Shown here: positions 1 through 64,000 of the stretch, one piece after another
How the letters are laid out: each line of letters opens with the position of its first letter
How positions within the stretch are numbered: position 1 is the first letter of the stretch
Origin: Myxococcaceae bacterium
GTDB taxonomy: Bacteria > Myxococcota > Myxococcia > Myxococcales > Myxococcaceae
Length of the DNA stretch: 64,000 nt
Direction of reading: 5' to 3'
Assembly (NCBI GenBank): GCA_016793095.1
Contig: JAEUJQ010000050.1
Span: 1-64,000 of the forward strand
The notes under the pieces: generated by a model
Database searches by the model: none
Told to the model about the DNA's origin: nothing
What the model saw: the letters and a program-made list of their open reading frames with translations, nothing else
Program-made: the position numbers and the translations under genes

Positions 1-420
1 CCACCCGCCGTCGAACCACCGGCCGTGCCACCCGCCGTCGAACCACCGGCCGTGCCACCCGCCGTCGAACCACCGGCCGTGCCACCCGCCGGCGACCCAC
101 CGGCCGAGCCACCCGCCGTCGAACCACCAGCCGAGCCACCCGCCGTCGAACCACCGGCCGAGCCACCCGCCGTCGAACCGCCGGCCGAGCCACCCGCCGA
201 GCCACCCGCCGTCGAACCACCAGCCGAGCCACCCGCCGTCGAACCACCAGCCGAGCCACCCGCCGTCGAACCGCCGGCCGTGCCACCCGCCGTCGAACCA
301 CCAGCCGAGCCACCCGCGCGTCCACCGGCGACGCCGCCGGCGGTCGAGCCACCAGCCGTGCCGCCACCCGTCGTGAAGCCGCCGCCCGTGCCGAACCCGC
401 CTGCCGTGCCTCCGCCGCTG
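1..420. repeat. Short tandem repeat array coding for a GGSTAGGS linker
   Basis: The first 420 bases are built from variants of a short unit that encodes Gly-Gly-Ser-Thr-Ala-Gly-Gly on the minus strand. Units differ by single substitutions (accaccggc versus accaccagc, for example). Arrays like this expand and contract by replication slippage. The plus strand is also open here (Pro-Pro-Ala-Val-Glu), but that is a by-product of the base composition. Confidence 0.85.
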
Positions 421-509
421 CCGGCGTCAGGCCTGTTGTTCGCGGGACCGCAGCCGATGGCGAACACCATCGCCGCGCTCGCGACGAGATACCGAGTCGA
501 AAGTCTCAT
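1..509 (-). CDS. Gly/Ser/Thr/Ala-repeat lipoprotein, N-terminal part only
   Basis: This is the start of a lipoprotein that runs off the left edge, so only about 169 codons are visible. Translation from the ATG at 507-509 (minus) gives a short basic N-terminus, a hydrophobic stretch and a lipobox ending at Cys20 (VFAIGC), so it should be exported and lipid-anchored. After about residue 30 the protein is pure low-complexity linker of the GGSTAGGSAGG type. The underlying DNA is a near-perfect array of 9- and 15-base units. The functional domain, if any, lies beyond the edge. The lipoprotein at 47270-49237 has the same architecture and carries Cys-rich modules after the linker, so this one may too. 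It is divergent from the RlmN-like gene, with about 160 bp between them for promoters. Confidence 0.85.
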   Translation of the reverse strand, partial: MRLSTRYLVASAAMVFAIGCGPANNRPDAGSGGGTAGGFGTGGGFTTGGGTAGGSTAGGVAGGRAGGSAGGSTAGGTAGGSTAGGSAGGSTAGGSAGGSTAGGSAGGSAGGSTAGGSAGGSTAGGSAGGSTAGGSAGGSPAGGTAGGSTAGGTAGGSTAGGTAGGSTAG

Positions 510-672
510 TGTGTGTGGCTCCCCTGAAGGTGACTGCGAACTGCTGGCCGACGGCGCGTCTAGGTCGATCGCCCGCCCCGTTTCAACCGCCTTCTCGAGG
601 ATTTCGTCTCCATCTGCTGACAGGCGGTGGCGCTCTGTCGCAGCGCGTCGCAGCCGTGCTACGGGCGCCCGC

Positions 673-1761
673 GTGTCGAGCGGCGCGATCAACCTGAAGA
701 ACCACGACTTCGATGAGCTCTTCGCGAAGCTGGCTCCTCTCGGCGCCTCGCGGACCGCCGCGCTCAAGCTGTTCGCCTCCGTCTTCGCGCACCGCGCCCG
801 CTCGATGGCCGACGTCCGCACGGCTCGCCAGGTGCCTGCGGGCGTACGCGACTGGGTTCAGGCCAACGCGACCCTGCCCTCCCTCGACATCGTCGAGCGC
901 CGCCGCGCCGACGACGGCTTCGTGAAGTACCTCTTCACCTCTCCGCTGGGAGGCCGCTTCGAGGCCGTTCGTATTCCCCTCTTCGACACCCACTACGTCG
1001 TCTGCATCTCCTCTCAGGTCGGCTGCGCGCTCGCCTGCGACTTCTGCATGACGGGCAAGATGGGCTTCTCGCGCAACCTCGAGACCTGGGAGATCGTGGA
1101 TCAGGTGCTCCAGCTCGTCCGCGAGGCCGACCGGCCGGTGAGGGGCGTCGTCTTCATGGGCATGGGCGAGCCGCTGCTCAACTACGCCAACGCCTCGCGC
1201 GCCGCGCGCGTCATGTGCCACCCGGCGGGGCTCGCCATCTCGGGGCGCTCCATCACCTTCTCGACCGCGGGCTGGGTGCCGGGCATCAAGAAGTACATCG
1301 CCGATGATCCGCCATGGCGGCTCGCGTTCTCGCTCACCTCGGCGATCGCCGAGAAGCGCGCGACGGTGCTGCCGGTCGAGCACACCCACCCCCTGCCGAC
1401 GCTGGTCGAGCAGATCCGCCGCTACAGCCAGGCCCGCAACGACGAACGCGTGATGCTCGCCTACGTGTGCATCGCGGGGTTCAACACCGGCCTCGAAGAC
1501 GCGCTCGCGCTGAAGCACACCTTCGAGGGCATTCCCATCAAGGTCGATCTCATCGACGTGACGGATCCAACCGGCAGGTACCTGCCTCCCTCCCCTGAGG
1601 AGCTCAAGCGCTTCCGTGACCACCTGCAGGTGCTCCAGTCGCCCATCGCGCGGCGCTACTCGGGCGGGAAGGACATCGGCGCGGCCTGCGGAACGCTCGA
1701 GGCCTCTCAACGCGGCGGCGTGCTGCTCCACGGCCCGGGACCTCTCGCGCAGGCGCGCTGA
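673..1761 (+). CDS. RlmN/Cfr-family radical SAM methyltransferase-like protein
   Basis: A radical SAM enzyme of the RlmN family, which methylates C2 of A2503 in 23S rRNA and A37 in some tRNAs. The protein (about 362 aa from the GTG at 673) carries the CX3CX2C iron-sulfur motif in GCALACDFCMTGKMGF, the MGMGEPLLN motif, and near the C-terminus AACGTL. AACGTL matches the place of the second catalytic cysteine that forms the methyl-transfer adduct. It departs from housekeeping RlmN: STSG is replaced by STAGWVPG, and the SLHA segment is SLTS. It may therefore be a paralogue with another RNA target. No ATG is available; GTG 673 is the only good start after the divergent gene and has no clear ribosome binding site. 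The open frame continues upstream only into the antisense of the neighbouring repeat. Confidence 0.88.
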   Translation: MSSGAINLKNHDFDELFAKLAPLGASRTAALKLFASVFAHRARSMADVRTARQVPAGVRDWVQANATLPSLDIVERRRADDGFVKYLFTSPLGGRFEAVRIPLFDTHYVVCISSQVGCALACDFCMTGKMGFSRNLETWEIVDQVLQLVREADRPVRGVVFMGMGEPLLNYANASRAARVMCHPAGLAISGRSITFSTAGWVPGIKKYIADDPPWRLAFSLTSAIAEKRATVLPVEHTHPLPTLVEQIRRYSQARNDERVMLAYVCIAGFNTGLEDALALKHTFEGIPIKVDLIDVTDPTGRYLPPSPEELKRFRDHLQVLQSPIARRYSGGKDIGAACGTLEASQRGGVLLHGPGPLAQAR

Positions 1762-1803
1762 AATTCCTGTGAACGTGGCCCCGCTCGTGGCTACTCCTGC
1801 GCC

Positions 1804-2217
1804 ATGCTCCACGCCCACTCCGCGCTGCGCTTCCTCGTCCTCGGCCTCGGCCTCGTCTGCCTCGTCGTCTTCACGCTCGGCCAGACGCAGGGCAAGCCGT
1901 ACTCGAAGAGCGCCAACACGCTCGTCACCGTCTTCGCTGGGCTCACGCACCTGCAGGCGACGATTGGCCTGCTCCTGGTCGTGATGGGCCTGTACTACCC
2001 GCGCCTCATCGGCCACATCGTGCTGATGCTCGCCGCGGCGGTGGGGCTGCAGGTGCTGCTCATCCGCAACAAGCGGTCCGCCACGCCCGGGTACAAGCTG
2101 CCGCTCCTCGGCGTCGCGACGGCGCTGCTCCTCATGGTGGGCGGCACGTTCGCCATCGGGCGGCACCCGTTCCAGGCGACGGTGTTCGGCTCCGCGGCGA
2201 CCCAGGCGAGCCCGTGA
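1804..2217 (+). CDS. Small four-helix integral membrane protein
   Basis: A 137-residue protein of unknown function. Four hydrophobic stretches are visible at roughly residues 8-26, 40-60, 68-88 and 98-115, separated by short polar loops. That gives a compact four-helix bundle in the inner membrane. The opening MLHAHSALRFLVLGLG, with histidine at the membrane edge, resembles a family of small bacterial membrane proteins with a similar His-Ser start, but no function is known to me. It starts 42 bp after the RlmN-like gene, on the same strand, and could be co-transcribed with it. Confidence 0.75.
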   Translation: MLHAHSALRFLVLGLGLVCLVVFTLGQTQGKPYSKSANTLVTVFAGLTHLQATIGLLLVVMGLYYPRLIGHIVLMLAAAVGLQVLLIRNKRSATPGYKLPLLGVATALLLMVGGTFAIGRHPFQATVFGSAATQASP

Positions 2218-2271
2218 GGTGCGTGGAGCGGAACGTCAGGGACGTGCGAGCGGGCGCGTCCCGGCCCGGGC

Positions 2272-3543
2272 GTGACTGACGACCTGCACCCGACGCCGTT
2301 TCGTGCGCTGACGCTGCCTGCGAACGCCCTCGCCCTCGAGCTGACCCAGGCGGTTCGCGCCCAGCGGCCGGGCAGCTTCGTCGCCTACACCGAGCACTCG
2401 TCGTTCGACCCGCTCGAGTTTCACCAGGCGGGGCAGTGCTCGCTGACGCCGCTGCCGGGCTCGCCGGTTCTCGAGCACTGGACCCTCACCGAGCGCCGCG
2501 ACGACGTCTGGCGCTACGGGCGACAGGGTTGGTACGAGCTGCAGTGGGCGGGGGTGCGGTTCGAGGTCGTCGTCGCCACCTTCGGCGCGTGTGGAGGTTG
2601 TCCCGAGTCGTCGTGGTGGATCGTCGCGCCCGACGAGGGCGCCGCGAAGCGGCTCTTCCTCGCGACGACGAGGTTCTGCGACGACGTTCACGGGCAGGTG
2701 CTCGTGTTCTCGAACGGCAGGTTCCAGAAGAGCGCCGAGCTTCACCAGGCCATCAAGCAGGCGCGCTGGAGCGACCTCGTGCTCCCCGGGAACCTCGCGG
2801 AGGATATCCGGGCTGACGCGCGCCGGTTCTTCGAGCGCAAGGACTTCTACGAGCGGCACCGGTTGCCCTGGAAGCGCGGGGTGCTGCTCATCGGCCCTCC
2901 GGGGAACGGGAAGTCGCACACCATCCGTGCGCTCCTCAGCGAGCTCGGGCGGCCCACCATCGTCGTGAGAGGCTTCGAAGGGCGCGACGAGAGCCCGGCC
3001 GGCGGCATCAAGAAGGTCTTCGAGCGCGCCCGACACAACGCCCCGTCGGTCATCGTCTTCGAGGACCTCGACTGCCTCGTCGACGAGCGCACGCGCTCTC
3101 TGCTGCTCAACGAGCTCGACGGCTTCGCGCTCAACACCGGGCTGTTCATCATCGCCACCACGAACCACCCCGAGAAGATCGACCGCTCCCTGCTCGACCG
3201 GCCGAGCCGCTTCGACCGCAAGTTCCACTTCCCCCTGCCGGACGCGCCGACGCGCCGGGCCTTCTTGACGCAGCTCGACTCGGTGGCGGCGGAGGGCCTT
3301 CACCTGTCGCCCGAAGGCCTGGCCACCCTCGTCGAACGGACCCACGGCTTTACCTTCGCGTACCTGAAGGAGCTGCACCTGAGCGCAGCGCTCTGCTGGG
3401 CGGACCAGGACGGCCGGCGCAGCTTCGAGGCGCTCCTGGCTGAGACGGCCGAGCTCCTGGCTCGAGACCTCAAGACGGTGGCGCAGACCATCGGGCCTCT
3501 CCCGTCGAACCGGTCCATCGGGTTCGGCGAAGCCTCTGCCTGA
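2272..3543 (+). CDS. AAA+ ATPase with a unique N-terminal domain
   Basis: A 423-residue AAA+ ATPase of the classical (FtsH/Bcs1/katanin-like) type. Residues 1-195 form an unrecognised N-terminal domain. The AAA core follows with Walker A GPPGNGKSH (about 208-216), Walker B VIVFEDLD (about 260-267), a sensor-1 TTN (296-298), and LDRPSRFDRKFHF carrying the arginine-finger region. A small helical lid ends the protein. Such proteins remodel or unfold a partner using ATP; the N-terminal domain normally sets the substrate, which is unknown here. The start is the GTG at 2272; there is no ATG near it. It precedes a secreted protein by 39 bp. Confidence 0.88.
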   Translation: MTDDLHPTPFRALTLPANALALELTQAVRAQRPGSFVAYTEHSSFDPLEFHQAGQCSLTPLPGSPVLEHWTLTERRDDVWRYGRQGWYELQWAGVRFEVVVATFGACGGCPESSWWIVAPDEGAAKRLFLATTRFCDDVHGQVLVFSNGRFQKSAELHQAIKQARWSDLVLPGNLAEDIRADARRFFERKDFYERHRLPWKRGVLLIGPPGNGKSHTIRALLSELGRPTIVVRGFEGRDESPAGGIKKVFERARHNAPSVIVFEDLDCLVDERTRSLLLNELDGFALNTGLFIIATTNHPEKIDRSLLDRPSRFDRKFHFPLPDAPTRRAFLTQLDSVAAEGLHLSPEGLATLVERTHGFTFAYLKELHLSAALCWADQDGRRSFEALLAETAELLARDLKTVAQTIGPLPSNRSIGFGEASA

Positions 3544-3582
3544 GGTGCCAGCGGACCGGGCCGCGTGCGCTATGAAGCGGGC

Positions 3583-4230
3583 ATGGTCCCGCTGGTGGTC
3601 GCCTCGCTGCTCTCTGGAGTTCCCATGCCCGTGCTCACCACCGGAGACGCGGTCGATACGCAGCTGAAGTCGAAGGACCCGCGCGTCACCGTCGAGGGCA
3701 CGCTCGAGCGCGCCTCGATGCTCAAGGGCGGCAAGACCTGGCTCGGCACCGCCCTCGTGCTCGACGACGGGAAGGTGGTGTGGCTCACGCACACCGTCCC
3801 GCCAGCCGGGTGGGAGCCGCTGCTCGGGAAGTTCTTGCGCGTCGAAGGCGTGCTCGCGCGGCAGTCTCCTGAGACGGTCCAGTCCATCCTCGCGCCGCAC
3901 CTCGTGTCGCCGGAGAAGCCGGTGGAGGTGCCGCGCGCCCTCTCGTCGCTGGTGGGCCAGAAGGTCCGCCTCGCCGGCTTCGCTGAGAACGCGAAGGGCG
4001 GCGCGGTGGTGCTGGTGGACAACGAGCCGGTCTACGTGGCGAAGAAGGACGGCTGGCCCGAGCCCGTCATGAAGCAACGCGTGAGCCTCGGCGGCACGCT
4101 GGTGCGCAGGAAGTACCTGCCCGAGGCCACGGTGAACGCGAAGGGTGAAATCTCCCAGGGCACCGCCGGGGGCAGCACGCAGTACGTGCTCGAGGACGCG
4201 ACCGACCCCAGCCCGCTGCGGGCGCCCTGA
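3583..4230 (+). CDS. Secreted protein of unknown function
   Basis: A protein of 215 residues when started at ATG 3583. The frame also allows GTG 3565, six codons earlier. The start chosen puts the hydrophobic MVPLVVASLLSGVP at the very N-terminus, as expected of a signal peptide, so it is probably periplasmic. The body is rich in short beta-prone segments with several repeats of a VRLAGFAEN / LRVEGVLARQ pattern. This is compatible with small OB-fold-like barrels, but that is inference. No enzyme motif is visible. It lies 11 bp upstream of the SpoIID-family gene and is likely transcribed with it. Confidence 0.75.
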   Translation: MVPLVVASLLSGVPMPVLTTGDAVDTQLKSKDPRVTVEGTLERASMLKGGKTWLGTALVLDDGKVVWLTHTVPPAGWEPLLGKFLRVEGVLARQSPETVQSILAPHLVSPEKPVEVPRALSSLVGQKVRLAGFAENAKGGAVVLVDNEPVYVAKKDGWPEPVMKQRVSLGGTLVRRKYLPEATVNAKGEISQGTAGGSTQYVLEDATDPSPLRAP

Positions 4231-4241
4231 GGACTCCCACG

Positions 4242-5312
4242 ATGCTCTCCTTCACTGCCCTCGTCCTCCTGACCTCCGCGCCGCTCGAGGTGCGGGTGCT
4301 CGAGCGCGAGAAGCCCTCGAAGGTGATGCTGGGCTCCGAGCGGCTCAGCTGTGACGAGCAGCCGCTGCCGGGCACGGTGGAGCTGACTGTCGGCCTCGAC
4401 GGCGTCGCCGTGAAGGGCCAGTCGAAGAGCTGTGGAGTGGTGCGCGCTGACGCGGTCTCCACCGTCACCGTGGGTGAGGTGACGCGGCGCTACCCCGGCG
4501 CGCTCGAGGTGACGGTCGAGGGCGGCCTGCTGCGGCTCATCAACACGGTGGACGTCGAGGCCTACCTGCCCTCCGTCGTGCACGCGGAGGCGCAGGGCTC
4601 TCCAGCGGCGGCGCTCGAGGCGCAGGCCATCGTCTCGCGCACGTTCGCGCTCACCGGGCGCCATCGGCATGAGCGCGCCGGCTACCACCTGTGCGACCTC
4701 ACCCACTGTCAGTGGTACCGCGGCGTCGAGCCCGACACGAAGGCGGCCGCCGACGCGGTGGCGAAGACGAGAGGCCAGGTGCTGATGGTGGGCGGCATCG
4801 CGCTGAAGCCGGCCTTCTTCCATGCCTCGTGCGGGGGACGCACCAGCGCGTCGTCCGACGTCTTCCACGAGGCGGGCGCGGGCCCCGGCGTGGACGACTC
4901 GACGAAGGAAGGTCCAGCCTGCCGCGAGGCGCCCGACTTCGAGTGGAGCTGGCAGGCCGACCGCGTGGAGCTCGCGAAGGCCCTGGGCGCGAAGCCAGAA
5001 GGAGACGCCTTCGTGCCGCTCTCGCGCGACAAGGGCGGCCGCGTGCTCGAGGTGTCGTCGTTCGGCAAGCGCATGGATGGCAGCGAGTTCGCGTCGCGCA
5101 TCGGCCGCGTCTTCGGCTGGCAGGCGCTGAAGAGCCTCAAGGTGACGGCCGAGGAGGTCGAGTCCACCGTCACCTTCAAGGGGCGCGGCCTCGGCCACGG
5201 CGTCGGCCTCTGTCAGCACGGCGCGCGCGCGCTGGCGGCGAAGGGCTGGGACGCGAAGAAGCTGCTGCTCCGCTACTTCCCCGACAGCCAGGTGCGCCAG
5301 GCCGAGGAGTGA
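4242..5312 (+). CDS. SpoIID/LytB-domain protein
   Basis: A 356-residue exported protein with a SpoIID domain. In endospore formers SpoIID is a lytic transglycosylase acting on stem-peptide-free (denuded) glycan strands. Homologues in Gram-negatives are taken to be peptidoglycan-remodelling enzymes. Visible family landmarks are DVEAYLPSVVHAEAQGSPAAALEAQAIVSRTFAL (about residues 105-140, shown here by its ends DVEAYLP and RTFAL), the ASCGGRTS segment, and the C-terminal GHGVGLCQHGA. The glutamate in the AEAQG stretch corresponds to the catalytic position of SpoIID. A weak signal sequence begins at MLSFTALVLL. It follows a secreted protein at 11 bp. Confidence 0.88.
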   Translation: MLSFTALVLLTSAPLEVRVLEREKPSKVMLGSERLSCDEQPLPGTVELTVGLDGVAVKGQSKSCGVVRADAVSTVTVGEVTRRYPGALEVTVEGGLLRLINTVDVEAYLPSVVHAEAQGSPAAALEAQAIVSRTFALTGRHRHERAGYHLCDLTHCQWYRGVEPDTKAAADAVAKTRGQVLMVGGIALKPAFFHASCGGRTSASSDVFHEAGAGPGVDDSTKEGPACREAPDFEWSWQADRVELAKALGAKPEGDAFVPLSRDKGGRVLEVSSFGKRMDGSEFASRIGRVFGWQALKSLKVTAEEVESTVTFKGRGLGHGVGLCQHGARALAAKGWDAKKLLLRYFPDSQVRQAEE

Positions 5313-5420
5313 GGAGCGCACCCGCCCGTCCGACGGGCCCGTTCCCACCTGAACGCACAGTGTCGGCCTTGCGACGTGAGGCCGGCGGGCGATGATGCGC
5401 CCAGCCCTGCGGGGCGACGA

Positions 5421-5479
5421 AAGGAGGTGGTGCCTTGCCCAGTCACGAACAAGGAACCATCTCCGCGGTGACCCTCTGA
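5421..5479 (+). CDS. 14-codon ORF with a near-ideal Shine-Dalgarno (candidate leader peptide)
   Basis: An unusually complete ribosome binding site, AAGGAGGTG at 5421-5429, sits six or seven bases before a TTG at 5435. That TTG opens a 14-codon frame (MPSHEQGTISAVTL, stop 5477-5479). A GTG at 5430 in another frame is an alternative but is too close to the binding site. The last codons lie in the 5' arm of a nested stem-loop (5461-5509), so a translating ribosome would open that stem. This is the arrangement of a leader peptide or attenuator. The coding call is an inference from the ribosome binding site and position; the peptide has no known relative that I recognise. Confidence 0.4.
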
Positions 5480-5561
5480 AGCTCTGAGCGCTTCAGTGCC
5501 ATCGCGGAGTGGTACACAGACAGCGTTTTCAGGGCCGCCTCGCTCGTCCAGGAGGCGGCCC
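5461..5561 (+). ncRNA. Nested stem-loop plus terminator-like hairpin (candidate structured RNA or attenuator)
   Basis: Three helices can be read directly. An outer stem pairs 5461-5470 with 5500-5509 (CTCCGCGGTG with CATCGCGGAG, one G.U pair). An inner stem pairs 5476-5482 with 5490-5496 (CTGAAGC with GCTTCAG) around a 7-base loop. Downstream, a perfect 10-bp GC-rich hairpin pairs 5532-5541 with 5552-5561 (GGGCCGCCTC with GAGGCGGCCC). The last looks like a terminator but has only scattered T after it. The element sits between the SpoIID gene and the hydrolase gene. It could be an attenuator for the hydrolase or a free small RNA. Confidence 0.5.
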
Positions 5562-5589
5562 GTTCGTTCGCCGCTCCCCGAACCACCCG

Positions 5590-6543
5590 ATGCCCCGGCT
5601 GCCTGACGACTTCCGACCTGCCCTTGGCCTCTCGAACGGGCACGCCCAGACGTTCTTCGCGGCGCTGCGTCGTCGGCCGAAGGTGCCTCCGCTCACGCGC
5701 CGGCGCTTCGAGACGCCCGACGGCGACTTCGTGGACGTGGACGTGCTGGAGGGCGAGGTGGGCGCCCCGACGGTGCTGCTGCTGCACGGCCTCGAGGGCT
5801 CGTCCGCCTCGTCGTACATCGCCGAGACGCTGCGGTTGCTCGCGGCGAAGCGGTGGAACGCCTGGGCGCTCAACTTCCGCGGCTGCTCTGGTGAGCCGAA
5901 CCGGGTGCCTGCGTCGTACTGCTCCGGAGACACTCGCGACCTCGCCTTCCTCGTGGAGCGGCTCCCCGGGCCCCGCTTCGCCATCGGCTTCTCGCTCGGC
6001 GCCAGCGTGCTGCTGAACGGCTTGTCCCGGCTGAAGGTCCCGCTCGACGCGGCGGTGGCGGTGAGCGCGCCCTTTCACCTCGAGGTGAGCGCGAAGGCCA
6101 TCGACGCCCGCGGCGGCTTCGGGCCCGTGTACCTGAATCACTTCCTGCCCTCGTTGAAGGCGAAGGCGCTGGCCATGGCGCAGCGGTTCCCGGCGCACCT
6201 CGACGCCGACGTCATTCGCGGCGTGCGGACGATTCGCGACTTCGACCATCACGTGACGGCGCGGGTGTTCGGCTACGACTCGGCCGAGGACTACTACGCG
6301 CGGTGCTCGTCAGCGCCGCTGCTCGCCAGCATCGAGGCGCCGACGCTGCTCATCACCGCCGAAGACGACGCCATCGCGCCGGCCTCGTCGCTCCCTCCCG
6401 GGGTGGAGAGACAAGCGGCGGTGCACCTGCTGCGAACGCGCCACGGCGGGCACGTCGGGTATGTCGCGGGCACGCCGCTCACACCGGGGTGGTGGGCCGA
6501 GCGGCGGGCGGTCGAGTGGCTCGCGAACGAGGTGAGGCGATGA
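5590..6543 (+). CDS. YheT-type alpha/beta hydrolase
   Basis: A 317-residue alpha/beta hydrolase of the YheT (abhydrolase 1/3) family, a probable carboxylesterase of unknown natural substrate. The family opening NGHAQTFFAAL is at about residues 16-26. The oxyanion strand LLLHGLEGSS is near 63-72. The nucleophile elbow GFSLGA puts the catalytic Ser near 135. The acid lies in LLITAEDDAIAP and the His in RHGGHVGY near the C-terminus. ATG 5590 is chosen because it aligns with the usual family start. The frame stays open to 5509 but that runs into the stem-loop element. It overlaps the DUF2378 gene by 4 bp, so the two are translationally coupled. Confidence 0.9.
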   Translation: MPRLPDDFRPALGLSNGHAQTFFAALRRRPKVPPLTRRRFETPDGDFVDVDVLEGEVGAPTVLLLHGLEGSSASSYIAETLRLLAAKRWNAWALNFRGCSGEPNRVPASYCSGDTRDLAFLVERLPGPRFAIGFSLGASVLLNGLSRLKVPLDAAVAVSAPFHLEVSAKAIDARGGFGPVYLNHFLPSLKAKALAMAQRFPAHLDADVIRGVRTIRDFDHHVTARVFGYDSAEDYYARCSSAPLLASIEAPTLLITAEDDAIAPASSLPPGVERQAAVHLLRTRHGGHVGYVAGTPLTPGWWAERRAVEWLANEVRR

Positions 6544-7076
6544 GCGAGAAGCTGTGGTTCCAGTCAGCCGTCGAGGGCCTGCTGCTGCGGGGAGTCGGAG
6601 CGCGCCTGACGCCGGCGCTGCGCTCGAGGTTGCGCGAGCTCGGCGTCGATCTCGACCACCTCGAGCCGGCCTATCCGCAGGCGACGATGACGAAGGCCAT
6701 CGGTGTGGTGGTGGACGAGCTCTTCGCCGACCGGACCCGGGAGGGAGGGCTGCGCGAGCTCGGCCACGTCTTCATGCGCGGCTACGCCGAGACCTTCATC
6801 GGCGCCGCGATGGTGCAGATCATGAAGGTCATCGGGCCCCGCCGCACGCTCGAGCGCATGCAGCGGAACTTCCGCAACGGCACCAACTTCATCGAGACGA
6901 AGTTCGAGGCCGTCGGCGAGCGTGAAGCGACGCTGTGGTTCAACGACGTCTCGGGCATGCCGGCGTTCTACGCGGGCATCCTCGAGGAGGGCGGCCGCAT
7001 GACGGGCGCGAACGCGACGGTGGCGGTGGAGTCGGCCACCGACGCGAGCTGCACCTTCCGGGTCAGCTGGACGTGA
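6540..7076 (+). CDS. DUF2378 (TIGR02265) family protein
   Basis: A 178-residue member of the DUF2378/TIGR02265 family, known mainly as a large paralogous family of Myxococcus and relatives. The full family length is present, with the typical pattern FQSAVEGLLLRG at the N-terminus, a central helical part with FMRGYAETFIGAAM, and a C-terminal beta-rich part (FNDVSGMPAFYAGILEEGG, shown in parts). No catalytic residues are known. The ATG at 6540 overlaps the hydrolase stop (ATGA). This gene is one of the best taxonomic markers in the window. Confidence 0.88.
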   Translation: MSEKLWFQSAVEGLLLRGVGARLTPALRSRLRELGVDLDHLEPAYPQATMTKAIGVVVDELFADRTREGGLRELGHVFMRGYAETFIGAAMVQIMKVIGPRRTLERMQRNFRNGTNFIETKFEAVGEREATLWFNDVSGMPAFYAGILEEGGRMTGANATVAVESATDASCTFRVSWT

Positions 7077-7216
7077 GCCAGCGGCCATTGTCCTCTCGTC
7101 GGTGCTCGACGCTCGAACGAATCGCCCCAGCCAGGCCAGGCTTCCTCGACGTGAACGCGGGCCCGCGCGACCGACGACGCTCGCGAGGCTCGAGTGCACC
7201 GGGCCAGCTGCGCCAG

Positions 7217-7234
7217 CTCACTTGTCCGAGTGAG
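7217..7234. terminator. Possible weak hairpin between convergent genes
   Basis: CTCACT (7217-7222) and AGTGAG (7229-7234) form a perfect 6-bp stem with a 6-base loop. It lies in the 213-bp gap between the convergent DUF2378 and giant lipoprotein genes. There is no T tract, so a terminator role is only plausible. Nothing else is recognisable in the gap. Confidence 0.25.
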
Positions 7235-7289
7235 TGACCACGACGTGTACGAGGCTCGCTCCACCGACGAACTCCGTTCGGCAGAGGCA

Positions 7290-10200
7290 CTACGGCGTCG
7301 GCGCGAAGGCGACGCCACGGAACACCGTGTTGGCCGCGGCGGTCGCCAGGACCGTCACCGCAGGGTTCGGCGTGCCGGTGTCGAGGAAGGTGACGAGGCG
7401 GTTGGCCGACGTCTCCGTCGTCGTCGCCACCACCCGCACGCCCTGGTCCGTCACCACCGCCGCGAGCCCGCGCGTGCCCGAGTTCGACCCGGCGAGGGCG
7501 GGCAGGAACGCCTGCTGGCTCCAGGTGCCGGCGGCGAGCGTCCACTTCTGCACGTGAACGGAGTTCGCGCCCGGCGCGGTGTCCTGCGCGACGTAGATGG
7601 TGTCGATGCCGGCAGTCGCGTCGAGGTCCAGCGCGGCGAAGCCGTAGGGCGACGGCCCCGACGTCGAGGGGAAGCCCGGCAACAGCACCGGCGTCTGACC
7701 GCCCGTCGTCGGGAGCCCCACGCCGAGGCTCAGCACACCGAAGGCGGAGCCAGACGCGGCGCTCAGGTACAGCTGCCCCGCGACGACGTGCGCCGCGCGC
7801 AGGTTCGTCGGCGACGCGGTGTTGAGCGGGGTCGAGCCGCCGGCGCTGCCGAACACGACGTGATGGGCGCCCGACGTGCTGCCCGTCGCCCAGAAGGCCG
7901 TGCCGTCGGCTGACGTCGCCGCGCGCACGTTGCCTCCCGAGAAGGCCGCGTTGAGCCGCGTCGAGGTGTCCACCGCGCCCGCGCTGTCGAGCCGACCGAC
8001 GACGCGGTTGACGGTGGCCGAGGAAGACGTCGTCACCGAGGCCGTGCCCGGCGCCGCGTCGTAGCCGGCGAGGGTGACGTAGCGCCCGTCGGCAGAGCGT
8101 GAGAGCGCTCCTTCAGAGGTCGCCGTCCCTGACAGCGTGAGCGCCGCCTGAGCGCCGGCCCCTGCCGTCGGCAGCGGCACCGTCTGCTGCAGCGCCCCGT
8201 CGGCGGTCGCGCGGCGCTCGAGGAAGGCGGCCGTCGCGTTGCTGGCCAGGGCCGCCGCGCCGTCGCCCACCCGCACCACCACCACCTGCGCCTCGGGCAA
8301 CGGCTGGCCGCCAGAGACCGTCACCGTGCCCCACGTGCCCGTCGGCCCGGCGCCGAAGGTGCCCACGCGGTCGCAGTAGGTCCAGCTCCCGGCCGCCTGG
8401 GTGAAGGGGTCGAGCAACCGGTAGCGGAACCCGAAGTTGAAGGTGCCCGTGAAGGGGAAGCGGAGCTGCGTCGCCACCATCTCGTCGTTGTTCCCTCCCG
8501 CCGCGTAGCCGAAGTTGAAGTCCACCGGCGCCCAGAAGCGCCAGGTGGTGGCGTTCGTCCCCACGTCGTGCCCGAAGTCTGCCTGCACCCACGGGTAGTC
8601 ATCGACGCCCGGGTTGGTGCGGCTCGTCAGGCCCGCGGCGTAGAACCGCGAGTAGAGGTCCACCGGAGTCGAGGCGGGGAGCGGGTTCGCCGGGAACTCC
8701 GACGGCACGGTCGGGTACTGCGCGATGCACCAGCCGATGAGGCTCGTGCTCATCCCGCACGTGCCGTTGTCAGCGCCCGGCGAGCCGAAGCCAGAGCTCG
8801 TCGGCAGCGCCGCGACGCCGTTGCACCAGTACCAGGCCCGGCCGCGGCTCGACGCGCGCGCCGTGCGGAGGACGTGGGACGACAGCTCCATCGCCGTGCC
8901 GTCCGGGCCGGCCGGGAACGCGGTCGTCCACTGGAAGTCGTCCACCACCGTCGCGCCCGCGCGCACCTGCAGCCCCGCGACGGAGGCGCCGCTCGGCTTC
9001 GTGATGGAGAACCCGCCTGGCCACGCGATGTTGACGGCGATGCCTCCGTTGGTGGCGGCCTGGGTCGAGGCGCCGAGGACGAAGAAGCTCCCGGGCGTGA
9101 CGACTCGCGGCGCGGCGGGGAGCGTGAAGCTCGCGGTGCTGAGTTTGTCCGTCACCTCGAGGCCGCCCACGTTCAGGTTCTTCGACGTGCGGTTGTAGAG
9201 CTCGACGTACTGCCCCTGCGGGGCGCTCGCTGCCGGCGTGTGCTGCACCTCGGTGACGACGAGCTCGTTCGCGAGCGGCGCGCTCACCGCCGGGTAGCAG
9301 GTGGCGTCCGTGATGGAGCAGAGCGACCCCACCGGCGCGCAGGCCGTCGTCGTCGGTGGAAAGGCGCAGGAGAACGTCGTGGGCGTGAGCGGCGTGCAGA
9401 CTGCCCCGTAGGTGATGCGCCCGAGGCCGTCGCCCGTGCAGGCCGGCGCGGGCGCTGAGCAGGAGCCCGCCGTGCAGGGGCTCGGCACGCACGCCGGCGT
9501 CGGCGAGGTGAGGCAGATCTGCCCGACGGCCGAACAGTCCGTCGGCGCCGCCGGCCAGGTGCACGAGTAGTAGTTGCCGCCCACCGGCACCGTCTCGGGC
9601 GTGCAGACGGTCGTGTACGTCGTCAGCGTGTCGCCGGTGCACGTGCTCGCCGGCTGGCCTGCGGTGCACGGGTTGGCCGCGGTGCAGACGTGCGTGCAGA
9701 CACCGGGCCCTCCCGTCTGCACGTAGCCGTTCGCGCACTGCAGACAGGCTGGCCCCGTGGCGCCCACCGGACAGGGCGAGGTGGAGGCGCTCGTGAAGGC
9801 GAAGCTCGTGTTGCCGGCGCCGTCGTCCACCCGCAGGGCGAAGAAGTACGGCGTGTCGGCGACGAGGCCGCTGACGGTGACGCTCTCGGGGAAGCCCACC
9901 GGCGACGGGAAGCCGGTGGTGACGGCCGTCCCGGTGGTGGCGAAGTTGAGCGCGGTGAGGGGCGTCGTCGCGTACTTCACCGTGTAGCTCGCGGACGCGG
10001 GCAGGTCGCCGAGCGGGCCGTCGTCGCCGGGCGCCGTCCACGTCAGCACCGCGCTCGTCGGCGTCAGCGCCAGGGAGTCGACGGCGAAGTCCGCCACCGG
10101 TCCCGGCGCGAGGTCGTCGGTGAGGGTGAACGCGTCGCTCGTCGCTGCGGTGAGCCCCGGCGCGCTGGCGCTCAGGCTGAAGCCCGCCGCCTCGCGGTCG

Positions 10201-13200
10201 AGCGTCAGGCCCCCGAAGGTGGCGAGCCCCGCGGAGATGGGCTGAGTCGTCGCGCCGCCGAGGGTCGCGCCAGCCGGGTTGGCGCTCAACCCCAGGCTCA
10301 CCGCGGTGCCCTCGGCAGACGCGGCGTTTCCGAAGGCGTCGAGCGCCCGCACCGAGGGCGCCGGCGTCAGGGCCGCGCGAACGGTTCCCGCGCCGGGCTG
10401 CTGCACGAAGGCGAGCCGCGCTGCGGAGCCAGCCAGCACCGTCGTCGAGGCGCTCGTCGAAGCCGCGGGGAGGACCGTGTCCGTCACCGTCAGCGTGCGC
10501 GAACCAGCGGTGCGGAAGACGACGCCGGGAAACGTCCGCGCGCCGTTGTCCATCGCGGTGAAGGTGAACGTCGCGGGCAGCGTCGCGGCCGGGTCCGTCG
10601 AGCTGAAGGCCACCGTGCCCCGGTAGCCGGTGAAGTCGTTCCCGCTCGAGTCCTTCACGGTGACGAGGACCGTGGTGGACGCGCCCGCGCCGAGCGACGC
10701 CGGCAGGCCCGGCAGCGTGGACGGCGGCACCGTGATGACGAAGGTGGGCGGCGAGCCGACGCACGCGCCGCTCTGGCACTCGAGGCCGCTCCCACAGGCT
10801 GACGTCGTCGGCGCGTAGGCGCACGAGTAGAACGGCCCCGTCGTCGTGGGCGTGCACGCGCCGGGGTTCGGGTATGTCGTCACCTGGCTGAGCCCGGCGC
10901 AGACGGGAGGGGGCGGCGCGGTGCACGGGTTGGCGGCGAGGCAGACGTGGGTGCACACGCCGGGACCTCCGGTCTGCAGGTAGCCGCTCGCGCACTGCTG
11001 GCACGTCGCGCCGGTGGTGCCCGTCGGACACGGCAGCGTCGCGCCGCTGGTGAAGCCGAAGCTGGTGTTGCCGGCCCCGTCATCGACGCGGAGCGCGAAG
11101 AAGTACGTCGTGTCGGCCGACAGCCCGGCGACGGTGACGCTCTGAGGCACGCCCGCGACGCCCGGCGGCGGGGTCGCCACCACGGTGCCGGTGGTGGCGA
11201 AGTTGAGCGCGGTGAGCGCGGTGGTGGCGTACTTGAAGACGTAGCTCGAGCCGGGTGGCAGGTCGCCGAGCGCGCCGTCGTCGCCTGGCGCCGTCCACCG
11301 CACCGTCGCGCTCGTCTGCGAGAGGCTCGCCACGTCCACCGTGAGCGCTGGCGCGTCGGGCGCGAGGCCGTCGGTGACGGTGAAGGCGCTGCTCGTCGCC
11401 GCCAGCAGCGCGGTCGCGGTGGCCGTCAACGTGAAGCCGGCCGCGTCGCGCTCGAGCGACACCCCGGAGAACGTCGCGACGCCCGCGGTAATGGGCCGGG
11501 ACGTCGTACCGGCGAGTGTGGCGGCGACCGGGTTGGCGCCCAGGGACAGCGTGACGACGGTGCCGTCCGCCGGCGCGGGGTTGTCGAAGTCATCCACCGC
11601 GCGGACCGACGGCGCGGGCGCGAGCGGCGCGCGAACCGTGCCAGCGCCGGGCTGCTGGACGAAGGCGAGCCGCGTCGCAGCGCCAGCCGTCACGGTCGTG
11701 GAGACGGTCGTCGTGGCCGTGGGGAGGACCGCGTCGGTGACGGTCAACGAGCGGGTGCCCGCGGCGCGGAAGATGACTCCCGGGAACGTCTTCGCGCCGC
11801 TGTCCGAGGCGGTGAAGGTGAAGTCCGGCGGCAGCGAGGCGGCCGGGTCACTCGAGCTGAAGCGGATGGTGCCCGTGTACCCGGTGAAGTCGTTGCCGGC
11901 CGAGTCGCGGACCCGCACGAGGACCGTGGTGGAGCTCCCCGCGGTGATGGGCGAAGGCAGGCCGGGCGTGGTGGAGGGGGGCACGGTGATGACGAAGGTC
12001 GGCGGGGACGCCACGCAGGCCCGCGCGGTCGGCGAGCACTCGCGCCCAGCGCCGCAGGCCGCCGTCGTGGGCGGGTAGGCGCAGGCGAAGAAGGAGCCCG
12101 TCGTCGTGGGTGTGCACACGCCGGGGTTCGGGTGGGTCGTCACCTGCGTCGTGCCGACACAGACGTCGGGCGGCGGGTTCGTGCACGGGTTCGCCGCCGT
12201 GCAGACGTGGGTGCAGACCCCCGGCCCGCCCGTCTGCACGTACCCGCCAGCGCACTGCTGACAGGTGGCCCCGGTGGTGCCTTGCGGGCAGGGGGCGGTG
12301 GCCAGGTTGGCGAAGACGGGCGCTCCAGCGTTCCCGGCGCCGTCGAGCGCGCGGAGCGAGAAGTACACCATCGAGTCCGGCGACAGGCCGGTGACGGTGA
12401 AGGTCTGCGGCGTACCGGCGGCCGCGGGAGCCGGCAGGTTGCCCACCACCGCGCCTGGCTGCGTCGGCCCGAACGGCGCGGGGCTGACGCGCAGCTCGTA
12501 GCTGGTGGCGGTGCCGAGCGCTCCGTCGTCACCGGGCGCCAGCCACGACAGCTGCAGCGACGTCGGGCCTCCCAGCGTCACGTCGAGCTGAGCGATGGCA
12601 GACGGGTTCAGGTCGTCGATGACGTCGAACGGGTTGGAGGTCGCGTCGGCGACGCCCATCGCTGCGGTGGTGGCCAGGAGCCTGAAGCCGACGCCCTCGT
12701 TGGTGACGGCGAGCCCCGGGAACGTCGCCACGCCCGCGACCGCATTCACCGCGGTGGTGCCGGTGAGGGCGCCGGTGGCGGGCGTGAGGGCCACCGTCAC
12801 CTGCGCGGCGAAGGACGGCACGAGGTTCTGGAACGCGTCGAGCGCGGTGACGGCCGGAGCCGTCGCCAGGGCCGCGCGCACGGTGCCCGCCGACGGCTGC
12901 TGCGAGAAGGCGAGGCTCGCCACCGGGCCGGGGCTCACCGTCACCACCGCCTGGCCAGTCACCGCGCCGTCCGCGACGCTGAGCGTCTGGGCGCCGGCCG
13001 TCCGGAGCACCGCGCCTCCCATGAAGGAGCGCCGCCCCAGGTCGGTCGCGAGGAAGGGCGTCGGCCCGGGCACCGTCGCGCGCGGGTCCGTCGAGCTGAA
13101 CGTCGCGGTGCCGGTGTAGTCGGTGACGACGTTGTCGAACGCGTCGAGGGCCGAGACGGTGACGGTCGGTCCGCTGCCGGCGACGACGGCGGCCGGCGCA

Positions 13201-14267
13201 GCCTCGACTCCGAAGCGGTGGAGCGGCGCGCTGCGCACCACGAAGCTCGCGCTCGTCGCCGAGGTGAGCCCCGTCGCGCTGGCCGCGAGCGTCCACGTAT
13301 CGGCGCAGGAGAGGGACAGGGCCGAGAGCGTCGCGGCCCCGCGCGTCGCCATCACCATCGTCGTCATCGCAGGCGGGCAGCGGCCCATCGTCGCGCTCAG
13401 CGGCGTGATGGTGAGGGTGGGCTCGCTCACCACGGCGTTCCCGAAGCGGTCGCGCAGCTCGACGACGGGCGCGGGCGTGAGCGGTTGCCCGGCGACGCCC
13501 GCGGCAGGTTGAGTGGTGAAGACGAGCGAGGCGGCCGCCGCGGCCGAGATGGAGAAGGGGGCGCTCGTCGCGGTCAACGTGCCGGCGGTCGCGACCAGCC
13601 GGTAGCCCTGGCCCGCCCTCGCGACCGAGAGGTCCGTGAACGTGGCGACGCCGGCCTGCGCCATGCCCAGCGTCGTGCCCGCGAGCGTCGCCGCGGCGCC
13701 GGCCTGCATGAGCGTCAGCCGCACCGCGCCGGTCGCCCGCGTGACGGTCGCGCCCGAGTCGTCCTGCAGCGCGACCCGGAGCGGCGGCGCGAAGGTGTTG
13801 CCGGCGACCGTGTCCATCGGCTGCTGCAGGAAGGCGAGCCGCGTGACGCTACCGGAGACGTTCGGCAGGGCGGTCACCGTCGCCGTCAACGGCACCTGCA
13901 CGACCTTCCCGTCGAGCAGCACGTCGAGGGTGACGACCTTCTCGCCTTCCACCGTGGCGGTCAGTGAGCCCTGCGCGACGCCGTTCGCGTCCGTGGGCCC
14001 CGCGGGCTGGACGAGCTGCACGCCGGGCGACGCGCTGGCGAAGCTGACGAAGGCGCCTGGCACCACCTCGCCGCGCGTCGACTTCAGCGTCACCGTGATG
14101 ACGGAGCGCTCGACTCCGTCAGCGATGATGGTGGCCGGCGCCGCCACCATCGTCGAGACCGATGGGCTGATGGAGCTCTCGGAGCCGCAGTTGCAGCCGC
14201 CCAGCGCGACCACGGCAGCGAGCAACGGCAAGGAGCGGGTGGAGAACCACGGACTCGTGCGGACCAT
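7290..14267 (-). CDS. Giant multi-domain surface lipoprotein (Ig-like, fibronectin-III-like, Cys-rich and lamin-tail domains)
   Basis: A protein of about 2325 residues. A signal peptide with lipobox ALGGC (Cys25) indicates lipidation. Residues about 38-131 look like a bacterial Ig-like (Big_1) domain. Then come repeated units of about 100 residues opening with RLAFVQQPGAGTVRA-type motifs. Three larger modules follow one another. Each has a fibronectin-III-like domain ending in APGDDG(A/P)LG and then a Cys-rich segment opening CPxGxTGxxCxQC (near bases 12290, 11030 and 9775). About residues 1660-1800 resemble a lamin-tail domain (ELVVTEVQHTPA, QYVELYNRTSKN). The last 400 residues are Gly/Ala/Ser/Thr-rich, probably a beta-structure of unknown role. 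The open frame extends further upstream, but ATG 14265-14267 gives the signal peptide. Likely an adhesin or other extracellular structural protein; no enzyme motif is seen. Confidence 0.88.
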   Translation of the reverse strand: MVRTSPWFSTRSLPLLAAVVALGGCNCGSESSISPSVSTMVAAPATIIADGVERSVITVTLKSTRGEVVPGAFVSFASASPGVQLVQPAGPTDANGVAQGSLTATVEGEKVVTLDVLLDGKVVQVPLTATVTALPNVSGSVTRLAFLQQPMDTVAGNTFAPPLRVALQDDSGATVTRATGAVRLTLMQAGAAATLAGTTLGMAQAGVATFTDLSVARAGQGYRLVATAGTLTATSAPFSISAAAAASLVFTTQPAAGVAGQPLTPAPVVELRDRFGNAVVSEPTLTITPLSATMGRCPPAMTTMVMATRGAATLSALSLSCADTWTLAASATGLTSATSASFVVRSAPLHRFGVEAAPAAVVAGSGPTVTVSALDAFDNVVTDYTGTATFSSTDPRATVPGPTPFLATDLGRRSFMGGAVLRTAGAQTLSVADGAVTGQAVVTVSPGPVASLAFSQQPSAGTVRAALATAPAVTALDAFQNLVPSFAAQVTVALTPATGALTGTTAVNAVAGVATFPGLAVTNEGVGFRLLATTAAMGVADATSNPFDVIDDLNPSAIAQLDVTLGGPTSLQLSWLAPGDDGALGTATSYELRVSPAPFGPTQPGAVVGNLPAPAAAGTPQTFTVTGLSPDSMVYFSLRALDGAGNAGAPVFANLATAPCPQGTTGATCQQCAGGYVQTGGPGVCTHVCTAANPCTNPPPDVCVGTTQVTTHPNPGVCTPTTTGSFFACAYPPTTAACGAGRECSPTARACVASPPTFVITVPPSTTPGLPSPITAGSSTTVLVRVRDSAGNDFTGYTGTIRFSSSDPAASLPPDFTFTASDSGAKTFPGVIFRAAGTRSLTVTDAVLPTATTTVSTTVTAGAATRLAFVQQPGAGTVRAPLAPAPSVRAVDDFDNPAPADGTVVTLSLGANPVAATLAGTTSRPITAGVATFSGVSLERDAAGFTLTATATALLAATSSAFTVTDGLAPDAPALTVDVASLSQTSATVRWTAPGDDGALGDLPPGSSYVFKYATTALTALNFATTGTVVATPPPGVAGVPQSVTVAGLSADTTYFFALRVDDGAGNTSFGFTSGATLPCPTGTTGATCQQCASGYLQTGGPGVCTHVCLAANPCTAPPPPVCAGLSQVTTYPNPGACTPTTTGPFYSCAYAPTTSACGSGLECQSGACVGSPPTFVITVPPSTLPGLPASLGAGASTTVLVTVKDSSGNDFTGYRGTVAFSSTDPAATLPATFTFTAMDNGARTFPGVVFRTAGSRTLTVTDTVLPAASTSASTTVLAGSAARLAFVQQPGAGTVRAALTPAPSVRALDAFGNAASAEGTAVSLGLSANPAGATLGGATTQPISAGLATFGGLTLDREAAGFSLSASAPGLTAATSDAFTLTDDLAPGPVADFAVDSLALTPTSAVLTWTAPGDDGPLGDLPASASYTVKYATTPLTALNFATTGTAVTTGFPSPVGFPESVTVSGLVADTPYFFALRVDDGAGNTSFAFTSASTSPCPVGATGPACLQCANGYVQTGGPGVCTHVCTAANPCTAGQPASTCTGDTLTTYTTVCTPETVPVGGNYYSCTWPAAPTDCSAVGQICLTSPTPACVPSPCTAGSCSAPAPACTGDGLGRITYGAVCTPLTPTTFSCAFPPTTTACAPVGSLCSITDATCYPAVSAPLANELVVTEVQHTPAASAPQGQYVELYNRTSKNLNVGGLEVTDKLSTASFTLPAAPRVVTPGSFFVLGASTQAATNGGIAVNIAWPGGFSITKPSGASVAGLQVRAGATVVDDFQWTTAFPAGPDGTAMELSSHVLRTARASSRGRAWYWCNGVAALPTSSGFGSPGADNGTCGMSTSLIGWCIAQYPTVPSEFPANPLPASTPVDLYSRFYAAGLTSRTNPGVDDYPWVQADFGHDVGTNATTWRFWAPVDFNFGYAAGGNNDEMVATQLRFPFTGTFNFGFRYRLLDPFTQAAGSWTYCDRVGTFGAGPTGTWGTVTVSGGQPLPEAQVVVVRVGDGAAALASNATAAFLERRATADGALQQTVPLPTAGAGAQAALTLSGTATSEGALSRSADGRYVTLAGYDAAPGTASVTTSSSATVNRVVGRLDSAGAVDTSTRLNAAFSGGNVRAATSADGTAFWATGSTSGAHHVVFGSAGGSTPLNTASPTNLRAAHVVAGQLYLSAASGSAFGVLSLGVGLPTTGGQTPVLLPGFPSTSGPSPYGFAALDLDATAGIDTIYVAQDTAPGANSVHVQKWTLAAGTWSQQAFLPALAGSNSGTRGLAAVVTDQGVRVVATTTETSANRLVTFLDTGTPNPAVTVLATAAANTVFRGVAFAPTP
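8750..13600 (-). repeat. Three long in-gene modules (Ig-like + FnIII-like + Cys-rich)
   Basis: Within the giant lipoprotein gene three modules of about 1.2-1.3 kb follow one another. They are recognisable from the repeated encoded motifs APGDDGALG, GGPGVCTHVC and CTPTTTG. The first two are the closest to each other. Boundaries given are approximate. Such modules can recombine and change copy number. Confidence 0.6.
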
Positions 14268-14411
14268 GCGCGCAATCTGGGAGCGAGGCCGGCTCGCTGT
14301 CCACTCATCCGGCGCCTCCAAAGCTCCGCGGCCACGTCGACGAGCGATGACGGGGGGTGCGTCCGATGGCACCCACCTCAGCAGGCATGGCACCTGCTGG
14401 AGAGACCGGGC

Positions 14412-15023
14412 ATGAACTTCAGACGGTCGCGCCGCCCTCTCGTGTGGCTGTTGCTGCTCGCGCTCGTGGCCACCAGCCCATGGTGGTCGTGGCCCCTTCG
14501 CCACATCGAGCTGCTCGCCGGGGCCTGGCGTTACCGGCAGCAGCCGAAGGCGATGGTGGTGCCCGTCGAGGGCCTCGCCTCCACCACGCTCAGCTCGACC
14601 TGGCACGCGCCCCGCTCCGGAGGCCGACGCCACGAGGGCGCCGACCTGTTCGCGAAGAAGGGCACGCCGGTGGTGTCGGCCGTCAATGGCCAGGTCTGGC
14701 GCATGGGCCAGGACCGGCTCGGCGGGCAGGTGGTGTGGGTGCTCGGCGAGGGCCGCACCCTCTACTACTACGCGCACCTCGACTCGTTCGCGGACCTGCG
14801 CGTGGGCGACCACGTGAAGCGCGGCGAGGTGCTGGGCACCGTCGGCAACACCGGCAACGCCCGCACCACGCCGCCGCACCTGCACTTCGGCATGTACCGC
14901 GTCGGGTGGAAGGGCCTGCGCGCGGTGGACCCGGTGCCTCCCCTGCAGCGCCGCGCCGCCGCCAGGCCTGCTCACCGCGAGGGCGCGCGGCCCCGGCTGC
15001 GCCCGGTCACCTCGGCGGCGTGA
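14412..15023 (+). CDS. M23-family (LytM/peptidase M23) endopeptidase
   Basis: A 203-residue exported zinc endopeptidase of family M23, which cleaves peptidoglycan cross-bridges or stems. A basic N-terminus and a hydrophobic segment (about residues 9-25) suggest a signal peptide or anchor. The zinc ligands can be read: His74 and Asp78 in HEGADL, and His158 in HLHF, with His156 and His122 (AHLD) as the other conserved histidines. The catalytic set is complete, so it is likely active rather than a LytM activator. The tail after about residue 175 is basic and disordered. The start is ATG 14412, with a purine-rich stretch (CTGGAGAGA) before it. It is divergent from the giant lipoprotein. Confidence 0.9.
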   Translation: MNFRRSRRPLVWLLLLALVATSPWWSWPLRHIELLAGAWRYRQQPKAMVVPVEGLASTTLSSTWHAPRSGGRRHEGADLFAKKGTPVVSAVNGQVWRMGQDRLGGQVVWVLGEGRTLYYYAHLDSFADLRVGDHVKRGEVLGTVGNTGNARTTPPHLHFGMYRVGWKGLRAVDPVPPLQRRAAARPAHREGARPRLRPVTSAA

Positions 15024-15100
15024 GGGAAGACGGCAGCCCGTCGAGCGGGTGCAGGAACACCGCGAGCCCCGAGACGTGAAACGAGCGTGGCGCCTGGAGC
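15004..15100 (-). pseudogene. Fragment of a degV 3' end
   Basis: On the minus strand this stretch encodes GLAVFLHPLDGLPSSLTPP followed by a stop, just after the M23 gene. It is nearly the same as the C-terminus of the intact degV about 2.1 kb to the right (GLAVFLHPLDGLPQPLTPP). At DNA level 15004-15069 matches 17109-17174 without gaps, with seven mismatches and 32 identical bases at one end. Only weak similarity continues upstream (HV then GL, with a 6-base difference). It is a remnant of a duplicated or displaced degV end and marks one side of the two-gene islet. Confidence 0.6.
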
Positions 15101-15197
15101 TGCGAGGCAGCGATGGCGCTGGCCGAGGGCCGGCACTCTGCGACCGCGACGGAGCAGGGGTCGACGAGCGTCTCCAACTCCGCCCTTGACGCAGCCT

Positions 15198-16064
15198 TCA
15201 CCGGCGCTCGCTTCTTGTCGGATTCGCGGCTTGTTCCTCTTCTCCGTCTCCGTCGGGCCAACCTCGGGGCGTCGTGTCGCGGCCCTTGAGGGTCTTGAGT
15301 TGGCGCATGGTGTCCATGAAAGACTGCGGCGACCGACCAGGCGGCGTCGAGAAGATGACGAGGAATGGCGCACCACGTCGGCCGCCAGCACTGAGCGGCG
15401 TCAGGCTCGCTGTGAAGGTGGTCCCTGCCGGCAGGCGAACAGGGCCCCCGCACATGTCGAAGCCGATACGCACCAGCGACTCGTTCGGTTGGAGCGGGCC
15501 AGTGCGCGATCGCCGCCCGATGGGCAGAACGACGGTGGTCGTGTACGCCGGCGCGGTGAGCGTCACCTCCACCATCGACTCGGGTTCGTTGGTCGAGACC
15601 GCCACTTCGGCGAAGTCAGTGCCTCCACACCCGGGCTGCGCTGATTGAAAGCCGAGGAACCGGGCCTCTGTCAGCGCAGGAATGCGATCGGCGTCGGGCC
15701 CGACCTCGAGCTCAGCGAGCCGCAGTCGGTTGTCGCCGAGGGCGTGCGCGACCAGCGTTCCTGGCAGGGCCTCGAGCGTCCACCGGCCAGGGCTGAGCGG
15801 CGCTGCCGGCGTGACCACGACCTGCCGCCAGTTGGCGCCAGGTGCCGTCGAGATCATCTCGACGCTGAGGCGCACCTGGTCCCGCCTCAGCTGGAGCTGA
15901 TCAGTCACGAGCTCGTTGGCCAGTTGGCCTTGCAGTCCAAGGACAATCAACGGACGGGACGGGAGCTTTCCGGGAAGTGGACTGACCTCGAGGCTCGCAG
16001 CAGGGCACTCCGCAGAGACGGATCCTGCGACCGCGAGAATCACGACAAGCGAACGTGCGCTCAT
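15198..16064 (-). CDS. Secreted protein of unknown function (islet gene 2)
   Basis: A 288-residue protein with a clear signal peptide (MSARSLVVILAVAGSVSA) and then a beta-rich body with three cysteines after the cleavage site. A run of strand-like segments (RWTLEALPGTLVAHAL, MVEVTLTAPAYTTTVVLP) suggests Ig-like or jelly-roll domains; this is inference. The C-terminal 40 residues are charged and probably disordered. It overlaps the HEWGH gene upstream by 4 bp (ATGA), so the two are made together. Function is unknown. It lies inside the segment bounded by the two degV 3' ends and looks less strongly biased to G/C at third positions than its neighbours. Confidence 0.75.
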   Translation of the reverse strand: MSARSLVVILAVAGSVSAECPAASLEVSPLPGKLPSRPLIVLGLQGQLANELVTDQLQLRRDQVRLSVEMISTAPGANWRQVVVTPAAPLSPGRWTLEALPGTLVAHALGDNRLRLAELEVGPDADRIPALTEARFLGFQSAQPGCGGTDFAEVAVSTNEPESMVEVTLTAPAYTTTVVLPIGRRSRTGPLQPNESLVRIGFDMCGGPVRLPAGTTFTASLTPLSAGGRRGAPFLVIFSTPPGRSPQSFMDTMRQLKTLKGRDTTPRGWPDGDGEEEQAANPTRSERR

Positions 16065-16795
16065 GGTCGTCTGGCCTTCCGCTCGGCGAGGGCCTTGTCG
16101 AACAGGGCTCCTGCGTACTGCCCTGCCATCTCGTGTGCTGACACGCCGCCTCCGGAAGGGGTGACTTGAACGAACTCACCCGTCGAGGGGCTCTTGTAGC
16201 TCAGTGATTCCCACAAGCCGATTGGCGCAGAGGCGCGCTCGTAGGCAGCCTTCGGGTCGGGACCCTCGAGAAGCGTGCGATTGACTGCGACATGGCCCCA
16301 CTCGTGGACCATCGTCCGTGCGGTGTCGGTGACACCGCGCTCCTGGGCCTGCGTGGGAGAGAGCCCGAAGGCGTCGGTCGATAGCGCTGGCGTCACGCCG
16401 TAGCTCCTCGAGAGCGACAACTCGACACGCGTGGGCCTGTCGGGGAGCGCGAGGTTCAGCTCCATGGTGCCTTGCTCTGCGACTCGGCGAACGTGCCCAT
16501 CCAGGTCTCGAACGAGGCGGACGAGCCTGTATTCGATGGTGTGGCGACCCGCAATCGATGGGGCCAACTCGTTCGCGAGCTTCGTCGCTTCAGCGACGTT
16601 CGGGGCGGCTGCAATGACGTCGTTTGCGACGAAGCTGACCGGCTGCTGATCGAGCGCGCGGCGGCCTGGGTGGCGACTCACGGCGTGGCCCTCAGCCGGT
16701 GGTGACGCACGACCTGGCAGCGGTCTGGGTGCCTCGTTTGCCTGGGTGTCGAGAAGTGTCGCTGAGCGTGAGCCATCGATCCTGGGAGCGGCCAT
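16061..16795 (-). CDS. HEWGH-motif putative zinc metalloprotease-like protein (islet gene 1)
   Basis: A 244-residue protein without a signal peptide. The first 50 residues are Pro/Ser/Arg-rich and likely disordered. The rest is a compact domain with TMVHEWGHVAVN, an HExxH zinc-binding helix at residues 164-168. Possible third ligands are Glu196 (GLWESLSY) or His221/Glu222 (SAHEMAGQYAGALF). This pattern fits a gluzincin-like metallopeptidase or the metallopeptidase end of a secreted toxin. The protease call is from the motif only. A good ribosome binding site (GAGAGGA) sits six bases before ATG 16793-16795. It is the first gene of a coupled pair with the secreted protein downstream. Confidence 0.65.
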   Translation of the reverse strand: MAAPRIDGSRSATLLDTQANEAPRPLPGRASPPAEGHAVSRHPGRRALDQQPVSFVANDVIAAAPNVAEATKLANELAPSIAGRHTIEYRLVRLVRDLDGHVRRVAEQGTMELNLALPDRPTRVELSLSRSYGVTPALSTDAFGLSPTQAQERGVTDTARTMVHEWGHVAVNRTLLEGPDPKAAYERASAPIGLWESLSYKSPSTGEFVQVTPSGGGVSAHEMAGQYAGALFDKALAERKARRP

Positions 16796-17111
16796 GGAGT
16801 CCTCTCGTTCGGGGAGGCCATGCGCAAATGCAAAGGCCGAGGCAGGCCAGGGCCTTGATCCTGTGGCGCATCGAGTGGATGCCGCAGCAGAACAAGTTCC
16901 CCGCGCTCGTCGTCTGGGGCGGCGCGACGGACTTCTTCATCTTGAACGTTCGGAGGAGGAGGAGACCTGCGATGCCAGCATCTGGACGGACGTCTCGAGC
17001 GAGAGTCGTCACGGTGGGCACCGGCGACATTCCTGGTAGTGAGTCCCGCGCGTGGCTGGAGAGATCAGCTGACGCCACGGCGGCTGGTGGGGGCTGCGGG
17101 CGGTCGACCCG
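16796..17111. other. 316-bp gap with no convincing gene
   Basis: Between the HEWGH gene start and the degV stop. A short frame on the minus strand (MKKSVAPPQTT..., about 16944 downward) has two or three Cys pairs but no ribosome binding site and no coding bias. I see no hairpin terminator for either neighbour. The right end contains the degV-end repeat (17109-17174). Confidence 0.4.
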
Positions 17112-17174
17112 TCACATCGGCGGCGTGAGGGGCTGCGGCAGGCCGTCGAGCGGGTGCAGGAACACCGCGAGCCC
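17109..17174. repeat. Right copy of the degV 3'-end direct repeat
   Basis: This 66-bp segment contains the last 20 codons of degV and three bases beyond the stop. It is repeated in the same orientation at 15004-15069, with seven mismatches, four of them clustered. The final 32 bases are identical. The two copies enclose 2.04 kb with two unknown genes. Confidence 0.75.
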
Positions 17175-18005
17175 GCCCCGCCCCACGTGCAGGTAGATGC
17201 TTGGACACAGCGCACGCACCATCGAGACCTCGACGGTGAAGTGCGCCTTCAGCAGCGCCTCGGCCTGGCGCGCGAGCGGCTCGACGTCGCCATGCGCGAT
17301 GGCCAGCCACACCCGCTTCTTCGGCTCGAAGCGCTCGGCGAGCCAGTCGAAGGCCCGCCTCGCCGGGTCCGCGCTCCCGCTCATTCGGCCCACAGACACC
17401 GCCTTCCCGCCGTCGAACGACAGCAGCGGCCGCACGTTGAGGAAGTTGGCAACCCAGCCTTGCAGCCACGAGGCCCGACCGCCCTTGATGAGGTTCTCGA
17501 GGGTGGCGACGGTGATGATGCTGCGTCCACCTTTCACGAACGCACGGCACGCTTCGGCCACCTTCTCGAGCGGCAGCCCGGCCTTGCGCCACTGCGCGGC
17601 GGCCAGCGTCACCAGGCCCGCGCCCACGTCGGTGACGGTCGTGTCCACCACTTCGATACGTCCAGCCTGGAGCTGCTTGTCATTGGAGCGCTGGAGCTTC
17701 GCAGCCGCCGCCACCGCCGCGTCGTGGGAGCCGATGAGCTGCCGCGAGGTCATCACGGCCAGCACCTCAGGGTCCTTCCGGAGCAGCCGGGAGAACGCCT
17801 CGTCGAACTCGGCCTCGGTGGTGCCTTGCACGAAGGGGTGCTTCGCCGCGGTCGCGACCCACTTGTCCACCTTGCGCAGGTCCACCGCGTTGCGGGTGTC
17901 GTGTGAGATGCCGTCGACGACGATCTTCTGAGGCGTCACGTCGATGTCGAGGTCGTGCTCGACCTCTTCCCCCAGGTTGGACCCCGGGTTCGTGAGGATT
18001 CTCAT
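17112..18005 (-). CDS. DegV family fatty-acid-binding protein
   Basis: A 297-residue DegV (FakB-like) protein. FakB proteins hold a fatty acid for phosphorylation by the FakA kinase in Firmicutes; no fakA is visible here. The family fold is shown by the N-terminal strand MRILTNPGSNL, VTPQKIVVDG, an SRQLIGSHDAA segment, VVDTTVTDVGAG, and the TLENLIKGGRAS motif, which matches the conserved LxxLxKGGR(I/L) of DegV. Length is typical (about 280-300). The N-terminus lacks the usual DSxxDL serine pair, so lipid binding may differ. The end of the gene is duplicated 2.1 kb away. Confidence 0.85.
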   Translation of the reverse strand: MRILTNPGSNLGEEVEHDLDIDVTPQKIVVDGISHDTRNAVDLRKVDKWVATAAKHPFVQGTTEAEFDEAFSRLLRKDPEVLAVMTSRQLIGSHDAAVAAAAKLQRSNDKQLQAGRIEVVDTTVTDVGAGLVTLAAAQWRKAGLPLEKVAEACRAFVKGGRSIITVATLENLIKGGRASWLQGWVANFLNVRPLLSFDGGKAVSVGRMSGSADPARRAFDWLAERFEPKKRVWLAIAHGDVEPLARQAEALLKAHFTVEVSMVRALCPSIYLHVGRGGLAVFLHPLDGLPQPLTPPM

Positions 18006-18121
18006 CCCCTGAGTGTATTCTCACGCCCACCGCAGGCTCAGCACTTCGCGCGAGCGTCGCTGGCGTCTGCCAAACACCTGCTTGTCTCGGCGCTCGACTC
18101 GCGGCAGACCGTCGCCTCGAC

Positions 18122-19171
18122 GTGCGCGCCCCACTCACCGACGCCGAGCTCGACGCCCGCCTCGCGGCCCTGGCCTTGACGCGCGACCCGTCGTTCCTCT
18201 CGCCGCCACCGTCGAAGAACCGCACCGTCGTCTGCAAGAGCGGCAAGAAGCGCGTGCTGGTGAAGATCGCCGACGGCGGCGGCAACGTGGGCGTGCTGCG
18301 CGAGGGCTCCATCCTCGAGCGCGTGGGGCCGCTGGCGAAGAACAAGAACTCGCCGCTGCACCTGCCGACGGTGTTCGCCTTCGACCCGGCGCACGGCCTG
18401 CTGGGGCTCGAGTGGATCAGCCACGGCGAGACGCTGCACCACTTCCACCGGCGCTCGACCGAGTACCCGACGCAGCTCGCCGTCGAGGTCGGCAACGCGC
18501 TGGGCTACCTGCACCGCGAGAGCCGTGACTCCCGCAGCAAGTATGCGCTGGCCGACGCGTTCCGCGACGAGTCGGACCTGCTCGAGTGCTTCCTGCGCAT
18601 GCGGCCCGACTTCTACGCGCGGCTCTCGCAGGTCGGCATCGACTTCTTCGCCTCGGTGCAGGCCGACGGGCCGGCGATGCAGGGCCTGCAGGCGCTGAGC
18701 GAGCAGCAGCTCAAGGAGAGCGAAGCTGCGCTGCTGCACGGCGACCTGCGCCAGGCGAACCTGCTGCGCGTGGCGGCGCCGCAGAAGAAGCCGCAGGTCG
18801 TCTTCCTCGACTGGGAGCTGTCCTTCTGGGGCGACCCCGCGCGCGACCTCGGCAGCCTGCTGTCCGACTACGTGCTGGGCTGGCTCGCCCCCGAGCACCG
18901 CAGCGAGGTGCTGGCCCGGCCGACCCTCGCGGCCTTCGCCCACGCGATGCTCGAGGGCTACGCGAAGGCGCGGGGCGACGACTTCAAGCTCGACGAGGTC
19001 TTCGAGCAGCGGGTGGTGCGCTGGGTGGGCGCCGCGCTGCTCATCGCGGTGTACGGCATCTCGCACTACGAGCAGGTGCTCGACGCGAGGGCCCTGGGCG
19101 TCGCTCGGCACGCGCTCGACATGCTGGGTCGGCCGGGCGACTGGCCACGCGTGTTGTGGGGGGAGGGGTGA
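18122..19171 (+). CDS. APH-fold phosphotransferase, kinase half of a kinase-HopA1 pair
   Basis: A 349-residue protein kinase-like enzyme of the aminoglycoside phosphotransferase fold. Visible residues are a likely ATP lysine in VLVKIA (about Lys48), Glu61 in REGS, the catalytic loop LLHGDLRQANLL (Asp208, Asn213) and the metal-binding Asp230 in VFLDWE. The start is GTG 18122; no ATG fits the N-terminal alignment. Its stop overlaps the start of the HopA1-like gene by one base (TGATG), so the two products are made together. In class V lanthipeptides and thioamitides a kinase of this fold phosphorylates Ser/Thr of a precursor peptide and a HopA1-family partner completes the dehydration. That role here is inference from the pairing; simple small-molecule phosphorylation is the alternative. 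Confidence 0.82.
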   Translation: MRAPLTDAELDARLAALALTRDPSFLSPPPSKNRTVVCKSGKKRVLVKIADGGGNVGVLREGSILERVGPLAKNKNSPLHLPTVFAFDPAHGLLGLEWISHGETLHHFHRRSTEYPTQLAVEVGNALGYLHRESRDSRSKYALADAFRDESDLLECFLRMRPDFYARLSQVGIDFFASVQADGPAMQGLQALSEQQLKESEAALLHGDLRQANLLRVAAPQKKPQVVFLDWELSFWGDPARDLGSLLSDYVLGWLAPEHRSEVLARPTLAAFAHAMLEGYAKARGDDFKLDEVFEQRVVRWVGAALLIAVYGISHYEQVLDARALGVARHALDMLGRPGDWPRVLWGEG

Positions 19172-19905
19172 TGACGGCGCCGCTGCACGATGAGCGCACG
19201 CGCAACTTCCGTGACCGGCTCTTCTGCCTGCGCGACGGGCCGGCGCCCCTGCTCGCCCGCGCGTCGGGCGACTCGGGCTTCGTCGCGCACCTCGCGATGA
19301 GCACCCACGGCGCGACGGGGTGGGACTGGAGCTTCCGCCTCGTGCGCCAGGGCGCCGGCTGGACCTTCGTGTCCGACGGGAAGCTGACCCTCTTCCTCGA
19401 CGAGCCGGGCCAGTTCGTGCCCCACGACGCGAAGCCCGGCGACCAGGTCGCGGTGCGGCTGCCGCGCGCGCGAGAGAACCTCTTTCCCCACCGCTTCACG
19501 CTGCACGGAGGTCAGGGCGGGCCCGTGCTGCCACATGGCTACGCGAAGCTCTTCCTGCCGGTGACGTTCGAGAGCGCCTCGGCCCTCGTCGAGGCCTTCT
19601 CGAGCCGCTGGGCTGATCAGCTGCGGTTCGGCCTGCACGTCTGCAACTCGCCGCACGACTTCGCCCGCGCCGACAGCGCCGTCGTCGACGTGGGGCCACA
19701 GGACGAGACCGGCGTCATCCGCCTCATCGAGGCCTTCTCGCGACAGCACCCGAAGGCGTTCTCCCTGCGGGGCCGGCCCTTCGGCACCTCGGACGGGCCG
19801 CTGGGCCTGCCGCGCGCGGTGGGGCAGGGGCGCACGGACCTCGCTGACGGCTTCAGCTGGCGGAAGTGCCAGGAGGCCATCACCACCGCCGGCGGGCGCG
19901 CCTGA
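19171..19905 (+). CDS. HopA1-family protein (LanY/TvaD-like)
   Basis: A 244-residue protein that I match to the HopA1 effector family by pattern. The landmarks in order are GWTF (about 63-66), KLTLF (71-75), VAVRLPR (93-99) followed by FPHRFTLHG (105-113), then KLFLPVT (126-132), LRFGLHVCNSPHDFARAD (151-168) and, near the end, FSWRKCQEAI (228-237). These correspond to VRLPK...SPGFYMA, VRVYWNL, PFRFKCLNDPxxYxRxD and SFGMHRC in RiPP-type HopA1 proteins. The pattern is conserved but several individual residues differ. The strong purine run before ATG 19171 is the ribosome binding site. GTG 19168 is also possible. It forms a coupled pair with the upstream kinase. Confidence 0.72.
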   Translation: MTAPLHDERTRNFRDRLFCLRDGPAPLLARASGDSGFVAHLAMSTHGATGWDWSFRLVRQGAGWTFVSDGKLTLFLDEPGQFVPHDAKPGDQVAVRLPRARENLFPHRFTLHGGQGGPVLPHGYAKLFLPVTFESASALVEAFSSRWADQLRFGLHVCNSPHDFARADSAVVDVGPQDETGVIRLIEAFSRQHPKAFSLRGRPFGTSDGPLGLPRAVGQGRTDLADGFSWRKCQEAITTAGGRA

Positions 19906-20283
19906 CTTCAGCGCTGGCTGCGCGGCTGTCCGCAGGCGGGCGCGGGTCGCTCGGAAACGACCGGCGTCCTCGCGCGGGAGCCATCACCGGCAGAAGACCT
20001 CGCGGCTCCGACCGACGCGTGCGCAAGGACCGCGCGGAGCCATCACCGGCAGAAGACCTCGCGGCTCCGACCGGCTCGGGCGCGACAGCCGGAGCCATCA
20101 CCAGCAGATGACCTCGCGGCCCCGACCGACGCGTCCGCAAGGACCGCGCGGAGCCATCACCGGCAGAAGACCTCGCGGCTCCGACCGGCTCGTGCGCGAC
20201 AGCCGGAGCCATCACCGGCAGAAGACCTCGCGGCTCCGACCGGCTCGTGCGCGACAGCCGGAGCCATCACCGGCAGAAGGCGT
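19906..20283. repeat. Array of 55/59-bp hairpin repeats derived partly from the LOG gene 3' end
   Basis: The unit GAGCCATCACCGGCAGAAG begins at 19978, 20037, 20092, 20151, 20206 and 20261, so the spacing alternates between 59 and 55 bp. Each unit contains GGCTCCG and, about 25-30 bases later, CGGAGCC, which can pair (for example 20004-20010 with 20035-20041). The last copy overlaps the final codons and stop of the LOG gene (20267-20269). The repeat therefore includes the end of that coding sequence. The array fills the gap between two convergent genes and may act as a multiple terminator. Before 19978 I see nothing else. Confidence 0.85.
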
Positions 20284-21430
20284 CACAGAACGACCAGCTC
20301 GCCCGCGACAACGTGCGCGGGCCCACCGTCGAGACGAAGCGCAGCACCGCCGCGGGGTCGTCGCTGACGAGCAGCCGGTCGGTCCACTTCGCGCGCCGGG
20401 CGAGCGCCTCGAGCACCGGCCACACCGGCAGCTCCTCGCGCCAGTAGCGCTCCCCGAAGAGGGCCATCGGCGCGACCTCGCCGCGCACGGTGCCGTAGTG
20501 GTTCTGGCAGGCGTCCTGGAAGATCTCCTGCACGGTGCCCGCGGCGCCCGGAGCGAAGATGATGCCGTGCGTGGCCAGGCTGACGAGGCCTTCTTCGCGC
20601 GTGCAGTTGGCGAAGTACTTCGCGTGGTGGCTCGCGAAGGCGTTGGGCGGCTCGTGGCCGTAGAAGAACGTCGGGACGCCGAGCGTCGCCGGCGCGTCGG
20701 CCAGCACGCCTCGGTGGGCCTCACGCACGCGGAACGCGGCCGGCAGCCACTCCCGGTCCGAGTACAGCGGCGCCACTGCCAGCGTTCGCACCGCCGCTTC
20801 CAGGGTCTCTGCCGGGGCGTGCGCGAAGCGGGCGCCGAGGTTGGCCGCCTCCATGGCGCCGGGGCCACCGCCAGTCGCGACGAGGACGCCGTCCTTCGCG
20901 AGGTGCGCGGCCATCTGGGCGACGCGGAGGAAGTCTGGTGCGTCCCGGCGCATCGCGTGCCCGCCCATGAAGGCCACCACCCGCGGGTGCTGTCGAAGCA
21001 GCGCCTCGAGCGCCTCGGTGATGCCGTGGTCGTGCAGGCGCCGCGCGAACGCCTCGAGCATCGGCGCTTCGTCCGCCCCGCCCGTCTTCTTGAAGTGCGC
21101 ATAGATGCGCGCGTCGGGCGTCGCGCAGTAGGTGCAGGGGTCGTTCGCGTCGAAGCCCTGGAAGAGCTCCTCGGGCGAGTAGAGCGTCGTGCGCCAGGCC
21201 TCGTACGGCAGCCCGTCGAGCCGGGGGAAGACGAGCGCGCCGCGAGAGACGAGGTCCACGAGCGCCTCGGCCTCGAGCTGGCAGCCGAGGAAGACGGCGT
21301 CAGCCACCGGGGCGCGGCGGAGGTCCACGAGGCCACCCCGGAGGTCCAGGCCGGTGATGACGGTGTCGGCGAGCGGGCGGTCGGCCGCGAGGTGCGCCTT
21401 CAGAGACGACAGGGTGTGGAGCTCGTGCAT
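20267..21430 (-). CDS. LOG family (lysine decarboxylase-like) nucleotide-binding protein
   Basis: A 387-residue protein with a LOG/YgdH-type Rossmann domain. Motifs include VVAFMGGHAMRRD (about residues 150-162), ATGGGPGAMEAANLGA, and APGAAGTVQEIFQDA, which is the PGGxGTxxE signature with one Gly changed to Ala. LOG proteins release cytokinin-type bases or hydrolyse nucleotide 5'-monophosphates. YgdH-like long forms act on pyrimidine or purine nucleotides. The N-terminal 140 residues and C-terminal extension make it longer than plant-type LOG (about 200 aa). They also hold the CTYC pair. Substrate is unknown. Its 3' end is repeated five times in the following gap. Confidence 0.85.
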   Translation of the reverse strand: MHELHTLSSLKAHLAADRPLADTVITGLDLRGGLVDLRRAPVADAVFLGCQLEAEALVDLVSRGALVFPRLDGLPYEAWRTTLYSPEELFQGFDANDPCTYCATPDARIYAHFKKTGGADEAPMLEAFARRLHDHGITEALEALLRQHPRVVAFMGGHAMRRDAPDFLRVAQMAAHLAKDGVLVATGGGPGAMEAANLGARFAHAPAETLEAAVRTLAVAPLYSDREWLPAAFRVREAHRGVLADAPATLGVPTFFYGHEPPNAFASHHAKYFANCTREEGLVSLATHGIIFAPGAAGTVQEIFQDACQNHYGTVRGEVAPMALFGERYWREELPVWPVLEALARRAKWTDRLLVSDDPAAVLRFVSTVGPRTLSRASWSFCDAFCR

Positions 21431-21537
21431 GCCCCCACTGTGTCCACGAGCGGGCGCGCCGTCACCTCGTTCTGGCGCCCTGCTCGCTGCCGTGGGCTTC
21501 GCTGCGGTCGAAGACGAAGGCGTCTCGCGGGACGACG

Positions 21538-22065
21538 TCAGGCGGGCGAGAGCCGCCGCGCGAGCGCGTCGAGGAGCGCCGGCCCGTCATCGACCCCGAG
21601 CAGCGCCGGGCGCTCCGACTTCCGCCGCACCAGCACCGTGGGCCCCAGCCGCGTCGCCCAGCACCGCACCACCCCGAGCCCACGCACGAAGAAGTAGCCG
21701 GTGAAGCCCATGAGGCCGCCGTTTCCGGCGACCCGCCAGACGCCGCCACCGAGGACCTTCAGCAGCGGGCCCGCCTCCACCGACGCGATGTCCGCCAGCG
21801 GAATGCGATAGTCCCGCCACCCGAGGCGCTCGACGACGACGGCGTCGGACTCGAGCCTCACCGCGCGCGGCGCCAGCAGCAGCACCACCAGCAGCGCGAC
21901 CGGCACGCCAAGCCCGACGACCGAGCTGCCGAGCGCCACTGGCCAGGGAGCTCCCTCGCCGAACGTCGTCACCGCCCACGGCACCGTCAGCGCGAAGAAG
22001 ACCACGCCGATCGCCACCAGAGTGATCAGCTTCACGGCGAGACCTGTCGTCATGGGAAAGCGCAT
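21538..22065 (-). CDS. Two-helix membrane protein with PH-like domain
   Basis: A 175-residue protein. Two transmembrane helices (about residues 9-31 and 42-66) are followed by a cytoplasmic domain with the pattern of bacterial PH domains: RLESDAVVVERLGWRDYRIPLADIASVE, then a beta-rich part, GYFFVRGLGVVRCWATRLGPTVLV, and a final helix LLDALARRLSPA. Such proteins are usually membrane-bound and of unknown function. The start MRFPMTTG offers two ATGs four codons apart; the first is used. It lies downstream of dnaN on the same strand with a 70-bp gap. Confidence 0.75.
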   Translation of the reverse strand: MRFPMTTGLAVKLITLVAIGVVFFALTVPWAVTTFGEGAPWPVALGSSVVGLGVPVALLVVLLLAPRAVRLESDAVVVERLGWRDYRIPLADIASVEAGPLLKVLGGGVWRVAGNGGLMGFTGYFFVRGLGVVRCWATRLGPTVLVRRKSERPALLGVDDGPALLDALARRLSPA

Positions 22066-22135
22066 GGGTCAGCTCCTGACTCCCATAGTCAGCATGCCGC
22101 GCACCAACGCAACCCTCAGTCGGACCTGTCGTGCC

Positions 22136-23242
22136 TCACACCCGCATGGGCATCACGACGGCGGTCGACGCGCGGTCCCCTGGTGCGTGAACGACGCCCG
22201 GGCTGTGCTCATCGCCGAGCTCGAGCGCCACCTCGTCGGTGTCGAGCACGGACAGCACGTCCATCAGGTAGCGGGCGTTGAAGCCGACCGTGAGCTGCCC
22301 GCCCCGGTAGGCCACCTCGAGGTCGTCCTTCGCCTCACCGAGGTCCGGGTTGTTGGCGGTGATGCGCAGCAGGTTCTCTGACAGCGACAGCTTCACCGCG
22401 TTCGACTTGTCGCTCGACAGCAGCGCGATGCGCTTGAGCGCGTCGTGGAAGCGCGCGCGGTTCACCAGCAACTGCCGCTCGCTCTCCTTGGGGATGACGC
22501 GCTGGTAGTCGGGGAACTGGCCGTCGATGAGCCGCATCACCATCGACAGGCCGGGCTTCTTGAAGAGCGCCGAGTTCTCGGCGAAGCCCAGCTGGCACTC
22601 GGCGTCGGGGGCTTCGTCGAGCAGCCGCTTGAGCTCGAACAGGCCCTTCCGCGGCACGATGACGCCACCCTTGAGCTTGAAGTCGCCCGTCAGCTCACGC
22701 TCCACCAGGGCGAGGCGATGCCCGTCGGTGGCCACCATGCGCACCTTCCCGCCTTCGCGGGGCTCGAAGTACACGCCGTTCAAGATGTAGCGGGTCTCGT
22801 CGTGCGAGATGGCGAACGAGGTGCGCTTGATCATCTCGAGCAGCGTGGTGCCCGTCACCTTCACCAGCGGCGCGTTCTCTTCCTTCGGCAGCTTCGGGAA
22901 TTCCTCGGGCGCCATGCCCACGATCTTGTAGTGGGCCGCGCCAGAGGTGATCTCGGCGTAGTTGTTCGACAACTTCTTCACCGTCAGGCTGGCCTCGGGC
23001 AGGAACGAGACGATGTCGAACAGCGTCTTCGCCGACACCGTCACCGCGCCGGGCTTCATCACCTCGGCCTGGTGCTCCGAGACGATGCCGATGTCGAGGT
23101 CGAACGCGGTCACCGTGACGCCCGTCTTCGAGGCGTTCACGAGCACGTTGGACAGGATGGGCATCGTGGCCTTCCGCTCGACGATGCCTTGCGCGCGGAA
23201 GAGGGCCTTCTTCAGTTCATCGGCTGCGATGCGGAATTCCAT
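22136..23242 (-). CDS. dnaN: DNA polymerase III beta subunit (sliding clamp)
   Basis: The processivity clamp of the replicative DNA polymerase. The 368-residue length and the three-domain DnaN pattern are intact: it opens MEFRIAADELKKALFRAQ, has KATMPILSNVLV, the middle YILNGVYFEP and VATDGHRLALVE, and ends VVMPMRV, which matches the conserved MPMR(L/V) end. It forms a ring dimer around DNA and binds clamp-binding motifs of polymerase, MutS and others. Usually dnaN sits beside dnaA and recF; neither is here, so this is not an obvious origin region. A divergent lipoprotein gene begins 175 bp upstream. Confidence 0.97.
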   Translation of the reverse strand: MEFRIAADELKKALFRAQGIVERKATMPILSNVLVNASKTGVTVTAFDLDIGIVSEHQAEVMKPGAVTVSAKTLFDIVSFLPEASLTVKKLSNNYAEITSGAAHYKIVGMAPEEFPKLPKEENAPLVKVTGTTLLEMIKRTSFAISHDETRYILNGVYFEPREGGKVRMVATDGHRLALVERELTGDFKLKGGVIVPRKGLFELKRLLDEAPDAECQLGFAENSALFKKPGLSMVMRLIDGQFPDYQRVIPKESERQLLVNRARFHDALKRIALLSSDKSNAVKLSLSENLLRITANNPDLGEAKDDLEVAYRGGQLTVGFNARYLMDVLSVLDTDEVALELGDEHSPGVVHAPGDRASTAVVMPMRV

Positions 23243-23417
23243 GGCGGGCGGGTGTAGCCCTGGCCCCTGCCCCGTTCAAGGCAAGAGGTGCTGATCAGCG
23301 CCCCGACACACGGGGACGGAAATCCGAGCCCCCTGCCACCGCTGTCGGGGTGGAGGCGCGGCGGCCCCTCACGTGCCGCGGCGATAGCGCGGCCCTCCCC
23401 TTGCACGACGCCACACC

Positions 23418-23873
23418 ATGCGAGCCTTGTTGGCGGTGATGGCGCTCTCGTTGGGCTGCGGGCGCACGGAGCTTCCCGAAGAGGCAGTCCTCGAGACTCA
23501 GCGCAGCGCGTCGGGGGCGAGCCCCGGCATCGGCGCCGCCTCGTGCACGACGGAGCGGGAGCGCTGTGTGCGAGCGCCGCAGCCGCCGCGACCGACGACG
23601 GAGTGGCTGGCGGGCTCGTGCCCCGCTGGGCTCGCCTGCATCCCTGAGGTCGAGGACTGCACCGGTCGGTGCCCCGGTCGGTGTGTCACACTCACACTCG
23701 ACCGCCTCGTCGACGGGACCCCGCGGGTTCCGACGCGGGGGCACTGCCCGAGCTGCGGGCCGTGCTCCTTCAAGTGCGGTGGTGTCGCGGGCTTCGTGTG
23801 CCCGATGAACTGCCGTGGCAGCGCGGCGGTCCCCATCGTCACCGACGCCGCCGGCCGCTGCGAGGTGGACTGA
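23418..23873 (+). CDS. Cysteine-rich lipoprotein of unknown function
   Basis: A 151-residue protein with a lipobox (LSLGC, Cys14) and about 14 further cysteines, many in CxxC or CxxxC spacing (CTGRCPGRC, CPSCGPCSFKC, CPMNC). An exported, disulfide-bonded or metal-binding small domain is likely. Function is unknown. It lies between dnaN (divergent) and the pseudouridine synthase (51 bp downstream, same strand). Confidence 0.7.
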   Translation: MRALLAVMALSLGCGRTELPEEAVLETQRSASGASPGIGAASCTTERERCVRAPQPPRPTTEWLAGSCPAGLACIPEVEDCTGRCPGRCVTLTLDRLVDGTPRVPTRGHCPSCGPCSFKCGGVAGFVCPMNCRGSAAVPIVTDAAGRCEVD

Positions 23874-23924
23874 ACGAGCCTGGCTTCCTTTGCGCCCGCT
23901 GGCCGGCTTTGACAGAAGCGGCGC

Positions 23925-24734
23925 ATGCGACGGCGGAAGGAGCCGAGGTGGTTGGCTGCAGCGAAGGTCCGCGGCGGCGTGAGCGACACGGGCGACTTCT
24001 TGTCGCGTGCGCTGGCCCGGGCCGGCGTGCTGCCGCTCGTCGAGGCCGAGCGCGCCATTCGCGAAGGCCGGGTGACGCTCAACGGCAGGGTGGCCACGGT
24101 GGTGGTGGCGCCGCTCGAGCCGGGTGACCGCGTCGAGGTGGACGGCGAGGTCGTCGACGTACGCCCCACCACGCGCGTGCTGGCGTTCCACAAGCCGAAG
24201 GGCCTCGTGGTGGACGCGCGCGACCCGGAGGGCATCGGCACGGTGTTCGAGCGGCTGCACGCGCTGCTGCCGGAGGAGCTGCGCGGGTATGGCTGGCTCG
24301 CGGTGGGCCGGCTCGATCGCGACACCACCGGCCTGCTCTTCTTCACCAACGACGAGCGCTTCGTGGCGCACGCGACCGACCCGGACACCAAGCTGCCCAA
24401 GCGCTACGTCGCGACCGTGAGCGGCAAGGTGAGCGACGTGAAGCTCGAGCGCCTGGCGCAGGGCGGCATCGACCTCGGCGACTTCACCACCCTGCCCGCG
24501 CAGGCCGAGCGCCGGGGCGAGCGGGACGTCGCCCTCACGCTCACGGAGGGCAAGTTCCACCAGGTCAAGCGCATGCTGGGCGCGGTCGGCCTGTCCACGC
24601 TCGAGCTCTTCCGCGAAGCGGTGGGCGAGTACGTGCTCGACGTGCCGCTCGACGCGCTGCGCCTGCTCACGGACGACGAGGTCGCGCGCCTGCTCGGCTA
24701 CCGCCCGCGCCACCTCGACCGGCCGGTCGAATAG
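23925..24734 (+). CDS. RsuA/RluB-family pseudouridine synthase
   Basis: A 269-residue RNA pseudouridine synthase. An S4 RNA-binding domain occupies about residues 22-80 (LARAGVLPLVEAERAIREGRVTLNG region). The catalytic domain has FHKPKGLV and GRLDRDTTGLLFF with the catalytic Asp131. The GKFHQVKRMLGAVG motif then replaces the usual GRNRQIRRM, as in the RluE/RluF/RsuA branch. The product isomerises a specific uridine in 16S or 23S rRNA; the site cannot be named from sequence alone. The basic N-terminal tail is typical. A perfect hairpin follows the stop at once. Confidence 0.9.
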   Translation: MRRRKEPRWLAAAKVRGGVSDTGDFLSRALARAGVLPLVEAERAIREGRVTLNGRVATVVVAPLEPGDRVEVDGEVVDVRPTTRVLAFHKPKGLVVDARDPEGIGTVFERLHALLPEELRGYGWLAVGRLDRDTTGLLFFTNDERFVAHATDPDTKLPKRYVATVSGKVSDVKLERLAQGGIDLGDFTTLPAQAERRGERDVALTLTEGKFHQVKRMLGAVGLSTLELFREAVGEYVLDVPLDALRLLTDDEVARLLGYRPRHLDRPVE

Positions 24735-24755
24735 CTGCGGCGGAGGAGCCGCAGC
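24734..24755 (+). terminator. Perfect 8-bp hairpin after the pseudouridine synthase gene
   Basis: GCTGCGGC (24734-24741) pairs perfectly with GCCGCAGC (24748-24755) around a GGAGGA loop and starts in the stop codon. It lies between convergent genes, so it may terminate transcription, though no T tract follows. Confidence 0.55.
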
Positions 24756-24867
24756 GCGAGAAGAGACCACGGTTCGGTCGGGGGCTGGGCCGAGCCGGGC
24801 CGGCCCGCGCCAGAGTCGCAGCCCGCGCCTGCGAGCCCGAGCTCTTCACGGCCTTCGAGCCGGAGCC

Positions 24868-25416
24868 TCAGCGGGCCTTCACGCACTTCGCGGTGTCGGC
24901 GCCAGAGTGCGCGCACGCCTCGCCCTCGCGACAGCAGACGCTCATGCACTGGCGGTGAGCGCAGCGACATCGGCCGCTCGCCAGCTCGTCGCCAGCGCAG
25001 TCGTCACGCACCGGGACCCCGGCATCGAGCAGCTCGCGCGCGACGTTCTCGGCCGCACGATCGATCTCGCGATCGACCGCCTTGCAGTCGAGCACGCTCC
25101 ACTGCGCGCGGTACCGCTCGAGCAGGGCCTCGCGCTCGGCGGGCGGAGTCTTCTCTCTCTCGAGCTGCTTTCGCAGTTGCACGAGCTCAGCCTCGAGCAG
25201 CTCGGCTCGCGCGCACGAGAGCGCCCCGGCCTCGAACGCCTTGCACTCGATGACCCACTTCTGACCGATGCGCTCGATGGCGTTGGGGAACTGCCGGAAG
25301 AACGGCGGGAGCTCGCCCTTGAGCTCGCGCGCGGCGTACGCCTTCCACACGGCGGGCCACAGCTGCTCGCACGAGAGCGGCGCGGCGGTGACGATGAGCG
25401 ACAGGAGCAGCGACAT
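24868..25416 (-). CDS. Secreted Cys-rich protein of unknown function
   Basis: A 182-residue protein with a signal peptide (MSLLLSLIVTAAPLS). Residues 60-130 are helical and charged, with KQLEREKTPPAEREALLERY as a likely coiled segment. The C-terminus (about 140-182) has nine cysteines in a compact cluster (CRCAHRQCMSVCC), as in small disulfide-rich domains. No known function. The gene stands alone on the minus strand, 52 bp from the alpha-amylase stop. Confidence 0.7.
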   Translation of the reverse strand: MSLLLSLIVTAAPLSCEQLWPAVWKAYAARELKGELPPFFRQFPNAIERIGQKWVIECKAFEAGALSCARAELLEAELVQLRKQLEREKTPPAEREALLERYRAQWSVLDCKAVDREIDRAAENVARELLDAGVPVRDDCAGDELASGRCRCAHRQCMSVCCREGEACAHSGADTAKCVKAR

Positions 25417-25468
25417 GGGTCGCAGTCTCGCACGCCGGCGCCCACCAGCGCTCGGACGCCCTCAGCCC

Positions 25469-27808
25469 TCACCGGAGCCACGCGCCATCGACGCCGACCT
25501 TCCCAGGTCCATCGAGGAGCCACACCCCCGCCGAGCCATTCCGCACCTGGAACGTGAGCGTGCCGCCCTGACCGACCACCTGCGTCTGACCCGTCACGGC
25601 GTCGCGGTACGTGCCCCCTCGGAGTCCGCTGACGCTGATGGTGTCTCCGCCCTGGCTCATGCCGACGACGGCGAACACCCGGTCCTCGTAGTTGCGCACG
25701 AACCACGCCGCGTTGTCGCTCTCTCCGAAGCGCTCGAGGCGGCCACGCTGGAGCGCGAGGCTCGCCCGGCGGATGAGGTTGAGCCGCTTGACGTGCGCGA
25801 CGAACGGGTGCGCGAGCGTCGCCTGGCGCGCGGGGGGCTCGAGGTGGTCTCCGAAGTACGCCCGGCCGCTGGTGGCGCGCGGCGCGTCGTTTCCGTCGAT
25901 CTCGGCGCCCGCCTTGAAGCGCACCTCGGTGCCGTAGAACAGCGCGGGGACGCCGCGCACGAGGAAGACGAAGTTCAGCGCCGAGGCGAGCGCCTGGTCA
26001 GAGCCCGCGAAGCGGTACTTCCAGTCGTTCTGCGGCCCGACGTCGTGGTTGTCGAGGAAGGTGACGAGCTTCGTGGCGTCGCCATACACGCCATCCCTCG
26101 CGAGCACGCCGCCGAGGCCCCCGAAGCGACCCTGGCTCAGGTTGTCGCGGAAGGTGCTGAAGAGCGAGAAGTCGAGCACCGAGAAGCCGGAGTCGTCGTG
26201 ACCGCCGCCGCACGGGTCCGTCGTGAGCCGCGTGTACCACCAGGGGCGGATCTGCGCGGGCCCGTTGTCCGACGAGTCGAGGCAGGTGCCCCAGCCGGTG
26301 CCCTTCACCAGGTTCTCGCCGAAGACGAACAGGCCCGGCTTGCGCGCTTTGAAGGCGTTGACGTACTCGAGCAGGTTGCCGCGCTCGAGGTGCTTCACGG
26401 TGTCGATGCGCAGCGCGTCCACGCCCAGGTCGAGGAAGCGGCCGTACGCGTCGATGATGTACTGCTTCACCGCCGGGTGCTCGGTGTTGAGGTCGATGGT
26501 GTCGCCAGCCATGTGCTTCTGCTGGAGCGCCCACGGGTTCTCCCAGTCGCCGCCCGCCATGAAGCCCGCCTGGTGGTACCAGGTCGCGTCGAGCCGGTTC
26601 GCCTGGATGTTGAAGAAGTGGTTCGGGTCGTGGTTCTGGAAGCCGCCGAAGCCGGTGACGGGAATCGACTGGCCGCACACCGGGCAGGTGATGGCGCGCG
26701 TGCCCGCGGGGTCGTGGTCGCGGAACACCTGCGGCGCGAGCGGGTTGTCGTCGTCCTCGCGGTTGGCGCTGCGGTAATCGCCGAGGTGCGTCTGGTAGGG
26801 CCACGCGGGGTTCGACGACGGGAACGCGCCGGTGCGCCGGTAGTACTTGATGGGCGCGCGCAGGTTGTGGACCTGGCCGCGGAGCCCGTAGTTCGACGAG
26901 TGGTTGATGACGATGTCGAGCACGAGCTTCATGCCGCGCCGGTGCACCTCGCAGATGAGGTCCTGGAACGTCGCGCCCGGCGACTCGAGCCGCGGGTCCA
27001 CCCGGGTGAAGTCGAAGCCGTGGTAGCCGTGGTAGTCGAGCCCGCTGCGGTTCTCGACCACCGGCGTGAGCCAGATGGCGGTGAAGCCCAGCGTGTCGTG
27101 AATGTAGTCGAGCTGCTGGATGAGGCCCTTGAAGTCGCCTCGCCACTGCGGGTCGCCGAGCTCGAGGCGGTCGCGGTTGTAGAAGTCGTTCGACGGGTCG
27201 CCGTTGAAGAAGCGCGTCGTCATCAGGAAGTAGATGGTCTCGTCGCGGAAGTCCCCGGGCGGCGGCGGCGCGGGGCACGTCGGCGGCAGCCCGGCGTCGC
27301 GAACGCCCGCGTCGGATCGCAGGCCCGCATCGAGGGGCCCGCCCGCGTCCACTCGTGGCGTCCCCGCGTCAGCGCCGGCGTCGAGGTTCGGCACCACGCC
27401 CCCGTCGGCTGGACCCGCGTCGGTCGGCGGCTCGCCCGACGGACAGGCGGAAGGACACGAGACGGTGAGGCGTGACACCGTGCCTGCGTCGGGAGCACGC
27501 GCCGGGTCGGCGACCGACCGGCTCCCGTCGAGGACGAACTCGTACTCGACCTGCTGGCCGTGGGTGAGCGTGGACGAGACCTCCCACGCGCCCGCCGCCA
27601 CCGTCATGGGGATGCTGCGCCAGCCGGTGAAGTCCGCCCGGAGCGCGCAGGTGCGCTCCCCACCGTTCGGCAGCGAGAAGCGCACCGCGCACCGGGTGGA
27701 CAGCGGCGGCGTGCAGGTCACCGGCGCCGTCGAGGCGTCGGGCGTCGAGGACACACCGCACCCTGCGAGCATGACGGCCACGACGTGAAGAGCGCGCCTC
27801 ATGGGCAC
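25469..27808 (-). CDS. Alpha-amylase family (GH13) lipoprotein
   Basis: A 779-residue secreted glycoside hydrolase of family 13, probably acting on starch or glycogen. The lipobox VMLAGC ends at Cys17. Residues about 40-115 look like a CBM48/CBM20-type early-set domain (RADFTGWRSIPM, VEYEFVLDG). A linker rich in DAG and PPP follows (about 118-185). The catalytic barrel begins at ETIYFLMTTRFFNGD. Conserved regions are LDIVINH (about 297-303), DALRIDTVKH with nucleophile Asp469, GEN with acid/base Glu498, and FLDNHD with Asp589. A CPVC pair sits in an inserted loop (about 375-378). All three catalytic acids are present, so it should be active. Start at 27808; the third residue is also a Met. 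Confidence 0.93.
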   Translation of the reverse strand: MPMRRALHVVAVMLAGCGVSSTPDASTAPVTCTPPLSTRCAVRFSLPNGGERTCALRADFTGWRSIPMTVAAGAWEVSSTLTHGQQVEYEFVLDGSRSVADPARAPDAGTVSRLTVSCPSACPSGEPPTDAGPADGGVVPNLDAGADAGTPRVDAGGPLDAGLRSDAGVRDAGLPPTCPAPPPPGDFRDETIYFLMTTRFFNGDPSNDFYNRDRLELGDPQWRGDFKGLIQQLDYIHDTLGFTAIWLTPVVENRSGLDYHGYHGFDFTRVDPRLESPGATFQDLICEVHRRGMKLVLDIVINHSSNYGLRGQVHNLRAPIKYYRRTGAFPSSNPAWPYQTHLGDYRSANREDDDNPLAPQVFRDHDPAGTRAITCPVCGQSIPVTGFGGFQNHDPNHFFNIQANRLDATWYHQAGFMAGGDWENPWALQQKHMAGDTIDLNTEHPAVKQYIIDAYGRFLDLGVDALRIDTVKHLERGNLLEYVNAFKARKPGLFVFGENLVKGTGWGTCLDSSDNGPAQIRPWWYTRLTTDPCGGGHDDSGFSVLDFSLFSTFRDNLSQGRFGGLGGVLARDGVYGDATKLVTFLDNHDVGPQNDWKYRFAGSDQALASALNFVFLVRGVPALFYGTEVRFKAGAEIDGNDAPRATSGRAYFGDHLEPPARQATLAHPFVAHVKRLNLIRRASLALQRGRLERFGESDNAAWFVRNYEDRVFAVVGMSQGGDTISVSGLRGGTYRDAVTGQTQVVGQGGTLTFQVRNGSAGVWLLDGPGKVGVDGAWLR

Positions 27809-27955
27809 GCAGAGAGCAAGGCGCGTTCCTCTTCGCCCTCGCGCCGGCGCGCCGCGTCCTCTTTGAAATCAGGTGGCGTCAGAGGCGCCGACGGCCTCGC
27901 GAGGCAGAGAGTCCTCCTCGAGGCCAGGTCTTCAGTCAGCGGAGCGTGGCGAGGC

Positions 27956-28864
27956 TCAACTGCGCTTCAGCTTGTGCAGCGCGCCGTCGTTTTCGGTGAG
28001 CACGAAGAGGTCGCCCCTGCCGTTGAACGTGAGGCCCTCGATGCGCTCGAGCGGCTTGCCCTTCTTGTCCCGCAACGGGAACGACTGCACCAGGCGCCCG
28101 ATGACCTTGTCACCCTGCCGCTTGAGCTCGAGCTGCGCGACGGTGGACGACTCGTCGGAGGAGAGGAAGACATTGCCCGTCTTCGGATCGACCGCGACGG
28201 CCGAGAAGTCCTTGCAGACGCTCTTCACCTGGTCTTCGAGCTGCACCTTCATCGGCTTGCCGCCGCCGCCGTCACCCAGCAGCAGCAGCTGGCGTGGGCT
28301 GCCTTCTTTCGCGGCGAGCAGCTGAGGCCGGCCGGTCGGCGAGGCGTCGCCCGGCAGCCAGGCGAGGCCCTCGACGCCCTTGTTCGCGCGCCCATCGAGC
28401 TCGAGCTTGAAGGTCTTCTCGAGCTTCGGCGGCGCGCCCTTTTCGGGGTCCCACTCGTAGCGCAGCAGCTCGCCCTTCTCTTCACGCGAGACGAGCAGGT
28501 GGTGGCGGACCGGGTCGAAGGCGACGCCCTCGAGCTGGCTCTTGCCGTTGACGAGGCCCGGGAGCTTGAGCTTCGTGACCTTCCCCTCGGCGTCGATGAC
28601 GGCCACCTTGTCGGAGCGGTCGCCGACCACGAGGAACTTCCCTCCCGGCAGCGCGACGACGTCCGAGGCCTCCTTCATCGGGTACTTCGTCTTCTCGGCG
28701 ACCTCGAACTTCGCGGCGCCTCGGGCGAGGGTGCGGGGACCGCCGCGGTTGGTGGCCGCGCCGATGTTCCAACCAGCGATGCGATTCGTCACCGGCTGCT
28801 CCTGGGTCGAGAGGCGAGAGTCGTCTCTACGACAGTTTCGCGGAGCCCGGAAGGCCAGCCCCAT
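27956..28864 (-). CDS. Beta-propeller-like protein (SdiA-regulated/esterase-like pattern)
   Basis: A 302-residue protein with about six repeated segments of the SDVVALPGGKFLVVGDRSD / EGVAFDPVRHHLLVSREE / SAVAVDPKTGNVFLSSDES type. This is a beta-propeller pattern close to SdiA-regulated or phytase-like esterase propellers. There is no obvious signal peptide if the start is 28864. A later in-frame GTG may be the true start, since the first 30 residues look non-conserved. It overlaps the upstream transglutaminase-like gene by one base of the start and stop codons, forming a two-gene operon. Function is unknown. Confidence 0.75.
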   Translation of the reverse strand: MGLAFRAPRNCRRDDSRLSTQEQPVTNRIAGWNIGAATNRGGPRTLARGAAKFEVAEKTKYPMKEASDVVALPGGKFLVVGDRSDKVAVIDAEGKVTKLKLPGLVNGKSQLEGVAFDPVRHHLLVSREEKGELLRYEWDPEKGAPPKLEKTFKLELDGRANKGVEGLAWLPGDASPTGRPQLLAAKEGSPRQLLLLGDGGGGKPMKVQLEDQVKSVCKDFSAVAVDPKTGNVFLSSDESSTVAQLELKRQGDKVIGRLVQSFPLRDKKGKPLERIEGLTFNGRGDLFVLTENDGALHKLKRS

Positions 28865-29703
28865 CAGCGCTTCGCGAGCTCCTTCTTCAGGCGCATGACC
28901 TCGTTGTAGAGCGACTTCTGTTCGGCGCGAATCTGGTTGCCCGCCGCGTCGGCGCCGGGCGGCAACGCCGTCAGCTCTTCCTGCAGCACCTTGTGCTGGG
29001 CCTTGAGCGCGTCGATGTGGGCCTGGAGCTGCTCCTTCGAGACGCCCGAGAGGTCCTTCGGCGGGTTCTTCAGGTCGCCCGGCTGCGCCTTCACGTACTT
29101 CGCGATGGCCGGGTCGATGCCCGCGCGCCAGTTGGTGCCGTCATCGGCGAAGCGCACGTAGCCCTGCTTCTTCATCTCGGCTTCCCACGCCTTCGAGTCC
29201 ATGCCGTTCCACTTGCTCGCGCCCGCGCCGGTGTACTTGCCGCCGTTGTTCACCGCGAGCTGCCAGGCATCGAAGAAGTGGAACTTGCCCTGGTACGAGA
29301 TGCCCAGCGCGCCGTGGTCGGCGTTGGGCGTGGGCAGCGAGGAGTCCGCATCGGCGGAGATCATGCCCATGGGCTCCTTGATGCCCATGCCGCGGAACAC
29401 CGCCTCGAGGTTGTTGGCGTGGTCACCGCAGCTCCACTTCGCGGCGTCCCAGTTGCGCGCGAGGTTCTGCAGGCGCGTCCACAGGTTCGAGTTCACGCCG
29501 ACCTCGTTCTTCGCGAGCATGTCGCAGTACTTCGTGAAGCCGTACTTCGCCTTGTCGATGGGCGAGCCGTTCTGCACCGCGGCCGGTGCGTTCTTGAGCA
29601 CGTCGGCGCCGAACTCCTTGAGGATCTGCGCGTCGGTCTTCTCGGCGAGCGCGGGGAGAGCGAGGAGCACTGCGACGAGGAACAGTGGGAGCGGACGAGT
29701 CAT
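28864..29703 (-). CDS. Exported transglutaminase-like (papain-fold) protein
   Basis: A 279-residue protein with a signal peptide (MTRPLPLFLVAVLLALPALA). A Cys-His-Asp set in the right order can be read: Cys92 in WSCGDHANNLEAVFRGMG, His130 in NADHGALGI, and Asp145 in FHFFDAW. This is the layout of transglutaminase-like cysteine proteases and acyltransferases. The C-terminal third (about 225-275) is a charged helix, probably a coiled coil (KEQLQAHIDALKAQHKVLQE). ATG 29701-29703 is chosen because it gives the signal peptide; the frame is open 29 codons upstream. Substrate unknown. It is coupled to the propeller gene. Confidence 0.75.
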   Translation of the reverse strand: MTRPLPLFLVAVLLALPALAEKTDAQILKEFGADVLKNAPAAVQNGSPIDKAKYGFTKYCDMLAKNEVGVNSNLWTRLQNLARNWDAAKWSCGDHANNLEAVFRGMGIKEPMGMISADADSSLPTPNADHGALGISYQGKFHFFDAWQLAVNNGGKYTGAGASKWNGMDSKAWEAEMKKQGYVRFADDGTNWRAGIDPAIAKYVKAQPGDLKNPPKDLSGVSKEQLQAHIDALKAQHKVLQEELTALPPGADAAGNQIRAEQKSLYNEVMRLKKELAKR

Positions 29704-29840
29704 GGAGGCCCTTCGGTTGCGACCGACGTGCCACCAAAGCCCCTTCGGAGCTGCCTCCTGCCGGGCGCACCCCTTGCGACGTTCGCGCAAAACCGTCGTG
29801 AGCGACGTCAGTGGCGCGATGGTGCGGTATGCAGGCGCCG

Positions 29841-30311
29841 ATGAACACCTGGCTGATGAAGAGCGAGCCCGACGTCTTCTCCATCGACGACCTGAAGCGC
29901 GCGAAGACGACCGGCTGGGAAGGTGTGCGCAACTATCAGGCCCGGAACTTCATGCGCGACGAGATGAAGCCAGGCGATCTCGTGCTCTTCTACCACTCGA
30001 ACGCCGAGCCGTCGGGCGTGGCGGGCGTCGCGAAGGTGGCCGGCCCGCCGATTCCCGACCCGACGCAGTTCGACAAGAAGAGCGAGTACTACGACGCGTC
30101 GAGCAAGCCGGTCGCGCCGACGTGGCTCATGGTGACGGTGAGCTTCGTCGAGGCGTTCGATGCCGTGGTGCCGCTCGCGACGCTGAAGGCCGAGAAGGCC
30201 CTCGCCGGCATGGCGCTGCTGCAGAAGGGCCAGCGGCTGTCCGTGCAGCCGGTGTCCAGGGCGCACTTCGCGAAGGTGCTCTCGCTCGCGAAGGCGAACA
30301 CGAAGGTGTGA
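29841..30311 (+). CDS. EVE-domain protein (ThyN1-like)
   Basis: A 156-residue protein that is one complete EVE domain, related to human THYN1. EVE domains have a PUA-like fold and are thought to read modified bases in DNA or RNA. Landmarks are the opening NTWLMKSEPDVFSIDDL, GWEGVRNYQARNFMRDEMKPGDLVLFYHSN, VAGVAKVAG and the C-terminal PVSRAHFAKVLSLA. ATG 29841 matches the usual family start; ATG 29829 is four codons earlier. Family length is normal. It stands apart from restriction genes, so its partner is not visible. Confidence 0.92.
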   Translation: MNTWLMKSEPDVFSIDDLKRAKTTGWEGVRNYQARNFMRDEMKPGDLVLFYHSNAEPSGVAGVAKVAGPPIPDPTQFDKKSEYYDASSKPVAPTWLMVTVSFVEAFDAVVPLATLKAEKALAGMALLQKGQRLSVQPVSRAHFAKVLSLAKANTKV

Positions 30312-30461
30312 CGCCGGTCGTCTCTCCGAGGTGTGCGCGACGCGCACTCTGCTGATCAGGCTGCGACTCACCCGGTGCGTCGGTGACCCGGGTGCTGCCG
30401 ATGCAACCGCCTGGAAAGGCCAGCCGAGCGCCGGGCATGGTGCGTGAATTGCGCTGCCGAC

Positions 30462-31361
30462 ATGCGTCCTCTCATCGCTGCGCTGGGGCTCGTCGCTTCG
30501 TCCTCGTGGGCCGACGTGAAGCCCGCCGCCGTACAGGTGTGCCTCGAGCTGCCCGAGGGCGAGACGCTGTTCGCGAGCCAGAAGGGCCCGTCGATGCGCG
30601 CCATCGGGAACGGCGCGTGGATGCTCGACCTCGACGTTCGCTTCGATGGCGTCGCGCCAGAGAAGGTGACGCGCGCGCAGGGCTCGTGTCTCCGCGCCTG
30701 GCTGCGCCCCCGGAAGGTCCGGAAGGTCGAGGTGTCGTTCGACCGCCTCGCGCACAACCTCGTGCCGGCGACGAAGGACGTCAACCTCGAGCTCAAGAGC
30801 GACCTCTTCTACGACGCCGGCGCGTTCGCGGTGTCGCAACGGCCGTTCTCCACCATCGAGGTGGGCGCTCCAGGGACGCTCACGGTCGAGCGGCAGACGC
30901 CCGCGGGTCCCGTCGTGGAGTCCCCTTCCCGGCTGCCCATCGGCCAGTACCGGATCACCTTCACGCCGGCGCCGTCGCCGCGGCCATGCGAGACGCGCCT
31001 CGAGGTCCTCACCGTCGGCAGCGTCACCAGAGAGCGCCAGCCCGCGCTGCTCGCCGAGCTCACCGCGTACTACGAGCAGGAGTTCCTGCCTGAGGTGCTG
31101 AAGAAGCTCTCGGTCACCTGCTCGGAGGCCGAGGTCGCGATGGTGCAGACGACGCTGGCCGACGGCGTCTTCGCGCGCCCGTGGGTGCCGCGCATCGTGA
31201 AGCGACGCCTGCCCGAGCGCGAGCCGCGGTTCGAGCTGATCCAGGCAGGAGCCCGGCAGCCGGTCGACGAGACCGTGCTCATCACCATCGAGGCGGGTCA
31301 GCACTTCGACCTCGTGTCGGCCTCGCCGGTCGGTGAGCAGCTCGCCGCGAGCACGCCGTAG
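30462..31361 (+). CDS. Exported protein of unknown function
   Basis: A 299-residue protein with a signal peptide (MRPLIAALGLVASSSWA). The body mixes beta-rich segments with no recognisable domain. Three or four cysteines are spread out (one at VQVCLELP, one at GSCLRAWL, one at PCETRLEV, one at VTCSEAEV). Near its end EVLITIEAGQ-like beta strands occur. The frame begins six codons earlier (MNCAADMRP) but the ATG at 30462 fits the signal peptide better. It is followed by the helicase gene at 48 bp. Confidence 0.65.
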   Translation: MRPLIAALGLVASSSWADVKPAAVQVCLELPEGETLFASQKGPSMRAIGNGAWMLDLDVRFDGVAPEKVTRAQGSCLRAWLRPRKVRKVEVSFDRLAHNLVPATKDVNLELKSDLFYDAGAFAVSQRPFSTIEVGAPGTLTVERQTPAGPVVESPSRLPIGQYRITFTPAPSPRPCETRLEVLTVGSVTRERQPALLAELTAYYEQEFLPEVLKKLSVTCSEAEVAMVQTTLADGVFARPWVPRIVKRRLPEREPRFELIQAGARQPVDETVLITIEAGQHFDLVSASPVGEQLAASTP

Positions 31362-31409
31362 TCGCTCGTCGAAGACCTGAAGCGCGGCACTCCGGGTAGA
31401 ACGGCGTCG

Positions 31410-33632
31410 ATGGAGTCGTCTGTCCTCGTCGCCGAGCTCGGGCCCACGAACACGGGCAAGACGTGGCGCGCCATCGAGCGCATGCTCGAGCACGACACCG
31501 GCATGATGGGGCTGCCGCTGCGGCTGTTGGCGCGCGAGGTCTACGACAAGGTGACGGCCCGCGTCGGTGAAGCGCGGGTCGCGCTGGTGACGGGTGAAGA
31601 GAAGCGCGTTCCGCTCCGGCCCTCGTATTGGATCTGCACGGTCGAGGCGATGCCGGTGGGTGAGCCGGTCGACTTCCTGGCCGTCGACGAGATTCAGCTC
31701 TGCGCGCACCGCGAGCGCGGCTTCGTCTTCACCGACCGGCTGCTCCACGCGCGCGGCCGCCGCGAGACGTGGTTCCTCGGCGCCGAGACGATGGCGCCCG
31801 TGCTGCGCGCGCTCCTGCCCGAGGTGACGTTCCGGCGCAGCGAGCGCCTCTCGCAGCTGCGGAGCTTCGGCACGAAGTCGCTCAAGAGCCTCCCGCCCCG
31901 CTCTGCCGTGGTCGCCTTCTCCACCGAGCGCGTCTACGAGCTCGCCCAGGCGCTCCGGGAGCTGCGCGGCGGCGTCGCCGTCGTGCTGGGGGCGCTCTCG
32001 CCGCGCACCCGCAACGCCCAGGTCGCGCTCTACCAGGCCCGCGAGGTCGAGTACCTGGTCGCCACCGACGCCATCGGCCTGGGCCTCAACCTCGACCTCG
32101 AGCGCGTCGCCTTCGCCACCCTCACCAAGTTCGACGGCTTCGAGCAGCGGGCGCTCACCGACGACGAGCTGGCCCAGATCGCCGGCCGCGCTGGACGTCA
32201 CGTGCGCGACGGCGAGTTCGGCACCCTCACCAGCGCGCCGGCGCTCTCGCCGAAGACCGTCGCTGCCATCGAGTCGCACCGCTACCCCGCCGTCGGCCGG
32301 CTCGTCTGGCGGAGCAGCGACCTCGACTTCGAGAGCCCCCTCGCCCTCCTCGACTCCCTCTCGGTCGGGCCGCCGCACGAGCGCTTCGCCCGGGTGGAGC
32401 GGGCCGACGACTTCGACGCGCTCAAGGCCCTCGCCACCGACCCCGAGGTGCTCGCGCTCGCCACCAGCCGCGCCGAGGTGGAGCGCCTCTGGCAGGTCTG
32501 CCGCGTGCCCGACTTCCGCAAGGGCGTGCTGGGAGAACACCCCCGGCTGGTGAAGGAGCTCTTCCTGCAGCTCGCGCGTGGCCAGGGTCGGCTCGGCGAT
32601 GACTGGCTGCGCCGGCAGGTCGACGCGCTCGCGGACCTGAAGGGCGACCTCCACACGCTCACCGCGCGCCTCGAGGCCGTGCGGACGTGGACGTACGTCT
32701 CGCACCAGTCGGGCTGGGTGAACGACGCGGCAGCCTGGCAGGAGCGCACCCGCACCATCGAGGACCAGCTGGGCGACGCGCTCCACCAGCGGCTCGTCGA
32801 GCGCTTCGTGCACCGCTCGGCGGCGGAGGGGCGACGGCGGCGCGGGGCTTTGACACCGGCCGCGGGGCCCTTCGCCCAGCTCGCGCGGCTCGTGGAGCGC
32901 ACCGACAGCGATGACGACTTCGTGCAGCGCGTGGTGACGGCGCGCGGCGGGGCGCTCGAGCTCGGCCCGCTCGGCTCCATCAGCTTCGAGGGCGAGGTGC
33001 TGGGGAGGCTCCTGCGCGGGACCGACCGCCTCACGCCCGCCGTCGCGCTCGCCGACACGCGCCCCTGGAACGGGGGCCAGCGCGAGCAGCTCGGCCGACG
33101 GCTCGCCGCCTGCGCGAGGGACCTCGTGTCCGAGGCGATGGGCGGCTTCCCGGTCGAGGCCTTCACGGCGGCCTCGGCGACGCCTGCGCTGCGGGCCCTC
33201 GCCTGGCGCTTCGCCCGCGGGCTGGGGGTGGTGCGCTGGGACGCGTCGGTGCGCGAGCACGCGCGCCTGCTCGACGCCGACGCGCATCGCCGCCTCGACG
33301 CGGCCGGGGTGCGGGCCGGAGCGCGCTTCCTCCTCGTCGAGCGCGCGCTGCTCCCGGCGGCGCTCGAGCGTCGCGTGATGCTGACGGCGGTGTTCGAGAG
33401 CCGGCTGCGGCCCGCCGGCGTGCCCGGAGCGCCGCTCATTCGCCAGGACGCCTTGCGCGGGCTCGACCTCGAAGCGTGGGGCTACGAGCGGGTGGGCCCG
33501 GTGGCCGTGCGCATCGACGTCCTCGAGACGCTGCTCGCGTCGTTGGACCGGGGCGAGGCGCTCTGCCGGAAGTACGGCATCGACCCGGCGACGGCGCGCT
33601 GGTTGCTGCGCGAGCTGCGCGCCACTGCGTGA
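31410..33632 (+). CDS. SUV3-like ATP-dependent RNA helicase
   Basis: A 740-residue superfamily-2 helicase of the SUV3/SUPV3L1 type. In mitochondria SUV3 works with an exonuclease to degrade RNA. Helicase motif I is GPTNTGKT (residues 11-18), motif II is DEIQ (93-96), the variant that marks SUV3. The C-terminal RecA domain has VVLGALSPRTRNAQ and DAIGLGLNLDLERV, then motif VI QIAGRAGRH. A long helical C-terminal half (about 300-740) follows, as in the family. The protein begins almost at motif I, so it lacks the N-terminal extension of eukaryotic forms. Convergent with the next gene, only 5 bp apart. Confidence 0.9.
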   Translation: MESSVLVAELGPTNTGKTWRAIERMLEHDTGMMGLPLRLLAREVYDKVTARVGEARVALVTGEEKRVPLRPSYWICTVEAMPVGEPVDFLAVDEIQLCAHRERGFVFTDRLLHARGRRETWFLGAETMAPVLRALLPEVTFRRSERLSQLRSFGTKSLKSLPPRSAVVAFSTERVYELAQALRELRGGVAVVLGALSPRTRNAQVALYQAREVEYLVATDAIGLGLNLDLERVAFATLTKFDGFEQRALTDDELAQIAGRAGRHVRDGEFGTLTSAPALSPKTVAAIESHRYPAVGRLVWRSSDLDFESPLALLDSLSVGPPHERFARVERADDFDALKALATDPEVLALATSRAEVERLWQVCRVPDFRKGVLGEHPRLVKELFLQLARGQGRLGDDWLRRQVDALADLKGDLHTLTARLEAVRTWTYVSHQSGWVNDAAAWQERTRTIEDQLGDALHQRLVERFVHRSAAEGRRRRGALTPAAGPFAQLARLVERTDSDDDFVQRVVTARGGALELGPLGSISFEGEVLGRLLRGTDRLTPAVALADTRPWNGGQREQLGRRLAACARDLVSEAMGGFPVEAFTAASATPALRALAWRFARGLGVVRWDASVREHARLLDADAHRRLDAAGVRAGARFLLVERALLPAALERRVMLTAVFESRLRPAGVPGAPLIRQDALRGLDLEAWGYERVGPVAVRIDVLETLLASLDRGEALCRKYGIDPATARWLLRELRATA

Positions 33633-33637
33633 GGCCT

Positions 33638-34678
33638 TCAGGCGAGGGGGAAGGTCTCGACGCGCATGGCGCCGCCGCGGACGTCACTCGCGACCATGGC
33701 GAGGTCATCCATCGCCGCGAACCCACGCGTGCAGCCCTTCCCACGCTCCGTGAGGCTGAGGATCGCGCCCGTGTCGGTGTCGAACACGCCGAGGTACGCC
33801 TCGCGCATCCGGGGGTCTGGCCACGGCACCCAGTCGGCAGAGCCCGTGCGGTCCTTCGCTGGCGCGGCCGTGCAGAGCAGCTTGCGACCGTGGTCCAGCA
33901 GCGCGAGCCGCTCGACGAGGAGCCCATGGAACGTCCGCAGCATCGTCCCGGCGCGGTTGAAGACGAAGTACGAGCCCCCGGTGAAGCTCTCGATCGCGAC
34001 GCAGCGCTCACCCTGAACCTGGAGAACGCCGGGAAAGAGGAAGCCGCAGGTCGTCGTGCTGTTCACACCCGGCAGCGTCGCCCGGTCGATGTCCGTCGCG
34101 AGCTTCACGGCGGTGATCTGCCCGTGGTCACGGGTGCTGAGCGTGTTGTCCTGCAGCCAACAGAGCCGCCCCGCGTCGTCGAAGGCGATCGCTGGTCGAT
34201 AGGTGCACTCGGCGAGCTGCGCCAGCCCCGAGGCCAACGCGGCGACACGCGCGTGGAGGATCTGTGAGGGCACCCGGGTGCCGCCCGTCGAGGTGTCGAT
34301 GACGACGACGACCTCGTCACCTGAAGGAGAGAGCCGCAGGCTCATCACGTCTGCCAGCCGCGGGTCGTAGAGCTCAGTGAGGATCTTCCCCTCGGGATTG
34401 ACGACCACGAGCCGCGTCTGGTCCGAGCCGCCGAACTCGAGCGCGATGACCCCTGACCGGCTCGCCGCGACCCTCGAGGGGAAGTGACAGGCGGGGTGCA
34501 GGCCCTCGATGGGAATGGAGGTCAGCTCCTTGTCGCCGCGGCGCGCCCGCACGAGGCAGCGGTGGCCGGTGCCGAGGAGCTCGGGGCTCCCCGCCACCTC
34601 GATGAGGTTCAGGGTGCCTTCGCGCAGCTCCCTGCTCTTCAGCTCCTTCGCCCACTGACCCGACTTCTTTGCGGCCAT
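33638..34678 (-). CDS. WD40/beta-propeller-like protein of unknown function
   Basis: A 346-residue protein with no signal peptide. It has repeated segments of the type GVIALEFGG / LVVVNPEGKILTELYDP / MSLRLSPSGDEVVVVIDTST / YLGVFDTDTGAILSL, which fits a six- or seven-bladed beta propeller of a WD40-like family. The N-terminus (MAAKKSGQWAKELKSRELREGTL) is basic and helical. ATG 34676-34678 is chosen; the open frame upstream lacks coding character. No function can be assigned. It lies downstream of an ATPase gene on the same strand (67 bp). Confidence 0.65.
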   Translation of the reverse strand: MAAKKSGQWAKELKSRELREGTLNLIEVAGSPELLGTGHRCLVRARRGDKELTSIPIEGLHPACHFPSRVAASRSGVIALEFGGSDQTRLVVVNPEGKILTELYDPRLADVMSLRLSPSGDEVVVVIDTSTGGTRVPSQILHARVAALASGLAQLAECTYRPAIAFDDAGRLCWLQDNTLSTRDHGQITAVKLATDIDRATLPGVNSTTTCGFLFPGVLQVQGERCVAIESFTGGSYFVFNRAGTMLRTFHGLLVERLALLDHGRKLLCTAAPAKDRTGSADWVPWPDPRMREAYLGVFDTDTGAILSLTERGKGCTRGFAAMDDLAMVASDVRGGAMRVETFPLA

Positions 34679-34745
34679 CAGACCTCCCGAGGTGTGGACC
34701 GAGTCTGGCAGATCAGGCGGCCGGCGCGCTGCGGAGGTGCACGCG

Positions 34746-35543
34746 TCACGAGCCAGCCTTCCTTTTCCCACGTCGCGGCGACTTCGGCTCATCGGCCGGC
34801 GGCGGGTCGGTGAGCAGCCGCGCGAGGTACCGGTCCTTGTTCATCAAGAAGTCCCGCGTGAGCAGGTAGTGCTCGGTCTCCTCGTACGTCACCGGCGTGA
34901 TGGCGGTCTGGGAGAACGAGTAGAGCTGCGCGTGCGGGTACGCGAGCACGATGGGTGAGTGCGTCGCGATGATGAACTGGCAGTCCTCGAAGCGGGCGAG
35001 CCGGTCGATGGCGACGAGCAGGGCCAACTGCCGCTGCGGCGACAGGGCCGCCTCGGGCTCGTCCAGCAGGTACAGCCCGTGCTCGCCGAAGCGGTGGTTC
35101 ACCAACGCCATGAAGGACTCGCCGTGGGACTGCTCGTGCAGTGACTTGCCGCCGTAGCTGCGCAGAATGCCGTCGCCGATGCGGTCAATCTCGCTCGCCA
35201 CGTTGAAGAAGCTCTCGGCGCGCAGGAAGAAGCCGGTCGCTTCGCGGTTGGTGCCGCGCGAGAGGCGGAGGCAGGAGCGCAGCGGGTACTCCTCGTGCTT
35301 CGTCGCGAACTTGAAGTTCTTCGTGCCGCCCTCGGGGTTGAAGCCCGCGGCCACCGCGATGGCCTCGAGCAGCGTCGACTTGCCGGTGCCGTTCTCGCCG
35401 ACGAAGAACGTCACCTGCGGGTGCAGCTCGAGCACGTCGAGGTGCTTGATGGCCGGCACCGTGAAGGGGTGCTTCGTGCGGTCGGGGATGAACCCGGGCA
35501 GCAGCTGCACCGAACGGACGAAGCGGGTGAACGGGCCGAGCAT
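34746..35543 (-). CDS. AAA-family ABC-like ATPase (AAA_21/SMC-related)
   Basis: A 265-residue ATPase of the ABC/SMC-like AAA_21 type. Walker A is GENGTGKST (about 49-57), Walker B is LLDEPEAALSPQRQ with the catalytic Glu after DEP, and the H-loop is in IIATHSPIVLAY. Related short ATPases are predicted to act in nucleic acid or stress responses, and similar proteins occur in retron and OLD-nuclease systems, but no effector gene is adjacent here. ATG 35541-35543 fits the family N-terminus. Function is not assigned. Confidence 0.8.
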   Translation of the reverse strand: MLGPFTRFVRSVQLLPGFIPDRTKHPFTVPAIKHLDVLELHPQVTFFVGENGTGKSTLLEAIAVAAGFNPEGGTKNFKFATKHEEYPLRSCLRLSRGTNREATGFFLRAESFFNVASEIDRIGDGILRSYGGKSLHEQSHGESFMALVNHRFGEHGLYLLDEPEAALSPQRQLALLVAIDRLARFEDCQFIIATHSPIVLAYPHAQLYSFSQTAITPVTYEETEHYLLTRDFLMNKDRYLARLLTDPPPADEPKSPRRGKRKAGS

Positions 35544-35574
35544 GTCCCAGGGGCTCCTTGAAACAGAGTCAGCG

Positions 35575-38013
35575 TCACGGCGGAGGCACGGAGAGGGTCT
35601 CGGACGAGGTCTTCGCCTGGTTCGCCTCGAAGACGGTCGCGCTGGTGACGACGACGTCGCGCGGCCCGGGCTGCGCGGGGGCGCTCTGGACCTCCAGCAG
35701 CGTCGAGCCGTCTTGCGCGTGAATGGCGACGGGGTTGTTCGCCAGCCGGGCGCCGTCGAGCACGCCTGCGCCTTCCGCGAACACCGCGGCGATGCCGGCG
35801 CTCCGCGAGACGGCTCCGCGCGTGAAGACGATGAGCGCGGCGGTGAGCGCCTCGAGGCCGTTGCCATAGCGACCGTCCGGGTCGCTCCGCGTTCCCGTCA
35901 CCACGGTGTCGGAGACGTCGAGGCGAGCCTGGAAGGCGAAGAGCCCCACCTGCTGGTTGTCCACGAAGGCCGAGGACACGAGGGTCGCTCTTGCGTCGAA
36001 CGCGACGTTGGCCCCACGCCCGCGCTGCCCCGAGGCCAGCGGCCGCGTTCCCAGCACCGTGACACGCGCGGCGGTGAGCGCCGAGCGCGGGTCCGCGACC
36101 TGGAGCCCCGCGGTGTGGTTCTCGAGGAACGACGAGTCCTCGACCGTCACCTTCGCGCCCTTCTCGACGATGAGGCCCTGGCCGAACTCGCCGTTGCCGT
36201 CGAGCCGGGTGCCGCTCACCTCGGTCCGCGTGATGAGGGCCGTCGAGCCCGGGTCGCGCACGTAGACGCCTGCGGTGACGTTGTCCTCGAGCACGCAGGC
36301 GTCGAGTGACAGCCCGCCGTCCTGGCTCGCGCTCGCCCCCAGGCCCAGCTCGTTCGAGCCCGCGTCGCCCCCCACTCCGCGGGCGTGGCCGAGGGAGCAC
36401 TTCTCGAGGGTGACGCTGCCTTGAAAGGAGGCGAGCGCGCCCGCGCCGGTGTGGCCGCGCACCGCCACCGCCGTCCCGTTCACCCGGCCACCCTGGGCAC
36501 GCACCCCGACGCCCTCGACGCCGTCCACCGCGACGCGGTCGAGGTTGACGGTGGTGCGCTCGAGCGCGAGCACGCCGGACGAGGCGACGTCCTCGAGCAG
36601 CACGTTCGTGAGTGACGCGGTCGCGAACGTCCTCACGTCCACGCCGAAGCGGGGCGCCGGGCCGGGGCGGGTCCTGCGCAGCGTGAGGCGCTCGAGCGTC
36701 GCGACGCCGGCTCCACCCTGCACGTCGATGAGTCCACCTTGCACGTCCTCCACGCCACCGCCGCGCCAGGTGAGCGAGCCCTGCTGGGCTGACGCGCCGA
36801 AGCCGAAGCGCTCGCCGCTGTTGTCGGTGCTCGACGCCACGTTGCGGATGAAGACGTCGCTCAACGTCGCCGAGCTTCCGCCTTGAGCGACGAGCAGCCC
36901 GACGCCGCGGCTCTCGTCGATGACGACCTGCGTGGCGGTGAGCGCGCCTCCAGACTGCACCGCGACGCCCCACCCGAGCCTGCCGGTGCTCGCGCGCACC
37001 TTCGTGTCGGCGATGACGACGCGGGTGAGCGTCACCTGGGCGCCCGCCTGGTTGACGAAGAGCCCGGTCTCGCCGTTGCCCCGCAGCTCGACGTCGGTGA
37101 GCTGCGCCGTCGCGCCCGTGCCGATGGCCACGCCCTGGCCGAACGTGCCTGTCGCCGGGTCGGGCCGGGTGCCGCGCACCACCACGTCATCCAGCACGAC
37201 GCGCGTCGTCCGGTCGACGGCCTGGACGCCGGAGCGCTCGTTGCCATCGAGCACGACGTGGCGCGCCGTGAGCGAGGCGCCCGACTCGAGCCGCGCCGCG
37301 AGAATCGAGCCGCTGATGGTGACGCCTTCCAGCTCGACGCGAACGCCGTTCACGAGGGTGAGGGCCGGGTTCTGGTCTGCCGCCACCAGCGTCACCTGCG
37401 CCGCGCACCGGCCGATGAGCTTCACCGGCTTCGTCGGCGCGAGGCTCTCGACGTAGCGGCCGGGCGAGACCGCCACGGTGGCGTCGTTGGGCGCGGCCGC
37501 GAGCGCGGCGCCGAGGGTGCGGAAGTGCGTGGCGTCCACCGGCCCGCTCGCATCGACGAAGAAGGTCGCCGCGGACGGAGGGAAGGCCAGGGTGCAGTCG
37601 CCCACCGGCACGCAGGCTGCGCTCCCCAGTGCTGCGCGCGTCGCACCCGGGCAGGGCGCGGCGGGCAACACCGGCTCGCACGAGGCTCCTCGAGCGTCGA
37701 AGCCGATGGGGCAGGCGCGCCACCCGATTTCCTCGCAGCCACGGCCGGGGAACGAGAACGCGCCCGCGTCGCAGGTCTCGACCACCGCGCGGCACGTCCA
37801 GCCCGTGGGGTCGGCCGTGAAGCCGTCTCCGCAGCTGGTCCAGCCGGCTGGCTGACACTGGCCCGCCGCGTTCCTGAACGAGCCGGCGCTGCAGTCCATC
37901 GCGCCTGCGTCGGTCGTCACACACCCGCCGCCGTCACAGCCGGGCGGCTCGACGGGCGATGGGCACGCGAGCATCACCACCGTGACGCCCGTCATCGTGA
38001 CGAGCCGGTTCAC
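35575..38013 (-). CDS. Large right-handed beta-helix lipoprotein
   Basis: An 812-residue protein. A lipobox (VMLAC) ends at about Cys17. Residues about 26-150 are Cys-rich modules (CSAGSFRNAAGQCQPAGW, CPIGFDARGASCEP). Residues about 160-800 are repeated short beta strands of parallel beta-helix (pectate-lyase-like) type, with motifs such as GVRVELEGVTISGS, GASLTARHVVLDGNERSGVQ and GLFVNQAG. Likely displayed at the cell surface, with a structural or binding role rather than an enzyme. Its start overlaps the upstream beta-helix lipoprotein by 4 bp, so the two are made together. Confidence 0.85.
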   Translation of the reverse strand: MNRLVTMTGVTVVMLACPSPVEPPGCDGGGCVTTDAGAMDCSAGSFRNAAGQCQPAGWTSCGDGFTADPTGWTCRAVVETCDAGAFSFPGRGCEEIGWRACPIGFDARGASCEPVLPAAPCPGATRAALGSAACVPVGDCTLAFPPSAATFFVDASGPVDATHFRTLGAALAAAPNDATVAVSPGRYVESLAPTKPVKLIGRCAAQVTLVAADQNPALTLVNGVRVELEGVTISGSILAARLESGASLTARHVVLDGNERSGVQAVDRTTRVVLDDVVVRGTRPDPATGTFGQGVAIGTGATAQLTDVELRGNGETGLFVNQAGAQVTLTRVVIADTKVRASTGRLGWGVAVQSGGALTATQVVIDESRGVGLLVAQGGSSATLSDVFIRNVASSTDNSGERFGFGASAQQGSLTWRGGGVEDVQGGLIDVQGGAGVATLERLTLRRTRPGPAPRFGVDVRTFATASLTNVLLEDVASSGVLALERTTVNLDRVAVDGVEGVGVRAQGGRVNGTAVAVRGHTGAGALASFQGSVTLEKCSLGHARGVGGDAGSNELGLGASASQDGGLSLDACVLEDNVTAGVYVRDPGSTALITRTEVSGTRLDGNGEFGQGLIVEKGAKVTVEDSSFLENHTAGLQVADPRSALTAARVTVLGTRPLASGQRGRGANVAFDARATLVSSAFVDNQQVGLFAFQARLDVSDTVVTGTRSDPDGRYGNGLEALTAALIVFTRGAVSRSAGIAAVFAEGAGVLDGARLANNPVAIHAQDGSTLLEVQSAPAQPGPRDVVVTSATVFEANQAKTSSETLSVPPP

Positions 38014-39158
38014 TGGTCGAGCCCGATGGTCCCCGAGCGGACCGTGAGCTCCATCGGCGGAGCGTCGAGGAGCGCCGGCTCGACCGTCACGGCGACCCCG
38101 GTGCGCTGCACCACGACCCGAAACCGGCCTCCCGACATCGTGCCCGCGAGGCGGACGTCCTGGCCCGATTGATCCGCCAGCACCTGCGCGCGCGCGTTGT
38201 CGGCCAGCGTCACGCCCTCGACGGTGACGCCGCTCGTCCCCGTGAAGAGCCCGATGCCATCGCCGACGTCCTCACTGCGCGAGATGTCGATGGGCACCCG
38301 GATGGCCTTCGTCGAGAGCACCCGGGCCTGGCGGATGACGAGGCCCGACGCGTCCCGCGCGCCGATGCCGACGAGGGCGTTGCCGCTCACCTCGCCGCCG
38401 GTGACCGTGACCGACGGCTCCACCCCGGTCCTCACCTGCCCTTGCGCCCAGACGCCCCGGCCCTGGTTGTTGCGAATGGTGCAGCCGTCGAGGGTCGCGC
38501 GCGTCGTGGCGCCGTCGAGCAGCACGCCGACGTTCTGGTTCTGCTCGATGACGACGTCCTTCAGCGAGACGACGGCGCCCGCGGTCGCGACGACGCCGGA
38601 GCCGGACGAGAGCGAGGTGCCCACCTGCTCCGCGACGCGGCCACGCTCGAGGCGGAGCGGCAGGCCCGCGACGCGAATGCCGGTGCTGCTCTGGCTCACC
38701 TCACAGTCCGTGAGCGCGACCTCCTTGTCCGCGCAGTCCTTCATGCAGCTCGCGGTGAGGGCGCTCTTCTGGGCCTGCGCGACCTTCACGCCGACGAGCT
38801 GGGCCGGCCCCGGCTCGATGCTCACGCCGTTCGCGCCGGTGGCGACGACGCGCAGGCCGCGCACCATCGAGCGACGCCCGCCCTTGATGGTGAGCACCGG
38901 GTCTCCTCCGGTGAGCGTGACGTCGGCGCCCTCACTCGCGGCGAGGCTGACGTCCTCGGGCAACACGAACGCGCCCGAGTAGGTGCCATCGGCGAGGATG
39001 ACGCAGTCTCCCGGCTTTGCCGTGCCGAGGGTCTCACTCAGCGACTTCGCGGGCACCAGAATGCGGTCGCACATCAGCCCGGCCGGTGGCTCACCCTGGT
39101 ACGGCCTCAGCGGCGTACAGCCGGCCAGCGCGAACCACAGCCACCACTTCCCGTTCAT
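38010..39158 (-). CDS. Beta-helix lipoprotein, paralogue of the next gene
   Basis: A 382-residue lipoprotein with lipobox ALAGC (Cys14), a short linker, then a right-handed beta helix with repeats (LTIKGGRRSMVRGLRVVATGANGVSI; GTSGVTVEGVTLADNARAQVL). It opens the helix with ILVPAKSLSETLGTAKPGDCVILADGTY, as pectate-lyase-like proteins do. It is closely related in layout to the 812-residue protein downstream and ends in the ATGA overlap with it. ATG 39156-39158 provides the signal peptide; the frame is open further upstream but without a better start. Confidence 0.82.
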   Translation of the reverse strand: MNGKWWLWFALAGCTPLRPYQGEPPAGLMCDRILVPAKSLSETLGTAKPGDCVILADGTYSGAFVLPEDVSLAASEGADVTLTGGDPVLTIKGGRRSMVRGLRVVATGANGVSIEPGPAQLVGVKVAQAQKSALTASCMKDCADKEVALTDCEVSQSSTGIRVAGLPLRLERGRVAEQVGTSLSSGSGVVATAGAVVSLKDVVIEQNQNVGVLLDGATTRATLDGCTIRNNQGRGVWAQGQVRTGVEPSVTVTGGEVSGNALVGIGARDASGLVIRQARVLSTKAIRVPIDISRSEDVGDGIGLFTGTSGVTVEGVTLADNARAQVLADQSGQDVRLAGTMSGGRFRVVVQRTGVAVTVEPALLDAPPMELTVRSGTIGLDQ

Positions 39159-39277
39159 GGGCGAAGACCGTACCACCACCGCGCGCCGCAGAAGCCATCG
39201 ACCCTGCGCTGTCACGTGCCCGCGTTCGTCGATCAACCACGGGAGCCGCGGCGAGGGTGCGATAGCGTCGGCGGCAC

Positions 39278-39613
39278 ATGCCCTGGATTCCGGAACTGAC
39301 GGTCGAACAGCTCGCGGCACGCCTCGCCAACCCGCCTGACACGCACCCGCTCCTCCTCGACGTCCGCCGTCCCGATGAGCACCAGTACGTCGCGCTGCCC
39401 GACTCGGTGCTCATTCCGCTCGATGAGCTCGAAGACCGGGTGGACGAGCTCGACGCGCACCGCGGCCGGGAGGTGGTGGTGTATTGCCACCACGGCATCC
39501 GCAGCAAGAAGGGCGCGGCGGTGCTCCTGGCTGCGGGCTTCAGCGCGCGCTCGCTCAAGGGTGGCATTCACGACTGGGCGCGGGTCATCGACAAGACGAT
39601 GGCGCGGTACTGA
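39278..39613 (+). CDS. Single-domain rhodanese
   Basis: A 111-residue sulfurtransferase-type rhodanese. Visible are LLLDVRRPDEHQYVALPDSVLIPLDEL, then the active-site loop VVVYCHHGIRS with catalytic Cys at about residue 71, and the closing GFSARSLKGGIHDWARVID. Such stand-alone GlpE/PspE-like rhodaneses transfer sulfur from thiosulfate or persulfide. Length is standard. It is 29 bp before the TIGR02996 gene on the same strand. Confidence 0.92.
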   Translation: MPWIPELTVEQLAARLANPPDTHPLLLDVRRPDEHQYVALPDSVLIPLDELEDRVDELDAHRGREVVVYCHHGIRSKKGAAVLLAAGFSARSLKGGIHDWARVIDKTMARY

Positions 39614-39642
39614 CCCGAACATCACCACTCGCCGGAGGCCAC

Positions 39643-42066
39643 ATGGCCACGTTGTCCGAGCAGCTCGACCACGCAGGGAAGGCGCTCGCGAAGAAGCCCG
39701 CGGAGACGCTCGGCGTCCTCGTGAAGACGTGGGCGGCCCGGCCGCTGCCCGGGCTCGCCGCCGTCGTCGAGCGCTTCGAGCTGGCCCACCCGCCGACGCC
39801 CTTCGAGGGTGACACGAAGGCGTTCGTGAAGCTCGCCGCGAAGCCCGACGCCGCGCTGCGAGGCTCCCTGGCCCGCGGCCTCGTCGGTCCGAAGACGGCC
39901 GACGTCATCGAGCGCCTCGAGGCGCTGGCGCCGTGGTGTGAAGACCCGCGCGTGTCGGCGGCGCTGCTGAAGCTGCTCCACGACGTGCCGTGGACGTCGA
40001 ACGGCGCCCGCCCTGTGTGGACGCAGACGTTCACGCTCGTGAAGCGCATCGCCGACCCGCGCTTCCTCGAGGCGGCGAAGACGCTGCCGGCGGCGTGGAA
40101 GTTCCGAGAGAATCAGCGCGAGTGGATGCAGCGGCAGCTCGACCTCGCCGTCGAGGCCGTCACCGCGAAGCGGGCCGAGCACCCGGTCGCTCCCCTCACC
40201 GCTGCCGAGCGGAAGGCGCTCGAGGCGTTCGCCGAGAAGCTGGCGCCCCAGGTGACGCCGGCTGCGGGTGGCGACCGGTCTCAGGCGGCGCTGCTCGCCG
40301 AGATCTACGCCCACCCCGCCGACGACGCGCCCCGGCTCGTCTACGCCGACTGGTGCCTCGAGCGGTCCGACCCGCACGGCGAGTTCATCACCCTGCAGTT
40401 CAAGCCCGACAAGACGAGGGACGAGTCGAAGCGCGAGGCGGCGCTGCAGAAGGCCCACGGCGCGAAGTGGCTCGGCGCCCTCGCCTCCGTGACCCTGAAG
40501 GACGTCACCTTCCGTCGCGGCTTCCCCTCGAAGGTGGTGGCGCGCTTCAAGGGGCAGCGCGACGTCGAGCAGTACGGCGACGCGCCCGAGTGGAGCACCA
40601 TCGAGGAGCTGTCGTGGAGCCTCCCCGGCGCGTGGTCGAACGACGAGGCGCAGTGGCTCGAGCACCTGCCGAAGCACGCCCGGCCCCGCGTCGTCACCGT
40701 TCACTCGCGGGGCCTCGCCGCCCTCCTCGAAGCGAAGTCCCCGTGGCCCATCGAAGAGCTCACCTTCTCGACGTACGACGTCGAGGTGCTGCGGCGGCTC
40801 GCCGTCTCGAAGCTGTTCCCGAAGCTGCGCGTGCTGCGGGTGCGCGACCTCCCGGCCGTCAACCCGACGTTCTTCACGCAGGGCTGGCTGCGCGAGGTGG
40901 CCGACGTCGGCGGGGAGTCGCACAACGGCAGGGTCGGGCCGTGGCTCGAGGCGCTCTCGTTCCGCCAGCAGCTCGTCCTCGAGCACCCGTGGGCCGGTCG
41001 CTTCGTCTTCACGCGCGGCGACGACGGGCTGCTCTCGAGGCTGCACGTCGAGGTGAACGCGGGCGCCGAGCTGCGCGCCATCGCTGCCGTCCAGGACCTG
41101 CCTCAGGGGTTCCTCACGGGGCTGACGCTCGAGGGCGCGGCCGAGTCGACGCTGAAGAAGCTCGAGCCGTGGCTACGGAAACGCGGCGCCGCCGCGCCGG
41201 TGACGGCGGCGCAGGAGGTGCAGCGGCTGAGTCGACTCGCCGCGGCGCCGCGGGGCGACGGCTGGAGCGTCGTGACCCAGAACTCCTTCGAGGTGTGCGA
41301 CGCCGCCGGCCGGCCCAGCTCGAGCGAGCCCATCAACGAAGCCACCGTTGCCGCCATCAGCCCCGACGGCCAGCACGTGCTCTGCGCCTCCGGGCGCCGC
41401 CTCGAATGGCGTGACGGCCAGGGCACGTTCGTGAAGACGGAGTCCGCGGGCGAGAGCCTCATCAGCGCGCGGTGGACCCCGGACGGCAGGCGGCTGCTCC
41501 TTCACTTCGACAAGCACGTCGAGGTGCGAGCCTGGCCCTCGGGCGCGGTGGTGTGGAGCCTGAAGAGCGGCGCGTACCCGAAGAAGCCCGTCAGCGTCGC
41601 GCTCAGCTTCGACGGCGCGTTCCTCGTCACCACGCAGTACACGAACGCGGTGCACGTGTGGACGCCTGGCGCGAAGAAGCCGGTCGTCCTCGAGCTCGGC
41701 CAGTACCTGCCGGCCGTGGCCTTCACCTCGAACCACGAGTTCGTCGTGTCGTGCCGGGACGGCGTGCTGCGTCGCTACGACGCGCGCTCACCGCACCAGC
41801 CACTCGCCACGCAGAAGGTGCCTGAGTCGTTCAGGCTCGTGGTGAATCAGCAGGGCACGGCCCTCGCGTGCGGCGACCAGGAGGCCTCCGCGAAGGGCCG
41901 CCTCGACGTGCTGCGCCTGCCCGACCTCCAGCGCGTGCTGAGCGTGAAGGAGTCTCGCAAACCCCTCGCCTTCTCTGCCGACGGGCGTCGGCTGCTCTGT
42001 GGGCTCTTCCGCGAGGGTGCCGCCGACCTGAACGTCGTCGTCGCCGTCGAGGTCGGCGCAGCCTGA
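39643..42066 (+). CDS. TIGR02996-domain protein with C-terminal WD40-like repeats
   Basis: An 807-residue cytoplasmic protein. The TIGR02996 repeat-companion domain is near residues 213-262 (LLAEIYAHPADDAPRLVYADWCLERSDPHGEFITLQF, shown by the ends LLAEIYAHPADD and GEFITLQF). Residues 300-520 contain leucine-rich-type segments (IEELSWSLPG, LRVLRVRDLPAVN). From about 540 the protein becomes WD40-like (ATVAAISPDGQHVLCASGRRLEW, SVALSFDGAFLVTTQY). The family is expanded in myxobacteria and planctomycetes and its function is unknown. ATG 39643 has a GGAGG ribosome binding site. A convergent paralogue lies downstream. Confidence 0.82.
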   Translation: MATLSEQLDHAGKALAKKPAETLGVLVKTWAARPLPGLAAVVERFELAHPPTPFEGDTKAFVKLAAKPDAALRGSLARGLVGPKTADVIERLEALAPWCEDPRVSAALLKLLHDVPWTSNGARPVWTQTFTLVKRIADPRFLEAAKTLPAAWKFRENQREWMQRQLDLAVEAVTAKRAEHPVAPLTAAERKALEAFAEKLAPQVTPAAGGDRSQAALLAEIYAHPADDAPRLVYADWCLERSDPHGEFITLQFKPDKTRDESKREAALQKAHGAKWLGALASVTLKDVTFRRGFPSKVVARFKGQRDVEQYGDAPEWSTIEELSWSLPGAWSNDEAQWLEHLPKHARPRVVTVHSRGLAALLEAKSPWPIEELTFSTYDVEVLRRLAVSKLFPKLRVLRVRDLPAVNPTFFTQGWLREVADVGGESHNGRVGPWLEALSFRQQLVLEHPWAGRFVFTRGDDGLLSRLHVEVNAGAELRAIAAVQDLPQGFLTGLTLEGAAESTLKKLEPWLRKRGAAAPVTAAQEVQRLSRLAAAPRGDGWSVVTQNSFEVCDAAGRPSSSEPINEATVAAISPDGQHVLCASGRRLEWRDGQGTFVKTESAGESLISARWTPDGRRLLLHFDKHVEVRAWPSGAVVWSLKSGAYPKKPVSVALSFDGAFLVTTQYTNAVHVWTPGAKKPVVLELGQYLPAVAFTSNHEFVVSCRDGVLRRYDARSPHQPLATQKVPESFRLVVNQQGTALACGDQEASAKGRLDVLRLPDLQRVLSVKESRKPLAFSADGRRLLCGLFREGAADLNVVVAVEVGAA

Positions 42067-42138
42067 GCCACGGGGAGCCGCACGTCCGGCTGCGACGGCT
42101 TCAGGCGTCGCGCCCTTGATGGCGGCTCTCGTCTTGAG

Positions 42139-42305
42139 TCACCGCGGCGTCCACTCGACCGCGCCGAGCCTCGACGCCACCGGCGCCAACGCGGCCCGCA
42201 TGCGCAGGAGGTCGGCCTTTCGCACCGACACCCGCGCTGACACCGTCGGGAGCGCCGGCAGCAACGCCTCGATGGACGCCGCCAGCCGCTGGCCACCGAG
42301 CGCGT
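42139..42305 (-). repeat. Exact 167-bp tandem duplication of the TIGR02996 gene 3' end (outer copy)
   Basis: This segment repeats 42306-42472 with an offset of exactly 167 bp. It encodes a second version of the last 55 residues of the convergent TIGR02996 gene (EVNALGGQRLAASIEALLPALP..., ending VEWTPR and stop). It lies after that gene's stop. There are a handful of substitutions, so the duplication is not brand new. Because 167 is not a multiple of three, the copies are out of frame with each other. The outer copy has no start of its own and is a remnant. Confidence 0.85.
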
Positions 42306-43862
42306 TCACCTCGGCACCCACTCGACGGCGCCCAGCCTCGACGCGACGGGCGCCAGTGCAGCCCGCAGGCGCAGCAGGTCGGCCTTCCGCACCGACACCG
42401 TCGCCGACACCGTCGGGAGCGCCGGCAGCAACGCCTCGATGGACGCCGCCAGCCGCTGGCCACCGAGCGCGTTCACCTCAACGCGGCAGTCGAGCGCGAA
42501 GGTCTCCGCCGAGACGCGCGAGAAGGTGAGCTGCGCCAGGTACGGCAGCTCGACGGAGAAGCGCTCCAGGGTGCCGGGCAGCCGGCTCGGCGAGAGCTGC
42601 AGCATGGTGTACGACGTCGTCGCCGCCGTCATCGCGCGCAGGCCCTTCCCACAGGGCGTCGCGAAGACCGCCTCGAGCCACGTATCGAGTTCGCCGCTCG
42701 ACGTCCGCAGGGCGAGCTCTTCGACCCGGGCGTGGGTGAGGCACCCGGCGAGGAGGTCAGGCGTGCGCGCGGCGATCCGCCAGCGCTTCAGGTTCGGCGC
42801 CTGCAGCGGCAGCTCGGCCTGGCCATGCTGCGCCGCAGGTCCCGTCGCAGAGACGAGCCCGTCGAGGCGCACGTTCTCTCCGACGCGGCCCTCGAAGACG
42901 ACGCCACGCAAGAGCCGCGTCAGCGGGTGCACCGGCAGCGGCTGGAGCGCCACGCACTTCACCAGGAAGCCCCGCTCGAACTCGAGGCCCGTCTTCGAGA
43001 CGACGCCGTCGAACGGGCCGAGCAGCTCCTTCCGGTTTCCGGCCAGGAGACGAGCCTCGCGGTCGCGCGCCTCCTTCGTGGCGCGCTTGCCTGAGCGCCC
43101 GACCTGCAGCGTGATGAAGTCACCGAGCGGGTGACGCCGCTCGCTCAGCCAGTCGGCGTAGACGAGCCGCGGTCCGTCGTCGTCAGGCGCGGCGACGATG
43201 GCCTCGAGCATCGCGGCCTCGCGCTGTCGATCCGACTCGCGGGCGCGGGAGCTCGCCGCGTTGCCCGCCTCGAGCGCCGCCGTCACCTGCTCGAGCACGG
43301 CCGCCGAGACGACGCCGGGCTTGCGCTTCGCCGCGAGCTTCGCCAGCACGTTCTCGAAGCGGTCGATGGAGAATCCCCAGCCACCTCCACGCGTTCGCAA
43401 CGTCTCGAGGTACGGCTGCGCCTCCTGGGCGACGCCGGTGTCGCCGTGCCGTTCGACGCACCCGACGAGGCGGCGCCACAGCTTCGCGGTCAGGTCGTGC
43501 TCGAACGTGGACAGCACGCGCAGCGCCATGCGGGCGACGCGCGGGTCGGGCTCGACTTCGGCCCAGGCTTCGACAGCGGGCCACACCAGCGCGCCGGTGG
43601 CCTCACGGGCGAACGCCTCGAAGGCGTGCAGCACGGCGCTCCGCTGGGCGGCGGTCGCGGCCGTCGCGAGCTCCGCGAGGCGCTGAGCGCGTTCGCCCTT
43701 CTTCAGCGGGAGTTCGTCGAGCGGCGCGTCGAGTCGGGCGCCCAGCACTTCGACCCAGCGGCCGACAGCCGGGTGCCAGGTCTCACGCCACAACGAGAGC
43801 GCCTCATTGAGGGCAGCGGTCGCGTCCTGCGAGACGAGCTGGGCGAGTCCGGCGGCGGCCAT
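42306..43862 (-). CDS. TIGR02996-domain protein
   Basis: A 518-residue protein of the TIGR02996 family. The domain is near residues 195-250 (MLEAIVAAPDDDGPRLVYADWLSERRHPLGDFITLQ, shown by MLEAIVAAPDDDGPR and GDFITLQ). The N-terminal 190 residues are helical; the C-terminal part has leucine-rich-like segments. It is the convergent relative of the 807-residue protein. ATG 43860-43862 is used; a TTG four codons upstream is possible. Its 3' end has been tandemly duplicated. Confidence 0.8.
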   Translation of the reverse strand: MAAAGLAQLVSQDATAALNEALSLWRETWHPAVGRWVEVLGARLDAPLDELPLKKGERAQRLAELATAATAAQRSAVLHAFEAFAREATGALVWPAVEAWAEVEPDPRVARMALRVLSTFEHDLTAKLWRRLVGCVERHGDTGVAQEAQPYLETLRTRGGGWGFSIDRFENVLAKLAAKRKPGVVSAAVLEQVTAALEAGNAASSRARESDRQREAAMLEAIVAAPDDDGPRLVYADWLSERRHPLGDFITLQVGRSGKRATKEARDREARLLAGNRKELLGPFDGVVSKTGLEFERGFLVKCVALQPLPVHPLTRLLRGVVFEGRVGENVRLDGLVSATGPAAQHGQAELPLQAPNLKRWRIAARTPDLLAGCLTHARVEELALRTSSGELDTWLEAVFATPCGKGLRAMTAATTSYTMLQLSPSRLPGTLERFSVELPYLAQLTFSRVSAETFALDCRVEVNALGGQRLAASIEALLPALPTVSATVSVRKADLLRLRAALAPVASRLGAVEWVPR

Positions 43863-44307
43863 GGTGCACTTCAACCACGGACGCGGGCGTCAGTCCGGCA
43901 CTTGAATCGATGTCGTCGAACCGCGGCGGGCGTGTTGTTTCATGCCGGTCGCGGCTCCGACTGGTGAGCGATTCACGAGAGCGGTGAGGGAGCCGGCTCC
44001 GCCTGAGCATCTTCGTGCCCAGCAGTCTTCGCGGCGCGGAGGAGAAGCGTTCCTCGCGAGCACAACTTCAGCCACCGTCCGCGTGGCCCGTCTTGTTCTC
44101 GGCGCGGAGCAGGATCGTTCCTCGCGAGCACAACTTCAGCCCTCGTCCCCGTAGCCCCTCTTGTTCTCGGCGCGAAGGCGCGCCCGTCCCCGCGAGCACA
44201 GCTTCAGCCACGGCTCGCGTAGCCCGTCTTCGCGACCGCGCATGGAGGGCGCGAAGAAACGCGACGCGTCAGGCGGGCTTTCGAGCGCTTCGTGATAACT
44301 CCGCCAC
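43863..44307. repeat. Intergenic array of 68-bp repeats
   Basis: Three copies of a 68-bp unit are visible with the marker TCCTCGCGAG (TCCCCGCGAG in the last) at 44051, 44119 and 44187, spanning about 44027-44240. Each contains ACTTCAGCC (GCTTCAGCC in the last) and, except in the last copy, TTGTTCTCGGCGCG. The unit resembles the 83-bp unit at 60 kb (shared ACTTCAGCCAC / GTTCAGCCAC and GTTCTCG). No gene is seen in this 445-bp gap apart from the repeats; the cyclic-nucleotide-binding gene starts at its right end. Confidence 0.75.
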
Positions 44308-44745
44308 ATGGACGAGCTCACGCAGCGCACCAACGCCCTCAAGGCGATGCCCATCCTGGCCGACGTGCCTCACGGCGAGCTCGAGAAGCTGGCCGCCCGC
44401 CTCACCGTCGAGCAGCACCGCACGGGCTCCGTCATCATCAAGGAAGGCTCGAGCGGCGCCGCGGCGTACTTCATCGTCACCGGCTCCTGCGAGGTGCGGC
44501 GCGAAGGCCGGCGCGGCGCCAGGCGCATCGGGGTGCTGAAGCGGGGCGACTGCTTCGGCGAGCTGTCCATCATCAACCCCGCGCCGCGCTCGGCCACCAT
44601 CGTCGCGCTCGAGAACATGGACCTGCTGGTGCTCTCGGAGCAGGACTTCCGCGACGCCCTGCGCTCGAACCGCTCGATGGCGCTGCAGCTCGTCCGCGCG
44701 CTCGCCAAGCGGCTCCAGGCGAAGGAAGACGAGTTCGCGGGATGA
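44308..44745 (+). CDS. Cyclic-nucleotide-binding domain protein
   Basis: A 145-residue protein that is a single CAP-type cyclic-nucleotide-binding domain without an effector domain. The pattern matches: LADVPHGELEKLAARL, GSVIIKEGSSGAAAYFIVTGSCEV, GDCFGELSIINPAPRSATIVAL, with Glu in FGELS and Arg in PRSAT at the phosphate-binding cassette. It could bind cAMP or cGMP. Its stop overlaps hprK by 4 bp (ATGA), and both are likely translated together. A role as a small cyclic-nucleotide sensor for HPr kinase is inferred from this coupling. Confidence 0.88.
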   Translation: MDELTQRTNALKAMPILADVPHGELEKLAARLTVEQHRTGSVIIKEGSSGAAAYFIVTGSCEVRREGRRGARRIGVLKRGDCFGELSIINPAPRSATIVALENMDLLVLSEQDFRDALRSNRSMALQLVRALAKRLQAKEDEFAG

Positions 44746-45767
44746 TTACGACCTCGACCACGCCGTCGTGCACCATTCAGCAACTGCTCGAGGACACGCA
44801 GTACGACCTCAAGCTCGAGCTGGTCGCCGGTCGCGCTGGCCTGCAGCGGCGCATCTCGAGCTCACGCATCCAGAAGCCGGGCCTCGCGCTCACCGGCTTC
44901 ACCGAGCACCTGCACCCCGAGCGCCTGCAGGTCTTCGGCAACACCGAGGTCAGCTACCTGCGCACCCTGACGCCGCAACAGCAGAGCGCCGTGCTGCAGA
45001 AGGTCTTCGAGTCGAACCTCGCGTGCGTCGTGGTGACGAAGGGCCTCGACGTGCCTGAGCCCTTGCTCGAGGGCTGTGAGCGCACGGGCCTCGCGCTCAT
45101 GCGCACGCCGCTCATCTCGTCGGCGTTCATCTCGCAGGTGCAGTCGTTCCTCGAGGAGGGCCTGACCGCGACCGGCAGCTTGCACGGCGTGCTCGTCGAC
45201 GTGTTCGGCGTCGGCGTGCTGCTGCTCGGCAAGTCAGGCATCGGCAAGAGCGAGATCGCCCTCGACCTGGTGATGCGCGGGCACCGCCTCGTCGCCGACG
45301 ACATCGTCAACCTCGTGCGCCGACAGGGCGACGTCTACGGGCACGGGAACGAGATGATCCAGCACCACATGGAGATCCGCGGGCTGGGCATCCTCAACAT
45401 CAAGGACCTCTTCGGCGTCGCGTCGGTGCGCGACCGCAAGAAGATCGAGCTCGTCATCGAGCTGGTCGAGTGGAGCTCGGGCACCGAGTTCGACCGCCTC
45501 GGCCTCGAGCAGGAGTCCATGAACATCCTCGGGGCTGAGCTGCCCCACGCCGTGGTGCCAGTGCGGCCCGGACGCAACATGACCACCATCGTCGAGGTCG
45601 CCGCCCGCAACCACCTGCTCAAGCTGCGCGGGCACCACTCGGCGCAGGAGTTCGCCGAGCGCCTCGCCCAGGCCATCTCGAAGCAGGGCAAAGGGACTCC
45701 TTCAGGAGGCAACCGGCCCGTGCCGGGGCCCAAACCGACTCCGCACTACGAGGAGGACGTTGAGTGA
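44742..45767 (+). CDS. hprK: HPr kinase/phosphorylase
   Basis: A 341-residue bifunctional enzyme that phosphorylates and dephosphorylates Ser46 of HPr. The N-terminal regulatory domain occupies about residues 1-135. The catalytic domain has Walker A GKSGIGKSE (163-171) preceded by the conserved HGVLVDVFGVGVLLLG, then LVADD (183-187), and IRGLGILNIKDLFG in the family position. It ends with a Pro/Gly-rich tail after about 315. Length and motifs are standard. There is no hpr, rapZ or ptsI nearby, unlike most proteobacterial loci. ATG 44742 overlaps the upstream gene; the downstream small gene overlaps its stop. Confidence 0.94.
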   Translation: MITTSTTPSCTIQQLLEDTQYDLKLELVAGRAGLQRRISSSRIQKPGLALTGFTEHLHPERLQVFGNTEVSYLRTLTPQQQSAVLQKVFESNLACVVVTKGLDVPEPLLEGCERTGLALMRTPLISSAFISQVQSFLEEGLTATGSLHGVLVDVFGVGVLLLGKSGIGKSEIALDLVMRGHRLVADDIVNLVRRQGDVYGHGNEMIQHHMEIRGLGILNIKDLFGVASVRDRKKIELVIELVEWSSGTEFDRLGLEQESMNILGAELPHAVVPVRPGRNMTTIVEVAARNHLLKLRGHHSAQEFAERLAQAISKQGKGTPSGGNRPVPGPKPTPHYEEDVE

Positions 45768-46084
45768 CGTTCGCCGACGCGGTGGCAGAGAAGAAGCTGC
45801 GGGTGACGTGGCGGGTCGAGCCGGACGGTGTGCCCCGCGACCTCGAGCCGCGCGTGTTCGCGCTGGTGTGTGTGAAGCACCCGACCCGACCCGGCAACAG
45901 CCAGGACGAGCTGCTCGACATCAGCTCGGTGGAAGCGACGGACACCGGCTGGCGGCTCCACTTCACGTACACGTTCGACCACGACTTCGCGAGCCAGTAC
46001 GACGCGACCAGGTCGTGGCAGGTGGTGGCCTGGCTCGGACGTGACGGGCGCGACGTCATCGAGACGTGGACCCCTGGCGGCTGA
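45764..46084 (+). CDS. Small protein of unknown function coupled to hprK
   Basis: A 106-residue soluble protein starting at GTG 45764, overlapping the hprK stop (GTGA). It is beta-rich (LRVTWRVEP, RVFALVCVKHPTRPGNSQ, GWRLHFTYTFDHDFAS, WQVVAWLGRDG), as a small Ig-like or jelly-roll domain would be. No known family comes to mind. The overlap implies it is translated with HPr kinase. Confidence 0.7.
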   Translation: MTFADAVAEKKLRVTWRVEPDGVPRDLEPRVFALVCVKHPTRPGNSQDELLDISSVEATDTGWRLHFTYTFDHDFASQYDATRSWQVVAWLGRDGRDVIETWTPGG

Positions 46085-46118
46085 GCGACCTCGACGACGC
46101 GCCGGTTCGACACGAGGC

Positions 46119-47183
46119 TCACTCTTCGGCGACGAAGCCCTTCTCGTAGACGAGCCGCGCGACGCGTTCGCCGACCTGCTCGAGCGGGGCATTGGTGAAA
46201 GGCACGCGCTCGACGCGACGCTGCACGCGGCTGATGAGCGGCAACGCGCGAGGCAGCGGAGTCCACGCGAGCGACGCTGACAGTCCGAGGCCCGAGGCCA
46301 GCCGCTCGCCCAGCAGATGGCGCGAGAGCGTCGAGAGCGCCGGCGCGGGCAGGAAGAACGGGGCGCGTCCAGCCAGCGTCGTGACGAGGCTGCGCGCGAG
46401 CTCGCGGCTGTCGGCGTCGGGGTGGTGCTGGCGACGCGCGATGTGGGCGTAGAGGAAGCGCTCCTGGGTCCGGGTGGTGGTGAGCAGCTCGTCCTTCACG
46501 CCCATGAGGCGGCCCACCCATCGGTAGAGGTGGTGCACCGAGTCTTCCTCCTCGGCGCTGAGCGCGTAGCCGAGCCGCTCGAGGCTGCGCAGGTAGACAT
46601 GACAGAAGGCGAGCAGCGTCGAGGCCGAGTCTTCCTGGTTGACCGGCTCACCCCACGCCGCCGCGTCGTAGTCGCCGCGCTTGTCCATGCCGTGGCGGAC
46701 GAAGGCGTGGACCAGGCGCGTGCGGAGCACGTGACGGAACGCGTGGGTGCCGGGCTTCGGGCCTCGCGACGCCGCCACCTCGAGCACGAACGTCGAGGTG
46801 TCGTGCAGCCGCTTCATGACGTGCTTCGTCAGCATGCCGCCGCGAATGAGCACCTTCGCGCCCTTCGCCGCCGCGTACGTCTCCATCAAGCTGCCGAGGA
46901 CGAGGGCGAGCGCGGACTGCACCGGCGTCGCGAGCCCGACGTGCGTGCCGTGCCGCATGCGCTCGAAGTCCACCCAGGGTGGCACGGTGTTCGAGAACTC
47001 GAGCAGCGCGCGCGAAGCCGGGCCGTTCGTCTCTTCGAGGGCGCCGACGAGGTCGCCTCCGCCTCTGCGGAGCGCCCCGGAGCGGAGCAGCTCGGCGACC
47101 GCCGCGTCACCCAGCGGGTCTCGCTCGCGCCGGGCCGCGTCGAGCAGGGGGTCGACGACCGACGGGGGCGCGCTCCAGTCCAT
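46119..47183 (-). CDS. MpaB-type (DUF2236) putative oxygenase
   Basis: A 354-residue protein of the DUF2236/latex-clearing-protein-like family (MpaB). The family binds haem in latex-clearing proteins and catalyses oxidation in fungal MpaB. The segments TVPPWVDFERM, GPASRALLEF, RTRLVHAFVRHGMDKRG and EDSASTLLAFCHVYLRSLERLGYALSAEEED fit the family, and conserved histidines for iron (for example in LVHAFVRHG) are present. It is probably cytoplasmic here. Convergent with the small hprK-linked gene, 34 bp apart. Substrate unknown. Confidence 0.85.
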   Translation of the reverse strand: MDWSAPPSVVDPLLDAARRERDPLGDAAVAELLRSGALRRGGGDLVGALEETNGPASRALLEFSNTVPPWVDFERMRHGTHVGLATPVQSALALVLGSLMETYAAAKGAKVLIRGGMLTKHVMKRLHDTSTFVLEVAASRGPKPGTHAFRHVLRTRLVHAFVRHGMDKRGDYDAAAWGEPVNQEDSASTLLAFCHVYLRSLERLGYALSAEEEDSVHHLYRWVGRLMGVKDELLTTTRTQERFLYAHIARRQHHPDADSRELARSLVTTLAGRAPFFLPAPALSTLSRHLLGERLASGLGLSASLAWTPLPRALPLISRVQRRVERVPFTNAPLEQVGERVARLVYEKGFVAEE

Positions 47184-47269
47184 GCGCGCATGGTAGGCCG
47201 GCGCCCGTCGACGCGGCGAGCGCGCTGAGCCTGGCGCGAGCCCGCAGCGTGACGAGCCTCGTCAAACCA

Positions 47270-49237
47270 TCACGGGGAGCAGTACCCGCTGGGCAGGCAG
47301 GGGCGCGCGCCGCCGTCGGGGAAGTCACGGCAGCTTCGGCCGGGCACGTCACAGCGGGACTCGCAGTAGCCCGTCGAGAGGATGCCGCCGTCATTCAGGA
47401 AGAGCTGCTCACAGACGTAGCCTGGCCGGCAGGTCGCCTGGCCCCCACGTGGCGAGGGGCACCCCTTGAAGCACCAGGCGGTCGTACTCGAGACGCCGAG
47501 ACAGATGCCGGCGTCCAGGTCCTCTGAAGCGTCCGACGTGCAGTCGTCATCGATCCGGCAGGTTCGCTGGCACTGGCCTCCCGGGTTGCCCGTGTACGCG
47601 AGGCCGCCGTCCGGGTTCACCTGGAAGCCGCCGTCAGCCGCGCTGAGGATTTCGGGCGAGCAGAAGCCGCCAGCGAAGGGGGCACCGGGCAGTCCACCGG
47701 GCGACCGGCACTCAGCGGTCGTCGTGCAGGCCGCGTGCAGCGTGGCGATGGTGTCGAGCGTCAGCGACGGATTGGCGAAGTCGGAAGGGAGGCAGGCCGT
47801 CAACCCTCCACCGACTCCGAAGCACGAGTACCCGGACCGACATGGGCTCGATGGGCCGCAGCCAGATGCGAAACAGCCGGTCTGTTCCTCCGAGTAGATA
47901 CGCGGCAAGGCGAGGCACACCGAGCTCATCGGACAGAAGCTCTGGGCGCTGCACCCCGTGATTGAGCAGTAGCCGCCCGAGTAGGTGATCGCGCCGTTCA
48001 GGTTCTGCTGCTTGCAGACTGCGTTCGGTCCGAGGCTCGCCTGGCAGAAGGCATCCGACAGGCAGGCAGAGCCCACGGTCGGGGGCGCGGCCACGCATCG
48101 GCCATTGCTGCAGAGGGGAGTCGCGCCAAAGCACGCGACGCACATCTGTGCGTTCTCGCCGCAGATGTTGTTGTTCTGTTGGCTCGTGCCGCGGAAGGCG
48201 CAGGAGCCATTGGGGAGCAGACAGCCGTCGCAGAGCATCGCGCCGCCGCCTCCAGTCCCACCACCAGCACCACCACCACCGGCGCTCCCGCCGCCCGGGC
48301 TCGTGCAACCGAAGCCGACGCAGAGTTGGTTGGTCGCCGAGCAGTCCGTGCAGGCGAGGCCGCCAAACCCACAGGAGGTGTTGTTGCCGTTGTTCGGCGG
48401 CTGCACGCACGTCCCTGCGGCGGTGCAGCACCCCGTGCAAGTCAAGGGTGAGCACCCAGCGGAGCCACCACCGGCCGAGCCACCGCCGGCCGAGCCACCA
48501 CCGGCCGAGCCACCACCGGCCGACCCACCAGCAGCCGAGCCACCACCGGCCGACCCACCAGCAGCCGAGCCACCACCGGCCGACCCACCACCGCCCGCGG
48601 AGCCACCAGCAGCCGAGCCACCAGCGGCCGAGCCACCAGCAGCCGAGCCACCAGCAGCCGAGCCACCAGCAGCCGAGCCACCAGCGGAGCCACCAGCCGT
48701 CGAACCACCGCCAGCCGATCCACCACCAGCCGAGCCACCAGCAGCGGTGCCACCAGCGGAGCCACCAGCCGTCGAACCACCGCCAGCCGATCCACCACCA
48801 GCCGAGCCACCAGCCGTGGAGCCACCACCAGCGGAGCCACCAGCCGTGGAGCCACCACCAACGGAGCCACCAGCCGTCGAACCACCGGCCGAGCCGCCGG
48901 CCGTCGAACCACCAGCCGTCGAACCACCAGCCGTCGAACCACCAGCCGTCGAGCCACCAGCCGTCGAACCACCAGCCGTCGAACCACCAGCCGTGGAGCC
49001 ACCCGCTGAGCCACCAGCCGTGGAGCCACCTCCTGCCGACCCTCCCGCAGCTCCGTCACACATGCACGCGCCGAAGGCGTCTCCGGCCGCCGAGCACACC
49101 TGCCGTCCAGAGCACCCACCGGGTCCGGTGCAGGCAACCGAGATGCCCGGCGTACACGCCGGCTTCGGCGTGGGTTGGCCACACGCGCTGATCACCCCAC
49201 TCACGACAAGGACTGGCACGACGCGAAGGAATCTCAT
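47270..49237 (-). CDS. Gly/Ser/Ala-linker lipoprotein with Cys-rich C-terminus
   Basis: A 655-residue protein. A lipobox (VISAC) ends at about Cys19. Two Cys-rich pieces frame a linker of about 200 residues of GGSTAGGS/AAGGSAGG repeats (about residues 60-260, bases 48455-49060). The rest (about 265-655) contains 40 or more cysteines in small modules (CTGCCTAAGTCVQPP, CGPSSPCRSGYSCFGVG, CRIDDDCTSD), as in myxobacterial surface proteins with repeated EGF-like or knot-like modules. A surface or fruiting-body role is plausible but not shown. ATG 49235-49237 gives the signal peptide. It shares its linker type with the gene at the left edge. Confidence 0.85.
   Translation of the reverse strand: MRFLRVVPVLVVSGVISACGQPTPKPACTPGISVACTGPGGCSGRQVCSAAGDAFGACMCDGAAGGSAGGGSTAGGSAGGSTAGGSTAGGSTAGGSTAGGSTAGGSTAGGSTAGGSAGGSTAGGSVGGGSTAGGSAGGGSTAGGSAGGGSAGGGSTAGGSAGGTAAGGSAGGGSAGGGSTAGGSAGGSAAGGSAAGGSAAGGSAAGGSAAGGSAGGGGSAGGGSAAGGSAGGGSAAGGSAGGGSAGGGSAGGGSAGGGSAGCSPLTCTGCCTAAGTCVQPPNNGNNTSCGFGGLACTDCSATNQLCVGFGCTSPGGGSAGGGGAGGGTGGGGAMLCDGCLLPNGSCAFRGTSQQNNNICGENAQMCVACFGATPLCSNGRCVAAPPTVGSACLSDAFCQASLGPNAVCKQQNLNGAITYSGGYCSITGCSAQSFCPMSSVCLALPRIYSEEQTGCFASGCGPSSPCRSGYSCFGVGGGLTACLPSDFANPSLTLDTIATLHAACTTTAECRSPGGLPGAPFAGGFCSPEILSAADGGFQVNPDGGLAYTGNPGGQCQRTCRIDDDCTSDASEDLDAGICLGVSSTTAWCFKGCPSPRGGQATCRPGYVCEQLFLNDGGILSTGYCESRCDVPGRSCRDFPDGGARPCLPSGYCSP
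48455..49060. repeat. Tandem repeat array coding for a GGSTAGGS/GGSAAGGS linker
   Basis: About 600 bp of 9-, 12- and 15-base units (CCACCGGCCGAG, CCAGCCGTCGAACCA and variants) in the middle of the lipoprotein gene. It is similar to the array at the left edge. Such arrays change length by slippage, so the linker likely differs between strains. Confidence 0.8.
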
Positions 49238-49295
49238 GAGGGCGCGAACCCTAGCGAAGGACCAGCGTGGCCTCCACTCGACGCGGGTCGGCCGG

Positions 49296-49937
49296 TTACC
49301 GGAACACGCGCGAGCCGATCTGCAGCTCGTCGACCCAGACGATCTCACACGCTCCCGCGCCCGTGTCGTCACGCACCACCGAGCTCGTCGCGAGTACGCC
49401 CCCTCCTTCGTCGAGGATCCGTACCAGCGACCCCTTGATGCGCACGACGTCGCCCTCGCGGATGAAGCGCACGGCGCGCGCGAGGTGCGTGCTGCCCTCG
49501 GCTGGGATGAGGTGGTTGTTCGCGATGTGCCGCGTGACGTCCAGACGTTCCTCCTCGGTCGGCATGCTGTCGGTGCGCCAGAAGAGGAAGCGGCCCATCT
49601 GCTGAAAGGTGAAGCGCTGCTTGAGCGCCTCGCGCGTGGGGCCCCAGATGGTACCCACGTCCACGTCGAAGAACTCGTTCGTCCACGCGACGTCGTACGC
49701 GGTCGCGCTCAACACCTCACCCGAGTGCTCATAGCGGTAGAGCTTCTCGATGACGAACGCGCGGCCGCCGCGGGTCACGGCCACCCGCTCCGGCGGCTCG
49801 ATGGGCTCCTGCACCGGCTCGAGCTCGAGCGACACCGGTTCCCGGGCCGGGCTGCTCCAGGCACGCGGCAGCACCACGCGCCACACCCCGACCCCGAGCG
49901 CTCCGACTCCCAGCAGCGCGAGCCACCACCTCGACAT
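49296..49937 (-). CDS. Membrane-anchored protein of unknown function
   Basis: A 213-residue protein with one N-terminal transmembrane helix (LALLGVGALGVGVWRVVL, about 6-24). Its periplasmic domain has RAFVIEKLYRYEHSGEVLSATAYDVAWTNEFFDVDVGTIWG (seen in parts), RFTFQQMGRFLFWR and ANNHLIPAEGSTHLARAVRFIREGDVVRIKG. The last segment is characteristic of a conserved bacterial family of unknown function. No catalytic set is visible. The gene is upstream of the linker lipoprotein and on the same strand. Confidence 0.78.
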   Translation of the reverse strand: MSRWWLALLGVGALGVGVWRVVLPRAWSSPAREPVSLELEPVQEPIEPPERVAVTRGGRAFVIEKLYRYEHSGEVLSATAYDVAWTNEFFDVDVGTIWGPTREALKQRFTFQQMGRFLFWRTDSMPTEEERLDVTRHIANNHLIPAEGSTHLARAVRFIREGDVVRIKGSLVRILDEGGGVLATSSVVRDDTGAGACEIVWVDELQIGSRVFR

Positions 49938-50100
49938 GCCTCACCTCTCTCGCGACAGGCCGTTCAGCACCCTGACTGAGCATCGCTCCGCACCGCCCGG
50001 GAACGGCAATGCCGGGAGCGTCGCGTCATTGTGGGGCCTGCACACAGCGTCGAGCGGGAGCGCCAGGCCGAGCACGCGCACCAGTCTCGCGCGCCCGCCG

Positions 50101-50145
50101 GAATCGTCAACGCGGCCCGCGAATCGTCAACCGCCCATCGTCAAC
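50101..50145 (+). promoter_or_regulatory. Three spaced copies of ATCGTCAAC upstream of the HTH regulator
   Basis: ATCGTCAAC occurs with its starts at 50103, 50123 and 50137 (50101-50111 and 50121-50131 are identical over 11 bases: GAATCGTCAAC). The same word occurs once more just inside the HTH-DUF4325 coding region (50210-50220). The spacing of about 20 and 14 bp suggests operator half-sites. They could be autoregulatory, or they could simply be repeats of the 5' coding sequence. Confidence 0.35.
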
Positions 50146-50202
50146 CGCCCAGCCCGGTGGCCGAAAACTGGAGCCCTTGCGCCGCGCACCTACCATCGCC
50201 GC

Positions 50203-50670
50203 ATGCCGGGAATCGTCAACGCCGCCCTCACGCGGTTGCTCAACGAAGGAGCGCCCTTCTCCAGCCGCCAGGTGTCGGCCCTCACCGGCGCCTCGCGGCA
50301 GGCCGTGCACAAGCACCTCAAGCTGCTCGTGGCTGCAGGGCGCCTCTCGGCCTCGGGCCGGGCGCGCGCCGCTCGCTACACCCCCGTCGCCGTCAGCCCG
50401 CTGCGCACGAAGGTCGAGGTGGCCTCGGCGGGCTCGCGCTACCGCCTCTCGGCGCGCCTGCTCCTGCTCGACGTTCCCCCCGGCGAGGTGGTGGTCGACT
50501 TCACCGGCGTGGACGACCTCGGCGACGAGTTCCTCGAGGAGCTGTTCCTCGTCTGGGCGCCAGCGCACCCCGAGGTGACGCTCAAGGTGGCGCACCTGCC
50601 CTCGAAGCTCGCGCGCCGCTTCTTCGAGTTCGCCCGAGGGACGCCTGGAGCAGTCGCCTCCGCCGGTTGA
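50203..50670 (+). CDS. HTH plus DUF4325 (STAS-like) regulator
   Basis: A 155-residue protein. An N-terminal winged-helix domain (about residues 8-60: FSSRQVSALTGASRQAVHKHLKLLVAAGRL) is followed by a DUF4325 STAS-like domain (about 80-150: VVVDFTGVDDLGDEFLEELFLVWAPAHP). HTH-DUF4325 proteins are taken to be transcription regulators with a sensory or protein-interaction domain. ATG 50203 gives the full HTH. Divergent from the membrane-anchored gene. Confidence 0.85.
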   Translation: MPGIVNAALTRLLNEGAPFSSRQVSALTGASRQAVHKHLKLLVAAGRLSASGRARAARYTPVAVSPLRTKVEVASAGSRYRLSARLLLLDVPPGEVVVDFTGVDDLGDEFLEELFLVWAPAHPEVTLKVAHLPSKLARRFFEFARGTPGAVASAG

Positions 50671-50716
50671 CGGTGCCCCGCTTGCACTCGCGGCCCTCCC
50701 GTGGCTATCGGGGCTC

Positions 50717-51517
50717 ATGGATTTTCGCGACAAGTGGGTTCTCGTCACGGGCGCGTCGGCCGGGCTGGGCCGGGAGCTGGCACGTCAGCTCGCCACCGAG
50801 CACGGCGCCAACCTCGTCATCTCGGCGCGCCGGGCCCAGAAGCTGGAAGAGCTCAAGGCCGAGCTCGAGCCGAAGGGCACGAAGGTCGTCTGCGTCTCGG
50901 GCGACATGTCGAAGCAGGACGACGTCGACCGCGTGCTCGAGCAGGCCACCGCTGGCCGCCACCTCTACGGGGCCATCCTCAACGCGGGGGCGACGCACTT
51001 CGGCCACCACCACCACCTGGCGTGGGACGAGTTCCTCTCGCTCCTGCAGCTCAACGTCACCGCCAACGTGCGCATGGCGACTGAGCTCGTCTCTCACATG
51101 AAGCACCACCGGCTCGGCGGCGGCGTCATGCTCGTCTCGTCGATGAGCGGCGTCATGCCCGTGCCGTACCAGTCGGCGTACTCGGGCACGAAGGCCTTCC
51201 TCAACAGCTTCGGCATGGCGCTCGCGCATGAGCTCGAAGGACACCCGCTCAGCCTCACCGTCTTCGCGCCGGGGGGCATCCAGACCGAGATGACGTCTGG
51301 AGAGCGCTTCTCGACGCTGCGTGGCTGGTTGGCGCCCGTCGACGCCACGGCGCGCGCGGGCATCAAGGCGATGAAGCGACGTGAGCTGCTCGCGGTGCCC
51401 GGCTTCTTGAACCAGCTCGGGGTCTTCGCCTTCCGCTTCGTGCCACGACGGGTGGCGATGGGGCAGCTGGCCAACACCTACCGCAAGGCCCTGCTCGCCT
51501 CGGGCGTGAAGGAGTAG
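50717..51517 (+). CDS. Short-chain dehydrogenase/reductase
   Basis: A 266-residue SDR oxidoreductase. The NAD(P)-binding motif is VTGASAGLGRELA (about residues 10-22). The active site has a serine in SSMSG and YSGTKAF (Tyr and Lys about 155 and 159). The ARR at 41-43 (ISARRAQKLEE) indicates NADP preference. Length and order are classical. Substrate cannot be told. It starts 46 bp after the HTH-DUF4325 gene and may be under its control. Confidence 0.93.
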   Translation: MDFRDKWVLVTGASAGLGRELARQLATEHGANLVISARRAQKLEELKAELEPKGTKVVCVSGDMSKQDDVDRVLEQATAGRHLYGAILNAGATHFGHHHHLAWDEFLSLLQLNVTANVRMATELVSHMKHHRLGGGVMLVSSMSGVMPVPYQSAYSGTKAFLNSFGMALAHELEGHPLSLTVFAPGGIQTEMTSGERFSTLRGWLAPVDATARAGIKAMKRRELLAVPGFLNQLGVFAFRFVPRRVAMGQLANTYRKALLASGVKE

Positions 51518-51526
51518 CCCGGGCCG

Positions 51527-52063
51527 TCACGCGTCGGACAGCTCGACCCCCGGCGCGCGCCGCAGCGACATCTCGGCGCGCATCTCATCGAGGTCGCGCC
51601 AGTCGAGCAGCCGGCGAACGGCCGGGAAGAGCAGCGACTCCTCGCGGGCCTGGTGCGCGTCGATGCAGCGCCGCAGGTGCTCCACGGCGCCACCCAGCTC
51701 GAAGCGCACCGTCATCAGGCGCATCGGGTCCTTCGCGACCAGCGAACAGAGGAAGGCCACCCGCGAGATGAGCGCGTGCAGCTGCAGGTGCTCGAGCCGC
51801 ATCGCCGCGAGCGCCTGGTCGATGACCCGATGACGACCCTCGATGCGCGGCGCGAGGGTCTGCTCCTCGTCTGCGAAGTGCACCTCGAGGTGCCGGGTGA
51901 AGAAGTCGGCGACCCGCCGGGCCGTCGCCGAGGTCGATTCGTCAGCCTGCGCCGCGCAGAGCCGCTCGGCGAGCGCCAACATCGACCGCGCGAACGCATG
52001 GCTCTGGAGGAGAACCTCCACCACGTCGTCGGGCACGGGCTCGCGCGTCGTGAGCGGCAGCAT
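51527..52063 (-). CDS. Hemerythrin-like (HHE) domain protein
   Basis: A 178-residue four-helix protein of the hemerythrin HHE type. Iron ligands are suggested by HLEVHFADEEQ (His-x3-His with DEE), HLQLHALIS and CIDAHQAREESLLFP (His with Glu). HHE proteins bind O2 or NO or protect Fe-S sites. It follows an anti-sigma factor (48 bp) and an ECF sigma factor on the same strand, so it may be part of their output. Cytoplasmic. Confidence 0.86.
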   Translation of the reverse strand: MLPLTTREPVPDDVVEVLLQSHAFARSMLALAERLCAAQADESTSATARRVADFFTRHLEVHFADEEQTLAPRIEGRHRVIDQALAAMRLEHLQLHALISRVAFLCSLVAKDPMRLMTVRFELGGAVEHLRRCIDAHQAREESLLFPAVRRLLDWRDLDEMRAEMSLRRAPGVELSDA

Positions 52064-52111
52064 CGCGGCCGAGTCCTAGCCGTGACGCCTGGCCGAGTCG
52101 ACCGCGACGCG

Positions 52112-52366
52112 TCACGCCTTCGACTTGTTGCACAACTCGTCGCGGATGAAGGCGTGCAGCTTCGCCGCGACCGACTCGGGAATGGTGCGCTCGAGCGCCT
52201 TCCGGCAGACCGACGCCGTCGCGCGGTACGTCGCCAGGAAGTCCTCGCAGGGCTGGCAGTCGTGGAAGTGCGACTCGAGCTTCGCCCTCACGTCGTCAGG
52301 CAACTGCCCATCGACGTAGTCGACCAGCAACGCGAGACAGGACTGACAGGTTGAAGACTCGCTCAC
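52112..52366 (-). CDS. Zinc-finger (zf-HC2/ZAS) anti-sigma factor
   Basis: An 84-residue protein with the ZAS motif H-x3-C-x2-C (His33, Cys37, Cys40 in HFHDCQPC), plus Cys7 and Cys10 at the N-terminus as possible extra ligands. There is no membrane helix, so it is a soluble, redox- or zinc-sensitive type such as ChrR/RsrA-like. It lies 108 bp downstream of the ECF sigma gene, the usual order for sigma - anti-sigma pairs. Confidence 0.85.
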   Translation of the reverse strand: MSESSTCQSCLALLVDYVDGQLPDDVRAKLESHFHDCQPCEDFLATYRATASVCRKALERTIPESVAAKLHAFIRDELCNKSKA

Positions 52367-52474
52367 GACACCCCACCGACTGCACCGAGAATAGGTGCTT
52401 CATGTGAGGCGGGTAAGCCCGGTGCAACACGAAATGGACTGACTGAACGGTCGTGCAGCGCTCCACCGCCCAGC

Positions 52475-53149
52475 TCAGCCGGCGCGCTCCGCGTAGAACT
52501 GGTCGATGGCGGCGCGCATGGCGAGGCGGGCGCGGTGCAGCCGGCTCTTGATGGCCGCGAGCGAGTCGCCCGTCACCTGGGCGATCTCCTCGTACGACAG
52601 GCCCTCGACGTCGCGCAGCAGGAAGACCTGCCGGTGGTCCTCCGGCAGCTTCGCCGTCGCGCCGTCGATGGCCTTTCGGAGCTCGGCGTCCAGCGTCTGC
52701 TCCTCGGCGTCACGGCTCCAGTCCGCCACGTCGTCGATGAGGCTGCCCCGCTCGTTGAAGTTCGGCGCGCCGTCGGGCTCCTCCACGGTGAGGCTCACCT
52801 TCCGGTGCCGCAGCCGCATCAACGCGAAGTTGGCGGTGATGCGATAGACCCACGAGCCGAAGGCGGACTCTCCACGGAACTCGGGCAGCTTGCGGTAGGC
52901 GGCGAGGAAGGCCTCCTGGACGACCTCGGCGGCGTCGTCGTCGCTGCGCAGCATGCGCGAGGCCATCGCGAACACCTTCTGCTGGTGCCGCTCGACGAGC
53001 TGCTCGAAGGCCGACACGTCACCGGCCTGCGCGCGAACCAGCAGCACGCTGTCTTCCACGGTGGTCACGGCGCGCGCACCGTCCCCACTTCCGGTCGGAG
53101 CGTCAAGCGCCTTCGGCAGGGCCGCGGGGGTCGGCACGGACGGGACCAT
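52475..53149 (-). CDS. ECF sigma factor (RpoE-like)
   Basis: A 224-residue group-4 sigma factor. Region 2 (about residues 48-115) reads FEQLVERHQQKVFAMASRMLRSDDDAAEVVQEAFLAAYRKLPEFRGESAFGSWVYRIT (seen in parts), and region 4 (about 155-210) reads LPEDHRQVFLLRDVEGLSYEEIAQVTGDSLAAIKSRLHRAR. The N-terminal 30 residues are low-complexity. ATG 53147-53149 is used; an in-frame start 16 codons earlier exists. Its anti-sigma partner follows. Promoters it reads cannot be predicted without the family's -35/-10 alignment. Confidence 0.93.
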   Translation of the reverse strand: MVPSVPTPAALPKALDAPTGSGDGARAVTTVEDSVLLVRAQAGDVSAFEQLVERHQQKVFAMASRMLRSDDDAAEVVQEAFLAAYRKLPEFRGESAFGSWVYRITANFALMRLRHRKVSLTVEEPDGAPNFNERGSLIDDVADWSRDAEEQTLDAELRKAIDGATAKLPEDHRQVFLLRDVEGLSYEEIAQVTGDSLAAIKSRLHRARLAMRAAIDQFYAERAG

Positions 53150-53286
53150 CTCACTTTCCACGGCGCCGTGAAGGGCCCGGCTCCATGCCGTTCCCACGCC
53201 GACTCATGTCAGTCATTGCGTGGACTTGTCCGACGCTGGCGTGCATGCACAACGCCTTACGCCCGCCCGCATTTCGGAGTTTCTCC

Positions 53287-53838
53287 TCACGGCCCGCTGA
53301 CGTGGGTCGAGCTCGGGTCGAAGAACCTCAGGGGCTTCTTCGCCCAGGCCTTCGCGTACGCCACACCGATGCGGGCGCTCGCCCGGACGCTCGTCGGCCG
53401 AGTGCCTCTGGCGAGGAAGAGGGGCCGCGCGTCGAGGGGGAGACCGTCGAGCGCGCGGGTGATGCCGAGCAGCTTCGTGAGGCGGCCCGGCCCATCACCG
53501 CGCGCGTCGTCGGGCAGCCCGGCCAGCGGCTCGATGGCCCGGAGCAGCACCGCGGCCCCGTTGCCGGTCACCACGTTCACGCAGTGGTGCATGCCGTAGA
53601 CGAGGAAGACGTAGGCGTGCCCCGGCGGGCCGAACATCACCTCGGTGCGCGCGGTGCGGCCCTTCGACGAGTGACACGCGAGGTCGTGCGGCCCGAGGTA
53701 GGCCTCCGTCTCGACGATGCGCCCGGCCCGCAGCACGCCGCCCACCTCGTGCACCAGCACCTGGCCGAGCAGCGCTCTCGCCACCTCGACGGTGTCACGC
53801 GCAGCGAAGGAGCGGGGCAACGGCGTCAGGCGCTTCAC
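53287..53838 (-). CDS. 3-methyladenine DNA glycosylase (AAG/MPG family)
   Basis: A 183-residue base-excision repair enzyme that removes alkylated purines. The family order is complete: ARALLGQVLVHEVGG, RIVETEAYLGPHDLACHSSKGRTART, VMFGPPGHAYVFLVYGMHHCVNVV, and AVLLRAIEPL. The catalytic Glu is in the ETEAY segment, and the tyrosine that takes the place of the flipped base lies near YVFLVYGM. Length is typical of bacterial forms. It follows the SPFH gene by 6 bp. Confidence 0.94.
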   Translation of the reverse strand: MKRLTPLPRSFAARDTVEVARALLGQVLVHEVGGVLRAGRIVETEAYLGPHDLACHSSKGRTARTEVMFGPPGHAYVFLVYGMHHCVNVVTGNGAAVLLRAIEPLAGLPDDARGDGPGRLTKLLGITRALDGLPLDARPLFLARGTRPTSVRASARIGVAYAKAWAKKPLRFFDPSSTHVSGP

Positions 53839-53844
53839 CGCGAC

Positions 53845-55233
53845 TCACTTGCCGACGCCGTCGAGCGCCTTCACCACCGAGACGATCTGCGCCACCGCCC
53901 CCGCCAGCGACTGGCCGTCCACGGCGCCGCCGATGGTGACGGACTTGAGCTCGGCGGGCTTCGGCAGCTTCTCCACCACCTCGGGCAGCCGCTGAATCAC
54001 GCGGGCCTGCAGCGCAGCGGGCGAGATCTCGTTCTCGACCTTCTGTCGCGCGGCGAAGCCCTGCACCTCGAGGGCCGTGCGCTTGCTCAGCGCGTCGGCG
54101 CGGAGCAGGTCCACCACCGCCTCACCCTCGGCGACGAGCTTCAGGAGGGTGTGTTGGGCCGCCGCCTTCTCGACCGCCGCCTTCGCCTCTGAGGCGACGC
54201 GCGTCTTCTCGAGCTCGAGCTTCTGCATCGCCGTCTCGTGCTGGGCCAGGGCGAGCGTCACCGCGTCAGCCTGCTCCTTCTGGGCCCGCCGCGTCTTCTC
54301 GGTCTGCGTGCGGTCGTACGCCTCGGCCTCGTTGCGGGCTCGCACGACCGAGAGCTCGCGCTCGGTCTCCATGCGCGTCGTCTCCTGCGTCTTCTGGCTG
54401 ACGGCCTCGCGGGCGGTGACGACCTCCTCGGACTCCAGCTCGGCGAGGCGCGCGATGCGGGCGCGGTCGGCGCGGAAAGGCTTCTGCAGGTTCTCCCAGA
54501 GGCGCGAGCTGCTGACGACGGCCTCCTTGATCTGCACGGTCACGATGCGCAGGCCCAGGCCCTTGTCCGACCCGCCCTCGCCCTCGGCGACGTGGCGCAG
54601 GCGCGCGGTGAGCTCCTCGATGATGGGCTGCTTGTCGGACAGCACGTCGTCGATGCTCATCGTCGCGACCTTGTCCTTGATGGCGGCCTCGGCCTGCTCG
54701 CGCAGCTGCAGGTTGACGAGGCGCATCGGGTCCTCGGCGTCGCCGAAGTCCAGCTTGCGGTAGGCGGTGGCGAAGTCGTGGATGATCCACTGCACATAGC
54801 CCTGCACCAGCAGCCCCTGCAGCTCTTTGCAGATGCAGTGCGCGTTGATGAGGATGGTCTGCATCGCGCCGGGCACGGCGAGGTACGAGTCGGTGTACGG
54901 GTTGAACTTGAAGGACACGCCGAGGCCGAGGTGCAGTGGGTCGGTGGCGCCGCGCCGGGTGTGCACGACGTAGGCGTTGGGCGGAACGATGACGGTCTTC
55001 CAGCGCCACCAGCCGGTGATGCGCACCTCGACGGCGTTCGACTGGGTCGAGCTGCCGGCCACCGGGACGAACTCGGCGCCCCCGTCCGCCCGCCTCATCG
55101 CGCGCATCGCGGCTGGAGCGGCCGCCTGCGCTGCCGGCATCGCGCGCTTCGCCTTGAGGTCGCCCTCGAGGCGCTGCTGGTTGGCCACCACCTGGTCCAG
55201 GTACGAGTTCTTCTGCGGCTCGTTGCTGCTCAT
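53845..55233 (-). CDS. SPFH/band 7 domain protein
   Basis: A 462-residue SPFH protein. The SPFH core runs from about residue 70 to 250 (VRITGWWRWKTVIVPPNAYVVHTRRGATDP, VQWIIHDFATAYRKLDFGD, VKEAVVSSSRLWENLQKP region). The C-terminal part (about 250-400) is a long charged coiled coil (EAVSQKTQETTRMETERELSVVRARNEAEAYDRTQTEKTRRAQKE region), as in flotillin-like proteins. There is no N-terminal helix, so it attaches peripherally. It is in an operon with the TAXI-domain gene (24 bp upstream) and has a good ribosome binding site (AGGAGG). Confidence 0.88.
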   Translation of the reverse strand: MSSNEPQKNSYLDQVVANQQRLEGDLKAKRAMPAAQAAAPAAMRAMRRADGGAEFVPVAGSSTQSNAVEVRITGWWRWKTVIVPPNAYVVHTRRGATDPLHLGLGVSFKFNPYTDSYLAVPGAMQTILINAHCICKELQGLLVQGYVQWIIHDFATAYRKLDFGDAEDPMRLVNLQLREQAEAAIKDKVATMSIDDVLSDKQPIIEELTARLRHVAEGEGGSDKGLGLRIVTVQIKEAVVSSSRLWENLQKPFRADRARIARLAELESEEVVTAREAVSQKTQETTRMETERELSVVRARNEAEAYDRTQTEKTRRAQKEQADAVTLALAQHETAMQKLELEKTRVASEAKAAVEKAAAQHTLLKLVAEGEAVVDLLRADALSKRTALEVQGFAARQKVENEISPAALQARVIQRLPEVVEKLPKPAELKSVTIGGAVDGQSLAGAVAQIVSVVKALDGVGK

Positions 55234-55257
55234 GGGCTTCCTCCTGAAGGTCGCGGC

Positions 55258-56682
55258 TCAGTCGCGAATCGCCGACTGCAGCAGCTTGAGCTGAATGTTG
55301 AGCTTCAGCGCGTTGGTGCGCTCATGGATGACGTCGGACAGGTTGTTGAAGACGAGGGCGCTGTTCTCTTGCGTGTAGAAGCTGCTGATCTGCCCGATGA
55401 GGCCGAGCAGGTCGGACACCATCGACAGGTAGTGCATGTTCTCCCTGCGCAGGGCGTCGTCCTTGAGCGCCAGCACGTCCTTGTTCGATTGCAGCTGGCT
55501 CAGCACCGAGACGAGCGAGTTGAGCTCGTGGAACTGGCTGCGCCACGCGACCGCGTCGAGCCCCAGCAGCGCGAGGAAGGCGAGGCCGATGTTGATGAGG
55601 ATGCTGAAGAACGCGTCGACGCCCTGCAGGACCTCGCTCGTCGCCTCGGGCGACGGCGCCACCGCGGCGTCCGAGAGGTTGCGCACCGGCTGGAGGAGCC
55701 GCGTGGCCTGCGCGAGCAGCCGCGGCGTCAGCCCGTCGCGCGCCACGAGGTACGTCGAGACGCTCCACGTCTGGAAGGGCTGGGCGGGCAGCTGCGGCCG
55801 CTGTGACAGCCAGCCCGGCTCGAGGGTGACGCGGTCGAGGTAGCCGAGCCGCCGGGAGCGCGCGCCCAGCGGCAGGTCGGCCAGCAGGTAGCCCGCCTGC
55901 GCGAGCCGCGAGACGCCGCGCATCGTCTTCTCGTCCGACGGGTCCTTCACCACGAAGACGGCGTCGACGTCGGGTGGAATGGCATCGTCGGTGCTGGTGA
56001 GCGCGCTCCAGTCGTGGCGCACCACCGGCATGCCCTGCTGACCGAGCAACCCCAGCACGTCGAGCAGCACCGAGTGGCTGCCCTCGCCTTCCGTGGACGT
56101 CAGCACCACGCGCGCGTCGAGCAGCGTCGGGATGCCGGGCTTGAGGAACAGCAGCGCCACCTCACGGCTGGGCAGCTCGGCGCGGTGGAGAATGGCGGGA
56201 ACGGGGATGCCGCCCTGCACGAAGGCGAGGTCCACCTGCCCCGTCGCCACGTGCTTCGCGGCCTCTCGGCTGCCTGGCACCTCCACCACGTCGATGGCGA
56301 GGCGAGGGTCGGCCTTGAGCAGGTCCTTCAGCTCGGCGGCGTCGCGGTCGGGCAGCGCGAGGCTCAGCGTCGAGACGCGGAAGAAGGTCGTGTACGTCCA
56401 CCCCACGAGGGCCACCAGGGCGACCGCGAGGAACACGACGGGCAGCCGATGCAGGCTGAGGGGCCGCTGCATCTTCTCGGCGACCTGCTTCGCGTTGCGG
56501 GCGGCCTGCGCGATGGACTCGGAGGCGCGCGCGAGGCCGTCGTGGGTCGGCAGCTCGGTCTTCACCCGCTCCGCGAGCCGCGCCGCGGTGTCGATGAGCG
56601 GCTGAATCTCGAGGCGGGCGACGGTGGGGGCGGAGCGGGCCACGCCGACTTCAAAGCACGAACGCCGGGGCTCGTTCCTCAA
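55258..56682 (-). CDS. TAXI-type periplasmic-binding protein fused to two membrane helices and a coiled coil
   Basis: A 474-residue protein. Residues about 79-97 form a first transmembrane helix (LHRLPVVFLAVALVALVGWTY). Residues about 105-340 resemble a TAXI (TRAP-associated extracytoplasmic) solute-binding domain (LKADPRLAIDVVEVPGSREAAKHVATGQVDLAFVQGG in parts, and VFVVKDPSDE). A second helix lies at about 356-378. The C-terminal 95 residues are helical and cytoplasmic (SLVSVLSQLQSNKDVLALKDDALRRENM). This is a sensor-like topology rather than a transporter. It is the partner of the SPFH gene. The N-terminal start (56682) is provisional. Confidence 0.8.
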   Translation of the reverse strand: MRNEPRRSCFEVGVARSAPTVARLEIQPLIDTAARLAERVKTELPTHDGLARASESIAQAARNAKQVAEKMQRPLSLHRLPVVFLAVALVALVGWTYTTFFRVSTLSLALPDRDAAELKDLLKADPRLAIDVVEVPGSREAAKHVATGQVDLAFVQGGIPVPAILHRAELPSREVALLFLKPGIPTLLDARVVLTSTEGEGSHSVLLDVLGLLGQQGMPVVRHDWSALTSTDDAIPPDVDAVFVVKDPSDEKTMRGVSRLAQAGYLLADLPLGARSRRLGYLDRVTLEPGWLSQRPQLPAQPFQTWSVSTYLVARDGLTPRLLAQATRLLQPVRNLSDAAVAPSPEATSEVLQGVDAFFSILINIGLAFLALLGLDAVAWRSQFHELNSLVSVLSQLQSNKDVLALKDDALRRENMHYLSMVSDLLGLIGQISSFYTQENSALVFNNLSDVIHERTNALKLNIQLKLLQSAIRD

Positions 56683-56706
56683 GAACGCGCGGGGCCGGAG
56701 CCCGGC

Positions 56707-57039
56707 TCAGCGCTCGGTGACCAGGACCGGCGCCGGCGCGGTGGGCGACGCGGCCACCTGGATACCGCGCGTGCCCTTGAAGGCCTCGCCGTAGCTCAGG
56801 CTCGCCGCCTTGCGGGGCGTCGAGAAGAGGTGCGTCGCCTTCACCTGGCCGCGCGCGCCGAGCAGGCTGGAGACCTTCTCGAGCGAGGCCAGCGTCTCAG
56901 CGTCGAGGCGCTCTCGCTCGATGGAGAACGACACGGTGAACGTCGAAGCAGCCTTCGCCTTCGAGGCCGCGGGCTCGGGCTGCAGGTGCGCGCAGCCTGC
57001 GAGGAGGGTCGTGGTGAAGAGGGCGACGAGTCGGAACAA
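56707..57039 (-). CDS. Small lipoprotein of unknown function
   Basis: A 110-residue lipoprotein with a clear lipobox (LLAGC, Cys16). The mature part (TFTVSFSIERERLDAETLASLEKVSSLLGARGQVKATHLFSTPRKA in parts) has a beta-alpha-beta pattern with weak likeness to small periplasmic domains. It starts the run that continues with the TAXI gene 24 bp downstream. Confidence 0.68.
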   Translation of the reverse strand: MFRLVALFTTTLLAGCAHLQPEPAASKAKAASTFTVSFSIERERLDAETLASLEKVSSLLGARGQVKATHLFSTPRKAASLSYGEAFKGTRGIQVAASPTAPAPVLVTER

Positions 57040-57123
57040 GGGGCCTCCAGCGATGAGAAGAGCCCGGTTGTACAGCCCGCTACACGGCTGTCGAATTCGC
57101 GACCACCCACCACCTGTCTCCCG

Positions 57124-57618
57124 TCAAGGCAACGCGGCGGGCCGCTTCTTCCAGCCGAGGTCCTGCGCGAGGTCTTCGACGATGGCCGGCACGATGGCCT
57201 CGACGAGCTCAGCGGCTGAAGGCCCGCTCGCGTGCACCGACCACGAGCCCCGAAGCCCACCGCCAGGCAACTTCGTCACCAGCATCGAGGCGCGCATCTG
57301 CTCTCGCGCGGCGGTGAGGGTCAGCTGCAGGCGCACGCCGGTCGTCTTCTTCGCCTTCACCGCGGCCGAGCCCGCCGCCTCGTCTTCGCCTTGCGGAGCG
57401 AGCTCGACGTCGTACTTCGCGAGCTCGGCGCGAAGGCCGTCGGTGGCGTCGTCCAGCAGGGAGGCGTACTCGGGCGACTCGGACTTTGTCGGCAGCACGG
57501 CCGCGTAGGTGGGCGGCGCCGCCGCGACGGGAGTCGGGGCGGGTGGCGGCTTCGGGCCACCGAACGTCGCGACGGAGCAGAGGCACAGAGCGGCGAAGAG
57601 GGCGCGCACCCGGGACAT
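57124..57618 (-). CDS. Secreted protein of unknown function
   Basis: A 164-residue protein with a signal peptide (MSRVRALFAALCLCSVATFG), a Pro/Ala-rich linker (about 20-40) and a mixed alpha/beta domain (RAELAKYDVELAPQ, VRLQLTLTAAREQMRASMLVTKLPGGGLRGSWSVHA, VEAIVPAIVEDLAQDLGW in parts). The last part resembles the CsgG/TolB N-terminal-like fold that also occurs at 60.6-62.5 kb, but that is only a hint. Start ATG 57616-57618. Confidence 0.65.
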   Translation of the reverse strand: MSRVRALFAALCLCSVATFGGPKPPPAPTPVAAAPPTYAAVLPTKSESPEYASLLDDATDGLRAELAKYDVELAPQGEDEAAGSAAVKAKKTTGVRLQLTLTAAREQMRASMLVTKLPGGGLRGSWSVHASGPSAAELVEAIVPAIVEDLAQDLGWKKRPAALP

Positions 57619-57650
57619 CGTGTTCGCCTGAGCGTCCGTGCGCAAGACGT

Positions 57651-58163
57651 TCAACGCTGGCGGTCCGGTGGCTTCCGGTGGGCCTCGGTGAGGTCGCCGA
57701 CGGGCGCTCCAGCCGGGCGGATCGCGACGCGGCACGAGGTGCGGCCGGGCTCGGCCTGGGAGTCGAGCACGAGGAACTGCCCGCCCGCCGCCTCGACCAG
57801 CGCGCGGTCGTACGCCATCAGCCGGTGACACGCGTGCACGTCGCCGGTGCCGCGCAAGGGACAGGGCATGGTGATCTCGCCGTACACCGTCTCGGGCGTG
57901 GTGGCGCTGGCCGGCGCGACGTGAGTGACGTGCGCTGTCTTCTTCGAGGCCAGCAGGCGCTCCCACTCGGCGCCGAGCGCGGCAGCTCCCTCGACGCGCC
58001 GGCGCCCACGGACGAGCTGCGTGAGCCGGACGAAGGCAGGCGTCGCGACGCGCTGCTCGAGCCACCGGGCGCGCGACCGGGTGAGCGCGACGTTGAGCGC
58101 CAGCCCGACGTTGAAGGCGCGCAGGAAGAACCGGGTGAGGAGGGGCTTCTTCGCCATCGCCAC
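57651..58163 (-). CDS. Conserved hypothetical protein, ATC-hydrolase-like pattern
   Basis: A 170-residue protein without a signal peptide. Its C-terminal half reads ITMPCPLRGTGDVHACHRLMAYDRALVEAAGGQFLVLDSQAEPGRTSCRVAIRP in parts. The three cysteines spaced like this resemble the L-2-amino-thiazoline-4-carboxylate hydrolase family or V4R-type domains. The likeness is weak and I do not assign the function. The gene sits between two exported proteins on the same strand. Confidence 0.55.
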   Translation of the reverse strand: MAMAKKPLLTRFFLRAFNVGLALNVALTRSRARWLEQRVATPAFVRLTQLVRGRRRVEGAAALGAEWERLLASKKTAHVTHVAPASATTPETVYGEITMPCPLRGTGDVHACHRLMAYDRALVEAAGGQFLVLDSQAEPGRTSCRVAIRPAGAPVGDLTEAHRKPPDRQR

Positions 58164-58168
58164 TCCGT

Positions 58169-58633
58169 TCAGTGCGGTGCGTCGGCGAGCAGCGCCTTGA
58201 GCCGCGGTACGATCTCCTCGACGGCCCCCGGGCCCTTGATGGAGCCCTCGATGTGCCGGCCGCTCGCCTTCCCATCGGGTCCGGGTACCGCGAACAGAGG
58301 GATGAGCTGTGACTCGTAGCCCGACAACAGCATGCGCTCGGCGTCCACCTGCCCGTCGAAGGCCACGAGGTCGAGCGGTCCGACGCGGCCGGTGAGCTCA
58401 CCGCGGTCCACCGCCTCGTGGAAGAAGCGGCACGGCTCGCACCACGACGCCCCGGCGTAGAGCAGCACGCGGCGGTGCTCGGCCTGCACCCTCTGCTGCT
58501 GCGCCAGGAGGATCTGGGAAACCGCGCCGTCGATGGGCGGCGTGATGAAGCGCACCGTCGCGGTCCGGTCTGCCGGTGGCCCCTGCCTGGTGCAGGCCGT
58601 GAGGAGGACGACGACCAACAGTGCCGGGCGCAT
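58169..58633 (-). CDS. Thioredoxin-like lipoprotein
   Basis: A 154-residue periplasmic protein with lipobox LLTAC (Cys14) and a thioredoxin fold. The active site WCEPC is at residues 64-68 (Cys65, Cys68). The following YESQLIPLFAVPGPDGK carries the cis-proline region (IP). Such lipoproteins often reduce disulfides or act in cytochrome maturation; no ccm genes are near. The frame upstream is open, but ATG 58631-58633 gives the lipobox. Confidence 0.87.
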   Translation of the reverse strand: MRPALLVVVLLTACTRQGPPADRTATVRFITPPIDGAVSQILLAQQQRVQAEHRRVLLYAGASWCEPCRFFHEAVDRGELTGRVGPLDLVAFDGQVDAERMLLSGYESQLIPLFAVPGPDGKASGRHIEGSIKGPGAVEEIVPRLKALLADAPH

Positions 58634-58772
58634 GAGGCACACCCTGTCCCACGTGGCGCTGGTCCGCAAACCCGTCAACGCCTCGCCGTTGCTGATCAGC
58701 CAGCTGGACCGACGCCCACATGCACCCACTGACCTGTTCCTTCCGCGGAATCGTGTCGAAGACCGTTACGCC

Positions 58773-59936
58773 ATGGCAGCAGCGGAGCCCATCCTCGGCA
58801 TCGACCTCGGCACGACCTTCTCCACCGCCTGCGTGGTGATGGACGGGCGCTTCCACTATGCGCTCGATAACCGGGGCGACTCCTGCATTCCGAGCGTGGT
58901 GCACTTCCCGAAGGCCGGCGCGGTGCTGGTGGGACACGAGGCCGAGAAGCTGCGCACGACCGACCCGGTGAACACCATCGCCGGCATCAAGCGCGTCATC
59001 GCGCGGCCCATCGACAGCCCAGCGGCCCGGGTCCTCGACTCCGCCTCGGCCTTCAAGCTCAAGGGTGTCGGCAGCTCCGAGGTGAAGGTCATCACGCGCG
59101 GCGGCGAGTTCAGCGCGAGCCAGGTCGCGAGCTTCATCGTGCGGCACCTCAAGGAGCGCGCCGAGCACCGCTTCGGCCGGAGCATGACGAAGTGCTTCAT
59201 GACCGTGCCGGTGGCGGCGGGCCAGGAAGTGCGTGACGCGATGGTGCGCATAGGCCGCATGGCGGGCCTCGAGGTGCTGCGCATCCTGTCCGAGCCGGTG
59301 GCCGGCGCCCTCGCGCGGGGCCTCGCCGGCGCGGCGGCCACCGACAAGCCCTCGCTCGTCTTCGACTTTGGCGGCGGCACGCTCGACACCACCATCGTGC
59401 AGCGGCAGGGCGGGCGCATCAGCGTGCACGCGGTGGGCGGCGACGACTGCCTCGGCGGCAACGACTTCGACCTCGCGTTCGCGCGCTTCGTCGCCAACCA
59501 CATCTGGGGCCTCGCGGGGAACGACGTGACGAAGGACGCGCTGCTCTTCGACCGCATCCAACGGCAGTGCGAGCTGGTGAAGCGCGCGCTCTCGCTCAAG
59601 CCCGAGTCCCGCTTCTTCGTGCCCGACGCGGTGGGCGCGGCCGGGCAGCGGCGGCCCCTCGAGACGACGGTGAAGCGCGAGCAGCTCTACCTGCCGTGGA
59701 AGGAGCTGGTGGACCGCTCCCTCGCCGTCACGGCGCAGACGGTGGTGGACGCGGGCCTCAAGCCGAAGGACCTCGGCAACGTGATGCTCATCGGCGGCAC
59801 CACCTTCGTGCCACAGGTCCGGGAAGCCGTGGCGAGGACGCTGCCAGTCACCATCGACCTCGAGAACGACCCGCAGACGGCGGTGGCGCGCGGCGCGGCC
59901 CTGCTGGGCGCGATGCCGCACCTGCTGCTCGACTGA
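58773..59936 (+). CDS. Hsp70-family protein reduced to the ATPase domain
   Basis: A 387-residue protein with a complete Hsp70 nucleotide-binding domain: phosphate 1 GIDLGTTFSTACVV (about 10-23), phosphate 2 FDFGGGTLDTTIV (about 198-210), connect region and adenosine motif LIGGTTFVPQVRE (about 340-352). It stops where the substrate-binding domain should begin, and lacks the interdomain linker with DVTP. So it cannot act as a DnaK chaperone; FtsA/MreB-like or signalling roles are possible. Similar short forms occur in myxobacteria. ATG 58773; the frame is open upstream but begins in non-conserved sequence. Confidence 0.9.
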   Translation: MAAAEPILGIDLGTTFSTACVVMDGRFHYALDNRGDSCIPSVVHFPKAGAVLVGHEAEKLRTTDPVNTIAGIKRVIARPIDSPAARVLDSASAFKLKGVGSSEVKVITRGGEFSASQVASFIVRHLKERAEHRFGRSMTKCFMTVPVAAGQEVRDAMVRIGRMAGLEVLRILSEPVAGALARGLAGAAATDKPSLVFDFGGGTLDTTIVQRQGGRISVHAVGGDDCLGGNDFDLAFARFVANHIWGLAGNDVTKDALLFDRIQRQCELVKRALSLKPESRFFVPDAVGAAGQRRPLETTVKREQLYLPWKELVDRSLAVTAQTVVDAGLKPKDLGNVMLIGGTTFVPQVREAVARTLPVTIDLENDPQTAVARGAALLGAMPHLLLD

Positions 59937-60650
59937 GCCGCGGCGCAGCGCAGGTCGTGGCGAGAGCACGTTCAGCCACGGCCGCGGTGGTCCGCGTCGT
60001 TCTCGCCACCGCCGCGGTAGCCTGCGTCGTTCTCGCCGCATCACCCGGTTCGCCCGGCCCAGCGTAATCGCGCCGAGAACACGTTCAGCCACGCCTGCGG
60101 TGGTCCGCGTCGTTCTCGCCGCATCACCCGCTTCGCCCGGCCCAGCGTAATCGCGCCGAGAACACGTTCAGCCACGCCTGCGGTGGTCCGCGTTCTCGCC
60201 GCATCACCCGGTTCGCCCGGCGCAGCGCAATCGCGCCGAGAACACGTTCAGCCACGCCTGCGGTGGTCCGCGTCGTTCTCGCCGCATCACCCGGTTCGCC
60301 CGGCGCAGCGTAATCGCGCCGAGAACACGTTCAGCCACGCCTGCGGTAGCCTGCGGCGTTCTCGCCGCATCACCCGGTTCGCCCGGCGCAATCGCGCCGA
60401 GAACACGTTCAGCCACGCCTGCGGTGGTCCGCGTCGTTCTCGCCGCATCACCCGCTTCGCCCGGCCCAGCGTAATCGCGCCGAGAACACGTTCAGCCACC
60501 GCCGCGGTAGCCTGCGTCGTTCTCGCCGCATCACCCGGTTCGCCCGGCGCAGCGCAATCGCGCCGAGAGCACGTTCAGCCACCGCCGCGCCGTGTGCCCC
60601 GCCGACCGGCGTGAGTGCACCTGCGCCCCGTGTCCGGCTACAACCCGCCC
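59937..60650. repeat. Intergenic array of about 83-bp hairpin repeats
   Basis: The marker CGAGAACACGTTCAGCCACG (CGAGAGC... at the ends) begins at 59961, 60074, 60157, 60237, 60320, 60398, 60481 and 60564. Spacing is 83 bp in most cases, 78 and 80 in two, and 113 at the first. Each unit carries GTTCTCG and, about 40 bases later, CGAGAAC, which are perfect 7-base inverted repeats. The array fills the 714-bp gap between the Hsp70-like and CsgG-like genes. I see no gene in it. Confidence 0.88.
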
Positions 60651-61841
60651 ATGCTCCGCGCGCTGACCGGCCTCCTGCTCGCCTCCTCCGTCGCCGTCGC
60701 CGACCCGAAGCCGCTGCAGGTGGCGGTCGCCTACTTCGACAACAACTCCGGAGACCCAGCGCTCGACCCGCTCGCGCGCGGCCTCGCCGACATGCTCATC
60801 ACCGACCTGTCGAACGTGTCGGCGCTGCAGTTGGTGGAGCGCGAGAAGCTCAACCTCGCGCTCGACGAGCTCAAGCTGTCGAAGTCGAAGTTCATCGACC
60901 CGAAGAACGCGCTCAAGCTGGGGAAGGGCCTGTCGGCGCGGTACCTGCTCGTGGGCGGCTACGTCGTGCAGGCCGACGCGATGCGCCTCGACGCGCGGCT
61001 GTTCGACGTGCCGGCCAGCAAGGTGCTCTTCAGCGAGAAGGTCGAGGGCAAGAAGGAGGAGTTCTTCGCGCTCGAGAAGGAGCTGGTGGACCTGCTGGTG
61101 AAGGCGCTCGACGTGAAGCTGCAGCTCTCTGAGAAATCGAAGCTGCGCTCGAACGCCACCGAGAGCTTCGACGCGTTCGCGAAGTACGCGCAGGGCCTCT
61201 CGGCGAAGGACGCGGGCGACGACGCGAAGGCTCGCGCGCTCTTCGAGGCGGCCCTGGCGGCAGACCCGAACTACCGCGCCGCGAAGAACGCCACCGAGCG
61301 CCTCGCCGTCATCTTCAAGCGCGACGACGCGGCGAAGACGGCCAGCGCCGACGCGCAGCGACAGGCCCTCGACCCGAAGGCGAAGGACTTCCCCGAGAAG
61401 GTGTCGGCGCTGCTCCTGTCACTGCAGGAAGGAAAGACGGAGGAGCAGCGGCGCAAGGTCGAGCTGCTCACCTGGCTCGCCGAGAACGACCTCACCCCAC
61501 CGGCGGTGAACGGGCTGGCCGCGGTGGCCATGGGCGGGCTACAGATCGTCTATCGCCACACCGAGGACCCGACGCAGTGGGAGAACATTCCCCTCGCGTG
61601 CGAGTACTTCATCTCGCGCTACCCGAAGGAGGACTACCCGAAGACGTACTGCCGCGGGCTCTTGCAGTCGCTGCGCTCGGAGACGACGCGCAACCGCGCC
61701 GAGGCACAGCGCGAGTGGGACGAGGAACGCGACGAAGACCTCAAGCGTCTCGACCCGGAGGACTGGCGCATCTCTCTCCACAAGAACGAGGCCGCCATGC
61801 GCAAGCTCATCGCGTTGTACGCGTCGAAGGTGAAGAAATGA
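60651..61841 (+). CDS. CsgG/HfaB-like domain protein
   Basis: A 396-residue exported protein. A signal peptide (MLRALTGLLLASSVAVA) is followed by a CsgG-like domain (VAVAYFDNNSGDPALDPLARGLADMLITDLSNVSALQLVEREKL in parts, LLVGGYVVQADAMRLDARLFDV), about residues 25-190. A tetratricopeptide-like helical part follows (ALFEAALAADPNYRAAKNATERLAVIF). The CsgG domain in other proteins forms outer-membrane export channels or binds lipoproteins; without a lipobox here a periplasmic role is more likely. It overlaps the paralogue downstream by 4 bp (ATGA). Confidence 0.82.
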   Translation: MLRALTGLLLASSVAVADPKPLQVAVAYFDNNSGDPALDPLARGLADMLITDLSNVSALQLVEREKLNLALDELKLSKSKFIDPKNALKLGKGLSARYLLVGGYVVQADAMRLDARLFDVPASKVLFSEKVEGKKEEFFALEKELVDLLVKALDVKLQLSEKSKLRSNATESFDAFAKYAQGLSAKDAGDDAKARALFEAALAADPNYRAAKNATERLAVIFKRDDAAKTASADAQRQALDPKAKDFPEKVSALLLSLQEGKTEEQRRKVELLTWLAENDLTPPAVNGLAAVAMGGLQIVYRHTEDPTQWENIPLACEYFISRYPKEDYPKTYCRGLLQSLRSETTRNRAEAQREWDEERDEDLKRLDPEDWRISLHKNEAAMRKLIALYASKVKK

Positions 61842-62530
61842 GAGCCACGCTCCTGCTGTCGCTGTTGCTCGCGCCCGTCGCCCTCGCCGCCGAGCCACCC
61901 ACCGTCGCCATCCTCTACTTCGACTACGACGGCGCGGACCCCGAGCTGGTGCCCCTGCGCAAGGGCCTGGCGCAGATGCTCATCACCGACCTCGCCGGGC
62001 GCGAGGGCTACAAGGTGGTGGAGCGCGCGCGCCTGCAGGAGGTGCTCGCCGAGCTGAACCTGGGCAAGACCCAGAAGCTCGACGCGGCGGCGGCGCTCAA
62101 GGTGGGCAAGCTGCTGCAGGCGAAGTACCTGGTGGCCGGCGGCTACTTCTCGATGCTGGGCAGCCTGCGCCTCGACGCGCGCGTCATCGAGGTCGAGACG
62201 TCGAACACGCTCAAGGGGCTGGGCGCGACCGGCAAACCCGACGACTTCTTCGCGCTCGAGCAGAAGCTCGCGGCCGACGTCGATGGCGTCATCCTCGCCG
62301 CTGCCGCGAAGGCCACGTCGCAGCCGCCGCCGAAGCCGACGCCGCCCACCGCCATCGCGAAGTCCGCGAAGGGCAAAGTGCCGCTCAAGGCCGTCACCGC
62401 GCTGTCGAAGGCGCTCGACGCGAAGGACGAGAAGGACGCCGCGAAGGCGAAGGAGCAGCTCGACGTGCTGGTGAAGGCGAACCCGGACTTCCTGCTCGCG
62501 CGCCTCGAGCTGGCCGACCTCTCGAAGTGA
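61838..62530 (+). CDS. CsgG-like domain protein, paralogue of the previous gene
   Basis: A 230-residue protein with a signal peptide (MRATLLLSLLLAPVALA) and a CsgG-like domain (VAILYFDYDGADPELVPLRKGLAQMLITDLAGREGYKVVERARLQEVL in parts; GGYFSMLGSLRLDARVIEVET). The C-terminal 70 residues are helical (ALSKALDAKDEKDAAKAKEQLDVL), with a single TPR-like unit. It is made in coupling with the larger paralogue. Function of such paired CsgG-like proteins is unknown. Confidence 0.82.
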   Translation: MRATLLLSLLLAPVALAAEPPTVAILYFDYDGADPELVPLRKGLAQMLITDLAGREGYKVVERARLQEVLAELNLGKTQKLDAAAALKVGKLLQAKYLVAGGYFSMLGSLRLDARVIEVETSNTLKGLGATGKPDDFFALEQKLAADVDGVILAAAAKATSQPPPKPTPPTAIAKSAKGKVPLKAVTALSKALDAKDEKDAAKAKEQLDVLVKANPDFLLARLELADLSK

Positions 62531-62536
62531 AGTGAC

Positions 62537-64000
62537 TCACGCCCGCACAGAGCGCACCACGAAGACGAGCGCCACCGCCGCGACCGCCACGAAGCCGAGG
62601 CCCGCGAGCGGGCTGCCGAGCGTGAACTTCCCGATGGCGAAGACGGCCGCATAGACGAAGACCGTGCCCGTGACGAAGCCCGTCACCTTCGCGCCCAGCG
62701 CTGCCTCGGGCGCTGGCCGGCTCAGGCGCGCGTAGACGGCGCTCCAGCCGGGCCCGTACGGCCGCACCCGCTCGACGAAGCGCGCCAACGTCTCGTCCGA
62801 CTCCGGCGTCGTCATCAGCGTCGCCACCACCCAGCACGCAGTCGAGAACGCCACCGTCACCAGCATCGAGATCGCGCCGCGCTCGGCCTCGTTCACCGTC
62901 AGGCCCTCGACGAGGCCCGGCGCGACCAGCGCGGCCACCAGCGACGCCACCATCGCCGTCAGCTCGCTCACCGCCGAGATGCGCCACCAGAAGAAGCGGC
63001 CGATGAGCACACCGCCGGTGCCCGAGCCCAGCGCGATGAGCAGCCGCCACGCGTCGCCGATGGTGCTCATGCGCGAGGTGACCAGCAGCGAGAGCCCGAA
63101 GAGCCCGACCGTGCACACCCGCGACACGCGCACCAGGTGCCGCTCGCTCGCGCCTGGCTTCAGGAAGCGCTTGTAGACGTCGTTCACCAGGTACGAGGCG
63201 CCCCAGTTGAGGTGCGTCGACACCGTCGACATGTACGCCGCCGCGAAGCCCGCGAGCATGAGGCCCAGCCACCCGGCCGGCAGGAGGTCGACGATGGCCT
63301 GCGCGTACGAGGCCTCGAGGTCACGCTTACCGTCGAGCAGCACGCCGCCCGGGTACAGCGTCACCGAGGCGAGGCCGACGACGATCCACGGCCAGGGCCT
63401 CAGCGCGTAGTGGCCGACGTTGAAGGCCAGCGCGGCCAGCACGCCGTCGCGCTCGCTGCGGGTGGAGAAGATGCGCTGCGCGACGTAGCCACCGCCGCCC
63501 GGCTCCGAGCCGGGGTACCAGGCGGCCCACCACTGGACGAAGAAGAAGGTGGCCAGCGCGAGCGGCGGCATCCAACCCGCGTCGAGCGGAGGCACCACCG
63601 AGACGGCGTCTCTGGAGCCGAAGCGCCTGGCCGCGTTCGACACCAGCGCCTCGACGCTGCCGACGCGCTCGACGGCGAAGACCGCCAGGGCCGTCACGGC
63701 CACCATCATGATGGCGAGCTGCACGGCGTCGGTGACGAGCGCGCCCCACAGCCCGCCCCCGGCCGCGTAGAGCACCGTGATGGCGAAGCACACCATCGTC
63801 GCCGTCCACGGGTCGATGCCCAGCGTGATGCGCAGCACCTTCAACATCGCGAGGTGCACCCAGCCCAGCACGATGAGGTTGATGGGCAGCGCGAGGTAGA
63901 GGGCCCGAAACCCGCGGAGCACCCGGGCGAGCGGGCCGCCGTAGCGCAGCTCCACCAGCTCGACGTCAGACAGCACGCCGGCGCGGTGCCAGAGCCGCGC
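62537..64000 (-). CDS. Sodium:solute symporter family protein (5' end cut off)
   Basis: At least 488 residues are visible; the gene continues past the right edge. The ATG at 63974-63976 is internal, since the frame upstream reads ARLWHRAGVL, a family-typical segment. The SSS pattern is visible: VLSDVELVELRYGG, repeated hydrophobic helices, a long loop with GGGGYVAQRIFSTRSERDGVLAAL, and AAYMSTVSTHLNWGASYLVNDVYKRFLKP, which carries the core S-T-x-S/T-N motif. Solute unknown; related transporters take up sugars, amino acids or pantothenate. It is convergent with the CsgG-like gene. Confidence 0.9.
   Translation of the reverse strand, partial: ARLWHRAGVLSDVELVELRYGGPLARVLRGFRALYLALPINLIVLGWVHLAMLKVLRITLGIDPWTATMVCFAITVLYAAGGGLWGALVTDAVQLAIMMVAVTALAVFAVERVGSVEALVSNAARRFGSRDAVSVVPPLDAGWMPPLALATFFFVQWWAAWYPGSEPGGGGYVAQRIFSTRSERDGVLAALAFNVGHYALRPWPWIVVGLASVTLYPGGVLLDGKRDLEASYAQAIVDLLPAGWLGLMLAGFAAAYMSTVSTHLNWGASYLVNDVYKRFLKPGASERHLVRVSRVCTVGLFGLSLLVTSRMSTIGDAWRLLIALGSGTGGVLIGRFFWWRISAVSELTAMVASLVAALVAPGLVEGLTVNEAERGAISMLVTVAFSTACWVVATLMTTPESDETLARFVERVRPYGPGWSAVYARLSRPAPEAALGAKVTGFVTGTVFVYAAVFAIGKFTLGSPLAGLGFVAVAAVALVFVVRSVRA

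Follow-up and report, generated by a model that had tools for sequence, protein, structure and literature searches.

A candidate stand-alone small RNA of the Myxococcaceae with a tiny reading frame and two competing hairpins at its ribosome binding site

A near-perfect ribosome binding site in front of an open reading frame (ORF) of only 14 codons, with stem-loops behind it, raises the question of whether the tiny frame serves the gene that follows or belongs to an RNA of its own. Such an arrangement lies at positions 5421 to 5561 of the window, by which we mean the whole 64,000-nucleotide stretch of Myxococcaceae DNA that was analyzed (GenBank assembly GCA_016793095.1, contig JAEUJQ010000050.1). 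The initial annotation likened it to a leader peptide in an attenuator and named an independent small RNA (sRNA) as the other possibility. To our knowledge, few sRNAs are known in these organisms. Myxobacteria lack Hfq (PMC5684412).

Layout of the element in the window

The element and its two neighboring genes lie on the forward strand, and the coordinates given in the initial annotation for the ribosome binding site, the ORF, a nested stem (5461-5509), a 10-bp hairpin (5532-5561), and a hydrolase gene 3' of them agree with the sequence. The ribosome binding site, AAGGAGGTG (5421-5429), is part of an extended Shine-Dalgarno (SD) sequence, segment A (5419-5434; GAAAGGAGGTGGTGCC), which is complementary to the 3' end of 16S rRNA (..GGAUCACCUCCUUUCU). 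The ORF (5435-5479) starts with UUG (TTG in the DNA), has 14 codons plus TGA, and encodes MPSHEQGTISAVTL. Within it lies an anti-SD, segment B (about 5450-5470; CAAGGAACCATCTCCGCGGTG), whose partner may be either A (5423-5437) or an anti-anti-SD located 3' of the stop codon, segment C (5500-5513; CATCGCGGAGTGGT). In the minimum free energy (MFE) fold of the window copy, the SD and the UUG are paired to CAAGGAACCATCTCC (5450-5464), a pairing that had gone unnoticed; this stretch shares bases with the nested stem on its 5' side. The partner of A and the start codon in this fold reads CAAGGAACCAUCUCC. The resulting hairpin A:B (5423-5464) closes the SD and the start codon. The alternative hairpin B:C (5456-5513), in which the SD is open, consists of the nested stem, with CTCCGCG (5461-5467) opposite CGCGGAG (5503-5509) in its outer part and CTGAAGC/GCTTCAG (5476-5482/5490-5496) in its inner part, and of an additional outer ACCA/UGGU. 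Because both hairpins use 5456-5464, they are mutually exclusive in their full forms. A 191-nt fold of the region has a predicted energy of -87.4 kcal/mol (z = -3.1).

Upstream of A, a candidate promoter is composed of a -35-like TTGCGA (5369-5374), where CTTGC is kept in nearly all close copies with diverged flanks, and a -10-like GATGAT (5391-5396), where (G)ATGATGCG is conserved among close copies; the transcript would be expected to start at about 5402-5404. We regard this promoter as tentative because it does not match the sigma-70 consensus, which is that of E. coli, although conserved upstream blocks are present; the Myxococcus-type copies introduced below carry a TTA-type hexamer 16 to 20 nt 5' of the SD. 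A predicted 4-bp hairpin, GCCC-UGCG-GGGC (5404-5415), likewise absent from the initial annotation, stands near the predicted 5' end, and its GCCCUUCGGGGC is conserved across the window's class, with a similar sequence in L170 and L172. At the other end lies an intrinsic-terminator-like hairpin (5532-5569) with perfect 10-bp arms (5532-5541 and 5552-5561) and a weak T tail, GTTCGTTC; neither of two scans called it a terminator. Outside the element, the 3' neighbor is an alpha/beta hydrolase gene (5590-6543, ATG at 5590; Abhydrolase_1, 4.9e-16), and the 5' neighbor, given as context only, encodes a SpoIID-domain protein (4242-5312; PF08486, 6.2e-21). Elsewhere in the window, a long proline-rich repeat of the VEPPAEPPA type (25-400) opens a long ORF, and 35043-35088, like a site at locus L043 (G006:C276:15174-15228), resembles the terminator part of the element and has no SD or ORF part.

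A single-copy family and its genomic contexts

The element recurs well above chance and passed the conservation test that had been proposed for its helices and ORF. A nucleotide search of 79 genomes recovered the region in 12 relatives, with E values from 8e-7 down to 6e-43. A 19-nt SD/start pattern, GAAAGGAGGTGRTGCCWTG, had exactly one match in each of 80 genomes, every one a member of the window's family; in all genomes searched (by our count, 96 in the family and 99 outside), it gave zero matches outside the family, and a reversed-pattern control gave zero matches altogether. A covariance model built from 39 pattern copies brought in loci L168 to L172 from the family itself and L174 from a second one; with two more patterns, L181 and L182 of this second family and L217 of a third were recovered. 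In total, 85 copies were accepted in the family and 4 outside it, which corresponds to one copy per genome in about 85 of the 96 Myxococcaceae genomes, no detectable copy in about 11, and 4 genomes in two other families of the same order. Model matches L173, L175, L176, and L177 were discarded, as were pattern matches L180, L184, L204, L205, and L212, all of which lack the ORF/fold/terminator layout. The MAFFT alignment misplaced B in L174 and L217.

The window's own genome holds no second good match, merely short GC-rich ones, and a search of a plasmid collection returned a chance match only. No Rfam 15 family scored above its gathering threshold in a scan of the window or in a permissive scan of the region. 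The Caulobacter sRNA CC2171 aligned over its full length at 5411-5561 with 13 bits (E = 1.3); its gathering score is 75, and this far weaker match is likely due to chance and was rejected. Our search of the literature, mostly outside subscription papers, found no description of such an RNA for myxobacteria. As far as sequence can tell, the element is a real RNA/ORF family of the order that is absent from Rfam.

Most copies fall into classes named after their peptides. The window belongs to the GTISA class, which encodes MxxHxQGTISAvxL-stop and usually lies 3' of the SpoIID-domain gene, the upstream neighbor in much of the class. The Myxococcus/Corallococcus-like class, referred to here as the ASTS or Myxococcus-type class and carrying a genus label inferred with a match to the sRNA Pxr among the grounds, encodes MxDSxxQASTSxxxA-stop. 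The SD stretch AGGAGGTG is present in every copy. In the GTISA class, segment C corresponds to a conserved CGCGGAGTGG located 3' of the stop codon; its counterpart in the ASTS class is CGGCGG.

Of 86 copies, 82 carry a T-tailed hairpin between +84 and +121 relative to the SD, at a nearly fixed distance of about 100 nt, and 81 copies reach a terminator score of at least 18, a value attained by 9% of shuffled controls. The window copy, given its GTTCGTTC tail, is among the four exceptions. The two arms are not the same from class to class and are separate from A:B and B:C, which fits a terminator and not an antiterminator partner. By eye, about 7 bp could form in the window between A and the terminator's 5' arm; as an antiterminator, this pairing was rejected because the ASTS class has a different arm.

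The carriers share no single downstream gene. The hydrolase adjoins the element in the window and several close relatives, six carriers of the window's class do not have it directly downstream, and convergent or unrelated genes flank the element in other carriers. At the Myxococcus-type locus (GAAAGGAGGTGATGCCTTGAACGACAGCAACTCC...), an ABC transporter gene lies 5', and on the 3' side come a small ORF, pyrG, and kdsA, the latter two named by sequence resemblance. Two features of this context were noted in passing. At L083, L101, and similar pyrG-context loci, a conserved CTCGGGAATG ... CCTGTT block directly 3' of the terminator has the appearance of an ECF-type promoter for the gene that follows. 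The small ORF ahead of pyrG, at +162 to +495 from the SD in L083 (cluster C2; 57 loci), contains cysteine (..NLFCLHYDGCLHQAVRRGWDGWSCRQCPL..) and has no Pfam match.

Reading frame and competing hairpins

The 16S 3' end of relatives reads GGCUGGAUCACCUCCUUUCU; no such site was found in the window's own assembly, and the tail was therefore taken from relatives. Segment A matches this end over 11 nt in the window's class and 13 nt in the Myxococcus-type class. In the 8.8-Mb genome of the window, GAAAGGAGGTG occurs only twice, and the second site is not followed by a start codon with a tiny ORF.

An in-frame ORF of 13 to 19 codons follows the SD in all 89 copies examined. The start codon is UUG in 82, AUG in 5, and GUG in 2, a share of UUG that is partly made by the search because the first pattern allowed only WTG. 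The distance between A and B varies, with 27, 30, 33, or 39 nt from the start codon to B, and B nevertheless keeps the same codon phase (phase 0) in 88 of the 89 copies, in each of which a codon begins with the U of its CCUCC anti-SD; as the copies are related by descent, this count does not represent 88 independent events. By inspection, at least four or five independent length changes have occurred between start codon and B. The stop codon lies 4 to 6 codons past B in every copy. Because the phase of B is fixed despite the varying distance and the stop follows so regularly, sequence comparison indicates that the ORF frame is under selection and that the amino acids are weakly so. The pN/pS ratio is 0.34 to 0.85 in codons 2 to 6, the loop codons, and exceeds 1 in the ORF tail in two of three classes, pointing to weak amino acid constraint outside B. 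The peptides, of 13 to 19 residues, are short, polar, and variable, and their shared core (TISA, STSA, TTSA, or ATSA) is encoded by B. Regulatory codons do not form a run in the ORF of any copy. The initial annotation had remarked that the peptide implies no target nutrient.

Hairpin A:B is present in both classes, with a shifted register and G-U/G-C swaps. All 13 pairs are kept in 24 of 24 Myxococcus-type sequences, a class in which the shuffle control was uninformative, and the lower 7 pairs are kept in all 39 sequences of the joint alignment, where the changes are one-sided (G-U/G-C) only. Covariation within a class is not visible because A hardly varies. What argues for A:B is the register shift between classes together with strongly differing B segments that still close A; in predicted folds, the hairpin is rebuilt with a very different B in L171, L174, L181, L182, and L217. 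Against shuffles of the ORF, A:B of single sequences is moderately better (z of -1.5 to -3.9), apart from L047. This locus (in genome G017) has the SD, an AUG, and a short ORF, lacks both the phase rule and clean A:B pairing, and is perhaps degenerate or a different solution.

For B:C, the 11 pairs of the window's class are formed in 96.8% of alignment cells, compared with 36 to 53% in slid controls. Changes on both sides were seen in three pairs, one of them only in the poorly aligned row of L091; C is misaligned in that row, yet compensation is also seen with the true C of L091 (CCACGG against CCGTGG). A core of 4 to 5 pairs is kept in the Myxococcus-type class, with looser pairing elsewhere. 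Taken together, A:B and B:C pair at 97 to 100%, against 36 to 54% in slides that break the structure.

When A is held open in the predicted folds of 85 copies, the best structure lies 4.3 to 14.1 kcal/mol above the MFE (median, 6.8). Median SD accessibility is 0.07, and the SD would be mostly closed at equilibrium; in seven copies, including that of the window, it is predicted to be partly open. B is paired in both predicted states. As it is common to A:B, B:C, and the ORF, its conservation could reflect only some of these needs.

Interpretation and relation to known systems

We consider it somewhat more probable than not, judging by these comparisons, that the element is an independent, translation-coupled, bistable small RNA or mRNA with a putative promoter and a terminator of its own. 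This sides with the independent sRNA of the initial annotation and adds to it a selected ORF and a putative SD switch. The attenuator layout did not hold up, since the terminator is not an arm of a conserved terminator/antiterminator pair and most carriers do not have the hydrolase downstream. Control of that gene in cis, by attenuation or at translation, would agree with the adjacency in the window and several close relatives and with the order of leader ORF and terminator; it appears very unlikely because the flanking genes differ among lineages, the downstream gene being different or convergent in L090, L091, L119, L120, L123, L127, and the whole Myxococcus-type class, and neither a conserved antiterminator nor regulatory codons are present. 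That GC-rich DNA folds easily might suggest a compositional artifact, or else a repeat or mobile element, but the single copy per genome, the empty control pattern, and the loss of pairing in the structure-breaking slides make this hardly credible.

Two other readings keep the element autonomous. It might be a trans-acting antisense sRNA that targets other mRNAs by base pairing through its exposed B (ACCAUCUCC / CCACCUCCG) or its SD-like C, with an ORF that is incidental or serves only to protect B. Its own terminator, single copy, and lack of a fixed neighbor would suit such a role, as would the resemblance of B to the 16S anti-SD core CACCUCC; an incidental ORF, however, would not fix the phase of B or the distance to the stop, and B is paired in both predicted states, so we consider this unlikely. 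A gene for a microprotein, with the peptide as product and a self-closing ribosome site in a layout like that of a type I toxin mRNA, would account for the conserved in-frame ORF and the very strong SD, and mRNAs that sequester their own SD are known from metastable toxin mRNAs (PMC6733600). We judge it improbable in view of peptides that are short, polar, and variable, whose core is what B must encode and on which purifying selection is weak.

The preferred reading, a translation-coupled bistable RNA, may work as follows. A short transcript of about 160 nt would run from the element's own promoter to its terminator (~5402 to 5569). Segment A would emerge first, as a near-ideal landing site for the 30S subunit and about the strongest available to the cell; B, emerging next, could close A and the start codon, and C, emerging last, could capture B and free A. 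With a ribosome on A, or with B held by C, A would be open and the ORF translated. With termination 4 to 6 codons beyond the anti-SD, a ribosome at the stop codon would be expected to cover B still, leaving the RNA open for the next ribosome; failing initiation, A:B would close. Translation itself, and not its peptide product, would then probably be the useful event, and the state of the RNA, with A, B, or C exposed, would report the ease of 30S initiation. Its output might be RNA stability, base pairing between other RNAs and whichever of B or C is exposed, or the peptide. The sequences show conservation, single copy, ORF frame, the two complementarities, and the terminator, whereas transcription, translation, switching, and any action in trans are inferred. 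A further-reaching reading, which we regard as doubtful, is a stand-alone RNA that senses free 30S subunits or the capacity for initiation: a near-perfect SD would compete with an anti-SD resembling the 16S tail, and the state of this single-copy housekeeping RNA would depend on ribosome occupancy.

Kept in single copy across most of a family and missing from Rfam, such an RNA gene is a strong candidate core regulator, and the fixed codon phase of an anti-SD within a tiny ORF is an unusual constraint, an RNA switch tied to the ribosome's frame. If the RNA does report ribosome availability, a link between translation capacity and regulation would become directly testable. Myxococcus xanthus should be usable as a model because Myxococcus-type carriers match a Pxr primer exactly.

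Comparison with Pxr itself had been suggested. Both are myxobacterial RNAs with stem-loops and a terminator, but Pxr lies at the nla19-NADH dehydrogenase locus under a sigma-54 promoter, and the portions of the Pxr reports available to us mention no ORF for it (PMC5684412, PMC5568312). Identity was rejected, as the element occupies a different locus with other neighbors. In seven Myxococcus-type carriers (G028, G041, G121, G146, G045, G155, and G160), a Pxr primer sequence (PMC5684412) maps 16 to 20 kb from the element on the same contig, which places two small RNA genes in one neighborhood. With trp-type attenuators the element shares a short leader ORF, mutually exclusive hairpins, and a terminator; it differs in that its terminator is not an alternative hairpin, the competing pair being A:B and B:C, and in having neither a conserved downstream gene nor regulatory codons. 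The metastable type I toxin mRNA hok has its SD closed by the mRNA itself, with hairpins that compete as transcription proceeds. AapA1 mRNA likewise closes its own SD and forms competing hairpins during transcription (PMC6733600). Sequestration of the SD in the full-length mRNA is also predicted for the element, through A:B, but unlike AapA1 and hok it encodes no hydrophobic toxin, its peptides being polar and of 13 to 19 residues, and its anti-SD lies inside the ORF in a fixed phase, in single copy in most genomes of the family. Like dual-function sRNAs, it combines its own terminator (with a weak T tail in the window) and a short conserved ORF. A further comparison is with rnTrpL of Sinorhizobium meliloti, which arises from attenuation before trpE, begins at the AUG, and, with its peptide peTrpL, acts in trans (PMC7298713). 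It is a small terminated transcript with a 14-codon ORF (PMC7298713), as the RNA of the window is predicted to be; the element differs in lacking a biosynthetic operon and Trp codons and in carrying a full extended SD together with a putative SD/anti-SD/anti-anti-SD switch.

Follow-up and report, generated by a model that had tools for sequence, protein, structure and literature searches.

TAXI proteins of the VcGluP (8S4J) and TT1099 (1US4) type are described in PMC12344293 as being secreted or lipid-anchored and usually comprising 300-350 amino acids; most of them serve TRAP transporters. Glutamate is bound by S75 and Q93 of VcGluP, for which Y45 has been reported to be critical as well (PMC11574862). 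TAXI-TRAP systems have been reported with fused DctQM proteins (PMC5812351), and a system without TRAP genes is known from Bordetella pertussis, whose TAXI-GltS lipoprotein BP0403 carries the TAXI domain at its C-terminal end, has an additional helical part and is coupled to gltS (PMC12344293). According to PMC9602780, receptors commonly use binding-protein domains with membrane helices on either side as their sensor domains. Regarding SPFH proteins, NfeD partners have been reported as common for the prokaryotic families, several of which do without them (PMC2636767). The Bacillus subtilis protein YdjI, which possesses no N-terminal membrane segment, is encoded together with membrane partners and PspA, and this soluble protein is reported to depend on the neighbouring membrane proteins YdjG and YdjH (PMC8581546). 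Judged by titles, the open-licence literature yielded neither a TAXI receptor with two membrane helices nor an SPFH-TAXI pair.

The locus studied here lies within a window of 64,000 nucleotides, by which we mean the whole stretch of DNA that was analysed. It contains two open reading frames on the minus strand, at positions 53845-55233 and 55258-56682, which are separated by 24 nt; this gap contains the motif AGGAGG ahead of the second start. A sequence-only reading had interpreted them as a co-transcribed pair, a flotillin-like protein and a membrane protein with a TAXI-like domain, that may form a membrane-microdomain sensor. The upstream open reading frame as called starts with TTG at position 56682 and encodes 474 amino acids. 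Since the alignment of its homologues favours the GTG at position 56643, we assigned the gene of the TAXI-type two-helix membrane protein to positions 55258..56643 (-), the product having 461 amino acids. The downstream gene (53845..55233, minus strand) encodes an SPFH/Band_7 protein of 462 amino acids. Its stop codon is located 6 nt ahead of the start of a methylpurine-DNA glycosylase (MPG) gene (53287..53838, minus strand; PF02245, E 1.2e-53), which in this genus usually follows the TAXI gene. The spacing of the genes suggests that SPFH and TAXI are co-transcribed, and as a good ribosome-binding site lies in the 24-nt gap, co-expression of the two is possible in this genome. The completeness of the source genome is 98.65%.

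The TAXI-type membrane protein and its conserved tail

Hydropathy analysis (Kyte-Doolittle) disclosed two hydrophobic helices in the TAXI-type protein, at residues 62-80 and 344-362 of 461, in agreement with the two membrane helices that had been proposed to flank the domain. The protein can thus be divided into an N-terminal part (residues ~1-61), TM1 (62-80), a TAXI-like domain (~87-338), TM2 (344-362) and a tail (363-461), a topology that suggests a periplasmic domain and a cytoplasmic tail.

Direct searches with the protein gave little. The window protein alone had no match in Pfam and did not reach the family cut-off of PF16868 (TAXI/NMT1_3), and a search of the source genome with this model gave no matches at all. 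Searching the PDB sequences yielded one chance match with the single protein and, using the profile of the ten aligned sequences of the close TAXI family (alignment A1), only designed helical proteins at residues 11-57. The sole NCBIfam match, to an anti-sigma family, remained below the cut-off and was due to chance (E 0.089), and in PHROGs and PADLOC neither the TAXI-type nor the SPFH protein was matched at E 0.01. A weak match to PF16868 was nevertheless obtained for six of the ten family members (best E 0.006). We attach more weight to a comparison with alignment A3, composed of six two-helix proteins of the same order (L038, L039, L041, L042, L043 and L044), all of which exceed the PF16868 cut-off. 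In the profile-profile comparison, A1 matched A3 with a probability of 97.9% over A1 columns 78-407 of 466. The TAXI part alone (hhalign) gave 97.9%, E 3.5e-13 and a score of 91.6, both profiles being shallow (Neff about 2). As controls, 20 column shuffles reached scores of 9.0-25.4 (best 4.8%, E 0.0084), and a score of 15.7 was obtained with the reversed profile. The A3 profile, in turn, matched solved TAXI proteins (8u79, E 9.7e-15; 1us4, E 1.4e-14; 8s4j, E 3.1e-13), by which the window domain is linked to VcGluP and TT1099 through intermediate sequences.

The binding residues point in the same direction. Assuming an offset of 28 between chain and published numbering, S75 and Q93 of VcGluP correspond to S85 and Q105 of A3, invariant in 6/6 sequences, and, with the same assumed offset, to S125 and Q143 in the window protein, both of which are unchanged in 10/10 family members. 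VcGluP Y45 has no counterpart in the TAXI-type protein, where an invariant LALPDRDA stretch occupies the respective position, and this makes the ligand class uncertain. Two AlphaFold2 models were built from three sequences, namely the window protein plus L025 and L026, which stem from the same contigs as L028 and L027; they were poor (mean pLDDT 39.9 and 42.3). With the second model (pLDDT 42.3) Foldseek found nothing at E <= 0.001; an unrelated phosphatase ranked first, while the TAXI-related structures 9ibp and 4ddd took ranks 2 and 4. The support by structure prediction that the sequence-only reading had asked for was not obtained from these models, nor do they contradict a TAXI fold. The TAXI assignment is based on the profile comparison, which supports the reading of the upstream protein as a probable distant member of the TAXI type. 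To this extent, the domain proposed by the sequence-only reading was borne out by homology.

Conservation of the protein peaks in TM2 and the tail. Among the ten aligned sequences, 15 of 23 columns of TM2 and 46 of 93 of the tail are invariant, compared with 77/248 in the TAXI domain, 7/20 in TM1 and 18/59 in the N-terminal part. The tail corresponds to a conserved C-terminal helical domain, presumed to be cytoplasmic, which is encoded at positions 55261..55557 (-). It was found in nine of 142 genomes of the order, each time in single copy and always at the end of the gene of this TAXI-type family, and genome G136 also carries it. PDB sequences similar to the tail were not detected up to E 5. 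Conservation concentrated in TM2 and tail is the pattern expected of a receptor whose output outweighs its ligand, and would fit such a role here.

Compared with VcGluP and TT1099, the window protein retains the binding serine and glutamine but carries two membrane helices and a tail, has no evident TRAP partner and is devoid of the critical tyrosine. The A3 proteins share its order of helix, TAXI domain, helix and tail and, as indicated by the 97.9% match, a homologous TAXI domain, whereas their tails show no detectable similarity to that of the window protein (0.3% probability). Their gene neighbours mostly differ as well, and the few loosely clustered families in common (c5, c32) occupy other positions. 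With BP0403 it shares a TAXI domain without TRAP permease and an added helical part, but it differs from this lipoprotein in having two membrane helices, and GltS was detected in only 3/11 genomes carrying the close family.

Of the 145 genomes of the order searched, 23 gave TAXI-type matches, 12 of them distant (23-30% identity) and 11 close. The close matches show 53-80% identity to the window protein and belong to three genera, the source genome included. When 195 genomes of the phylum were searched with the profile, 53 were matched; the same 11 appeared at E 1e-129 or better, and the other 42 matches (E 3.9e-10 to 3.4e-4) covered part of the TAXI domain.

It is conceivable, though in our view improbable, that the TAXI-type protein is a membrane-tethered solute-binding subunit of a transporter encoded elsewhere, either TRAP or GltS. 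TAXI domains usually serve transporters, the TAXI-GltS system does so without TRAP genes, and the source genome holds one GltS and one DctM. This single detected DctM is, however, part of a DctP-DctQ-DctM-TAtT cluster on another contig, in which DctQ and DctM are separate genes and not fused as reported for TAXI-TRAP systems; it bears out the earlier remark that no TRAP permease lies near the TAXI gene. The low frequency of GltS among the genomes carrying the family and the fact that TM2 and the tail, the most conserved parts, are not obviously needed for delivery of a solute also speak against a transporter subunit. TRAP and GltS were thus judged unlikely partners, given the operon of its own in which the sole DctM resides and the 3/11 count for GltS.

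The SPFH gene and the junction in which it resides

The SPFH protein was identified by PF01145 (E 1.3e-14, 55.1 bits; cut-off 23.6). Its C-terminal match to the flotillin model PF15975 is weak, with 22.6 bits lying below the cut-off of 27. Thus, the designation as a flotillin-like protein stands as far as the SPFH/Band_7 domain is concerned, while membership of the flotillin family does not follow from the match. A search of the PDB sequences gave HflC (E 1.3e-6), and in NCBIfam, too, only a sub-cut-off HflC match was obtained. No membrane segment was detected at the N-terminus, the highest 19-residue hydropathy within the first 118 residues being 0.36. Since a hydrophobic segment is absent from this region, the protein does not display the N-terminal helix or hairpin of the FloA/FloT type. 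In lacking an N-terminal membrane segment it resembles YdjI, but it differs from YdjI in having no family-wide partner encoded nearby.

Among the 145 genomes of the order, 30 possess an orthologue of the SPFH protein (59% identity or more; 11 candidates scored per genome), the source genome included, and 54 further ones gave matches at only about 27-34%. Around 20 of the 29 other orthologue loci and in the window, we searched for a recurrent neighbour, and no family was found in more than seven of these 21 loci. A conserved partner of the SPFH protein was rejected, as there is no family-wide neighbour in the 21 loci. Six genes upstream of SPFH orthologues were scanned with Pfam; three gave no match and three gave differing ones. 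The two commonest neighbour families (c1, c2) occur at varying positions.

Comparison with the same genus disclosed how the window differs. In all four same-genus loci that can be read through (L027-L030), no more than about 10 nt lie between the stop codon of TAXI and the reading frame of the glycosylase behind it. The segment 53839..55257 (minus strand) of the window, consisting of the SPFH gene with 24 nt ahead of its start and 6 nt behind its end, has no counterpart at these junctions. In a fifth genome (G133) the TAXI gene is cut off by the end of its contig, and the glycosylase gene is found at the start of a different one; in a sixth (G134, 85% complete) neither TAXI nor glycosylase gene was found. 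No SPFH orthologue was found in these six genomes, which contain only paralogues of 29-30% identity among the 11 candidates scored per genome. The same-genus genomes are few and drafts, with a completeness of 85-100%.

Adjacency of TAXI and glycosylase genes was observed in this genus only, and a conserved partner of the TAXI gene was rejected. In the two other genera possessing a close TAXI gene, the glycosylase is located on another contig in 5/5 genomes and the TAXI neighbours vary, a DUF455 gene occurring in three loci of one genus and a HEAT-repeat gene in two. Matches of the repeat-rich open reading frame 47270-49372 were left out of the neighbour counts. An Hsp70-like gene is located less than 6 kb from the TAXI gene of the window, and the same was observed at L031, a locus of a different genus.

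The window DNA resembles that of the two nearest SPFH orthologues over the open reading frame, and the similarity ceases within 13 bases of either end of the frame. The GC3 of the SPFH gene is 0.963, compared with 0.92-0.96 in four neighbouring genes, and judged by its composition a recent acquisition from a foreign source is not indicated; the data are compatible with an old transfer as well as with a relocation inside the lineage. The simplest explanation is that, in this lineage, an insertion placed the SPFH gene between TAXI and glycosylase: the empty junction was seen directly, and the direction of the event was deduced. A single insertion is preferred as the simpler course, since otherwise four lineages would each have had to lose the gene cleanly at an identical junction. 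That the SPFH gene already occupied this site in the ancestor and disappeared from the other lineages of the genus is accordingly a rather unlikely alternative. An old presence would be compatible with the native base composition and with the identities to two genomes of the nearest genus, which amount to 73-74% for SPFH and are thus somewhat above those of the glycosylase (65-67%), the TAXI protein showing 54%. In this related genus, however, SPFH and TAXI genes reside on different contigs, and no TAXI match was detected beside SPFH (one of the two contigs comprising 3.2 kb).

Test of the SPFH-TAXI pairing

The pairing was tested by examining the neighbourhoods of both genes in other genomes. 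Within the neighbourhoods of the 11 other close TAXI loci, situated in ten genomes, and of seven distant ones, an SPFH match at E 1e-3 was not detected, some of the contigs being short; L033, L035, L036 and L037 are short loci or end in or near the TAXI gene. Elsewhere, the window SPFH protein detects paralogues at E 1e-10 to 1e-22. Conversely, the A1 profile gave no TAXI match up to E 1 near the 29 other SPFH orthologue loci, again with some short contigs; the flanks of L075, L136 and L140 comprise less than 0.2 kb on one side and that of L085 about 1.5 kb. One stray match of the A3 profile near SPFH loci had an E value of 0.59. Outside the source genome, the adjacency is thus shared by 0/11 close TAXI and 0/29 SPFH loci.

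The co-occurrence of the two genes is not distinguishable from chance. SPFH orthologues and TAXI genes are found together in four of the 11 TAXI-bearing genomes, against an SPFH orthologue in 30/145 genomes of the order (one-sided Fisher test, p 0.17, kinship ignored), and within the family, the size of which was taken as 96 genomes, the two-sided Fisher test gave p 0.74 (kinship likewise ignored). The absence of a conserved neighbourhood had been named beforehand as the result that would speak against the pair, and the claim of a pair therefore fails. Together with the uninterrupted junction in four same-genus genomes, synteny and co-occurrence led us to discard the SPFH-TAXI pair.

In the light of these data we regard it as moderately probable that the locus comprises two independent neighbouring genes, an orphan TAXI membrane receptor and a stand-alone SPFH scaffold, which became adjacent by a lineage-specific insertion. 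The proposed receptor would bind a small ligand in the periplasm by a Venus-flytrap TAXI domain held between two membrane helices. The ligand is probably carboxylate- or amino-acid-like, as suggested by the retention of the two glutamate-binding residues of VcGluP, serine and glutamine. Closure of the domain may be passed via the strongly conserved TM2 to the cytoplasmic helical tail, which would then contact a partner, and the receptor probably feeds no TRAP permease. The SPFH protein would be a stand-alone, probably peripheral membrane scaffold that occurs in varied genomic contexts without a fixed partner. Situated between the TAXI and glycosylase genes, it may share a transcript with them without any functional partnership.

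It is very doubtful that the SPFH protein and the receptor constitute one membrane-microdomain sensor in which the anchorless SPFH protein is held by the cytoplasmic tail, as soluble YdjI is by YdjG and YdjH: the genes adjoin on one strand with 24 nt between them, an N-terminal anchor is missing from the SPFH protein and a soluble SPFH protein needing membrane partners encoded alongside has a precedent (PMC8581546), but no other genome examined was found to have the two side by side, the six same-genus genomes yielded no SPFH orthologue although five hold the TAXI gene, and co-occurrence does not exceed chance. The analogy to YdjI is the only support found for a functional pair beyond adjacency itself. 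Hardly more can be said for a young functional link restricted to this one lineage: an inserted anchorless SPFH protein could have been captured by the TAXI tail there, which would yield a recent ligand-sensing receptor tied to a membrane scaffold ring, while elsewhere the tail would have another partner, but we think this far from probable.

Two independent genes thus remain the reading we favour. A gene pair that looked attractive but lacks support is thereby dismissed, and the locus illustrates that one same-strand insertion can mimic an operon. What appears to remain as a point of interest is a small myxobacterial family of TAXI-type receptors with a private tail. In this family a binding domain of the TAXI type, which as a rule is a subunit of a transporter, seems to have been built into a membrane receptor with a highly conserved cytoplasmic tail.

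Genes neighbouring the glycosylase and a second TAXI copy

Downstream of the methylpurine-DNA glycosylase gene, 52112-53197 holds two tentatively named genes, one putatively of the sigma-factor type and the other short and containing cysteines. The same order of the two was seen at L027, L028 and L030, three of the four same-genus loci where the TAXI gene runs directly into the glycosylase gene; at the fourth, L029, the two genes lie a few kb more distant. One same-genus genome assembly contained a partial second copy of the TAXI family (locus L037, G131:C57), which is possibly a contamination or a broken duplicate.

Repeat-rich ORF

Within the ORF at 47270-49372, positions 48457-49030 form an extended repeat rich in Gly, Ser and Ala, with 38.9 copies at a 15-bp period; the C-terminal part of this ORF is rich in cysteine. 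Its segment 47273-49195 did not reveal any match in Pfam.

Overlapping ORFs with a CsgG match, tandem array and Hsp70-like gene

Two mutually overlapping ORFs reside on the plus strand at 60615-61841 and 61577-62530. By BLAST they fall into one cluster, and the former matched CsgG (PF03783, E 2e-12). A tandem array at 60005-60582 (83-bp unit, 7.1 copies, 91% match) is situated directly 3′ of an Hsp70-family ORF (58644-59933). Since the match of this ORF was restricted to profile positions 1-373 of 599, its predicted product is probably an ATPase-domain protein devoid of the substrate-binding part.
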